Positions 1 through 46,715 of a stretch of DNA of 46,715 bases are shown one piece after another. A program made the translations under genes and the position numbers. The notes under the pieces were generated by a model. That model was not told the origin of the DNA and did not search any database. It saw only the letters and a program-made list of their open reading frames with translations. Each line of letters starts with the position of its first letter. Position 1 is the first letter of the stretch. This DNA is from Methanomassiliicoccales archaeon (GTDB lineage: Archaea; Thermoplasmatota; Thermoplasmata; SG8-5; JAGLSY01): NCBI GenBank assembly GCA_030672365.1, contig DAOVGM010000023.1, positions 1-46,715 on the forward strand, read 5' to 3'.

Positions 1-588
1 CTCGTGGGAAACGCCATAGTCTATGTCATCGAGCCGATGGTCAATGACACCGAAAACGAGGGGGTGATTATAGAGATCGGCGTGGAGATGGACCTGCCGG
101 ATGGCTGGATCGGAATGCGCATCTATTGGGCCAACTACACCATAGACGTCAAGACCAACTCCTCTGTGTTGGGAGTGACCTTTGACAAGGACACGATGGC
201 GATTACATTGAGTGTTAGCGGTCCCAACGGAACTATCGGTGCTTGCGAGGTTGTCGTTCCTAAGTCGTTGATGTCTTCTATGTCGAACTTGGAGGTTCAT
301 CTGGACGGGAGTTCGTTAAATTTCGTTTTGACTCAGAACGAGACACATTTCATCGTTCATATCGAGTATGCTCACAGTACGCACAAGCTCACAACCTATT
401 TGGAGGGGGGGCCCATTGTGGGAGGGGAAGAGAAGGCGATGTTTCCGTATTGGGTCATAGTGGTGATAATGGTCAGTGTGATAGCGGTTGCACTACTTAT
501 TAGGAGAAAGGGAGCGATTTCCGAAGGTGGAGAGGACAAAGAGAAAAGACCCGAGGAGGCGGAAAAATCCCAAGAAGGAAAAGAATAG
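1..588 (+). CDS. C-terminal part of a surface or membrane-anchored protein, 5'-truncated by the window edge
   Basis: Frame 1 is open from base 1. The product has a C-terminal hydrophobic helix (PYWVIVVIMVSVIAVALLI) followed by RRK and a charged tail. Confidence 0.6.
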   Translation, partial: LVGNAIVYVIEPMVNDTENEGVIIEIGVEMDLPDGWIGMRIYWANYTIDVKTNSSVLGVTFDKDTMAITLSVSGPNGTIGACEVVVPKSLMSSMSNLEVHLDGSSLNFVLTQNETHFIVHIEYAHSTHKLTTYLEGGPIVGGEEKAMFPYWVIVVIMVSVIAVALLIRRKGAISEGGEDKEKRPEEAEKSQEGKE

Positions 589-712
589 CCTCCAAAGACC
601 GAAGAAACGACATCAGAGCCGCCCCCACAGTCACCAGAGGAGTGAACGAAATAGAATAGGTGATAAATCAGGCCTGAGTTATTTTCTTCTTTAAATCGGA
701 TTTTATGACAAA

Positions 713-1897
713 TCAGAGGAATAGCTCACGAAGGTGCTCTGGCATATTACTAAACAGATCTAAATCCCCATCCCAATCGCGTAATTCATCTTTGTAATTT
801 GTTTCGATATTAGTAATCGCATCCTGCATTCTGACATGGAGTCTTTCGGTACCCTTTCCTTCAAGCACGACAGCCAGAAAAATATACTTTCCATGCTCTA
901 TATGAATCTCAAGCTCACCATATTGAAGCCGCTTGAGTGTTTCTGTTTTATCGCTCTCTGTGCGGAAAGAATCTTTGATGAAAATCTGTACTGCAGAGAG
1001 CATTCCACTAAGGATTGTTTTGTCAATCACACCTTTGTCCTTCCCAACATGAGATATCAAAAGACCCGATTCGTAAATCATAAATACCTGACGAACATCG
1101 TAAAGTCTTTCTGGTTCCATAATCTTTCTTCTTTTGGTGAAATAGACAACAGTGGAAAACCCTATAGCCAGGTAGAAATATGCCATCACGAACATGCTTC
1201 CTGGTATGTTTTCGAGCGTTGAAATGTCGTATGCGGTGATGACCGCATTTATCAGGTCTCCTACTGTGAACAGCAATATGCCCACAGTCAGATAAGCCCA
1301 GTAAAAGGCCAGCTTGCCCTTGCGGTAAACATGAAGGAGTAAGAACAACACCAACAGCAGGACCATGTCGAGGTAAGGGTATGCGATGGCAATGAACTTC
1401 AAATACATGGAAGGAAGCACTAGTGAGTTACCGACGGCATTTCCTATCGGTATCAGAAGGGCGAGGGAAATACTGAACATAAAAAGTGTGATAAGTATGA
1501 GTAGCCTGACATTTGCATATTCAGCATAAGAAAAAAGTGTTTTCCAGCATGTGTATATGAGGGGCATGTAGCAGACGAGCCCAAGGATAAGCGAGAGGTA
1601 GAATAATGAGAGCACGAGACCTGTGTAAGACATTATTACCCAGAGAATTTCTGCTAAGAGTAGTAAGCCAGCAAAGATAAAAAAAGAGTTTGCAATAGAC
1701 CTGAAAGCCTCATCTTTATTATTTTTGCGTGCGATTATAACGAGTGCACAAATTGCACTCAATCCAACTATTGTAAGACCATTGATGTACATTCCTGCTT
1801 CATGCGTTGGAAGTAAAATATGTCCGAAGGAAATCAGTATTATAATGGGGGTTAGCATGAAAATCAAACGTGAAAACTGCTTTGTCTTGAACTCCAT
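713..1897 (-). CDS. Multi-TM (about 7 or more) integral membrane protein with a C-terminal soluble 'DWDGDLD' domain
   Basis: 394-aa ORF with hydrophobic segments over the first ~250 aa. The C-terminal domain (IYESGLLISHVGKDKG...ELRDWDGDLD) resembles a segment inside the 17187-20141 ATPase. Confidence 0.75.
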   Translation of the reverse strand: MEFKTKQFSRLIFMLTPIIILISFGHILLPTHEAGMYINGLTIVGLSAICALVIIARKNNKDEAFRSIANSFFIFAGLLLLAEILWVIMSYTGLVLSLFYLSLILGLVCYMPLIYTCWKTLFSYAEYANVRLLILITLFMFSISLALLIPIGNAVGNSLVLPSMYLKFIAIAYPYLDMVLLLVLFLLLHVYRKGKLAFYWAYLTVGILLFTVGDLINAVITAYDISTLENIPGSMFVMAYFYLAIGFSTVVYFTKRRKIMEPERLYDVRQVFMIYESGLLISHVGKDKGVIDKTILSGMLSAVQIFIKDSFRTESDKTETLKRLQYGELEIHIEHGKYIFLAVVLEGKGTERLHVRMQDAITNIETNYKDELRDWDGDLDLFSNMPEHLRELFL

Positions 1898-2016
1898 AGT
1901 ATCGCATATATTTTCAATCCTAATAAATGTTCTGCGTTCGTAATTTTTAATCCGAATTCGCCTTTCCGTGATTGTTTCTGATTACACTCATCGGTGCATT
2001 GCCTGCCTTGCCTTTT

Positions 2017-2436
2017 TCACAATTTCTCAAGCGCATAATAAAGCTTGATTTCCTCTATTTCCTCGAATATCTTTGGCACGACCTTTACTCTCATTCCTAT
2101 TTTTATGACTTCTGGCTCTGTGTTTTCAAACCACGAGATAAGTCTTCCGCCGCTGTCGAGGTCGATGAGCCCCAACGTGTACGGCGCGATGTCTTCGAAG
2201 CCTGCCGGGGGAGAGTTTACAGTTGTAAATGTCACGAGTGTGCCGGTGGGTTTCGCATCGATGTATTCGAAGTCTCCGCTGAGGCATTTTATGCAGTCAG
2301 CCCTTGGCGGGAATGTCTCCTCGCCGCAGCTCTTGCACTTACTGCCAACCAGCTTCCCCTTATGCAGTTCATCTGCGAATTCCGAGACTTTCGTATACGG
2401 CGTGTAATTGACTTTTCCAAAATACTTGAACGGCAT
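2017..2436 (-). CDS. DUF35 / Zn-ribbon OB-fold acyl-CoA-associated protein
   Basis: MPFKYFGKVNYTPYTKVSEF...GSKCKSCGEETFPPRADCIKCLSGDFEYI: rubredoxin-like Zn ribbon followed by an OB fold. It lies directly downstream of a thiolase. Start placed at the internal Met after an SD (gaggt). Confidence 0.85.
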   Translation of the reverse strand: MPFKYFGKVNYTPYTKVSEFADELHKGKLVGSKCKSCGEETFPPRADCIKCLSGDFEYIDAKPTGTLVTFTTVNSPPAGFEDIAPYTLGLIDLDSGGRLISWFENTEPEVIKIGMRVKVVPKIFEEIEEIKLYYALEKL

Positions 2437-2449
2437 ATTTTTACCTCCT

Positions 2450-3604
2450 TTATGACCTCTTGTAAATGTGCACAAAGCAGTACTGGCCGATTCCACCGAC
2501 ATTGTGCGTCATCCCGATGTCAGCGCCATCCACCTGTCTTTCTCCGCATTCTTCCCTCAACTGCTTCACGATCTCGACTGTTTGAGATGCGCCGGTCGCT
2601 CCGACAGGGTGGCCTTTTGCCTTCAATCCGCCATCGACATTTACCGGGTGTTTGCCTCCGATATATGCCTGCCCATCTTCCTCGAACTTGCCGCCTCCGC
2701 CCTTCTCCACAAAGCCGATATCCTCCAATGCGATAATTTCTGCGATGGTAAAGCAATCATGGACATCCGTGACCTTGATATCATCCGGCCCGACTCCCGC
2801 CATCGCGTACGCTTGCTTGGCGGCAGCCACAGCGCTGGGTATTGAGGTCATGTCCGGTCTGCGCAGAACTGATATCGGGGCGCTGGCACAGCCCAAGCCT
2901 TCAAGCCATACGGGGGTATCGTTATATTTCTTGGCCAGCTCATCGCTCGTGACAATTAACGCACACGCACCGTCCGCATTGGCGCAGCAATCGTATACTC
3001 TAAGCGGATAAGCCACATAATCGGATGCAAGCGCCTTCTCCAGTGTGATCTCCTTCTGGAAAAGAGCGTAGGGGTTCTTCGCGGCATAGTGATGACTTTT
3101 AACCGCGGTCTTGGCCAGCTGCTCGCTCGTGGTCCCGTAGGTTTCCATGTGCTTGTTGGCGTACATCGCATAGTACGCCGGGAACGTGATTCCAAAAATC
3201 GATTCCCACTGGACGTCACCCACCCGCCCCATCAATCCCTGTATCTCCGCGGTGGTGAGCTCGGTCATCTTCTGCACTCCCAGAACAAGAACCGTATCAT
3301 GCAGGCCCGACTTTATTGCCATGTATGCGCTTCTCAAAGCAGCTGAGGATGACGCGCAGGCGGCCTCGGTGAGCCAGGTCGGTTTGTCATTCAGGCCGAG
3401 GTACTCTGTGATCATGCCCGGTAGCGAACGTTGTTTATGATACTCGGGTGACGAGCCCACGATAACGGCATCGATGTCATTCCTGTCCAGGTTGTTCACG
3501 TCATCCAAAACTTCCCTGTAAGCCTCGAATGCCAGCTCCTGGACGGTAGCGTCGCTCCTCCTCCCGAACTTGCCATGTCCTACACCTACAACACCAACCC
3601 TCAC
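2450..3604 (-). CDS. Thiolase / acetyl-CoA acetyltransferase family (SCP-x-like archaeal type)
   Basis: TEAACASSSAALRSAYMAIKSG, NVDGGLKAKGHPVGATGASQ and HNVGGIG motifs. Confidence 0.9.
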   Translation of the reverse strand: MRVGVVGVGHGKFGRRSDATVQELAFEAYREVLDDVNNLDRNDIDAVIVGSSPEYHKQRSLPGMITEYLGLNDKPTWLTEAACASSSAALRSAYMAIKSGLHDTVLVLGVQKMTELTTAEIQGLMGRVGDVQWESIFGITFPAYYAMYANKHMETYGTTSEQLAKTAVKSHHYAAKNPYALFQKEITLEKALASDYVAYPLRVYDCCANADGACALIVTSDELAKKYNDTPVWLEGLGCASAPISVLRRPDMTSIPSAVAAAKQAYAMAGVGPDDIKVTDVHDCFTIAEIIALEDIGFVEKGGGGKFEEDGQAYIGGKHPVNVDGGLKAKGHPVGATGASQTVEIVKQLREECGERQVDGADIGMTHNVGGIGQYCFVHIYKRS

Positions 3605-3613
3605 ATCATCACC

Positions 3614-4357
3614 TCAAATATACTGGCCGCCATCGACTTTGATGACTTCCCCGGTTATGTGTCTTGATTTCTCAGAGCATAAGAATACTACGACATTTGC
3701 GACGTCATCCGATTCAGCCAGTCGACCCAGAACTGTTTCGTCGGTAGCCGTGTCCAGGAATTGCTGGGGTATCTTTTGAGCCATCTCTGTCATGACCATA
3801 CCAGGACAAATGCAATTGACATTTACATTGAACTTGCCGAGCTCCTTGGCCAAAGACTTGGTCAGAGCGATTTCCCCGCCTTTGGATGCAGAATAATTTG
3901 TCTGGCCGAACTTTCCTCTGAGGCCGTTGATCGATGAAATGTTCACGATCTTACCATACCTTCGGTCCTTGAAATGGCCTGCTGCCAGTTTGTTGTAGAT
4001 AAAACAACCTTTGAGGTTTGTGGCGATCACAGTATCGAACTGCTCCTCCGACATCTTCCATATGACACCGTCCCAGTTTATCCCGGCATTGTTTACCAGG
4101 ATATCCAGATGCCCGAACGTCTCCAACACCTTTTCGAACATCTTCTGGGCATCTTCGTAACTGCTGACATCTGCCTTTACCGCCAGGGCATCTCTCCCCA
4201 TCTTTTTGATCTCCTCGACGATCTCTTTTGCCTCCTTGTCGCTTTTCCTGTAATTGATAGCGACATTGCAGCCCTCCCTGGCTAACATTAAAGCTACAGC
4301 CCGTCCGATTCCTCGGGTCCCGCCAGTGACTATCGCACACTTTCCTTTGAGTTCCAT
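3614..4357 (-). CDS. fabG-like: Short-chain dehydrogenase/reductase, 3-oxoacyl-(ACP/CoA) reductase-like
   Basis: MELKGKCAIVTGGTRGIGRAVALML, NNAGIN, YSASKGG and PGMVMTEM motifs. SD AAGGTGA upstream of the chosen ATG. Confidence 0.9.
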   Translation of the reverse strand: MELKGKCAIVTGGTRGIGRAVALMLAREGCNVAINYRKSDKEAKEIVEEIKKMGRDALAVKADVSSYEDAQKMFEKVLETFGHLDILVNNAGINWDGVIWKMSEEQFDTVIATNLKGCFIYNKLAAGHFKDRRYGKIVNISSINGLRGKFGQTNYSASKGGEIALTKSLAKELGKFNVNVNCICPGMVMTEMAQKIPQQFLDTATDETVLGRLAESDDVANVVVFLCSEKSRHITGEVIKVDGGQYI

Positions 4358-4424
4358 TGGTTTCACCTTTAATCGTTGGTGTATACAACCCCCCATATAT
4401 TTAGTTTTTATTTTTACAGTTGAT

Positions 4425-4680
4425 GGTCGAGAACGCCCAAGCTCTTTAGGCTTGGGATGGATCGACCAGTATCTTGGTAAAGAAGGGAATCCGCCGTATG
4501 CTCATCGATAAGTAGTCACATAAACACGAAGCCAAGATACTGGCTTCGGGAATTTGAGCATATGGCTGTTTAAATGTGAACTTCCAGGCCAGGTTCACAA
4601 CGCCAAGTCGTTTCGCAAAACACGTAGTGGTTTGCGTTAAGACGAGCTGTGGCTCGTCTGTTTATGGCCTGGTAGTTTAC
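4425..4680 (+). ncRNA. Structured repeat element copy 1 (three-copy family); candidate ncRNA or IS200/IS605-derived non-autonomous element
   Basis: Stems: GGTCGA(4425)/TCGACC(4462); CCCAAGC/GCTTGGG; GCCGTATGCTC(4493)/GAGCATATGGC(4556); CGAAGCCA/TGGCTTCG; GTGAACT..CCAGGCC(4576)/GGCCTGG..AGTTTAC(ends 4680); GACGAGC/GCTCGTC. Homologous copies at 23792 and 34724. Confidence 0.8.
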
Positions 4681-4756
4681 AGAGAACAAAGGAAAAAGTT
4701 ATAATACAGTTTCATTATATCGGTTTTGTAGCTACATTGTAGTTGGGAGGCCTTTG

Positions 4757-4897
4757 ATGGAAGACACACCTTCTAAATTTGAGGTTTACGGTCAGGAGAT
4801 GATCGAGAAGCACGTGAAAAAGTCTGGCAACAGCGGCAGGATATACCTTCCACCTGATTGGATAGGCAAGAAGGTCAAGATAATAAGGGTGGAGTGA
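4757..4897 (+). CDS. DUF2080-family transposon-associated small protein (AbrB/MazE-like appearance)
   Basis: Not in the ORF track. ATG at 4757, stop TGA 4895-4897: MEDTPSKFEVYGQEMIEKHVKKSGNSGRIYLPPDWIGKKVKIIRVE. The 'VKKSGNSGRIYLP.DWIGKKVK' signature matches archaeal DUF2080. SD GGGAGG upstream. Confidence 0.8.
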   Translation: MEDTPSKFEVYGQEMIEKHVKKSGNSGRIYLPPDWIGKKVKIIRVE

Positions 4898-4904
4898 GGG
4901 ATTT

Positions 4905-5354
4905 ATGACACAAATTTCAGTACGTTCGATGGTGGAGAAAGACATAGACCAGGCAGCCGAAATTCACAGGAAGGTCTTGCGGAAAGGATTGACCCAGGAC
5001 ACATCCTACAATATCGAAGAATTGTTCAAGGCCTCAATTGCCAGCAATCCAAAAACCTGCCTCGTCGGGGAGCTGGACGGTGAGGTCGTGGGATTCATAA
5101 TCGGCAGGGTCAAGGAGTGGAGTTTCGGTGTGGAACGCAGCGGCTGGATAGAATTGATAGAGGTCGACCCAGCTCACATGGGGGAGGGAATCGGCAAGAC
5201 CCTTGCAAAGGACTTGATCGCCTATTTCAAATCAGAGGGCATAGGCGAGATATACACCTCCGTGGGGTGGGACATCGGTGACATCATCGCCTTCTTCAAA
5301 TCGATCGGTTTCGACAAGAGCAGTTTCATCAATCTTAAATTTGAGTCTGATTGA
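4905..5354 (+). CDS. GNAT-family N-acetyltransferase
   Basis: VGFIIGRV, IEVDPAHMGEGIGKTLAKDLI, AFFKSIGF; acetyl-CoA-binding motif A. Confidence 0.85.
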   Translation: MTQISVRSMVEKDIDQAAEIHRKVLRKGLTQDTSYNIEELFKASIASNPKTCLVGELDGEVVGFIIGRVKEWSFGVERSGWIELIEVDPAHMGEGIGKTLAKDLIAYFKSEGIGEIYTSVGWDIGDIIAFFKSIGFDKSSFINLKFESD

Positions 5355-5385
5355 CTTATGAGCATTAGTAAAGAGAGGGATAGAA

Positions 5386-6507
5386 ATGATTGAACAATTC
5401 AAGGAATGGGAAAAGAACAGGCACGAATACGCCAAGGATTGGCAGGAGCGCACCGGAGGTAAAGTGATGGGTTACTTCTGCACATATGTGCCGGAGGAGA
5501 TACTCTATGCAGCAGGGATATTGCCGGTGAGGATACTGGGCAGCCATGAGCCCCAGGACGTTACCGAGCCTCACATCTTTGCTATGTTCTGTCCGTTCTG
5601 CCGCGATTGCCTGGCCCAGGGGCTGAAAGGCAGGTACGACTATCTCGACGGAATAATGATCGCACAGTCCTGTCTGCACATAAGACAGACGTTCTGGAGC
5701 TGGGAGAAGCATGTTGGTGTGGAATACAGCAAGTTCTTCATAATGCCCCACAAGATCCAGAGCAAGGATGCCCCGGAGTTCCTGAGAGGCGAGATGGAAG
5801 ACCTCAAGAAAGAGATCGAGGAATTGACAGGCAAGGAAATAACGGAGGAAGCGCTCGACAACGCCATTGCAGTCTACAACAAGAACAGGGAACTGATGAG
5901 GAAGTTGTACGACCTTCGCAAGGAGCCCAACCCGCCGATATCCGGTGAGGAGGCCATGGAGATCACCATGGCCCAGCAGATGGTGGACAAGGCAGAGCAC
6001 AACAAGGCACTGGAAGAACTGCTGGCCAAACTCCCGTCAAGGACAGACACCCTATCCGGAACAAGGCTGATGATTGTAGGTTCTGAGGACGACGACCTCC
6101 AGTTCCTCAACATGGTGGAAAACTGCGGTGGCTTGTTCGTGATAGACGATCACTGCACAGGAAGCCGTTATTTCTGGAACCAGGTGATACCCGAAGAGGA
6201 CCGATTGATGGCTATTTCTAAGAGATACATAGACAGGCCGCCCTGCCCGTCCAAGGACTGGGAAGAGCGCAAACGCATACCGCACGTGCTGACCCTCGCG
6301 AAGGAATGGGATGTTGCGGGTGCGATAATCATGCAGCAGAAGTTCTGCGACCCGCACGAGCTGGACTTTGTGGCCATAAAGAAGGCCCTCGAGGAGAACG
6401 GTGTGCCCACCCTGTTCCTCGAGTTCGATGTGACAGTACCAATCGGCCAGTTCAAGATAAGGGTGGAGGCATTCTTGGAAATGATCGGAGATGAGGATTT
6501 GTTCTGA
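5386..6507 (+). CDS. bzdN-like: Benzoyl-CoA reductase / 2-hydroxyacyl-CoA dehydratase family subunit (BzdN/BcrC-like)
   Basis: [33 protein letters not shown] and SCLHIRQ motifs; first of four collinear reductase genes. C-terminus ...GDEDLF. Confidence 0.85.
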
Positions 6508-6520
6508 GGAGGTGTATGAT

Positions 6521-7864
6521 ATGGTAGAAGCAGAAGTGAAATACCCGACAGAATCATTAAAGTGCTGGAACAAGGCAAAAGATATCAGAATGAAGTATTA
6601 CCAAGATTACGCAGAGGCCCATGACAAAGGCGGGCTCAGGTGGGCTGGCGGGGCCTGGACCTTCGATGCGATCCCAGCAGGCCTTGGGGATGATGTATAT
6701 CCGATAACCAGTGAGCCATACGGCGCATCAATCGCGTTCGACAAGGAACTCTCATTGGAATGCATGGAGGCAACCGAAGTAAAGGGCTACCCCAGAGACT
6801 TGTGTTCCTACATGCGCAACTACTGGGGCTCGATACTTACGGACAAGTTCGCATTCGGATACAAGGACGGAGAATTCATGCCCAGATTTGCAGGTGCCGA
6901 ACCCCTGCCGTTCCCGAAACCCGATTTCCTCTGGCAGGACCACATATGCTGCTCGCATGCCAAGTGGTACCAGGTTGTGTCAGAACTCGAAGGTGGGATA
7001 CCAACATACACAGTGGACAACGCTGTAGGGCCAGCTCACGAGATCAATGATAGAAAAATTAAGTTCGTTGTTGAGCAGCTAAAGGAAGGCATCACATTTC
7101 TGGAGAAGACCACTGGCCGAGACTTTGATGATGAACTTATGTACAAGGCCATAAGGAATCACTTTGTTTCAACATCGAAGTGGGCCGAGATCTGCGAGCT
7201 GAACAAAGCCATTCCAGCACCACTGGATGAAAAATCCATCTACTCGCTCTATGTGTTCGGCACTCTTCAAAAGGCAGGGCAACAGGTGGCTGATTTTTAT
7301 GAAAAAGACCTTCTTCCGGAAGTACAGGACAGGGTCAGAAGAGGCATCGCCGCAGTCCCGACCGAGCGTTTCAGGGTGATGTCGGACACACAACCGCCGT
7401 GGAGTTTCCTCAAGGTGTTCAGATATCTCGAGAAGTTCGGTTGCGTTTCCGTCGGTTCTCTATACACCTTCGGGCTCATCGGCCAATGGGAAATAAAAGA
7501 GGACGGCACCTGGGGTCCGATGCCTATTCCGGACGTGGAGTTCTCCGGCAGAGACCAGGCTCTCTACGAGTATGTGAAATACGAATTGAACAAGCCGGAA
7601 TGGCAGCATTTCTATTCCTGTCATATCAAGAGCGACATGATGGTCAGGATAGCCAGGGAGTGGAAGCTCGATGGCGCGATGCTCCATTACAACAGAGGTT
7701 GCGAGGGCTTGAGCATCGGAATTGCGGAAAACAGACTGGCACTTCTCGATGCAGGCTTTCCGGTAATGGCATTCGAAGGAAATAATGCGGATGAGAGGGA
7801 ATTCGACGAGGCCAGGACAAAGGCCAAGATAGACGCGTTCATGGAAACACTTGGAGCAAAATAA
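6521..7864 (+). CDS. bzdO-like: Benzoyl-CoA reductase family subunit (BzdO/BcrB-like)
   Basis: HgdB-family sequence ([60 protein letters not shown]); follows the BzdN-like gene. Confidence 0.85.
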
Positions 7865-7871
7865 TGGAGGA

Positions 7872-8657
7872 ATGAAGATGATCACAATGGGAATAGACAT
7901 GGGAGCGAAGACCATAAAAGTCGTGATACTGAAAGACAACGAAATCATTGGAAAATCCATCGTGGTGGCAGGCTTTGAGGTGGAAAAAATGGCCAACGAG
8001 GCGATCGACAAGGCCCTGAGCGAAGCCGGCATTACGAGGGACGACATATCCAAAACAGTCTCGACTGGTGCTGGTGAGAAACAGGCCCCCTTCTACGACG
8101 AGACTAAATCCGTGGTGGGCTGTGATTCGCTCGGAGCGGCATTTCTTCATCCGCCTGTCAGATGCGTCATAGATGTCGGCGCGGAAGAGGGCAGGGGAAT
8201 GAGATGTGACGAGACCGGTAAGATACTGGACTTTGAGGTCAATGAGAAATGCGCGGCCGGTGCAGGAGCTTTCACAGAGGCAATGTCCCGAGCATTGGAA
8301 GTGCCACTTGAAGAGCTGGGCGCCCTGTCTTTGAAGGCGACGGAGGACGTCCCGATGAACGCTCAGTGCACTGTATTTGCGGAATCTGAGGTCGTGACGA
8401 TGGTACACAACAACGTTCCGAAGGAAAACATGGCAAAAGCAGTTCACGACGCAATGGCCAGCAGGATAACTTCGATGGTCAGGAAGATAGGCTTCAAGAA
8501 AGATGTGGTCCTCATAGGCGGTGTGGCAAAGAACGTCGGTTTTGTGAGCTCTCTCAATGCTGACCTTGAACTTGAAGTCGTTGTACCAGAAGAGCCGGAG
8601 TTCGTCGGAGCCCTGGGCGCGGCATTGGCCGCGGCCGGCTGGAAAGGAGGTGCATGA
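7872..8657 (+). CDS. bzdP-like: BadF/BadG/BcrA/BcrD-type ATPase (activase) subunit, BzdP-like
   Basis: ASKHA phosphate motif GIDMGAKTIKVVIL, KCAAGAGAF, QCTVFAESEV and GGVAKN; start after GGAGG. Confidence 0.85.
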   Translation: MKMITMGIDMGAKTIKVVILKDNEIIGKSIVVAGFEVEKMANEAIDKALSEAGITRDDISKTVSTGAGEKQAPFYDETKSVVGCDSLGAAFLHPPVRCVIDVGAEEGRGMRCDETGKILDFEVNEKCAAGAGAFTEAMSRALEVPLEELGALSLKATEDVPMNAQCTVFAESEVVTMVHNNVPKENMAKAVHDAMASRITSMVRKIGFKKDVVLIGGVAKNVGFVSSLNADLELEVVVPEEPEFVGALGAALAAAGWKGGA

Positions 8658-8658
8658 C

Positions 8659-9525
8659 ATGACGGAAAAACAAGAGTTATGGAGATGGACAGAATCGAGA
8701 TGGACCAATCCAGATATAGATTGGAAGGGAAAATTGATCACCTCGGGTGTGGACGTGGGCTCGGTAAGTTCGCAGGCGGTCATATTGGCAGATGGCGAGC
8801 TCTATGCCTATTCCAACATGAGAACCGGTTCGAACAGCCCGGATTCGGCAATGAATGCAATAAACTGGGCAATGGAAGACACAGGTCTTACGCTGGACGA
8901 TATAGCTTATACTGTCGGCACGGGATACGGGCGGGTCAATGTGCCCTTCAGCCAACGCGCCATCACCGAGATCGCGTGCCATGCCAGAGGGGGCAACCAC
9001 ATGTACGGCCCAACTGTAAGGACAATCCTGGACATGGGCGGTCAGGACTGCAAGGCCATACACTGCGATGAAAAGGGCAAGGTGACTAACTTCCTCATGA
9101 ACGACAAATGCGCAGCTGGCACTGGTCGGGGCATGGAGGTTTTTGCAGACCTCCTTGGCGTGTCGATCAATGATATAGGGGAACTTTCTCTTGATATAGA
9201 CGAGGAGCCTCCACCGGTAAGCAGCACGTGTGTGGTCTATGCAAAGACAGAAGCCACCGGCCTTCTCAGGGAAGGTTGGCCGACGAACAAGGTACTGGCT
9301 GCTTACTGCTCGGCGATGGCCCACAGGATAATGACCCTCCTGGAGAGAATTGGCGTCGAGAAGGACTTTGCAATAACCGGCGGGATAGCCAAGAACAAGG
9401 GCGTTATTACCAGGCTGCAGAAAGAGGTAGGGACAACGATATTGGAGACTGAATACGATACTCAAATCGCCGGCGCCCTGGGTGCGGCCCTGTTTGCAAA
9501 AGCACTGAAAGAGAAGGGGAAGTAG
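8659..9525 (+). CDS. bzdQ-like: BadF/BadG/BcrA/BcrD-type ATPase (activase) subunit, BzdQ-like
   Basis: RWTESRWTNPDIDWKGKLITSGVDVGSVSSQAVIL, DMGGQDCK, KCAAGTGRGMEV, TCVVYAKTEATG; ATG at 8659 after AGGAGGTG. Confidence 0.88.
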   Translation: MTEKQELWRWTESRWTNPDIDWKGKLITSGVDVGSVSSQAVILADGELYAYSNMRTGSNSPDSAMNAINWAMEDTGLTLDDIAYTVGTGYGRVNVPFSQRAITEIACHARGGNHMYGPTVRTILDMGGQDCKAIHCDEKGKVTNFLMNDKCAAGTGRGMEVFADLLGVSINDIGELSLDIDEEPPPVSSTCVVYAKTEATGLLREGWPTNKVLAAYCSAMAHRIMTLLERIGVEKDFAITGGIAKNKGVITRLQKEVGTTILETEYDTQIAGALGAALFAKALKEKGK

Positions 9526-9537
9526 GGAGATGAAAAC

Positions 9538-9825
9538 ATGATAGCAAACTACGGATACAAGGACGGCTCCGGGGAATACTTCATAACGATCGACACCGAC
9601 AAGTGCAACGGTTGCAGAGACTGTGTGACTGCCTGTCCATATGGGGTGCTTGGCGTGGGGCCGGATGAGAACGACCCGCTGTCCGATGATGAAGTGGCTT
9701 TTGTCACCGAGGCGGAGAGAAAGAAGATAAAGTACACTTGCGCTCCCTGCAAACCGACGACCGACAGGCCCCAGCTCCCCTGTGTGGCAGCCTGCAAGCC
9801 AGGTGCAATATCACATTCCTGGTAA
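9538..9825 (+). CDS. Ferredoxin associated with the reductase (BzdM-like)
   Basis: CNGCRDCVTACP plus a second Cys set C-APC...CVAACKPGAI. Confidence 0.85.
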   Translation: MIANYGYKDGSGEYFITIDTDKCNGCRDCVTACPYGVLGVGPDENDPLSDDEVAFVTEAERKKIKYTCAPCKPTTDRPQLPCVAACKPGAISHSW

Positions 9826-9868
9826 ACTTCAGATCACTCTTAATTTCCCGATTATCGAGAGGGATAGC

Positions 9869-12379
9869 ATGAGCATCACATTGAGAATCAACGGTGAAGT
9901 CATCAAGGCCGAAGAGGGTATGACGATACTGGAGGCAGCCCAGGCCAGCGAAATTTACATTCCGAGGCTGTGCTATCATCCGAGTCTCGGAAGCTCCCAC
10001 GGTCTTGAGCCCGTCGAGGCGGTGTACAGGGAGGACGGCGAGTTTCACAATGACGGTTCCGGGCCGGAGGACGGTTTTTCAGGCTGTCGTTTATGTCTCG
10101 TTGAGATAGACGGACGCGGCGGGCTTTTCACGTCCTGCGATACTGTCGTCAAAGAAGGCATGGTGGTCAACACAGAGACCGAGGCGGTAAAGGAGGAGCG
10201 GAGGGACAACCTCGCAGAGATACTGAGAGACCATCCCCACGCCTGTCTTCTTTGCGCCCAGCAGGAGGGCTGTTCAAGAACGCAATGCTCTACAAACGTG
10301 CCGGAGGACGAGCGCTGCTGTCCCCTGCTGGGGCACTGCGAGCTACAGAAAATATCACAGTATGTTGGTGTCAGGGAGGACCTTACAAAATACGTGTTCA
10401 AAGACCTTCCAAAACACGAGGACGAGGCGCTTTTCAACCGCGATTACAACCTGTGCGTCTCCTGCTTGAGATGTATCCGAGCATGCCGTGATTTGAGAGG
10501 GATAGAAACTCTGGGCTTCGTCTACCGGAACGGCAAGGCCATCGTTGGCCCCACCAAGAGTACGGATTTAGCCGGTTCGGACTGCCGGTTTTGCGGTGCC
10601 TGCGCCGAGGTGTGCCCCACAGGAGCGATAACAGACAAGGATTTGCCCAGAGGAGAGAGGGAGGATGTACTGGTCCCGTGCATTGCGAATTGTCCGGCAG
10701 GCATAGACATACCGAGATATATCTGGCACGTCAGTGAGGGCAGGTATTCAGAGGCTACGGCGGTGATAAAAGAGAAGATACCGTTCCCCAGGATCCTGGG
10801 ATGGGTGTGCTTCCATCCATGTGAGGACGCTTGCCGCAGAGGAGAACTCAACAAACCAATGGCCATATGCGCCCTGAAACGGTTTGCCGCAGAGCATGTC
10901 AACGACACATGGAAGCCGGATGTAAATGAACCTACCGGAAAAACAGTGGCGGTGATAGGAAGCGGCCCTGCAGGACTATCTGCGGCATACTATCTGGCCT
11001 TATCGGGGCACGGCGTGACTGTTTTCGAGGAAGGGGACAAAATAGGCGGCATGTTGAGATACGCCATTCCTGATTACCGCTTGCCCCCGGACGTACTCGA
11101 CGAGGAGCTGAAAGTTCTGGACGAGCTCAATGTGGAATTAAGAACAAACACCAGGATCGGAGAAGGCATTACGATACCCGACCTGAGGCAAGACTTCCAG
11201 GCGGTGTTTATCGGCACTGGTGCCACCCAAAGCAAGAAGATACCGGTAGACGGCTCCGAACTGGACGGTGTCGAATGGGGCCTTGATTTCCTGAGGCATG
11301 TGAAAAAGAAGGAAGTGACTTCAATTACTGGACGAGTGACTGTCATCGGCGGTGGTAATGTCGCCATAGATGTCGCGAGAACTGCTGTGCGATTGGGTGC
11401 CAGCGAGGTCCAGCTTGCCTGTCTGGAGAGTGATGAAGAGATGCCGGCTCACGATTGGGAGATAGAGGAGGCCGGTGAAGAAGGGGTAATTATGAACCCC
11501 TCCTGGGGCCCGAAGAGAATCCTCGGCGATGACAAAGTAACGGGAATCGAGCTGGTCAAATGTACCTCAGTGTTCGACAGCCGGGGCAACTTCGCTCCCG
11601 AATTTGACGATACTACGACCACGACCAAAGAAACAGAGAATGTGATTCTGGCAATAGGTCAAAGCTCGGACCTTTCCTTCGTTACCGACATAGACACAAA
11701 AAAAGGTACGATACCCACAAATGAGGAGATGCAGACCAACACTGCCGGCGTCTTTGCCGGCGGCGAAGTTGCGAGGGGACCATCATCTGTCGTGGAGGCA
11801 GTGGCGGACGGAATGTCCGCAGCTTCGGCGATAGATAAGTATCTGGGCGGCACCGGAGAAATCCATGAATCATTCATGGAACAGGATGAGCCGAGTCCGA
11901 GAATCGGCAAGGCAGAGGGCTTTGCCGAAATGAGCCGGGCAGAGGTTCCGAAAAGACCGGCCGGGGAACGGAAAAAATCCTTTGATGCTGTAGAACTCGG
12001 CTATGATGACAGCCAGGCCAGGCAGGAGGCGGGACGCTGTTTGAGATGCGACCTGCGCCTCATGATACTGCCTGTGACCCTTCCGCCGGACAAGTGGCTG
12101 GAGCTCAACGAGGAAAATGTAGCAGAGGTCCCCGAAATCGAAGGGGTGTTCCAGCTGTTGGATGAGGACAAAAACTTAATAGTCATCAAGGGCACGATGG
12201 ACATAAAATCTGACCTGATGGAAAAATTGGGTTCGCAGACGAAGGCAAGGTATTTCGGGTTCGAGCCGGACCCGATGTATTCGAAGCGCGAAAGCGAGTT
12301 GATCCAGCAATACGTCCAACAGTTCGGGAAGATGCCGGAAGGTGACGGTGAGGAGGATGACCTTGATGATTTATTTTGA
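9869..12379 (+). CDS. NAD(P)H-dependent iron-sulfur flavoprotein: NuoG-like 2Fe-2S N-terminus, 4Fe-4S, GltD-like FAD/NAD(P) module, GIY-YIG-like C-terminal domain; BzdV-like electron donor
   Basis: RINGEVIKAEEGMTILEAAQ (2Fe-2S), CVSCLRCIRACRD, CRFCGACAEVCPTGAI, VIGSGPAGLSAAYYLALSGHGVTVFE and VIGGGNVAIDVARTAVRLGA. C-terminus ...DDLDDLF. Confidence 0.85.
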   Translation: MSITLRINGEVIKAEEGMTILEAAQASEIYIPRLCYHPSLGSSHGLEPVEAVYREDGEFHNDGSGPEDGFSGCRLCLVEIDGRGGLFTSCDTVVKEGMVVNTETEAVKEERRDNLAEILRDHPHACLLCAQQEGCSRTQCSTNVPEDERCCPLLGHCELQKISQYVGVREDLTKYVFKDLPKHEDEALFNRDYNLCVSCLRCIRACRDLRGIETLGFVYRNGKAIVGPTKSTDLAGSDCRFCGACAEVCPTGAITDKDLPRGEREDVLVPCIANCPAGIDIPRYIWHVSEGRYSEATAVIKEKIPFPRILGWVCFHPCEDACRRGELNKPMAICALKRFAAEHVNDTWKPDVNEPTGKTVAVIGSGPAGLSAAYYLALSGHGVTVFEEGDKIGGMLRYAIPDYRLPPDVLDEELKVLDELNVELRTNTRIGEGITIPDLRQDFQAVFIGTGATQSKKIPVDGSELDGVEWGLDFLRHVKKKEVTSITGRVTVIGGGNVAIDVARTAVRLGASEVQLACLESDEEMPAHDWEIEEAGEEGVIMNPSWGPKRILGDDKVTGIELVKCTSVFDSRGNFAPEFDDTTTTTKETENVILAIGQSSDLSFVTDIDTKKGTIPTNEEMQTNTAGVFAGGEVARGPSSVVEAVADGMSAASAIDKYLGGTGEIHESFMEQDEPSPRIGKAEGFAEMSRAEVPKRPAGERKKSFDAVELGYDDSQARQEAGRCLRCDLRLMILPVTLPPDKWLELNEENVAEVPEIEGVFQLLDEDKNLIVIKGTMDIKSDLMEKLGSQTKARYFGFEPDPMYSKRESELIQQYVQQFGKMPEGDGEEDDLDDLF

Positions 12380-12405
12380 TATTAGAGATTTAGGGAGGAA
12401 CAGAA

Positions 12406-12861
12406 ATGAAAATTGACAAAGAAAAATTGATGGTTCGCGTCATGAAAGAAGGTGACATCCAGGCGATAATAAACATAGATGCCAAGGTGACGGGGATCAA
12501 GAGAGCGGAGTATTATGAAAGAAAGGTAGCATCGATGCTGGACAACAAGGGTAGCATTGCAACTTCACTGGTTGCAGATAACGACGGGCTCGTTATAGGC
12601 TTCATAATGGGCAACATTTACACAGGCGAGTTCGGCATTCCCCAGACCACGGCATCACTCGACACCATCGGAATAGACCCGGATTATGCAAATCAGGGCA
12701 CAGGCGCACTTCTGCTCGAGGAGTTCATCAGACACGTCAAGGTGGCAGGGGTTAAGGACATCCAGACCCTCGTGGACTGGGACAATATCCGGTTGCTGAG
12801 GTTCTTCAACAAGAACGGATTCATACCTTCAAGGACTCTTAACCTTGAGAAGAGGATATGA
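12406..12861 (+). CDS. GNAT-family N-acetyltransferase (second copy)
   Basis: IGFIMGNIY, IGIDPDYANQGTGALLLEEFI, FFNKNGF. Confidence 0.85.
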   Translation: MKIDKEKLMVRVMKEGDIQAIINIDAKVTGIKRAEYYERKVASMLDNKGSIATSLVADNDGLVIGFIMGNIYTGEFGIPQTTASLDTIGIDPDYANQGTGALLLEEFIRHVKVAGVKDIQTLVDWDNIRLLRFFNKNGFIPSRTLNLEKRI

Positions 12862-13115
12862 TGGCCGAAGTCATTGATATTAAGAAAAACCCTTTGGAGA
12901 AGGAGGGTTGGCAACGGCGCTCCATACTCGACGAGCCGCGTTTGAGCGAGGTCGTGGAGATGTACGAGAGCATGGGACTGGATGTTATTGTGGTCGACTT
13001 CGAGCCGGAACTGGCGGAAGGGTGCAAGACCTGCCTGGCCTGTCAAACCGGAAAGTTCAAGGTCGTTTATACTAGACCCAAGAACGGTGACGGAGGTTCG
13101 GATGACCTCTTCTAA
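12858..13115 (+). CDS. Small uncharacterised protein with CKTCLAC motif and C-terminal SDDLF
   Basis: 85 aa; overlaps the preceding stop and the following start, as in translationally coupled operons. Confidence 0.7.
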   Translation: MMAEVIDIKKNPLEKEGWQRRSILDEPRLSEVVEMYESMGLDVIVVDFEPELAEGCKTCLACQTGKFKVVYTRPKNGDGGSDDLF

Positions 13116-13755
13116 GTTGCTTGTTGAGCGATTGGCCGTAGGCCCGCTTTTCACGAACTGCTACATTGTATGGGATGAAGGCACAGGCCGCGGCGTGATA
13201 ATCGACCCAGGTGAAGAGGGAGAAAAGATATTGATGAAAGTCAGTGACATCGGAGTAAAGATAGATAACATCCTTGCCACACATTGCCATTTCGACCACA
13301 TAGCTGCAGTTGCTCAACTCAAGAGGGAGATCGATGCAAACTTCTTGGCTCACAAGAAGGATTTGTTCTTTGTCGAGGACGGCCAAGCCTCGGCCCGAAG
13401 ATGGGGTTTTGATATCGAGCAACCCCCGAATCCGGATAGATTTATCGAGGATGGGGAAAAGATAGCAGTTGGAAATCTTGCTTTGGATGTATTGCATACG
13501 CCAGGACATTCGCCGGGCGGCGTGAGCTTCCTGCACGAGGGCATGGTCTTTGCAGGAGATTGCCTGTTCCAACGCTCGATCGGAAGGACAGACTTTCGCA
13601 AAGGTTCTTTTGAAATATTAGAAAACACCATCAAGACTCGACTTTACACCCTGCCAGACGATACGATAGTTTATACAGGCCACGGCCCAGTCACCACAGT
13701 GGGCGAGGAGAAGATGCAGAACCCGTTCGTTAAACAGTCAGGGGGCGTAACTTGA
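13102..13755 (+). CDS. MBL-fold (glyoxalase II-like) hydrolase
   Basis: THCHFDHIAA, HTPGHSPGG and FAGDCLF motifs; internal ATG at 13102 chosen. Confidence 0.88.
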   Translation: MTSSKLLVERLAVGPLFTNCYIVWDEGTGRGVIIDPGEEGEKILMKVSDIGVKIDNILATHCHFDHIAAVAQLKREIDANFLAHKKDLFFVEDGQASARRWGFDIEQPPNPDRFIEDGEKIAVGNLALDVLHTPGHSPGGVSFLHEGMVFAGDCLFQRSIGRTDFRKGSFEILENTIKTRLYTLPDDTIVYTGHGPVTTVGEEKMQNPFVKQSGGVT

Positions 13756-14033
13756 TGAAGCTGGCAATAGAACTGACCAAGCCTTTCTCGGATGCTGTCG
13801 GCAAACGCGAGCTGGAAGTAGATTTCGATGGCAGAAGTGTCGAAGAATTACTTCAGCATATGACAGAAAAATACCCGAAACTGAGGAAAGAAATATACGG
13901 CGAAACAGGCGAGGTCACAGAGTATGTGATCGTATTTGTGAACGACAAGCCGATATCCGCCCTGGATGGAACGGATACTGGACTGAAGAATGGGGATAAG
14001 CTCTTATTCTTTTTTCCCATCAGTGGTGGATGA
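13752..14033 (+). CDS. moaD-like: MoaD/ThiS-family ubiquitin-like sulfur carrier
   Basis: 93 aa ending in ...LLFFFPISGG (C-terminal diglycine), directly upstream of the AOR. Confidence 0.88.
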   Translation: MMKLAIELTKPFSDAVGKRELEVDFDGRSVEELLQHMTEKYPKLRKEIYGETGEVTEYVIVFVNDKPISALDGTDTGLKNGDKLLFFFPISGG

Positions 14034-14048
14034 GTAAAAAGTGATAAA

Positions 14049-15878
14049 ATGTTGAACAGAAAGCTCGGTATCATTGATCTATCCAAAAGAAAGGTTAAAA
14101 TTACGCAAACTCCAGACAATCTGAAAAAAGCCTTTTTAGGGGGACGGGGACTTAACATCCATTATCTTTATGATATGGTGAAGTCAGACATCGACCCGCT
14201 CGGACCTGAAAATGTCTTAATTTTCGGGACCGGCTTTTTGACAGGTACCTTGGTTCCGAATTCCAGCCGCTTCAACGTTTCAGCCAAATCACCGGAGACA
14301 GGCATACTCGGAGATGCGAACTGCGGCGGCTACTTCGCAGCAGAACTGCGGTATGCCGGCTTTGACAGACTCATTATCCTTGGCAAAGCGAAGGAACCGA
14401 GCTATCTGCATGTGACAGATGGCACGATCGAGATCAAAGGCGCGAAGGAATATTGGGGGTTAGACACCACAGATGTACAACTGGCCTTCAAGAAAGACCT
14501 CGGTCAAGTGGAGGCCGCGGTGTGCGGTGTGGCAGGCGAGAACCTCGTCAGGTTCGCATGCGTCAGGACTGGGGTGAAAAACGCTGCCGGCCGCTGCGGT
14601 CTCGGCGCGGTAATGGGCTCGAAAAATTTGAAGGCGGTTGTGACCAAGGGAACACAAGGTATCGAGATAGCTCATCCGGAGAAGATGTTCGAGGTTGTCG
14701 AGGAGCTCAAGGATTATTTGATGAGCTCTAAGATCACTCCGATACTCGGCAGTGTCGGAACTCCGCTTCTCTACGAGGTCAGCAATGCATTCGGCGCAAT
14801 AAGAACGAAGAACAGCCAGCTTAACGCCTGGTCAGATACATTGAACGCGGATGTCGTGGAGACCTTCGTGGACAAGATGATAGGATGCTCGTCCTGCTTC
14901 GTCCATTGCCGCCACAGGAACAAGCTCGGCGGCGAGGGCCCGGAGTATACTGCCCTCGGTCTTCTGGGTGCGAACCTCGGAATTGAGGACACGGCACATG
15001 TCATCGAGCTCAACAACATATGCAATGAGCTCGGTCTGGACATATCCTCCTCTGGTACGATTCTCGCGTGGGTGTTTGAGCTGTACGAGCGTGGGATTAT
15101 CGATAAGAAGATGGCCGGCGAGAAACTCCGCTTCGGCGATTTCGAGTTGGCAAAGAGCCTCCTCTATAAAATATCGCGAAGAGAGGGTTTCGGAGACATA
15201 CTGGCGGAGAGCACGAGGAACGTCGAGCGATTTGGTGAAAAATCAAAGGATTACCTCATCGCGGTCAAGGGCTTGCCGCAGAGCGACCCGCACGATGTCA
15301 GATACATGAAAGCGTTCGCGTTGGGAATAGCCACCGCCTCGAGAGGCGCAGATCACCTCCGAAGTAGGCCGACGCTCGAAATATTCTTCAACCTTCCAAA
15401 AGAGGTCAGGGAGCGGATTTACGGCAAGGGCGTGACAAATGACCCGACATCCTATATCGCAAAGGAGAAGCCCGTATATTTCTCTGACAACATCTTCGCT
15501 GCCATCGACTGTCTGGGCATATGCAAGTTCATTTGTCATGGTTTCAACAGCCCGCATTACGTGGACTATGCCTGGATGAAGAAGCTCATTCATTGCACAT
15601 CCGGCTGGCAGTTCAAAGAGAAGGAGATCGAAGCTGTCGGGAAGAGGGTTATCGACATCGAGAGAATGTTTAACACCAGAGAAGGAATCACGCGAAAGGA
15701 CGACACACTGCCAAAACGATACTTCGACGACCCGATGCCCTTGAAGATAGCAAAAGGACATCATATCGACAGGAAAGAATTCGACAAACTCCTCACAAGA
15801 TACTATAAAATTAGGGGTTGGGACAAAGACGGCCAGGTCAAAAAGGAGCGCGTCAGGGAGCTGGAGGCACTGCAATGA
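14049..15878 (+). CDS. aor-like: Tungsten-containing aldehyde:ferredoxin oxidoreductase family protein (AOR / possibly BamB-like)
   Basis: AFLGGRGLNIHYLYD, NVSAKSPETGILGDANCGGYFA, GCSSCFVHCRHRN, CGLGAVMGSKNLKAVV. Confidence 0.9.
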   Translation: MLNRKLGIIDLSKRKVKITQTPDNLKKAFLGGRGLNIHYLYDMVKSDIDPLGPENVLIFGTGFLTGTLVPNSSRFNVSAKSPETGILGDANCGGYFAAELRYAGFDRLIILGKAKEPSYLHVTDGTIEIKGAKEYWGLDTTDVQLAFKKDLGQVEAAVCGVAGENLVRFACVRTGVKNAAGRCGLGAVMGSKNLKAVVTKGTQGIEIAHPEKMFEVVEELKDYLMSSKITPILGSVGTPLLYEVSNAFGAIRTKNSQLNAWSDTLNADVVETFVDKMIGCSSCFVHCRHRNKLGGEGPEYTALGLLGANLGIEDTAHVIELNNICNELGLDISSSGTILAWVFELYERGIIDKKMAGEKLRFGDFELAKSLLYKISRREGFGDILAESTRNVERFGEKSKDYLIAVKGLPQSDPHDVRYMKAFALGIATASRGADHLRSRPTLEIFFNLPKEVRERIYGKGVTNDPTSYIAKEKPVYFSDNIFAAIDCLGICKFICHGFNSPHYVDYAWMKKLIHCTSGWQFKEKEIEAVGKRVIDIERMFNTREGITRKDDTLPKRYFDDPMPLKIAKGHHIDRKEFDKLLTRYYKIRGWDKDGQVKKERVRELEALQ

Positions 15879-16333
15879 AGTATCTGTACGTTTACCCTGA
15901 GAAATGTACCGGATGCAGGGAGTGCTCTCTCGCCTGTTCGCTCACCAAATTCGGTGAGTGCAATCCGAAGAAGGCGGCCATTACCGTTATCAGGGACGAG
16001 TTCAACAAATACGAGTTTCCCATTGTGTGCTATCAATGTGAGGACCCGGTATGCTTGAAATACTGCCATCAAAACGCTTACAGCATAGAGGACGGGGTTG
16101 TCATCAGGGACGAGGACAAGTGCATTGGTTGCAGGTTGTGCGCCGTACTCTGCCCGTATAATGCGATAACAGCCATCGACGGCGAGATAATCAAGTGCGA
16201 CCTGTGCGGCGGGGACCCGATGTGCGTTAAATTCTGTACTACCGGCGCAATTGAATACCTGGACGAGACCGAGGAGCTGGAAAAACGGCGGAAGGAAATG
16301 GCGGAAAAGTTCCTGGAGATATCCGGAAAATAA
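15875..16333 (+). CDS. Polyferredoxin with four [4Fe-4S] motifs (HycB/DmsB-like), AOR electron-transfer subunit
   Basis: CTGCRECSLAC, CYQCEDPVCLKYC, CIGCRLCAVLCP and CDLCGGDPMCVKFC; ATG overlaps the AOR stop. Confidence 0.88.
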   Translation: MKYLYVYPEKCTGCRECSLACSLTKFGECNPKKAAITVIRDEFNKYEFPIVCYQCEDPVCLKYCHQNAYSIEDGVVIRDEDKCIGCRLCAVLCPYNAITAIDGEIIKCDLCGGDPMCVKFCTTGAIEYLDETEELEKRRKEMAEKFLEISGK

Positions 16334-16343
16334 GACTTACCGA

Positions 16344-17153
16344 CTATTTTTTCGCCGTATGCCAGCCCCAGACTTGATACAAAGTTGAAAATCCGTTATC
16401 TCGTATGTGGTCAAGAAGCGCATCCAGCAATTTTAATCGCTCTTCATATGGGGTCTTTGGATAAAGACCGGCGGACTGTGCCGGAATGCTGTAAAAATCT
16501 TTTACCTCGTCTCTAGTCATTTCTATGGATGAATCGCCTCCACGAATATCCCCGAATCCAACCTCACCAAGGGTCTCTGGCAGCGTCCGGAGGTCCACGA
16601 TTTTCCGTCCGTAAGGTGCAAACTCCAGCCCGTCTTCGTTGGCTGACATAAATAGGTTTCCGCCGTCAATCTCACCGAACATCCCGATAAGATAGTTCAT
16701 TCCCACAATTCCGCCGGAATCCAATACTTCAAAAGCGGCGTGAAGGGTCCGGTCGAGGTCAGGTATCAGGAAGATACTGGCGTTGTATAATATAACATCA
16801 ACTTTGAAATTTATATGCTCTTCAAGTTTTTCCGCATCACACAAGACGAATTCAGTGTTGGGCACATCACTTGATTTATCCTCCGCCACGCCCAACATCA
16901 TCTCTGAAAAATCTATACCAATGACTTTTCCTTCCTTTCCGACAAGCTTTGCCAAAGCCAAGGTGGAGGCTCCGGTACCGCACCCTATATCGCACACACA
17001 CATCCCTTTTCGGATGCCGCAGACTGTTGCCAGCTCATAGGTGAGATTGTCGAAAAAACCGTATTTTTTTTCGAAGAGTTCATATGATTCCACAGATTTG
17101 TCAAAGTTGGAGCAGATGATTTGTTTTATGAATTCAGGGTCTTTAGTAGTCAT
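16344..17153 (-). CDS. Class-I SAM-dependent methyltransferase (UbiE/MenG-like)
   Basis: VCDIGCGTGASTLALAKLVGKEGKVIGIDFSEMML, VILYNASIFLI. Confidence 0.85.
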   Translation of the reverse strand: MTTKDPEFIKQIICSNFDKSVESYELFEKKYGFFDNLTYELATVCGIRKGMCVCDIGCGTGASTLALAKLVGKEGKVIGIDFSEMMLGVAEDKSSDVPNTEFVLCDAEKLEEHINFKVDVILYNASIFLIPDLDRTLHAAFEVLDSGGIVGMNYLIGMFGEIDGGNLFMSANEDGLEFAPYGRKIVDLRTLPETLGEVGFGDIRGGDSSIEMTRDEVKDFYSIPAQSAGLYPKTPYEERLKLLDALLDHIRDNGFSTLYQVWGWHTAKK

Positions 17154-17186
17154 TAATTATTCTCCAACTGCTCAAAACGCTTTGGT

Positions 17187-20141
17187 CTATAGTTCCTCCA
17201 GTGCCTTCCTGCACTTCTCGGCCCTGTGCTTCGAGCCCATTTCCTCAAACATCGAGAGGGCCTTTTCAAGGTGCTCCTTGGCCTTGGCGGTTTCTCCTTT
17301 AGTTTTGAAGAGGAGGCCATACTCATAGAAAAGGCGTGCCAGTTCTTCTTTATTATCAAACTCTTTGATAATTGATTTGGCTTTCTCGAACTCTTCAATA
17401 GATTTGTCCCAATCTTTCTTTTCCCGATAGACCATCCCAAGTACACGATGGCTAATGCCCTCTTCCGTATTCGCCCCGATTTCAACTGATGTCTCAATAG
17501 CTTTTTCTGCGTTTTCGAGTGCTCTCTCAACCTCTCCTAAATCCAGATATGTTGTCGCTAGGCCACGGTAGTTATGAACAGAGAGTTTTTTCTCTCCGAT
17601 TTCCAAACAAATTACTAGGCTCTGCTGGTAGTACTTCAAGGATTTATCTGGGTGGTCTTTACCTATATACACCTCGCCGATGTTACTATAGGTGCTAGCC
17701 ATGAGTTGTTTATCGCCCATTTTTTTGCATATATCCCGGCTCTCCTCGTACATCTCTAACGCGCCATCGTAGTCCCCTCTAGCATAAGCAATGGTCCCCA
17801 TGTTGCCATAGGTTTTAGCCATGCTGCGCTTGTCACCTAGATCCATGAATATCCGTAGGCTCTTCTCATATAGCTCCAGCGTGCGATCGTAATCTCCTCT
17901 GATTTCGGCAATTATTCCCATGTTGCCATAGGTCTTAGCCAAGCCTTGCTTGTCACCCAGACCCTTGTAAATCTGGAGACTTTTCTCCCAAAGCTCTAGC
18001 GTGCCATCGTAATCTCCTCTGTCACTGGCAATTATTCCCATGTTGCCATAGGTCTTGGCCATGCTGCGCCTGTCCCCCAGTTCTTCGTATATGCGCAGAC
18101 TCTTCTCGTACAGCTCTAACGCGCCATCATAATCGCCTCTGGTTCTAGCAATTACTCCCATGCTGTTGTAGGTTTTGGCCATGCCTTGCCCGTCCTCTAG
18201 CTCCTCTTTTATCCGCAGGCTCCTCTCATACAACTCCATGGCGCTATCGTAGTCTCCTCGAAGCTCCTTCAATTTCCCATCTTGGAGTAGTACCTTCGCT
18301 TCCAAGGTCTTGTCCCCACAATCCATAGCATATCCTCTGGCCTGTCCGCTCTCCTCAATAGCTATGTCAACCTCGCCAACGAACTCGTGAATCTTCGAGA
18401 GCCCGAGTAAGGCATCTATCTTCACGCACAAATCCTCTGCGACCTCTAGCGCTCTCTCATATGCCTTTATCGCCTCGTCGGCACCGTAATCTGTCCAGGC
18501 GTGGGCACCCACATCTATCAGATACTTCGCTGCCTTTTCGTTAATGCCAGCCTTGTAATAGTGATGTGCTAGCCCGCTCACCACTTCAACTAGATTTTCT
18601 TTGTTCAGTTCCGCTATCGTGTCAGCAACTATCCTATGATATTCCCTTCTCAGCTCCTCAGAGATGCCGTTGTACAGAACCTCCCTTATCTTACCATGGT
18701 CGAACCTATATTTGTCTTTGAGGTAGTGGATAAGTTTATGGGATTTCTCGATATCGCTCAGGTTCTTGAGGAGCGTGAGCCTTCGCATCTCTGTTGTCTT
18801 TTCTAGGACATCAAGTGAGAACTCCTCGCCCACCACGCTCGCGCACTCAAGTATCTCCCTCTGCTCTTTCCTTAATCTGTCTAAGCGTCTCTTAACAACA
18901 TCATAGACCTTCGTCGGTACATCCAATTTATCAATGTCTGTGACCAATCTCCAGATGCCGTCCTCCCTTCGTGCTATAGCTCCATCCTCGACAAGTAGTT
19001 TTAATATCTCTAGTAGGAAGAAAGGAGTGCCTTCTGTCTCCCTGTAAACCTTGTCCAAGAACCCTTTCTCAAAAGATACTTTCCCAAGGGTGGACTCCAT
19101 GACCTTCTCAGTATCGACCTGGCCTAAGCGTTCCAGAATCATTTTCTCTAACAAGTCCTCCCTGTTCATGTTCTGCATGGCGGTTTCAAGCTGGTGAATC
19201 TTTCCATCCTGGGATTCCATTATGTCCTCTGGTCTATATGTTCCGAGTATCAATGTCTTGTTTTCCTTTGTATTCCGTGCAAGGTAATGAAGCAATGCCA
19301 AAGAGCTGGAATCTGCCCACTGCAAGTCATCTAGGAACAGAAGGTTTGGTTTATCGCTAGATAGCCTTTGGAGCCCAAGAAGCACACTGTCGAATAGATT
19401 TTCTTGGTGAATCTTAGGGTCATCAATGAGGAACCTACCATCGTATTTACCGCTTGTCACTAACTTTGACACTATGTTCTCAACACCCTCAACTTCGTCC
19501 AGGTCTCCATCCCAGTCAGTCAGAAGATTGCCATACTCTTCTTGAACCTCTATCAGTTTTTCCTTCATGTCGTTGACCAGAAACTCATTCAAGCTACCCT
19601 TGGTTACAGTGATCAGGTGCAAACCCTCGCATTCTTCGACCAATATTTTATACTCCTTATATCCCAGTATGTTCAGGCCACCAGTTCGATCGATCTGGTC
19701 GATCATCTGCATTGAATCTTGGACAAAAGTGCCTACGGCCTTCAGCATCGAGGCGAATATCTGCGGGTCAAGCTCTAATTCTTCTCTCTCCGACCTTGTA
19801 ATTAGTAAACCAGCATCGTTCATCAGGTAGGTGGAGACAACTAGCGGTGGCGGGTCCCCCGATATCAGATGGAGTAGGCCAGCTTCCCTGAGAGCTGATT
19901 TAATTGGCATCAGCGGTTCCAGACTTTCAGCCAGGCACCAGCCTTGAATTATCTGAACGCCCTTTGATTCTGCAATCTCAATAAGTTCGGATACCAGGCG
20001 GGTTTTGCCTATACCTGCCTCTCCCGAAATGAAGATGGTGGAGCCTTTACTGGAAATGGCATTGTCTAGAGATTGTTTAAGTTTAGATAATTCCACATCC
20101 CTTCCAACAAGGTCTGGGGTTTTGATGGCTAGCTCTTCCAT
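17187..20141 (-). CDS. STAND/AAA-type ATPase with inserted 'DWDGDLD' domain and C-terminal TPR array
   Basis: LVGRDVELSKL, Walker A FISGEAGIGKTRLV, Walker B PNLLFLDDLQWAD, about 8-10 TPRs. Start placed at MEELAIKTPDLVGRD. Confidence 0.85.
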   Translation of the reverse strand: MEELAIKTPDLVGRDVELSKLKQSLDNAISSKGSTIFISGEAGIGKTRLVSELIEIAESKGVQIIQGWCLAESLEPLMPIKSALREAGLLHLISGDPPPLVVSTYLMNDAGLLITRSEREELELDPQIFASMLKAVGTFVQDSMQMIDQIDRTGGLNILGYKEYKILVEECEGLHLITVTKGSLNEFLVNDMKEKLIEVQEEYGNLLTDWDGDLDEVEGVENIVSKLVTSGKYDGRFLIDDPKIHQENLFDSVLLGLQRLSSDKPNLLFLDDLQWADSSSLALLHYLARNTKENKTLILGTYRPEDIMESQDGKIHQLETAMQNMNREDLLEKMILERLGQVDTEKVMESTLGKVSFEKGFLDKVYRETEGTPFFLLEILKLLVEDGAIARREDGIWRLVTDIDKLDVPTKVYDVVKRRLDRLRKEQREILECASVVGEEFSLDVLEKTTEMRRLTLLKNLSDIEKSHKLIHYLKDKYRFDHGKIREVLYNGISEELRREYHRIVADTIAELNKENLVEVVSGLAHHYYKAGINEKAAKYLIDVGAHAWTDYGADEAIKAYERALEVAEDLCVKIDALLGLSKIHEFVGEVDIAIEESGQARGYAMDCGDKTLEAKVLLQDGKLKELRGDYDSAMELYERSLRIKEELEDGQGMAKTYNSMGVIARTRGDYDGALELYEKSLRIYEELGDRRSMAKTYGNMGIIASDRGDYDGTLELWEKSLQIYKGLGDKQGLAKTYGNMGIIAEIRGDYDRTLELYEKSLRIFMDLGDKRSMAKTYGNMGTIAYARGDYDGALEMYEESRDICKKMGDKQLMASTYSNIGEVYIGKDHPDKSLKYYQQSLVICLEIGEKKLSVHNYRGLATTYLDLGEVERALENAEKAIETSVEIGANTEEGISHRVLGMVYREKKDWDKSIEEFEKAKSIIKEFDNKEELARLFYEYGLLFKTKGETAKAKEHLEKALSMFEEMGSKHRAEKCRKALEEL
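17641..18260 (-). repeat. 120-bp period tandem repeats encoding ~40-aa kinesin-light-chain-like TPR units
   Basis: Near-identical blocks 'cccatgttgccataggt(t/c)tt(a/g)gcca' recur exactly every 120 bp (about 17797, 17917, 18037; diverged at 18157). Confidence 0.85.
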
Positions 20142-20209
20142 TAACAAAAGCAATGCGATTGAGATAGAAAAGGTTTTGGAGCGAAGAATAAAACCCCACT
20201 CCACTCGAT

Positions 20210-21451
20210 TTATCTATCTGTTTGAGGAGAGACAGTATCAGGCGCGATTACTAGGTTATCATCCAACAGCCTGTCTTCGAATTCACTCACATCTTCGCCC
20301 CTTTTCATCAGTGTATAAATGATGCCGGTATTTCGAATGCTACCGATAAACTGGAGTCCCAATATTTTGTTGTCTTTCAAAAGGAGCTTTTTGTGGTAGT
20401 GTGGGGTGGGACGCGATATTGTCTTGCACTTGCCGATGACTTGTGAAGTGGAGCCTACAGCCACTACCGGCGTTTCGAAAATATCCAGCACATTCACCAC
20501 CTCCGCACCCGCATATGTCGCGGGCGCCCCGGCCATGTTCAGGCCTGCAATTCTGCCCTGCTCTATTGCGTTCGGCCAGATGGCAAAGGAGCCCTGTTGC
20601 CCCATGATTTGCTCACGGACTTCCACAATGTCGCCGGCGGCGTAGATGTCTTTCTTGTTCGTCTGCATTGTCGAATCAACTATTATCCCCTTGTTGATTT
20701 CAATGCCAGCGTCTTGTACGATGCCGGTGTTCGGCACAACACCTATCGCAATCACGACCATGTCACATCTTAGTTTCTTCTTTCCGAGAGATACGCTTTC
20801 CACGGTTTTATTGCCGTTAATACTCTTTACGGCATCGTTCAGCACGAGTTTTATGCCGTGTCCTTTGAGGATATTTGCAACCTTTCGGGACATGTCTGGG
20901 TCCAGCATTCTTGACAGGATATCAGGAAGTAACTCCACGATGGTAACCTCAATTCCTCTTTTCCTCAACATCACTGCTGTTTCGATGCCCATGAATCCCC
21001 CGCCCACGACCACGACCTTGTTGACACCCAGTTCCACATGCGCCAATATGTCGAGAGCAGAATCCAGCGTGCCCATAACGTGCACACCCTTTAATTCCAA
21101 CCCAGCTATTTCTTTCGGAATGAGGGGGCTCGCACCGGCTGCGATGAGTAACTTGTCAAATTTGATGTTATCCCCTTTCGCAAGCTTGATTTCCTTTTTG
21201 CGCGGTAATATCCGGATGGCCTCAGTGTTCTTCATGAACTTTGCATTAAGGCGATGATAGAACTTCTTGTCGAAACGAAGTATCGTCTGTTCGTCTGCTT
21301 CGCCGGAGAGCATGTTGGGAAGAGAGCATGGCGAGTATGCTGGGTATTTCTCACGCGAGATTATGGTGATGTCGGATGTTTCGTCAATCTTCCGTATGGC
21401 CTGAAGTGCACTCACCCCGGCACCACCGTTCCCGATTATTACGTAATGCAA
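20210..21451 (-). CDS. FAD-dependent pyridine nucleotide-disulfide-type oxidoreductase (NADH oxidase/AorC-like)
   Basis: YVIIGNGGAGVSALQAIRK, YSPCSLPNMLSG, VVVVGGGFMGIETAVML, DIYAAGDIVEV. Confidence 0.87.
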   Translation of the reverse strand: MHYVIIGNGGAGVSALQAIRKIDETSDITIISREKYPAYSPCSLPNMLSGEADEQTILRFDKKFYHRLNAKFMKNTEAIRILPRKKEIKLAKGDNIKFDKLLIAAGASPLIPKEIAGLELKGVHVMGTLDSALDILAHVELGVNKVVVVGGGFMGIETAVMLRKRGIEVTIVELLPDILSRMLDPDMSRKVANILKGHGIKLVLNDAVKSINGNKTVESVSLGKKKLRCDMVVIAIGVVPNTGIVQDAGIEINKGIIVDSTMQTNKKDIYAAGDIVEVREQIMGQQGSFAIWPNAIEQGRIAGLNMAGAPATYAGAEVVNVLDIFETPVVAVGSTSQVIGKCKTISRPTPHYHKKLLLKDNKILGLQFIGSIRNTGIIYTLMKRGEDVSEFEDRLLDDNLVIAPDTVSPQTDR

Positions 21452-21462
21452 TGGGATTCCAC

Positions 21463-22416
21463 CTATTTTTTATACTCTGGCAGCTCGACCCCCCTAATCA
21501 GGGAGACGATAGTTGAATTGTATGGTGTTGGTATTCCATGAATCTTGCCGTACTCTACTATCTTGCCGTTGAGAAATCCAATCTCTGTTTGGCTCCCCCG
21601 TTCCACATCCACATGCATGGAGGTCTTGTGATGTCCTGCGTTGTCCAGATAATCCATGCAATGTTCCAGAAATCCAGAGTCATAATGAATGCCAACCGCC
21701 TTGGCAACCCCAATTCCCTCACGCAATAAAGCCTCTACAAGTTCCCTGGTCTCTCCAAATTCCATCATCTGTTTCATTGTTCTTCGTGTGAGAGCACAGA
21801 CAGGACTCAGGGCAGCGTTGAGTATGACCTTCTCCCATTCGTATTTCTTGATTTCCGGGGTGAAAGCAGTCTCCAGGCCCGCTTTAGTGATGACCTCTGC
21901 CAGGTCTTTGGCCTTTTCTTCTGCCATTGGATCAATCATGCCGATGTAATTCGGAGCATTGAAGAATGACATACCGATCTTTCCATTGTCCATGAGGTTT
22001 CCGGCATAGTTGACGACAATCCTCAGTACATTCTCCTTTCCAAAGACGCCCGCAATGACCTCCTCGGTGTCCATGCCGTTCTGGAGGCTGATAAAGGTTG
22101 TGTCAGGTTTCACAACCTTGGCAATCTCCGGTATGACCCTCTCCAAAAGGGATGCTTTGACAGAAACGAATATCGTGTTCACATCTTTATTCTGCAATTC
22201 GTCGATGGAATAGCAGATGTTCTCCTGAGGAAATCTCACGTTCAACTCTCTAAAGCCAGTTAGTGTGAGACCACTCCTTTTTATCTCATCCAAGTGATCT
22301 TCAAGTATATCCACAAGGACAACTTCGTGCCCTGCGTTCGCAAGGTGGGATGCCATGATACCACCCACAGGTCCTACACCAACAACTCCAAATTTATGAT
22401 CATCCACCATATTCAA
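21463..22416 (-). CDS. panE-like: PanE/ApbA (2-dehydropantoate 2-reductase) family dehydrogenase
   Basis: FGVVGVGPVGGIMASHLANAGHEVVLVD, LQNGMDTEE, KYEWEKVILNAALSPVCALTRRT; overlaps the upstream dehydratase by 4 nt. Confidence 0.87.
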   Translation of the reverse strand: MNMVDDHKFGVVGVGPVGGIMASHLANAGHEVVLVDILEDHLDEIKRSGLTLTGFRELNVRFPQENICYSIDELQNKDVNTIFVSVKASLLERVIPEIAKVVKPDTTFISLQNGMDTEEVIAGVFGKENVLRIVVNYAGNLMDNGKIGMSFFNAPNYIGMIDPMAEEKAKDLAEVITKAGLETAFTPEIKKYEWEKVILNAALSPVCALTRRTMKQMMEFGETRELVEALLREGIGVAKAVGIHYDSGFLEHCMDYLDNAGHHKTSMHVDVERGSQTEIGFLNGKIVEYGKIHGIPTPYNSTIVSLIRGVELPEYKK

Positions 22417-23657
22417 TCCACCTCTAACTGTTCTATGAATGCTTCGAAATTCGTCTTTGTTTGTTCGTCAGAAAGACATCTCAGGTCGTTCAAATCTCCG
22501 TTAATGACGAGAGCGGGTATGCCAGTCTCTTCTTCAAGCCGTTGTGGCATGCCGTAGCGATTGTTGGAGTTGTTCGGACAGGTTTTTGCATCGTGATATA
22601 TGACACCGTCAATTTTGAAGAAATCAATCATCTCTTTCAAATATTTCTCCTTTGCCTCATCCGAGCGGACGATGAACAATTCGGTATATGCTTTTGCCAT
22701 GCTTTTGAACGGGTCAGAAGCATCAAAATCGGAGAATATCCAGCTGTTGCAATACGTGGATGCGACAATGCACGCCTTCCTGCCCGCAAAGAATTCGGAA
22801 TGGTCCCGCAATCTGCCCCAGACAGGCATGCCTTCCCAAAAAAATCTGAACTGTTCGCCATCTACCGCGCCTTCCTGTTCTCGAATTTTTTCTTCCAATT
22901 CTGAGAGTAATAATTTATAGTAATCCACCGCCTGCTGCGTCCCCCTCAATACCACTGCCGGTCCCATGTGAATTGTACTGTCAAAGAAAGTAAGCGGGGA
23001 AGGTGCAGCTACCGCCGTGTCCAACACATTCTTCCAGAGGTCAGAGCACTCCCGCGACATAGACAACACTCTTTTTAACTCGTTCATGTCAAACTTGTTG
23101 CCGGATATTTTCTCCAAAGGCTCGATCATCTCTTCCATCTGGTGCGCTATGGATTGAACATAGGTGTCTGTAACGTCATTGATCCCTCTGTGTGTGTGAA
23201 TCCCGACCATCGGAGCGTCGAACTCCGATGCAAACCACCCGAACCAGTCCTGTACATCCCTGCACTGGTTGGTGTTGAAAACCAATACATCCGGTTTGGG
23301 CACATTCTTTATTTCAGGATAAGCCCTGGACAATGGCGTGACCTTCTTCAAATACGCACCGATGTCTGCCGTGAGGTATGAACAAATGTCAGGTGAATAC
23401 CCTATAGCATTGGCATAAGGTATCAAGTCCGTGGCCATCCTCGTGACACCCAGCATGGCAGAATGATTTTCAGGAAAATAAACTGAAAAACCCATGCTCC
23501 TCAAAATTTCGGCAGGCCCCACACTAGAACACCACGCGACCTTTTTTTCACTGCTTTTTGCGGCATGGTCCAGCTGATAATAATACTCAGCCATGATCTG
23601 CTTCATTTCTTTAGTTGATTTGATTTCCTTTCGAGCCGACTTTATCTCCCCAGCCAT
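22413..23657 (-). CDS. hgdB-like: 2-hydroxyacyl-CoA dehydratase / HgdB-family D-component-like protein
   Basis: KKVAWCSSVGPAEILRSMGF, NTNQCRDVQDWF, TYCNSWIFSDFD, YHDAKTCPNNSNNRYG, GIPALVINGDLNDLR. Confidence 0.85.
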   Translation of the reverse strand: MAGEIKSARKEIKSTKEMKQIMAEYYYQLDHAAKSSEKKVAWCSSVGPAEILRSMGFSVYFPENHSAMLGVTRMATDLIPYANAIGYSPDICSYLTADIGAYLKKVTPLSRAYPEIKNVPKPDVLVFNTNQCRDVQDWFGWFASEFDAPMVGIHTHRGINDVTDTYVQSIAHQMEEMIEPLEKISGNKFDMNELKRVLSMSRECSDLWKNVLDTAVAAPSPLTFFDSTIHMGPAVVLRGTQQAVDYYKLLLSELEEKIREQEGAVDGEQFRFFWEGMPVWGRLRDHSEFFAGRKACIVASTYCNSWIFSDFDASDPFKSMAKAYTELFIVRSDEAKEKYLKEMIDFFKIDGVIYHDAKTCPNNSNNRYGMPQRLEEETGIPALVINGDLNDLRCLSDEQTKTNFEAFIEQLEVD

Positions 23658-23791
23658 CTTATCTCCTTCAATTATTTGAGTACAGTGGAATAAATCATAA
23701 GTTGCATCTTATTGTTCATATCCACAAATATAGCAACCAGGAATTATCATGGAACCTATTAATCATTTTGGTGTTTTGATATTATTGTCAA

Positions 23792-24015
23792 AGGTCAAGA
23801 ACACTCAGGTCTTTAGGCCTGAGATGAATTGACCTGAATATCATTAAAAGGAGGAGACCGCCGTATGCGCATCAATACCTATTGAAGGAACTCGAAGTCA
23901 TCAACTTCGAGAAATCGCGCATATGGCCGCTTAAAAGTGAACTTCCAGGCCAGGATAGAAACGCCAGGTTGTTAAGACGAGCTGTGGCTCGTCTGTTTAT
24001 GGCCAGGTAGTTTAC
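23792..24015 (+). ncRNA. Structured repeat element copy 2
   Basis: Stems: AGGTCAA(23792)/TTGACCT(23829); CTCAGG/CCTGAG; GCCGTATGCGC(23860)/GCGCATATGGC(23917); CTCGAAGT/ACTTCGAG; GTGAACT..(23937)/AGTTTAC(ends 24015); GACGAGC/GCTCGTC. Compensatory changes relative to copy 1. Confidence 0.8.
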
Positions 24016-24103
24016 GCCACCCATACTAATGATTAAATATTGACAGGCACTTTACCTCAGATAGTGGGCCATACCCAGTTATAATCCCTCTAAAGGTGAA
24101 GTT

Positions 24104-24895
24104 ATGAAAAGTGAGGAATATTTCGCAGGCATCGATGTCGGGACATCGTACGTGAAAACCGCGATCATAGACGATAAAAACGATATCATAGGCTCCTTCA
24201 TAGAACGTACTGGTGCAGATATAAAGTCATCAATTAATGTCGCCTTTGAAGGGGCCATTGCTGAGGCCGGAATACCCAGATCAATGATAAGGAATGTTAC
24301 TGCAACAGGATTTGGAAAGAGCCAGGCACCTGTTGCCGACACGGTAAAAACAGAGATAAGCTGCCATGCCAAAGGTGCTTTTCATCATTTTCCAGGAAAA
24401 ATCACGATCATCGATATCGGAGGCCAGGACACAAAAATCATAAAAGTCGACGAACATGGGAAAAGATTGGGTTTCAAGATGAACAGAAAGTGTGCCGCAG
24501 GGACAGGAGCGTTCCTGGAAGAGATCGCAGCCAGACTTAATTTATCAATGGACGAGATGAACACTCTTGCAGTCAAGTCTGACAAAGAAGCCGCTTTGGG
24601 GAGTTTCTGTACAGTTTTTGCAATCACAGAGGTGATCACACGCGTTAAAGCGGGAGAGAAAGTGGAAAACATGGTCAGGGGCGCATTTGAATCGGTTGCC
24701 AGAAGGGTTATCGAGATGGATGTGCTGGATGGCCAAGTGGTTATGACTGGCGGCGTGGTGGCACACAACGACATAATTGCCGACATTCTGGGTGCACTTA
24801 TTGAAAACAAGATCTCGATTCCACCACAACCCCAACTGACTGGCGCTTTCGGAGCCGCGCTGTTTGCGAGAGAAGGTCAAGAACCAGAAAAATAG
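24104..24895 (+). CDS. hgdC-like: Acyl-CoA dehydratase activase (BadF/HgdC family)
   Basis: AGIDVGTSYVKTAII, IIDIGGQDTKIIKVD, RKCAAGTGAFLEEIA, GSFCTVFAITEV, GGVVAHN. Confidence 0.9.
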   Translation: MKSEEYFAGIDVGTSYVKTAIIDDKNDIIGSFIERTGADIKSSINVAFEGAIAEAGIPRSMIRNVTATGFGKSQAPVADTVKTEISCHAKGAFHHFPGKITIIDIGGQDTKIIKVDEHGKRLGFKMNRKCAAGTGAFLEEIAARLNLSMDEMNTLAVKSDKEAALGSFCTVFAITEVITRVKAGEKVENMVRGAFESVARRVIEMDVLDGQVVMTGGVVAHNDIIADILGALIENKISIPPQPQLTGAFGAALFAREGQEPEK

Positions 24896-24963
24896 CGGTT
24901 TTTTTATATTTGGTCTTGCATTACAGGGGACAACGGAGGACAGCCGCATAAGGGATTGTTTGC

Positions 24964-26535
24964 ATGACTTGGTTAAACATTGGGGAAAAGGTCAGGGTCA
25001 ATGCTGCCAAGTATCCTGATAAACTCGCCTTGAAAGATGCACGAGGTCAACTGACTTTCAAAGAGTATGACGAAAGGACCAACATGCTGGCCAACGGCTT
25101 CCTCAAGCAAGGTCTGGAAAAAGGCGACAAAATAGCGGTTTTGTCCAATAATTCATTGGAATTCATGGAGATTTATGTCGCTGCAGCCAAAGCCGGTATC
25201 ATAGTCGTTCCGCTGAACTTTCGATTGCATCCCGACGACCTGACATATATCATAAAAAATTCAGATTCGAAAATGCTACTCGTAGAGTCCCGTTTTCGGG
25301 AACCAACCAGAGAAATCTGGGAAAAAGCCGAGGACGCGGAGCTCGACAATGTCAGGCGGGTTCTGATAGCGGACGAACCAATAGACGGTTGGGAATATTA
25401 TGAGGATATAATAAGAACTGGGGAAAACATATATCCCTCTGTAAAAACAGAACCGGAGGACACCTGGGTCATCTTATACACATCTGGTACGACTGGCAGG
25501 CCCAAAGGAGCCATCCGCTCTCATCGCTCCTATGTGGCATTTTTCCTGGTCAATCAGGCAGAGTTTTCCTTTAATCCGCAAGATTACGGTATGATATTGA
25601 TGCCGTTGTCGCATGTCAACTCGACGTTCTATTCCTTCGTCTTCACTTACCTCGGTGCACCGGTCTATATTCACCGCGAGTATAATTTCAATCCGGAAGA
25701 AGCACTGCAAATTATCAACCGTGAGAAGATAACCTTCACCTCGATGATTCCTACACATTTTAATCTCATTTTGACGCTTCCGGAAGAGGTCAAGAAGAAA
25801 TACGACCTCAATTCTATACGGGCCCTTCTCACATCATCCGCTCCGGCCACCAGACAAATGAAATTAGATGTAATAGAGTTATTTAAAGAGGCCCAACTCT
25901 ACGAGGGGTATGGCTCAACCGAGGCCGGCCTCGTCACCATTCTCAGACCAGAGGACCAAATGAGTAAATTGGGGTCAATAGGCAAAGAATGCATCGGAAC
26001 CGATTGCATCAAGCTCTTGGATGAGGCCGGCGATCCCGTACCCGTTGGTGAAGTAGGCGAGCTCTACTCGCGGGGTCCCCAGATGTTCGACAGATACTAC
26101 AAATTACCTGAAAAGACCAAAGAAGCGTTCATCGGGCAATATTTCAGCGCGGGGGACATGGCCAAAAAGGACGAGGACGGCTTTTACTATCTCGTCGACA
26201 GGAAGGCCAATATGATAATTACCGGGGGTGAGCACGTCTTCCCCTCCGAAGTTGAAAAGGTTGTTAAAAGACACCCCATGGTCAGGGACTGTGCAATTGT
26301 CGGTTTGCAGGATGCCAAGTGGGGCGAGGCCGTTACAGCGGTCTGTGTACTTTGTGATGGAGGAACACCATCAGACGAATTGATTGAAGACATCAGGCAG
26401 TTTTGCGAAGACAAGGTGGCCAGATTTAAAAAACCGAAACGTGTTTTGTTCATAAGTTCCGAGGAAATGCCGAAAACCGCGTCCGGAAAGATTGTCCATC
26501 GCCTTTTGCGAGAGAGATTCGACCAGAAGGAATAA
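24964..26535 (+). CDS. AMP-forming acyl-CoA synthetase/ligase
   Basis: WVILYTSGTTGRPKGAIRSHRS, YEGYGSTEAG, YYLVDRKANMIITGGEHVFPSEVE, PKTASGKIVHRLLRE. Confidence 0.92.
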   Translation: MTWLNIGEKVRVNAAKYPDKLALKDARGQLTFKEYDERTNMLANGFLKQGLEKGDKIAVLSNNSLEFMEIYVAAAKAGIIVVPLNFRLHPDDLTYIIKNSDSKMLLVESRFREPTREIWEKAEDAELDNVRRVLIADEPIDGWEYYEDIIRTGENIYPSVKTEPEDTWVILYTSGTTGRPKGAIRSHRSYVAFFLVNQAEFSFNPQDYGMILMPLSHVNSTFYSFVFTYLGAPVYIHREYNFNPEEALQIINREKITFTSMIPTHFNLILTLPEEVKKKYDLNSIRALLTSSAPATRQMKLDVIELFKEAQLYEGYGSTEAGLVTILRPEDQMSKLGSIGKECIGTDCIKLLDEAGDPVPVGEVGELYSRGPQMFDRYYKLPEKTKEAFIGQYFSAGDMAKKDEDGFYYLVDRKANMIITGGEHVFPSEVEKVVKRHPMVRDCAIVGLQDAKWGEAVTAVCVLCDGGTPSDELIEDIRQFCEDKVARFKKPKRVLFISSEEMPKTASGKIVHRLLRERFDQKE

Positions 26536-26548
26536 TAACTGTTCTAAA

Positions 26549-27148
26549 TCAATCCGGTGCCGTCACCGCCAAGCCACGTTCGAACGCCTTCGAGTTCAGG
26601 TCAACGGTCTTGGGCGGTACCTCTGAGAGTATGTACTTCTTAAACTCATCAGTTTCGATCGGCAATTTTCCAGTTCCGGCAAGGGCGCCTAACATGACAG
26701 CATTTGCCATGACGTGGGAGCCAACTTCAATTGCAATTTTGGTGGCATTCAACACAGTCAGGTGGTCGTTGACTTCCTCTATAGCCCCTATGACATCGTC
26801 CAAGTCTGGATATTTCACGTCACTGATGTTTACGCTCACTGGGATAAACATAGCTTTGTTGGTGATGATCACGGTTTCCGGATGGGCCTTTTGGATAGCC
26901 CTGAACGCTTCAATCGGCTCGAAGGAAAGTATCAAGTCTGCCTGACCGTCCCCTATCATAGGGCTGTAAGTGTCTCCGATACACACGTGGCATGTCACGA
27001 CGCCGCCTCTCTGTGCCATGCCGTGGACCTCGCTCATTATCACGTTCTGGCCGGTGTTCATTATGGCTTCGCCAATGACCTTTGAGGCGAATACCACACC
27101 TTGACCGCCAACTCCGACAACGAGGATACGCAGGACATCATTCTTCAT
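26549..27148 (-). CDS. iorB: Indolepyruvate:ferredoxin oxidoreductase beta subunit
   Basis: ILVVGVGGQGVVFASKVIGEAIMNTGQNV, SEVHGMAQRGGVVTCHV; ATG overlaps the iorA stop. Confidence 0.9.
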   Translation of the reverse strand: MKNDVLRILVVGVGGQGVVFASKVIGEAIMNTGQNVIMSEVHGMAQRGGVVTCHVCIGDTYSPMIGDGQADLILSFEPIEAFRAIQKAHPETVIITNKAMFIPVSVNISDVKYPDLDDVIGAIEEVNDHLTVLNATKIAIEVGSHVMANAVMLGALAGTGKLPIETDEFKKYILSEVPPKTVDLNSKAFERGLAVTAPD

Positions 27149-29010
27149 GACGATTCCTCCACAGGTTCTATTGCGTTGAAGGGGCATACCTGGACACAGT
27201 AACCGCATCCAAGACATATGGCCTCATGTATGTCGATTTTTCCATCCTTATTTTCGAATATTGCGGGGCAGCCAAGTGTGTCTATGCATATTCTGCACTC
27301 TTTGCAGGTTTCCCTGTTAACTTTATATTGAGTTAAGGTCCCCGTTCTCCTCTTTTCCCTGACCTCCAAAAGGATGCAAGGCCGCCTGGCAATGATCACC
27401 GCAATTCCATCGTGTGCTAGTGCATCCTCATATGCTTTTGTGGTCACAGCCAGGTCGTTCGGGTCAACTATCCTGACGAAATCCGGGCCGCAGCCAAACA
27501 CGATGTCTTCAATAGATACCTCAATTGTCGGCTCACCTGAACCGGACCGCCCCGTACCTGGATTGGGCTGGTGCCCCGTCATTGCGGTGGTCCTGTTGTC
27601 CAGTATCGTGTAAACGAACTTATGCTTGTTATATACGGCATTGACGAGGCCATGGATACCTGAGTGGAAAAAGGTCGAATCCCCCAAGAAGGCAAGTACT
27701 GGCTGGTCAGTTGCCTTAGAGAATCCGCCGGCGGCGCCAACGCTCGAACCCATGCAAAGTAGGAAATCTGCGGTCTGAAGGGGCGGTTGGATGCCCAAGG
27801 TATAACAACCGATGTCTGTCGAAAATATCGCCTCTTTGAACTTGTCGCCGAGAGCCTTCTTCACGGCGTAATATGTATGTCTGTGAGGACAACCGGGGCA
27901 AAGACTCGGCGGCCTGTCAGGCAGAGGTATGTGTTTCGGTTCGAGCTTTCTGTCGGGAGCATCAGTGCCGAGGACTTTGGACATGCCCTGTTTGATCGTG
28001 TCTGGTGTGTATTCATATAACTTCGAAAAATGCCCGGTATCTTTACCACAAATCTCGGTATCCAAACCTTGACGTTGCACAATTGACCTCAACTGCTCCT
28101 CCAGATACGGCTCGAGCTCTTCCACCACCACGACTTTCTTCACCCCTTGCATGAATTTCAAGCACATTTCCGATGGAATAGGACGGGTCATTCCAAGTTT
28201 CAGGACCTTGCCCTTTATATCCTGTTCTCTCATGAAATCGATTACGTAATTGAACCCGGCCCCAGAGGTGATGATGCCTATCTCGTCGCCTCCCAGCTCA
28301 AACACCTTGTTGAAACTGCTCTTCTCAGAAATTTCCGCAGCTTTTTTCATCTGTTGAAGTAAGATAGCATGGCGTTTTCTTGCATGGACTGGTATGGTTA
28401 TGAAGCGGCCCGGGTCCTTTTCGAAAAATCCTTTATCTTGCGGTTCACCCAGCTCTCCAAGTATTACTGGCCCTCTCATATGATTGATCCTCGTCGTTGT
28501 CCTTAAAATAATCGGGAGTTCGAGCTCTTCAGATAAGTCAAAAGCGATTCTGGTCATTTCCTTCGCCTCTTCCGGCGACGAGGGTTCGAGCATCGGGATG
28601 TTTGCAAGCATGGCATAATAACGGTTGTCCTGCTCGTTCTGGCTCGAGTGGCAGGACGGGTCGTCGGCGGTTATTATCACCAAACCGCCGCGAACTCCGG
28701 TGTAAGCGATGGTCATGTAGGCATCGGCGGCGACATTCAGCCCGACATGTTTCATGAAAGTCATGGACCTCAACCCACACGCAGATGCAGCAGCCACAAC
28801 CTCTATCGCGACTTTCTCGTTGGTCGAATACTCAAAATAAAGGCCGAAGTCCTTTCCAACGCGTTCGAAAGTGTTTCCGATCTCAGATGAAGGGGTTCCC
28901 GGATATGCAGCAGCAACGTCGAGGCCAGCTTCCAGGCTGCCCCGCACTATGGCCTCGTTTCCGAGGAGGAAAAGTTTCTTGCCGACCTCGTTCGTCAAAA
29001 TCTCATGCAT
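27145..29010 (-). CDS. iorA: Indolepyruvate:ferredoxin oxidoreductase alpha subunit with C-terminal ferredoxin domain
   Basis: LLGNEAIVRGSLEAGLDVAAAYPGTPSSEI, RPPSLCPGCPHRHTYYAVKKALG (TPP domain), CKECRICIDTLGCPA, CLGCGYCVQVCPFNAI. Confidence 0.93.
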   Translation of the reverse strand: MHEILTNEVGKKLFLLGNEAIVRGSLEAGLDVAAAYPGTPSSEIGNTFERVGKDFGLYFEYSTNEKVAIEVVAAASACGLRSMTFMKHVGLNVAADAYMTIAYTGVRGGLVIITADDPSCHSSQNEQDNRYYAMLANIPMLEPSSPEEAKEMTRIAFDLSEELELPIILRTTTRINHMRGPVILGELGEPQDKGFFEKDPGRFITIPVHARKRHAILLQQMKKAAEISEKSSFNKVFELGGDEIGIITSGAGFNYVIDFMREQDIKGKVLKLGMTRPIPSEMCLKFMQGVKKVVVVEELEPYLEEQLRSIVQRQGLDTEICGKDTGHFSKLYEYTPDTIKQGMSKVLGTDAPDRKLEPKHIPLPDRPPSLCPGCPHRHTYYAVKKALGDKFKEAIFSTDIGCYTLGIQPPLQTADFLLCMGSSVGAAGGFSKATDQPVLAFLGDSTFFHSGIHGLVNAVYNKHKFVYTILDNRTTAMTGHQPNPGTGRSGSGEPTIEVSIEDIVFGCGPDFVRIVDPNDLAVTTKAYEDALAHDGIAVIIARRPCILLEVREKRRTGTLTQYKVNRETCKECRICIDTLGCPAIFENKDGKIDIHEAICLGCGYCVQVCPFNAIEPVEESS

Positions 29011-29019
29011 CTTGCCACC

Positions 29020-29925
29020 TCACTCGTTCCCCGCGGTGAACTCCTCCAGCCGCAACAGCTGTTTCCATTCCTTCGTCACGCGGGTCTGGATGTCGTCGAG
29101 GGCGTCCTCCGGCAGGTGTCTGAACCTGCCCTGCATTTTGAGATACGGTAGGATGGGTTCCAGCTCCTTCGGCTTTCTGGAAATCTTGTAGACGCCGTTC
29201 TCGACCTCGTATAGGGGGAAGGCACCGCAGGCAGTAGCCATTTTGGCTATTTCGATGGTTTTGTCAGGAGCCAGTCTCCAGCCTGTCGGGCACGGGGCGA
29301 AGATGTGAATGAATTTAGGCCCCTTGATTCCCTTCGCCTTTTTCAGTTTCTTTATCATGTCCTCTGGATATCCCACGCTCATCGTCGCGGTGTACGGTAT
29401 CTTGTGGGCCACCATGATGTCAACCATGTTCTTCTTCGGCATCCGCTTCCAGTCCTGTGTAGTGCCGACCGGAGTGGTGGTGGTCCATGCGCCGATGGGT
29501 GTCGCGGAACTGCGCTGGATGCCGGTGTTCATGTACGCTTCGTTGTCGTACATGATGTACATGACGTCGGTGCCTCTCTCAACAGCCCCGGAAAGAGCCT
29601 GAATGCCGATGTCGGCGGTACCTCCGTCTCCTGCCCATCCGACAACGGTTATGTCGTCGATTCCCTTGGCAGTCAGTGCCGCGCGGATTCCGGAAATCGA
29701 CGCGCCGGTGACCTCGAAGGCTGTGTAAAGCATAGGGATGTCGAGGCACATGTAGGGATAAACGCCGGGCATCACCGCCCAGCAGCAAGCTGGCACGCTG
29801 ATAATCGTCCTTTTGCCGAGCGCCTTCAACGTATATCGCATGGCCAGCGTCGCGCCGCAGCCCAGACATCCAACGTGGCCGGGCATCATCAATTCTTCTT
29901 CCGGAATCGTAAGCTTGACCATCAT
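29020..29925 (-). CDS. porB: 2-oxoacid:ferredoxin oxidoreductase beta subunit (Por/Vor)
   Basis: GHVGCLGCGATLAMRYTLKALG, GWAGDGGTADIGIQALSGAVERGTDVMYIMYDNEAYMNTGIQRSSATP. Confidence 0.92.
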   Translation of the reverse strand: MMVKLTIPEEELMMPGHVGCLGCGATLAMRYTLKALGKRTIISVPACCWAVMPGVYPYMCLDIPMLYTAFEVTGASISGIRAALTAKGIDDITVVGWAGDGGTADIGIQALSGAVERGTDVMYIMYDNEAYMNTGIQRSSATPIGAWTTTTPVGTTQDWKRMPKKNMVDIMVAHKIPYTATMSVGYPEDMIKKLKKAKGIKGPKFIHIFAPCPTGWRLAPDKTIEIAKMATACGAFPLYEVENGVYKISRKPKELEPILPYLKMQGRFRHLPEDALDDIQTRVTKEWKQLLRLEEFTAGNE

Positions 29926-31106
29926 CCACCCCTCCCGTCCTTCACGTCGACCCATTCTATCTCCATGTCGACGCCGCCCGACCTAATGGCCAGCATGTTC
30001 TCGTAAAGGCGTTCCAGAACCTCGGGAGTGAGGTCCCTGCCCCCCAATCCGGCAATGAAATTTTTAACGATCGGCTTGTCAGCCACCGGCATCAGAGCCC
30101 CGTAAATCTCGGCAGCCATCGGGCCACCGTGTCCGAAACAATAACTGCGGTCCACAATGCCGATGCAGTTGACATTCTTCGCGAGCCAGCGCACCTCATC
30201 GACAGGGAACGGCCTGAAGTACCGCAGACGGGCAAGTCCTACTTTCTTGCCCGCGCTCCGCATTCTGTCAACGACCTCTTTCGCGGTGCTGGCCACGCTG
30301 CCGCTGATGACCAAGACTGCTTCTGCATCCTCGCATTCGTAAAACTCCATCAGGCCGCCGTAAGAACGACCAAATCGGCTCTCGAAGTCCTTCTGGACGT
30401 CCCGCAATTTGTCCCGCGTTTTATCCATCGCCTCCGCGATCTTGTACCTGAACTCCATGTACCATTCCGGCATGACCAGCGAGCCGAAACCGTGCGGGTC
30501 GTCGACGTCGAGCTTCATTTCGGGGTCGTAGGCCGGCAGGAAATCGTCAACCGCGCTCTGGTCGGGCATATCTACTGGCTCGACGGTGTGGGACAGGATG
30601 AATGCATCCTCGATGATCATCGAAGGGAGCATGATGTCCCGCGACTCGCCGACCTTGTAGGCCATTAAAATTGAATCCAACACCTCCTGGTTGCTTTCGC
30701 AATAGATTTGCATCCAGCCAGTGTCTCTTTGGGCCATGGTGTCGTGCTGGTCCGCCCAGACACTCCACGGCGGTCCGTTGGCGCGGTTGATGTTCGACAT
30801 GACGACGGGCGTTCTCGCACCCGACGCCCATATCAGCATCTCGTGCATGAGAAGCAGCCCGTGAGATGAACTGGCCGTGTAAGTTCGCGCCCCGGTAAGC
30901 GATGCGGAGATGCAGGCCGCCATCGCGCTGTGCTCGCTTTCCACCTTGACGAACTGAGTCTCGAACTCGCCGTTCGCCACCAGGCTGGCTATCTTCTCGA
31001 TGATAGAGGTTTGGGGGGTGATTGGATAGGCCGCGATGACCTCCGCCCTCGCCAGTTTCGAGCCGTATGCCGAGGCCGAGTTTCCGGAAATAACCATCTT
31101 TACCAT
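29922..31106 (-). CDS. porA: 2-oxoacid:ferredoxin oxidoreductase alpha subunit (Por/Vor)
   Basis: VISGNSASAYGSKLARAEVIAAYPITPQTSIIEKIA, RTYTASSSHGLLLMHEMLIWASGARTPVVMSNINRANGPPWSVWADQHD. Confidence 0.93.
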   Translation of the reverse strand: MVKMVISGNSASAYGSKLARAEVIAAYPITPQTSIIEKIASLVANGEFETQFVKVESEHSAMAACISASLTGARTYTASSSHGLLLMHEMLIWASGARTPVVMSNINRANGPPWSVWADQHDTMAQRDTGWMQIYCESNQEVLDSILMAYKVGESRDIMLPSMIIEDAFILSHTVEPVDMPDQSAVDDFLPAYDPEMKLDVDDPHGFGSLVMPEWYMEFRYKIAEAMDKTRDKLRDVQKDFESRFGRSYGGLMEFYECEDAEAVLVISGSVASTAKEVVDRMRSAGKKVGLARLRYFRPFPVDEVRWLAKNVNCIGIVDRSYCFGHGGPMAAEIYGALMPVADKPIVKNFIAGLGGRDLTPEVLERLYENMLAIRSGGVDMEIEWVDVKDGRGG

Positions 31107-31108
31107 CT

Positions 31109-31399
31109 TCACTCCTCCTCCATAACCATCTGGATAGCATCCTTCGGGCACTCGTTCGCGCAGATTCCGCAGCCCTTGCAATGCTCCATCCTGAAAGTCG
31201 GATAATCGTCATCGCCGATGTCGATAGCCGGCTCCGGGCAGAACTTCCAGCAAATCGCACACTTGATGCATTTTTCTTTCTCGAGGACCGGCTTGAATGT
31301 CTTCCAGAAACCGGTCTGGTTCTCTTCCGACGAGACAAAAGTGATGGGCATAAGGGGCAGGTCCTGGTGCTTCTTGTAATCGCGCTTAAATTTGCTCAT
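31109..31399 (-). CDS. porD: 2-oxoacid:ferredoxin oxidoreductase delta (ferredoxin) subunit
   Basis: MSKFKRDYKKHQDLP...CIKCAICWKFCPEPAIDI...CKGCGICANECPKDAIQM; start after GGAGG. Confidence 0.9.
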   Translation of the reverse strand: MSKFKRDYKKHQDLPLMPITFVSSEENQTGFWKTFKPVLEKEKCIKCAICWKFCPEPAIDIGDDDYPTFRMEHCKGCGICANECPKDAIQMVMEEE

Positions 31400-31402
31400 A
31401 GG

Positions 31403-31428
31403 AAAACCTCCATAATTTTGGAGGTTTT
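31403..31428 (-). promoter_or_regulatory. Perfect 9-bp hairpin sequestering the porD Shine-Dalgarno
   Basis: Minus strand AAAACCTCC-AAAATTAT-GGAGGTTTT-CCT-ATG(porD). Confidence 0.7.
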
Positions 31429-31458
31429 GAGTTGAATGGTGAGCGATAGCGAACCCAT

Positions 31459-32004
31459 TCAAACCACCCCTTCATATGCATCTCTGGCTGCCTGTGCATT
31501 CTCTTCCTGCTTGACCGGAACATTCTTTTTCACGCTCTCGATGAGCGAGTCGAGCGAGACTATGCCGGACATCTTGACGAAGCCCCCCAGAATCGCGCTG
31601 TTCACGATGGGTGCGGCCTTGCTTCCCAGGCGGTTGTTGATGGCAATGCCAGTTGCGTCGACCGCGTAGATGGTGATGTCTGGCTCGAACCCGAGCTCGC
31701 CCGGTGGCTTAGTTGTATTAACCAGAACCTTGCCGCCATCTTTCAGACCGGCGACCACGTTTACGGCCTTTATCAGCGATTGGTCCATGACAATCACAAA
31801 ATCGGGCTCGTAGATGCTCGACTTGATTCTTATCTTCTTGTCATCAATCTTGGTGTAAGCCGTGACCGGCGCTCCCCTTCGTTCCACTCCGAAGTAGGGA
31901 AATGCGGAGACGTCCTTTCCTTCAAGAAAGGCCGCCTCAGCCAGTATGGTGGAGGCGACAACCGAACCTTGGCCTCCCCTGCCATGAAATCTGATTTCTA
32001 TCGT
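31459..32004 (-). CDS. porC: 2-oxoacid:ferredoxin oxidoreductase gamma subunit; N-terminus extended beyond the tracked ORF
   Basis: The ORF track starts at an internal GTG (31887). The same frame upstream reads (T)IEIRFHGRGGQGSVVASTILAEAAFLEGKDVSAFPYFGVERRGAP, the canonical gamma N-terminus; there is no ATG/GTG/TTG before the upstream TGA. Confidence 0.85.
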   Translation of the reverse strand, partial: TIEIRFHGRGGQGSVVASTILAEAAFLEGKDVSAFPYFGVERRGAPVTAYTKIDDKKIRIKSSIYEPDFVIVMDQSLIKAVNVVAGLKDGGKVLVNTTKPPGELGFEPDITIYAVDATGIAINNRLGSKAAPIVNSAILGGFVKMSGIVSLDSLIESVKKNVPVKQEENAQAARDAYEGVV

Positions 32005-32052
32005 GACCTCACCCGCATGTGAATAGAATCATCGTTTTTTATACTTGCGTGG

Positions 32053-32116
32053 ATGTTTGAGTTTTTGCAAACGTGGCTTGCATAAAAACCCAAACATGGT
32101 TTACCTCTGGTAAACC
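32053..32116. promoter_or_regulatory. Two adjacent inverted repeats in the divergent porC / RNA-binding-protein intergenic region
   Basis: ATGTTTGAGTTTTTGCAA(32053-32070)/TTGCATAAAAACCCAAACAT(32078-32097), and perfect GGTTTACC-TCT-GGTAAACC (32098-32116). Confidence 0.6.
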
Positions 32117-32178
32117 TCATGCATCGTCACATCCAGCATGCAGAAAATATTAAAAAGCCTGCTCCCTAACGCCCAGCA

Positions 32179-32601
32179 ATGGGCATTCATCACATTCATT
32201 TCAGGACGTTCGTTCACGCCACCGAGTCCCCGGAGAAAGTCAGGTCAGCGCTCGCCCACGTTGTCGGCGACGTCGAAATCGCGGAAAATAAAACATCTGG
32301 CCATTTCGGAAATCCGCTCATAATCCTCGAGACAAAGCTCAAAAAAAACAGGGACATCAAAGCCCTGATGCTCCGATTGAAAGAAGAAGGAATTGTCGAT
32401 TACCTTCTGCAAAACCTCGGGGACCGGCTGGACGACGAGTGCAACTTCCACTTCCGGCTGAGCAAGCAGAAGGCCCTCGAGGAGATACTGGCCATTGCGG
32501 AGGACAAGGACGTGATTGCGTGCACGGCTAAGGTTGCTGCGTACCCCGCGAACAGGGAGAACGCGCTTGCGGTTATCGAGGAGTATCTGACTGGTTTGTA
32601 A
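32179..32601 (+). CDS. Predicted RNA-binding protein / exosome-associated (COG1325-like)
   Basis: IHHIHFRTFVHATESPEKVRSALAHVVG...HFGNPLIILETKL; TATA-like AATATTAAAA about 28 nt upstream of the ATG suggests a leaderless mRNA. Confidence 0.7.
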   Translation: MGIHHIHFRTFVHATESPEKVRSALAHVVGDVEIAENKTSGHFGNPLIILETKLKKNRDIKALMLRLKEEGIVDYLLQNLGDRLDDECNFHFRLSKQKALEEILAIAEDKDVIACTAKVAAYPANRENALAVIEEYLTGL

Positions 32602-32659
32602 GGTAGCCAGATTTTATTCTTTTGTCCCGCCCCAATCAGTCATCGTTCCCCCCACCCTT

Positions 32660-32708
32660 GCGCCACTCCGCTGGCCTGCCCCAACCCCCACAGGCCTGCT
32701 CGTGGCGC
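32660..32708. other. Bipartite perfect hairpin, GC-rich, candidate structured RNA or terminator-like element
   Basis: GCGCCAC(32660)-tccgct-GGCCTG(32673)-ccccaaccccca-CAGGCC(32691)-tgctc-GTGGCGC(32702). Confidence 0.55.
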
Positions 32709-32779
32709 TGGTCTGGTATTGGTTTGAAAGGTCTAACCATTAAGTTTTAATACATCCCATTGGTTTTACAATTTGGGAA

Positions 32780-32998
32780 ATGATGGCAAGACAAAAGAAG
32801 GAAGTGTCAGGCATTTGCGACGTATCTGGCTGCAAGAATGAGTCCGACCGCTCGCTTTCGCGAAAGAAGGTCGATTCAGCACTGGAGGGCTCAAGCTTGA
32901 AAGGTGATGGCCGCAGGGTCAAGATATGCAAGGACCACTACAAGAAATACAAGAAGAAGACCAAGAAGGACAGAAAACTGGAATCCTTAGGGTGGTGA
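32780..32998 (+). CDS. Small basic protein with putative Zn-binding C-x4-C...C-x2-H
   Basis: MARQKKEVSGICDVSGCKNESDRSLS...RRVKICKDHYKKYKKKTKKDRKLESLGW; TATA-like element upstream. Confidence 0.65.
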   Translation: MMARQKKEVSGICDVSGCKNESDRSLSRKKVDSALEGSSLKGDGRRVKICKDHYKKYKKKTKKDRKLESLGW

Positions 32999-33009
32999 GC
33001 AATCTGACT

Positions 33010-33912
33010 ATGCGGAAGGTAAAGAGCGGGGTTTATGGCCTGAACACTCTCATGGACGGTGGCATAAACGAGAACACGATAACCACGGTAATCGGTTCAT
33101 CGGGGGCCGGTAAGACCACCTTCGCAACCTACTTTTTGAAGCGCGGCCTCGAACTCGGTGAAGATGCTATATTCATCACGCTGGACGAGACACCGCAGCA
33201 GATTATCAAGGAAGTCATCGAGATGGGCTGGGAGGATGTTGAAGATTATATCGATGAGGGGGCGTTGGTGTTCGTGGATGCCGGCGGTCGCCAGTTCTCG
33301 GATTTTATTAAAACGGAATTGGCCGGATTTGTCAACGAATGGAAAGGTTACAACGCCCGAATAGTGGTCGACCCGCTTACGCCGGTGCTATGGTCTGTGG
33401 AAAACAAGTACGAGCAGCGCGACCTGGTATCGTTCCTTCTCAGAGAACTTAGGAAGATAGGCACCGTAATATGTACCCTTGAGGAGCACGGGGTAATGGG
33501 AGACCTGTCGGGAGCCGAATTGATAATACCCATGTATCTGGCCGACAATGTAGTTCACCTCAGGTACCGAAGTCACGACAGTCCCGAGAAGAGAGACTTA
33601 AAAATAATCAAATGCAGAAGTAGCAGGCACAGCCATTTCTGGCACCCTTACAACATCGTGAGGGGAAGCGGCCTCATCGTCCAGAGGGCGAAGCTGGCCA
33701 CCGACCACTCGAAGAGAGTTGTGGACATGACGAATAAGCTGGACAAGATGCTGGCCGACCTGCCGAAGGAGAAAGCCGCCAAACTTACTCCGAAAATCAA
33801 GCAAAGCCTTCACAGGACCGTCGAGACCATCTCCGCCGAGGACATCGGCTCGATGGACCCCGAATATATCCTATTACAATTATTGTTAGAATACGAGCTC
33901 ATAGAGGAGTAG
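33010..33912 (+). CDS. KaiC/RecA-superfamily ATPase
   Basis: SGVYGLNTLMDGGINENTITTVIGSSGAGKTTFATYFLKRGLE, AIFITLDETPQQI. An in-frame GTG at 32995 is an alternative start. Confidence 0.85.
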   Translation: MRKVKSGVYGLNTLMDGGINENTITTVIGSSGAGKTTFATYFLKRGLELGEDAIFITLDETPQQIIKEVIEMGWEDVEDYIDEGALVFVDAGGRQFSDFIKTELAGFVNEWKGYNARIVVDPLTPVLWSVENKYEQRDLVSFLLRELRKIGTVICTLEEHGVMGDLSGAELIIPMYLADNVVHLRYRSHDSPEKRDLKIIKCRSSRHSHFWHPYNIVRGSGLIVQRAKLATDHSKRVVDMTNKLDKMLADLPKEKAAKLTPKIKQSLHRTVETISAEDIGSMDPEYILLQLLLEYELIEE

Positions 33913-33944
33913 GCCATCAGGACTACTCCAAAAATCAAGAGCAG

Positions 33945-34718
33945 GTGGATGCCTTGCCGAAAATAGGAAGTGCACTTAAAAAAGCAGTCGAAATCAGATC
34001 TGAGACAGATGATGACTCCAAAACAAAAAGACGACCTGCCAGCGTTCTCATGAATCACAACCGCAGGGCGGTTTTTCAGGCACTGTGTTTCAGGCCGTGC
34101 CTAACCGTTTCCGCGATGACCTCCGCCCTATCATTATCAAGGGCGACGATTCTATGGCACCTGAAAACCCTGATGAAGGCCGACTACGTCGACGGAATAT
34201 CGGTCTATCGTAAAGACAGATATTTACCTGCTGGCTTGATTACAAGCGAAGACGACATGATTGTCTTCGCCCTCTTGAACGACGAGAAGTGCGGTGAGCT
34301 GTATCGGGCTGTAGTGGACAACCCTGGCAAGGACGCGAAAACGCTGGCCCGCATCACCGATAATCGTTCAATAAAATCATCTTTAAGGAGTCTCGAGGAC
34401 ACGAAATTGATAACCGCCGTCCGCGACGGGCGACACCTCCGTTACTTTCCGACAGACAAGGTAGAACAGCTGGCTCAATCTGAGCGCAGGAAAACCCTCG
34501 CGTTCCAAAACAACCTCCTGAAACGGCTGAAGGAAGAATATTTACATCCCACTCTCAGAGGTATAAAAGGCAGGGGATTGTTAATCAATCTCGAGGCAAT
34601 CGATGAGGACTCTTTCGTGTCAAATGCACGAAATGTTATTTCGGGAAGCGAACCGACCCGAAATAAGGCCAGCATCGAAATTCCTTATGACATCGTCGAT
34701 GTCTCGCTGTCGTCCTAA
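33945..34718 (+). CDS. Winged-helix transcriptional regulator with two HTH regions
   Basis: RRAVFQALCFRPCLTVSAMTSALSLSRATILWHLKTLMKADYV and a second wHTH (AKTLARITDNRSIKSSLRSLEDTKLITAVRDGRHLRYFPT). Confidence 0.8.
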   Translation: MDALPKIGSALKKAVEIRSETDDDSKTKRRPASVLMNHNRRAVFQALCFRPCLTVSAMTSALSLSRATILWHLKTLMKADYVDGISVYRKDRYLPAGLITSEDDMIVFALLNDEKCGELYRAVVDNPGKDAKTLARITDNRSIKSSLRSLEDTKLITAVRDGRHLRYFPTDKVEQLAQSERRKTLAFQNNLLKRLKEEYLHPTLRGIKGRGLLINLEAIDEDSFVSNARNVISGSEPTRNKASIEIPYDIVDVSLSS

Positions 34719-34723
34719 ATTTA

Positions 34724-34931
34724 CTGTCGTCCCATAAACACCCTGTCCTTCAGGGCAGGGATAATGTAAGACGACAGCCAGAGGTGAGGCCGCCGTATGC
34801 TCATCGATAATCATGCATCGAAACTCAAAGCCAATAACTTCTGGTTTTGAGTAATCGAGCATATGGCTGCTTGAATGTAAACTTTCAGGCCAGGATAACA
34901 ACGCACGATCATTTATGGCCTAGTAGTTTAC
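34724..34931 (+). ncRNA. Structured repeat element copy 3
   Basis: Stems: CTGTCGT(34724)/ACGACAG(34771); CCCTGTCC-TTCA-GGGCAGGG; GCCGTATGCTC(34792)/GAGCATATGGC(34857); ACTCAAAGCCA/TGGTTTTGAGT; GTAAACT..AGGCC(34877)/GGCCT..AGTTTAC(ends 34931). Confidence 0.78.
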
Positions 34932-35057
34932 ATTTTTTTGTAACATAATATACTCAATCAGAGACTACATTGCTCAATTTCTTGTATAGAATATTGATAT
35001 ACTAACTTGTAGATAACTATACATAATAAAAAAGGGGCATGTGTAAAACGGAGTACC

Positions 35058-38000
35058 ATGACGCCTACAAAGAAACGTTTTACCGAGGATTTCATCTCCA
35101 AGTGGAGTAAAGCATCCAGTCCGGAGGAGGTTAACCGGACAGAAGAACTTTTGAAGCGGCAGGAGGCTCTTTTAAGAAAGGACCCGGACAATGCCAGGCT
35201 CTGGATGGCCTGCGGTGAAACCCTCCAGATACTCGGAAAGCACAGCGAGGCCCTGATAGCCTTCTTGAAGGCCAGGGAGTTGGAGCCGACCCTGCCCGGT
35301 CTGAAATTGTCTATTTCAAATGCCCAAGCGCGCGCCGGAAAGCCTGTCGAGGCGGTATCTGGCTATCTTTTGAGTTTACAGGAAGTTTGTGAGTCCATAG
35401 ACAGCCCCCACCTTCATAAACTCAAGGTCAGGGAAAGCGTCGACGACATACTGAAACAGATGTCCCGCGAGCTGTCTTCCGATCCCGAGCGTCAGAGAAA
35501 GGCACAGGCAGTCAACATCCTGACGGGAGTGCCGGGAATCGGCCACCTGAAGGCCAAGGTGCTTTTCGATGCCGGTTTCAGGTCAATCAAGGATTTGAAC
35601 GAGGCCAGTGTCGACGAGCTGGCCGAGGTCGAGGGCATAGGGCTCAAGACAGCCCAGAAGATTAAAATCGTGGTGACATTCCAGGAGAAGGCTGAGGGCA
35701 GACTGGAAGACATGCCGGGCGTCATAGGCCTGGACACCGACGAGAAAGAGGAAATGGAATGCCCCTTGTGTAAGACGATTTTGAGCGCGAGCTCCGCTGT
35801 CTGTTACGAGTGCGGCATGAAGTTCAAAGAGGCCGGCGATACAGAGGACGAGGACGACCTTCATGGACTGCTGGCCGAGTTCGACAGCATTTTGGCAGCA
35901 AAACCAGACGCCATCGCCACCTGGAATCAGAAAGGCGGCGTACTGACCAAGCTGGAAAGATATGAAGAAGCCATCAACGCATTCAACGAAGTTACTGTTA
36001 TCGACCCCAATTATCCAGGCGTCTGGAACATGAAGGCCGAGGTATTCACGAAGATGGGGGAACATCAGAAGGCCGCTTCTTGCTTCAAGCGGGCAATGGA
36101 GTTGGGCGTCGCCACGGCGGTATCGGAGGCGGCGGGTGAAGAGGTCGAGGAACTTCTTCATGAACTGGACACATTCGAGGACGATTCGGAAATAGACAAA
36201 GAAGTCTGGTTGTCCGAGCAGAGGGCGCTCCAGAAAGAGCTTCTGGACCTGGCAGAGGTCGACACGGACGATATCGACCTAGAACTGCCGTCACTGGACA
36301 AAGAAGAGGCGGAACTGCTCGACATCATCATGAAGGACGAGAAAACAGCGGCCGAGTCAGTTGAGGTTGAGATACCCGACATTGACGAAGAGGACATCAA
36401 GAAAATCGAGGAGATCACGAGGGCGCTGGATGAGGAGCGCGTCCCGCTGGCGCGCGTTGAGGAGGAGGTTACCCCAGAGGAGGTTGCGGCCATCGAAGCG
36501 GTCACGAAACCACTGGTGGGCAAGGCCCCGGAGCCAAAAGACCGGGGCATGACCAACGGGCTCGGGCGAGGCATGACTAACGGCCTCGCTAGAAAGGGGA
36601 TGATCAACGGCACCGGGCGCACGAACGGCCTGACGAATGGCGTGGGCAGAACCAATGGTATGACTAACGACCTCACTAACGGTCTGGGCAGGACAAATGG
36701 CTTGACCAATGGTGTTGGGCGTACAAATGGTCTCACCAACGGCCTGACGAATGGCCTGGGCAGGACAAATGGCTTGACCAACGGTGTTGGGCGTACAAAT
36801 GGTCTCACCAACGGCCTGACTAACGGCCTTACAAACGGAGTAACGAACGGTTTGACCAACGGCCTCAGGGCGCTCAAGTCCGGGATGACCAACGGGCTGA
36901 CGAACGGAACCGGCCTGACAAATGGTCTCGGCGGCAGACGATTCAGCAGGGAAGCCAGACGCAACAAATGGAAGTTGTACGTGATACCCTTGGTAACCAT
37001 GCTTATGCTGCTGGTTCCGATGGTTTCGACGACTGCCCCGCAACAAGAGCAGTTTCCGATCAACATAGACGGCGATTTCGCTGACTGGTCCAACGTGCAG
37101 TCGATTTCGTCGAACCCAGTGACGGGCACTTTCAACGCCAACGTTGACGTAACGAGCTGCGCGATGGAGAATAATCTGGAGAGATACCTCTCGTTCTGTG
37201 TCGATGTTGTGGGTATAATGTTCGCTGGCGAGCCGGTAACTCAAGAAGGTTATGTCGACGTCGTGCACATCCTCATAGACACCGACAACAACGACATGAC
37301 TGGCTATTCTGTTCGCGGCATCGGGGCGAACTACATGCTGAGCATAAGCGGATGGAACGGAGGAATCGTTTCTTCCTCGATTTCGGCGTATTCCGACATG
37401 ACAAACCAGGACAACTTCAACGGCTTTATATCGATGACGAACATCCGCGCGGAAATCAACGGCCAGCATCTCGAAACCCAGGTGGCGTGGTCTGCCATGG
37501 ACATTCTGGAGCCGACCGGCGTGACGGCAGTTGTTCACACCCAATCATGGAACGGGCACCACGACTTCTCTGACAGTTTCGTGACCAACGCCCTGACTAT
37601 AGCCAGCGCAACTCAAACCAGCCGGGCATCCGAGACGATGTCCGGGGCAAACCAACCGCTTCTTGATATCGGCATTACCGCGGTAAACGCGGACGTAGAT
37701 ATGGCGAACATTAGAGTTTCGTTGGTGGGCACATTCCAGCAAACCGACGTCGACGCCCTGCGCCTGATTGATTCCGCAGGGGCGGCGGTCTCTCAAATCA
37801 CCAATCCATCGCAAAACACAACATTGAGCATGGTAGGCACCTCAATTCCGAGAGGCCAGACATCCACATTCACTCTTCAAGCTGACATTTCCTCAAACGC
37901 GATTTTGGGCAGAACCATCGGAGCAAGGATCGAAAAGGCAGGCGACATCTCGCTCTTGAACGGCAGCGCGAGTCTGGTTACCATCGAAACCGCCAACGAC

Positions 38001-39263
38001 CTCGGTTACATCAGCGTCGTTCCCGGCAGCCCGATCGTCGACGGGGGATTTTCAGACTGGACATCAGAAAGCAGTGTCGACGGAGCAGGCGAATCAGGAT
38101 TGAGCCAGAGCGCCGACATAAGCAGGTACGGCGCCCAGAACGATGGCTCGAGTTTATTCTTCTATCTCAGTACGGCGGACGACATAATGGCCGGTTATTC
38201 TGTACCCTCCAGATCATCCCGTGCACCATCAGGTCAGACAACAACTACCACCACAGCTGCGGACAGTGACGGCGACGGCCTCTTGGATGACGAAGAGCCG
38301 GAAGAGTTCAGGTTTGACTTCGACAACGACGGCATTCCTGATACGGAGGATAACGACAAGGACAACGACGGAATACTGGACTACGGCTCGGGGGGAAACG
38401 ACACCGAGCTCTACAACCCGGTCACGAAAGCCACGAGGTTCATAGGGACTTACAGGCGTCCCGCAATTACTGGCTATGACACAGCCCGTATTTTCATAAA
38501 CTCGGATAACAACACCGCAACCGGGTATTCAGGAAACGGAATAGGCGCGGATTATATGCTCGAATTCCTCGGCAAGGGTGGGGTGGTAAAAGAGGCCACA
38601 TCTTACGTATTCTCGGGTGCTTACCAGGGATCTTGGAACTGGTCGGAATCCGGAGTGCTGGCCTATCAGAAGGATACGATGCAATTGGAGGCTTCGCTGA
38701 ACGTAGCGACAACATCTGACATCGAAGTGTGGTTCGAGACAACTGCTTGGAATGGGGATGAGGACACATCAGATGATGTTGTACATGCGGTACTAGTAAC
38801 ATTTGCCGTCAGGTCTGGCGGTGGGGGTGAAGGTGTGTTGGGACCGACCTTCCCGGTCATGGTCTATGGGGTGGTGAAAAACAGCACAGGCCCCGCACCG
38901 GACGGAACATGGGTCACCATAGTTGTCAAAGACAGTGGTGGCACGCCACAGGCCTGGTACAACACCACGACTTCCACGATTGACGGCACCCAAGGCAGGT
39001 TTGTCAGAACAGGAATATATGTTCAGGCGGGCTGGACAATAGAGCTCAATGTGTCATATACTTGGTCTGGCTCGACATACACTGGCACCAACGGCACGAC
39101 TGTGGTTTCTAATAAGTACCTCTATAATATGGATGTCAATACCACATCTGCAGTTATTCCAGAGTTCAGATTCATCATTTTACCAATACTGGCATTTATT
39201 CCGTTAATTTCAATGAGTAGACGAAGGAGAAATAAGAAAAGAGCGGGCGGTGGTCGAAAATGA
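35058..39263 (+). CDS. Large membrane-spanning protein: TPR + helix-hairpin-helix + Zn ribbon, TNGL-repeat linker, TM, extracellular domain with Ca-binding-type DxDxDG repeats, C-terminal PEF-CTERM-like sorting signal
   Basis: NILTGVPGIGHLKAKVLFDAGF (HhH); CPLC...CYEC (Zn ribbon); GRTNGLTNG repeats; KWKLYVIPLVTMLMLLVPMV (TM); DSDGDGLLDDEE...DNDGIPDTEDNDKDNDGILD; VIPEFRFIILPILAFIPLISMSRRRRNKKR. Confidence 0.85.
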   Translation: MTPTKKRFTEDFISKWSKASSPEEVNRTEELLKRQEALLRKDPDNARLWMACGETLQILGKHSEALIAFLKARELEPTLPGLKLSISNAQARAGKPVEAVSGYLLSLQEVCESIDSPHLHKLKVRESVDDILKQMSRELSSDPERQRKAQAVNILTGVPGIGHLKAKVLFDAGFRSIKDLNEASVDELAEVEGIGLKTAQKIKIVVTFQEKAEGRLEDMPGVIGLDTDEKEEMECPLCKTILSASSAVCYECGMKFKEAGDTEDEDDLHGLLAEFDSILAAKPDAIATWNQKGGVLTKLERYEEAINAFNEVTVIDPNYPGVWNMKAEVFTKMGEHQKAASCFKRAMELGVATAVSEAAGEEVEELLHELDTFEDDSEIDKEVWLSEQRALQKELLDLAEVDTDDIDLELPSLDKEEAELLDIIMKDEKTAAESVEVEIPDIDEEDIKKIEEITRALDEERVPLARVEEEVTPEEVAAIEAVTKPLVGKAPEPKDRGMTNGLGRGMTNGLARKGMINGTGRTNGLTNGVGRTNGMTNDLTNGLGRTNGLTNGVGRTNGLTNGLTNGLGRTNGLTNGVGRTNGLTNGLTNGLTNGVTNGLTNGLRALKSGMTNGLTNGTGLTNGLGGRRFSREARRNKWKLYVIPLVTMLMLLVPMVSTTAPQQEQFPINIDGDFADWSNVQSISSNPVTGTFNANVDVTSCAMENNLERYLSFCVDVVGIMFAGEPVTQEGYVDVVHILIDTDNNDMTGYSVRGIGANYMLSISGWNGGIVSSSISAYSDMTNQDNFNGFISMTNIRAEINGQHLETQVAWSAMDILEPTGVTAVVHTQSWNGHHDFSDSFVTNALTIASATQTSRASETMSGANQPLLDIGITAVNADVDMANIRVSLVGTFQQTDVDALRLIDSAGAAVSQITNPSQNTTLSMVGTSIPRGQTSTFTLQADISSNAILGRTIGARIEKAGDISLLNGSASLVTIETANDLGYISVVPGSPIVDGGFSDWTSESSVDGAGESGLSQSADISRYGAQNDGSSLFFYLSTADDIMAGYSVPSRSSRAPSGQTTTTTTAADSDGDGLLDDEEPEEFRFDFDNDGIPDTEDNDKDNDGILDYGSGGNDTELYNPVTKATRFIGTYRRPAITGYDTARIFINSDNNTATGYSGNGIGADYMLEFLGKGGVVKEATSYVFSGAYQGSWNWSESGVLAYQKDTMQLEASLNVATTSDIEVWFETTAWNGDEDTSDDVVHAVLVTFAVRSGGGGEGVLGPTFPVMVYGVVKNSTGPAPDGTWVTIVVKDSGGTPQAWYNTTTSTIDGTQGRFVRTGIYVQAGWTIELNVSYTWSGSTYTGTNGTTVVSNKYLYNMDVNTTSAVIPEFRFIILPILAFIPLISMSRRRRNKKRAGGGRK
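36541..36950 (+). repeat. Degenerate tandem coding repeat for (R)TNGLTNG(L/V) units
   Basis: Multiple 'ggc ctg ac(g/t) aa(t/c) gg' units at DNA and protein level within the 35058-39263 ORF. Confidence 0.9.
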
Positions 39264-39303
39264 TATATACTACTCGTAACAATATAAATGAGGAGGAAAG
39301 AGG

Positions 39304-42300
39304 ATGAAGCAAGATAGAGTAATGTGGGCATCTAAAATCATATGCACAGTCGTTGTTCTGATGATGGTAACAGCAACGATTTTACCGCTTACCGTGGGAG
39401 ACACGCTCTACGAGATTACATCTGGCGAGGGCGATTCTGGAGCAGGCACAACTGCGCAGTTCGGCTGGAACGTATCAAAGGCCGGAGACGTAGACGGCGA
39501 TGGCACACCAGATATCATCGTTGGAGCACCTAATGCAGATTATGGTGGTAACACAGATTGCGGTGCGGCCTTCATTTTCTTCGGCTATGAAGGTATTGAA
39601 GATAGCGACCTCAATGCCAGCAGCGCAAACGTTTCTATTTATGGGGCCAACGCCGGCGACCACTTCGGTTGGGACGTGAGCGATGCGGGGGATGTCAATG
39701 GTAATTATGCCGACATCATAATTGGCGCACCCGATGCTCTGACCTACGGTACGGACAGGAATGGGAGTGCTTATATTTTCTATGGTAAAGGCCTGGACTG
39801 GGAGGCAGTGACCGACGATGGGGTCTGGGCTTTGTCTTCGACTGCGGCTAACGTCACCATCGATGGCGAGGCAGACGGCGACAGGTTCGGGGCGAGCGTG
39901 AGCTGTGCTGGCAATTATGATAATTTAGTTAATGATGATGTGATAGTGGGGGCGCCGAATGCTGATTCAGGAAAAGGCAGAGCCTACATATTCTATGATG
40001 GCTCCATGTCCACAAGTATCAGTGCAGCAAATGCAGATATAATCATGAATGGAAAACATGAAAATGGCAAATTCGGCACATCTGTTTCATCTGCTGGTGA
40101 CACAGATGGAGTTGGCGGCACAGAGGTTGTTGTTGGTGAGCCAGGTAGTGAAAGGGCGTATGTATATTATCCCCCCTCAGACCAGACTGCGAATGCTGAT
40201 GACCCGGCTAGCGGAACCGTGACGCCAAGCACGAATGGATATGTAAAGACACAAGCAAGCGATGATGATTATGAGATTTTGGAGGAGGAAGCAGGAGGCG
40301 GATCTTCCGTAATCTGGGATGATGATTTTGAGACCGATAAAGGATGGACTGGTTATGGAGGTGGTGGAGAATGGGAGCGAGCGGCTCCGAGTGGTCTTGG
40401 GGGTGAGCACGGGAATTCAGATCCAAGTGCAGACCATACAAGTGGTTCAGGGACGCTCTGTCTCGGGAATGACATCACAGGTGGAGGTACGTATCTAGGC
40501 GACTATGAGAATACCGGAGGAACCACCTACTGGATTACTTCGCCTTCGATAGATTTTACAGGGAAGACTAATGTTCACATGCGCTTCTGGCGCTACCTCA
40601 ACGTCGAGAACAGCGCCTATGACAATGCATACATTGAAACTCAGAACGGTGTAACAGGATGGACCCGCCTTTGGGACAACACAGACTTCCTCGTCACCGA
40701 TAATGTCTGGATTCAGGTAATATATGATGTGTCAACGATGGCTGATAACCAGAACGCTTTCCAGGTGCGTTTCGGTATCGATGGGGACAGTACCTGGTTC
40801 TTTTCGGGCTGGAACATAGACGATTTCGAACTACTAACTGGAACCTTGGCTACGTATGATTATTCCTCTGGTTACAACACGGACAAGTGGTCTTATGATA
40901 AGTCAAACGAGGCTGTCCGACCACCTGGCTCTGGTCCTGCCGTTGCCGGGGAAGCAGCATTCACAAGTGCCAACATTGCTGGAACCGATAATATCCGATA
41001 CTCAACCACTATCACTGCAGGAACCTATAGCTTTCAACGCTTCGAGATCAACATTGCCGAGAATCCTGCAAACATTGATGGACTCTACCTGGAGTATGAG
41101 GGCGGTGCTTCAGGAACAGCTACTGGGACCAACGGCTACATGTGGAACTTCACTTCTGGAGCATGGGAGGTCTGGGCAAACACCCCAATGTATGTTGGTG
41201 GTGATACCGCGTCAGACGTTTCTTATTTGAATGGATTCTCAAACTATATCAGCGGTGGGAAGCTTTACTTTCTGGCCGAGTGTGGTGCATCTGATGTAGG
41301 GATAACACATCGTACCGATCATGTCCAGGTTCAAATATTCACCGAGAGTGCAATTTCAACTAGCAAACTAGAGCACAAATGGACAATTCCTGTAACCACA
41401 GGCGGCACATTCTACCTAGAAGCGAATCGAACAGACAAAGGCGAGGGCGACACATTAGATTTCTATTACTCGCTCACAGGCACTGGCACAGTGGGAGACA
41501 CTGGTGCTGGATGGGTCTCGATGATGGGCCAGATCACGATTCCAACAACTGGTGACCCAGACAGCTACCAAACCTATTCAGACTCAACCCTGGACACCCA
41601 CACAGGCCCTTTGTATATTGGAGTTGTTGACGCAGACAGAACAGGTGACAACACTTTGAAAGATGTGCTATGTGTTGATCATATGTTTGTTCGAGGGATA
41701 TCTTTCAAAGAACTTATTGGAGAAAGAGTAACCCAGAGCACAGATTATACGGCGACAGCAGATACTGCTGTAACTGGCACAGTTACAAACACCTACGCCA
41801 AAACCCAGGCAACAGATGATGATTATGAATCAATACAGGAAGTATCTGTTGCAGCCACATATGATTATGATTATACAACAGACGAAGTGTTTACCCAGTC
41901 TGAGTCTCACACAAACGACCACACAGCCACGCAAGCGCTTGGGGGGAACACCGAGGATATTGTTGAGCTGAGTATGCCTGGTGGTGGAAACGAATATCTA
42001 TACGTTGACGGTTGGGGCAGCGAAAGAACAGCCTGGACAGAAGCTGGCAATGCGCCTTACCTGAATGCACAAGATGAGCCTACACATATCATTAGCACGA
42101 CAAGTGATGGTGCACAGAGCGGAGATTACACATTCCAGAATAGTGCTATTACAGGGACCTTTTCGAGTTCGCAGGTCGAATTCTATGCTAACAATGATGA
42201 TGGTGCGGCTAATGATGAATTCCTCGTATACATTCACGATGGCACTTCGTGGAATTACATTGGCACGGTTCAACCAACAGGTACTATATATGCATGGTTT

Positions 42301-45300
42301 GCACTAGATACTTCAGGCATATTAGATACTGAAACCAAAATTGATGCCGCTAAACTATATGTAGAGTTCAACAGGGTTGGACAAACAGATGATGTTCGAA
42401 TCGATTGCGCTCGCATTTATTGGGAGACCACAGGCGTAGCTCATGAGTCACTCGAGCACAAATGGCAGTTCACTAACACGCCATTGTCAGCCTCGCAATA
42501 TGAATTCCATGCCTTTGTGGGCTGGGACGGGGCTGGGGCTGGGGACGACACCTTCGAGTATTACTACTCAGAGGCAAACCCCCCAACCACCAGTGTCGGT
42601 GACCCCTCAGAATGGACATTGATGTTCACTGACAGCACTGAAGCAGTAAACGAGCAGACCTTCGACCTTGACAATGATGGATACACTGGCGGAACCTTCT
42701 ATGTAGGGGTTATTGACACTGCCAGTTCAGGTGATGGTAAGGACACTTTGATTGTCGATTATTTGTATGTGGAAACATTGATTACACCTGCAACATCAGA
42801 GTTAGAACATAAATGGACCTTTGCCGGTGTCAGTGCTGGAACTGACACGACCTTCTACCTTGAAGCTTACCGCACCAATCTGGATAGTGAAGATTTCGAG
42901 TTCTATTACTCTACCACTGGTGCGGGAAGTGTCAGCACCTGGACACCGATGCCTAGTCTTGATCTTACAAAGACCACTGATGACGATGTCTACCAAGAAT
43001 TTTCTGATGGGACATTGGACGCGTTCACTGGCACTCTCTATGTTGGGGTGATAGATGCGACAAGTGGAGATTCTAACCTGGATACGGTTTACATAGACCA
43101 CATGTACTTCAGAGCATCAGGGGCGATGCTTGATTCTGATTTTGGTTTCTCTGTTGGCTATGTTGATAATTTGAACGATGATGGTAGTAATACACCAGAT
43201 GTGTTGATTGGTGCACCCTCAGCTAACAACGGTTACGCATATGGCTGGTTCGACGGCGATTTTGAAACTATGGCATCCAGAACAGACACGAGCCAAGCAG
43301 ATTTTACTGTTTCGGGAAGTAGCCTGGCATCGAGTAATCCAAATAATAACATTTTTGCAACATCTGGTGGGGACTTGAATTTGAGTGCTAATATAATCTT
43401 TGAAGATGATTTTGAGGATGATACTGTAGGAGGCAACCCTGACGATCCTCCCTGGACAACAACTGAAGATGCGGATGCGGTGGTTTCGATTGTTAATACG
43501 ATTTATTATCCTCCATCAGATCCAAGTGGCCAGTGTGTTGAGCTTGCAGATTCTGGTACGGGACCTGTTGGTGATTATTGTAGAATCACAGCATCATTTA
43601 CTGCAATTGCTGAAGGGTGTGTAGAATATTATCTTCGAGTAAGCAATACCGAGGAAACCGATATATTTGTAAAGACAGGTGCTACAAACGTAATGATTAT
43701 GTTTTTTTCAGGTAATAACATATACTGGCATGACGGGAGTAACCATGACATAGGCGATTATGTCATTGATACATGGTATCACGTAAGACTGATATTCGAT
43801 TGTGACACAAATAAATATGATATATATATCGACGATATGGTAACGCCAGCAAAAACTGGTGCTGATTTTGATACAGGTGCAACCGATGTCAATACAATTG
43901 AATTTGTATCGCCTACCGGCACTACCGTAACAGCCTATATAGATAAGATAAAGGTCTATGATTTTGATACCCCTGGCAACTACACCTCATCAACCACCAC
44001 GGCCCCCTATTATTTAACTGCCGTTAAACCATATTGGAATCTCACAACACCCACGGGTACCACAGCCTGGATAAACATCTCAAGGGATGGTGGTATAACT
44101 TGGAATCAATCTGCCATCTCCAATGGCTGTTGGTACACCTTCCCAAGTGAGGCCATAGGCAAGGAACTGTGTTATAAGATTGAGATGTCAACCACCCATG
44201 TTGGCTTCACCCCTGTTTTGGAGGATATCACACTGTATTACGAATACTGCAATCCTCCGGATGTAACATTCACCGGCTCATCCTCCGGCGACAAATTCGG
44301 CTTTTCGGTAGCTTCAGCTGGCGATATCGACGGCGACAGCATAGGTGACATAATCGTTGGAGCGCCGTATGATGATGACGGTGGAGCAGATGCCGGCGGT
44401 ATATTCGTTTATTGTGGCGGCGCGTATCTTTCAGGAACTGTCTCGGCAGCGAACGCTAACTTCACCTACTTCGGTGAGAACGCTGGCGATATGTTAGGTT
44501 GGTCTGTGAGCACAGCCGGGGATATCAACGAGCACGGATACGATGATGTGATTGCTGGTGCGCCATACTATGACTCCTCCAAGGGGATGGCGTATGCGTT
44601 GTCGATAGCTCTGCCCATGAAAATCACATCTTTTACAATAGCTGAGAACAGTTCTGATGCACTGGACGTGGACCTGAGCTGGAGTTCTGTCAAGGGCGCT
44701 ACAAAATACAAAATATTCAGATCCGACAGACCTTGGAAGTTCAACTGGGCCTCCCCTATTGCCACAATCGATGCTCCGGCGACATCATGGACAGATACAA
44801 CTGCCGCGAGGAACACCACTAATTCGCAAAACATGACCGCCTATTACTATGCGATAAGGGCCGAGAATCCAATAGGTGAGTTGGGCTCATTCAAAATGTT
44901 CGCCATATACCGCATGGACCTTGTGAAAGGATGGAACCTTGTATCGTGGTTCTCGAATGCTACTCAGGACATAGAATCAGAAGCCTTCAAGAACTTGGAG
45001 GATGACGACGGCACGAATCCCGACACTTACGAATACGACAAGGTCGAACGCTGGAATCCGACCACCCAGCAGTGGGAATCATACACTACAGATGGTGATC
45101 TCGGTCCGTTCTCAGATATGGCTCCGGGCTATGCGTATGCTGTGCAGTGCAACCACACAGGCGGCGATGGCGTAATCACATGGACGTACACGGAGGACTT
45201 CGGCTCTCCGACGTTCAGCTCTGCAGACGATTCGGCATTGGGTGCTCCGACAAACTTCCAGCTTGCACGAAATGCCGGCAACCCCGACCATGTGGACTTG

Positions 45301-45795
45301 AGCTGGACCGCGGTTGGCGGAGCCGCCCGTTACAACATTTACCGCTCCACAACGAAATGGGGCTTTGACTTCAACTCTCCAATATATTTCACGGCAAACG
45401 GAGCAGAAGTTACCTGGACTGACACGACATCGACACAGGAGAACGGTGCATACAACCACTCGGTTTACTACTACATTGTCCGGGCTGTTGATGCAAGCGG
45501 CGATATAGAGAAGAACACCAATGCTGTCGGCATGCACAGGATGGACTTTATGACTGGTATCAACTATATCAGCTGGGGCGTGATGAAAATCGAAGACATA
45601 GACGCGGCAGCGTTGGCCAGTCTAACCTGGGGCGGCGATTATTTTGCAGTATCTCGCTGGAACGAGACAGCACAGGAATTCAATAATACTGACTGGGCCA
45701 CAGTAAATGACTTCACCGACTTTGAGCCGGGATACGGGTACGCAGTGTATGCGATACAGGCATGCACCTGGACCTACGTTGAGTACACGACATGA
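39304..45795 (+). CDS. Giant secreted FG-GAP/integrin-alpha-like repeat protein with fibronectin-III-like C-terminal modules
   Basis: Signal peptide; FG-GAP motifs (FGWNVSKAGDVDGDGTPDIIVGAPNADYGG, FGFSVASAGDIDGDSIGDIIVGAPYDDDGG); duplicated 'DVDLSWSSVKGATKYKIFRSDRPW' type modules. Confidence 0.88.
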   Translation: MKQDRVMWASKIICTVVVLMMVTATILPLTVGDTLYEITSGEGDSGAGTTAQFGWNVSKAGDVDGDGTPDIIVGAPNADYGGNTDCGAAFIFFGYEGIEDSDLNASSANVSIYGANAGDHFGWDVSDAGDVNGNYADIIIGAPDALTYGTDRNGSAYIFYGKGLDWEAVTDDGVWALSSTAANVTIDGEADGDRFGASVSCAGNYDNLVNDDVIVGAPNADSGKGRAYIFYDGSMSTSISAANADIIMNGKHENGKFGTSVSSAGDTDGVGGTEVVVGEPGSERAYVYYPPSDQTANADDPASGTVTPSTNGYVKTQASDDDYEILEEEAGGGSSVIWDDDFETDKGWTGYGGGGEWERAAPSGLGGEHGNSDPSADHTSGSGTLCLGNDITGGGTYLGDYENTGGTTYWITSPSIDFTGKTNVHMRFWRYLNVENSAYDNAYIETQNGVTGWTRLWDNTDFLVTDNVWIQVIYDVSTMADNQNAFQVRFGIDGDSTWFFSGWNIDDFELLTGTLATYDYSSGYNTDKWSYDKSNEAVRPPGSGPAVAGEAAFTSANIAGTDNIRYSTTITAGTYSFQRFEINIAENPANIDGLYLEYEGGASGTATGTNGYMWNFTSGAWEVWANTPMYVGGDTASDVSYLNGFSNYISGGKLYFLAECGASDVGITHRTDHVQVQIFTESAISTSKLEHKWTIPVTTGGTFYLEANRTDKGEGDTLDFYYSLTGTGTVGDTGAGWVSMMGQITIPTTGDPDSYQTYSDSTLDTHTGPLYIGVVDADRTGDNTLKDVLCVDHMFVRGISFKELIGERVTQSTDYTATADTAVTGTVTNTYAKTQATDDDYESIQEVSVAATYDYDYTTDEVFTQSESHTNDHTATQALGGNTEDIVELSMPGGGNEYLYVDGWGSERTAWTEAGNAPYLNAQDEPTHIISTTSDGAQSGDYTFQNSAITGTFSSSQVEFYANNDDGAANDEFLVYIHDGTSWNYIGTVQPTGTIYAWFALDTSGILDTETKIDAAKLYVEFNRVGQTDDVRIDCARIYWETTGVAHESLEHKWQFTNTPLSASQYEFHAFVGWDGAGAGDDTFEYYYSEANPPTTSVGDPSEWTLMFTDSTEAVNEQTFDLDNDGYTGGTFYVGVIDTASSGDGKDTLIVDYLYVETLITPATSELEHKWTFAGVSAGTDTTFYLEAYRTNLDSEDFEFYYSTTGAGSVSTWTPMPSLDLTKTTDDDVYQEFSDGTLDAFTGTLYVGVIDATSGDSNLDTVYIDHMYFRASGAMLDSDFGFSVGYVDNLNDDGSNTPDVLIGAPSANNGYAYGWFDGDFETMASRTDTSQADFTVSGSSLASSNPNNNIFATSGGDLNLSANIIFEDDFEDDTVGGNPDDPPWTTTEDADAVVSIVNTIYYPPSDPSGQCVELADSGTGPVGDYCRITASFTAIAEGCVEYYLRVSNTEETDIFVKTGATNVMIMFFSGNNIYWHDGSNHDIGDYVIDTWYHVRLIFDCDTNKYDIYIDDMVTPAKTGADFDTGATDVNTIEFVSPTGTTVTAYIDKIKVYDFDTPGNYTSSTTTAPYYLTAVKPYWNLTTPTGTTAWINISRDGGITWNQSAISNGCWYTFPSEAIGKELCYKIEMSTTHVGFTPVLEDITLYYEYCNPPDVTFTGSSSGDKFGFSVASAGDIDGDSIGDIIVGAPYDDDGGADAGGIFVYCGGAYLSGTVSAANANFTYFGENAGDMLGWSVSTAGDINEHGYDDVIAGAPYYDSSKGMAYALSIALPMKITSFTIAENSSDALDVDLSWSSVKGATKYKIFRSDRPWKFNWASPIATIDAPATSWTDTTAARNTTNSQNMTAYYYAIRAENPIGELGSFKMFAIYRMDLVKGWNLVSWFSNATQDIESEAFKNLEDDDGTNPDTYEYDKVERWNPTTQQWESYTTDGDLGPFSDMAPGYAYAVQCNHTGGDGVITWTYTEDFGSPTFSSADDSALGAPTNFQLARNAGNPDHVDLSWTAVGGAARYNIYRSTTKWGFDFNSPIYFTANGAEVTWTDTTSTQENGAYNHSVYYYIVRAVDASGDIEKNTNAVGMHRMDFMTGINYISWGVMKIEDIDAAALASLTWGGDYFAVSRWNETAQEFNNTDWATVNDFTDFEPGYGYAVYAIQACTWTYVEYTT

Positions 45796-45808
45796 TGGTG
45801 TCGATAGA

Positions 45809-46715
45809 ATGGCTGTGAAAGACAGAAAGCCAATCATTCTTCTTTCTATTTTCCTGATTGCACTCAGCATGAGCCACATAACTCCATCGACAGTTGCCGC
45901 GCCGTTCGCGATCACGGTGAGCGGGAATGTGTTCGATGACACAGGGATGCCAGCACCAATCGGGACGCAAGTGAACATCACCATCTACGACGGCCCAATC
46001 CTGAACAGTGTATACGCAGCCACGGTACTGGATGTATACGGTTTCTACTACAACGATACCGTTTTCGCAGACTACGGATACAACATTTCGGTCAATGCAA
46101 CATTTGATAGTTTTTTCGATGAAAACAATGCCACAGTGGTTTTCGGCAAAGCCTCGTATAAAATACATATTGGCACTGTGATATACAGTGTTGGAATCAA
46201 TCAGCCAGCCGACAAAAATGGCAACCCTGGTGCAACGCTTTTTTACACATTCAATATAACCAATACAGGTAATGTGAAGGATAGATATACATTGGAGGTT
46301 AGCTCGTCGTCAGGATGGTCTGTAGCCATTCCCCGGGGGAACACAACGGATGTCATTATGCCAGGGGGTTCCGAGGATGTTGTGGTCGAAGTTACCATTC
46401 CACCAAACGCCCCCGCATTTACCACAGACACTTTGACTTTCAGGGTCATATCTGTCCTTGAACCTACGACCGAGGGCACAGTTAATGTCGTGACCACCGT
46501 AAACCAAGTAGTAGATGTGGAAGTCATACCTCCATCAGCATCATCTGGCTTGCCTGGTGAAACACTACTATTGACATTTCAGGTGAAGAATACCGGCAAC
46601 GGGAATGATTCATTTTTTCTATCAGCATCCAGTACCAATCCAACCTGGACATGTTCCCTGATTGGTGATTCAAACACACCAGTAATCAATAACGATGCGA
46701 CATTGAGTGTAAATG
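45809..46715 (+). CDS. Secreted protein with CarboxypepD_reg-like and NEW3/CARDB-like domains, 3'-truncated by the window edge
   Basis: Not in the ORF track because no stop lies in the window. ATG 45809: MAVKDRKPIILLSIFLIALSMSHITPSTVAAPFAITVSGNVFDDTGMPAPIGTQVNITIYDG...NITNTGNVKDRYTLEVSSSSGWSVAIP; open to 46715. Confidence 0.8.
   Translation, partial: MAVKDRKPIILLSIFLIALSMSHITPSTVAAPFAITVSGNVFDDTGMPAPIGTQVNITIYDGPILNSVYAATVLDVYGFYYNDTVFADYGYNISVNATFDSFFDENNATVVFGKASYKIHIGTVIYSVGINQPADKNGNPGATLFYTFNITNTGNVKDRYTLEVSSSSGWSVAIPRGNTTDVIMPGGSEDVVVEVTIPPNAPAFTTDTLTFRVISVLEPTTEGTVNVVTTVNQVVDVEVIPPSASSGLPGETLLLTFQVKNTGNGNDSFFLSASSTNPTWTCSLIGDSNTPVINNDATLSVN

Follow-up and report, generated by a model that had tools for sequence, protein, structure and literature searches.

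A probable PATE-like, non-autonomous IS200/IS605-type element, repeated in the genomes of one Thermoplasmata order, and its tnpA-bearing partner in related genomes

The stretch of DNA analysed here (the window) comprises 46,715 nucleotides of a contig assigned to a Methanomassiliicoccales archaeon, and contains three copies of a structured repeat. The copies span 207–263 bp, too short to encode a transposase, and carry subterminal palindromes at their left and right ends. The features of the window that concern the repeat are as follows.

4413–4417, forward strand: target pentanucleotide TTTAC to the left of copy 1; the consensus TTTA(G/C) precedes 46 full-length copies in relatives
4418–4680, forward strand: copy 1, non-autonomous IS200-type element, 263 bp, AGTTGATGGTCGAG...GTAGTTTAC
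4425–4467, forward strand: left-end subterminal hairpin of copy 1 (predicted fold); the left end of the tnpA-bearing IS has the same hairpin type
4493–4566, forward strand: internal three-way-junction-like domain of copy 1
4576–4680, forward strand: right end of copy 1, with P3 and the terminal TTTAC; this right end is common to the tnpA-bearing IS
4757–4897, forward strand: DUF2080 gene, 46 aa, a neighbour outside the element (PF09853, 28.5 bits, cut-off 21.5)
23786–24015, forward strand: copy 2, 230 bp, after TTAT
34725–34931, forward strand: copy 3, 207 bp, after TTTAC at 34720–34724

An earlier note, made from the sequence alone, had described, at 4425–4897, a structured element next to a DUF2080 gene. 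The element is real, with a hairpin CCCAAGCTCTTTAGGCTTGGG at 4436–4456 and a 3' boundary GTAGTTTAC ending at 4680, but its true left end is at 4418, directly after TTTAC. A second hairpin attributed to the same stretch, CCCTGTCCTTCAGGGCAGGG, exists outside it and belongs to copy 3 (approximately 34741–34760). The left-end hairpin of copy 1 has an outer stem GGTCGA/TCGACC, an inner stem CCCAAGC..GCTTGGG and the loop CTTTAG, and P3 of the same copy is formed by GTGAACT-T-CCAGGCCA and TGGCCTGG-T-AGTTTAC, with a T.T mismatch. The three copies run into three different 3' neighbours (agagaac.., gccaccc.. and atttttt..), as the earlier note had claimed. The gene upstream of copy 2 and the element also occur together in a relative (L304), and the flanking sequence of copy 3 agrees on both sides with that around copies in a relative (L285), in which the right-end loop carries a second copy. 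A search of Rfam, using the gathering threshold as well as the E-value mode, found no family that matches the element, HEARO RNA included.

The presence of the DUF2080 gene, which begins 76 nt past copy 1, was confirmed. The genes that follow copies 2 and 3 are a BcrA-type ATPase gene and a TPR-protein gene, and thus DUF2080 is a chance neighbour and the association previously proposed for it is incidental. Genes similar to BcrA/BadF-type ATPases are found in two places in the window (7851–9525 and 24104–24895); of these, Pfam confirmed the gene at 24104, and the others were judged from sequence. The window also contains an ORF of 1401 aa with TPR and HHH domains at 35058–39263, including a run of NGLTNG-like repeats at 36615–36936, and four direct repeats at 17677–18276, spaced by 120 nt and 69–72% alike.

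Using a covariance model (R1) of the core, built from 22 copies, we found 64 matches at E<0.001 in stretches of the window's own genome assembly (G000; 1.26 Mb, 84% complete), in which BLAST gave 58 matching pieces, with E-values down to 1e-28 excluding the query itself; the partial assembly contains about 60 copies, well beyond what chance would give. With the stricter filter that was applied to many genomes, matches were obtained in 12 of the 13 genomes of the order (own genome included) and in none of 48 other Thermoplasmata genomes. Several genomes of the order have at least about 50 matches each. The matches fetched from G008, and one each from G007 and G010, are doubtful and have no typical ends. 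The relatives that bear names are Thermoplasmata MAGs, such as S2_100 (VMTD01), UBA147 (DAJR01; placed in Methanomassiliicoccales by NCBI), E21_metabat.bin.9, STF1_128 and RS_9_71. We found no description of these elements in the open-licence literature. In G006 and G004, near-identical copies are present at differing sites. In the own genome, the median identity to the nearest copy is 81% and the family looks old; this and the failure to find a transposase there suggest that its copies may now be static. The contig of the window (G000:C58) and G012:C69, as well as G000:C32 and G012:C44, are identical wherever they were compared. The two MAG bins concerned have been assigned to different families, which makes it uncertain to which bin the window contig belongs.

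The left flanks of 46 full-length copies, when aligned, read T-T-T-A-(G/C), with A at -2 in all 46, T at -3 in 44 and G or C at -1 in 40. Closely related sequences that are free of the element show an intact site and no target duplication (L114/L117, L166/L211 and L116/L208). In four loci (L120, L186, L207 and L285) a copy is nested at a TTTA in another copy's hairpin loop, and the intact site is thereby visible within the interrupted copy itself. Presence and absence were also recognized between genera, intergenic copies of G002 having no counterpart in G000 (L273/L225, L276/L241 and L281/L225). The comparison of empty sites in relatives that the earlier note had proposed thus reveals insertion polymorphism. 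IS608 inserts 3' of TTAC, which remains as its left flank (PMC5934647), and the insertion pattern of the present element, 3' of a similar and likewise retained tetranucleotide, matches this published rule. Between L284 and L268, from different genera, both flanks match but the element lies in opposite orientation, which points to either two separate insertions or an inversion.

The own genome assembly has no match to a Y1 transposase or to TnpB, in agreement with the earlier statement that tnpA and tnpB are missing, and no TnpA was found in G002 (74% complete). Y1 transposases are present in seven of the 13 genomes of the order, and in G011 (L089) and G004 (L090) the tnpA gene is flanked by ends of the repeat's type. 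Both of these elements are 707 bp long, contain tnpA only, with no tnpB inside, lie directly after TTTAG and terminate in GGCTGGTAGTTTAC; the left hairpin of L089 is GGGAGAGAACCCCCAGGACTTTAGGCCTGGGATGAATCGACC and its right end is AACGCCAGCTCCTTTAGGGGCTGGTAGTTTAC. A left hairpin with a CTTTAG-type loop and the right end AACGCCAG..CTTTAGGGGCTGGTAGTTTAC are common to the repeat and the 707-bp IS200. It turns out that the ends are of the IS200/IS605 type, as the earlier note had supposed, and that its idea of a non-autonomous element is borne out by an autonomous tnpA partner in relatives. The full-length elements with the same ends for which it had proposed a search exist with tnpA only, and none was found with tnpB. 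The proteins of L089 and L090 score 107 bits against the IS200/IS605 transposase model NF033573 (cut-off 55) and 30 bits, below the cut-off of 80, against the REP-associated transposase model NF047646, and their PDB matches include solved IS200/IS605 transposases. Their HUH, W and Y motifs (DHVH/NHVH, W-S and Y-I-E-R-x-Q types) and their length of about 155 aa resemble those of TnpA-Y1 subclass 1.1 (IS200), the only subclass found in archaea in that survey (PMC6006769). Unlike that subclass, the Y1 genes here number 0–3 per genome, with no high-copy IS. A motif search of the other Y1 genes of these genomes, including that of G001, did not find ends of the repeat's type.

The GTTTAC of the right end reads GTAAAC on the opposite strand. 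Among the gene predictions for G000, made with a simple codon-usage script and no annotation pipeline, 13 genes converge on a right end with their last base at a shared offset of -4. In a stricter test, a stop at this offset was recognized in 19 of 140 elements in the named genus-g4 loci, compared with five of 186 random TTTAC/TTTAG sites; in G000 the numbers were six of 16 elements and two of 77 random sites. Because TTTAC is target and right end alike, insertion at a stop codon likely rebuilds the stop of the converging gene, and purifying selection against other sites may add to the bias. The termini of GTAG REPs have also been reported to often give the flanking gene its stop codon (PMC3733652).

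Between the two ends lies an interior in which stem P1 encloses a small hairpin and P2; in copy 1, P1 is formed by 4493–4504/4555–4566 and P2 by 4527–4534/4541–4548, with the small hairpin in between. Across genera, P1 is GCCGTATGCTCA/TGAGCATATGGC, GCCATGCACC/GGTGCATGGC or CGTTGCATACC/GGTATGCAAC. In an alignment of the 64 own-genome copies fitted to the covariance model, 93.3% of cells pair, compared with 79% in shuffles and 29–40% with slid partners. Double changes were seen in 33 of 36 pairs and amount to 247 cells, compared with 60 in shuffles. A T.T mismatch in P3 is retained in 54 of the 64 aligned copies (a standard pair in five, gaps in five), and a G.T wobble in P1 in 57 (G-C or A-T in five). 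Since the mismatch and the wobble are themselves conserved, blind correction of one palindrome arm by the other is disfavoured as the cause of the pairing. One-sided departures comprise 66 G.T and 40 A.C, and this excess weakly favours folding of the element's own strand.

In G000, a pattern with a tolerance of two mismatches recognises no left end in 46 of the 64 core copies; copy 3, whose left hairpin is divergent, also escapes this pattern and was assigned by hand to the left-end class. These 46 copies still pair in 96, 92 and 90% of cells in P1, P2 and P3, and 204 double changes are kept in them, against 34 that are broken. This pairing may be read as the outcome of selection after insertion or, alternatively, as a legacy of several source subfamilies. 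Five candidate pairs of copies at shared positions were considered as proof of selection after insertion. However, the G002 copies resemble the consensus of their own genome and may reflect replacement or gene conversion, and thus the shared positions leave such selection unproven.

The earlier note had interpreted the feature as an omega-RNA-like guide RNA of a TnpB or IscB nuclease, or its relic, with the bases after GTAGTTTAC as three guides. The fold does look RNA-like, an invariant 3' boundary lies beside variable flanks, and the ends are of the type expected, but TnpB (PF07282 and PF01385) was above cut-off in none of the 13 genomes, while positive control genomes were detected, and the partner element has tnpA alone. 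The putative guides are ordinary flanking DNA: a second 14-mer match, sought for 61 3' flanks and 61 controls in 0.35 Mb of genome only, was found for one flank and two controls. We consider a guide RNA highly improbable. REP elements moved by a REP-associated tyrosine transposase (RAYT) would also be short, structured and extragenic, present in tens of copies, served by a separate Y1 transposase and, as GTAG REPs, able to provide stop codons (PMC3733652). However, the transposase found here passes the IS200 model and fails the REP model by the scores given above, and the elements are about 200–260 bp long with defined left and right ends, whereas the REPs described in that study, from bacteria and with RAYT partners, are palindromes of 20–40 bp; this assignment is very unlikely.

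A cis-acting regulatory RNA, such as a riboswitch or leader of the downstream gene, would agree with the strong pair-preserving variation (the 247 double-changed cells) and with the location of copies 1–3, all upstream of a gene on the same strand. Across copies, however, 26 of the 3' neighbours share the element's strand and 31 have the opposite one, and this lack of orientation bias makes a directional role unlikely; moreover, the neighbours examined are unrelated, and insertion is evident from the intact sites and the nesting. A leader or riboswitch is therefore hardly credible. In this genome, in which no transposase is detectable, the host might have adopted the branched core (P1/P2/P3) for use at the ends of genes, for example as a 3' UTR element or terminator; such adoption would agree with a transposon origin. 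It is favoured by the pairing kept in the left-end-less cores and by the stop codons that converging genes obtain from the right end. On the other hand, the compensated differences could predate insertion, stemming from several source subfamilies, the orientation is unbiased, and few copies occupy positions common with relatives, so that we regard host adoption as rather unlikely.

The feature is very probably a PATE-like non-autonomous member of the IS200/IS605 superfamily, which the TnpA of the separate 707-bp element would move. This assignment is founded on the family and its ends, the matching partner in relatives, the target motif, the duplication-free intact sites and the nesting; mobilisation in trans and single-strand cutting would follow the known mechanism of the family. 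The single strand of the element would fold into the left-end and right-end hairpins, which the IS200-type Y1 transposase would recognise in trans; TnpA would cut the right end after TTTAC, and the strand would be joined 3' of TTTA(G/C) in the target DNA, which would not be duplicated. Additions specific to this order are the conserved internal branched fold and a GTTTAC able to supply a TAA stop to a converging gene, by which insertions at gene ends would be harmless. Counting against this assignment, no TnpA was found in the incomplete assemblies of the own genome and G002, that of G001 is without these ends by motif search, and the internal domain, for which a purely selfish element has no obvious need, is retained in left-end-less copies.

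The PATEs of Haloquadratum walsbyi (PMC3119063) are likewise archaeal, have near-terminal palindromes without terminal inverted repeats, cause no target duplication, undergo nested insertion, are too short for a transposase, have ends resembling those of an IS605-type partner, and are mobile despite scarce intact TnpA. In contrast, the present element occurs in Thermoplasmata, another class, its partner is a tnpA-only IS200, and its copies have a conserved, covarying branched interior. With IS608 of the IS200/IS605 family it shares subterminal hairpins and insertion without duplication, but it lacks internal tnpA and tnpB, and its right end is TTTAC, the same as its left target, whereas that of IS608 is TCAA (PMC5934647). 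The element explains a large body of intergenic sequence in one Thermoplasmata order that looks like RNA and had no annotation, and a partner transposase is provided for it; a misleading trail towards an RNA-guided nuclease is thereby closed. The tens of varying copies per genome constitute a natural data set on which parts of an IS200-type element the transposase needs, and on whether structured selfish DNA persists as gene-end signals after mobility ends.

It is possible, though we put it forward only tentatively, that the internal fold acts as a module, at the level of RNA or of single-stranded DNA, whose function keeps it intact in each copy, either derived from an IS200 leader and enhancing transposition or regulating TnpA, or adopted by the host at gene ends after loss of the transposase. 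In the 707-bp elements, the leader of tnpA has a predicted stem that closes two hairpins, at a similar spacing from the left end; descent of the internal domain from this leader is only a suggestion. L267 and the window at 34786–34931, in copy 3, are near-identical across P1–P2 and divergent elsewhere, which suggests recombination or gene conversion between copies.
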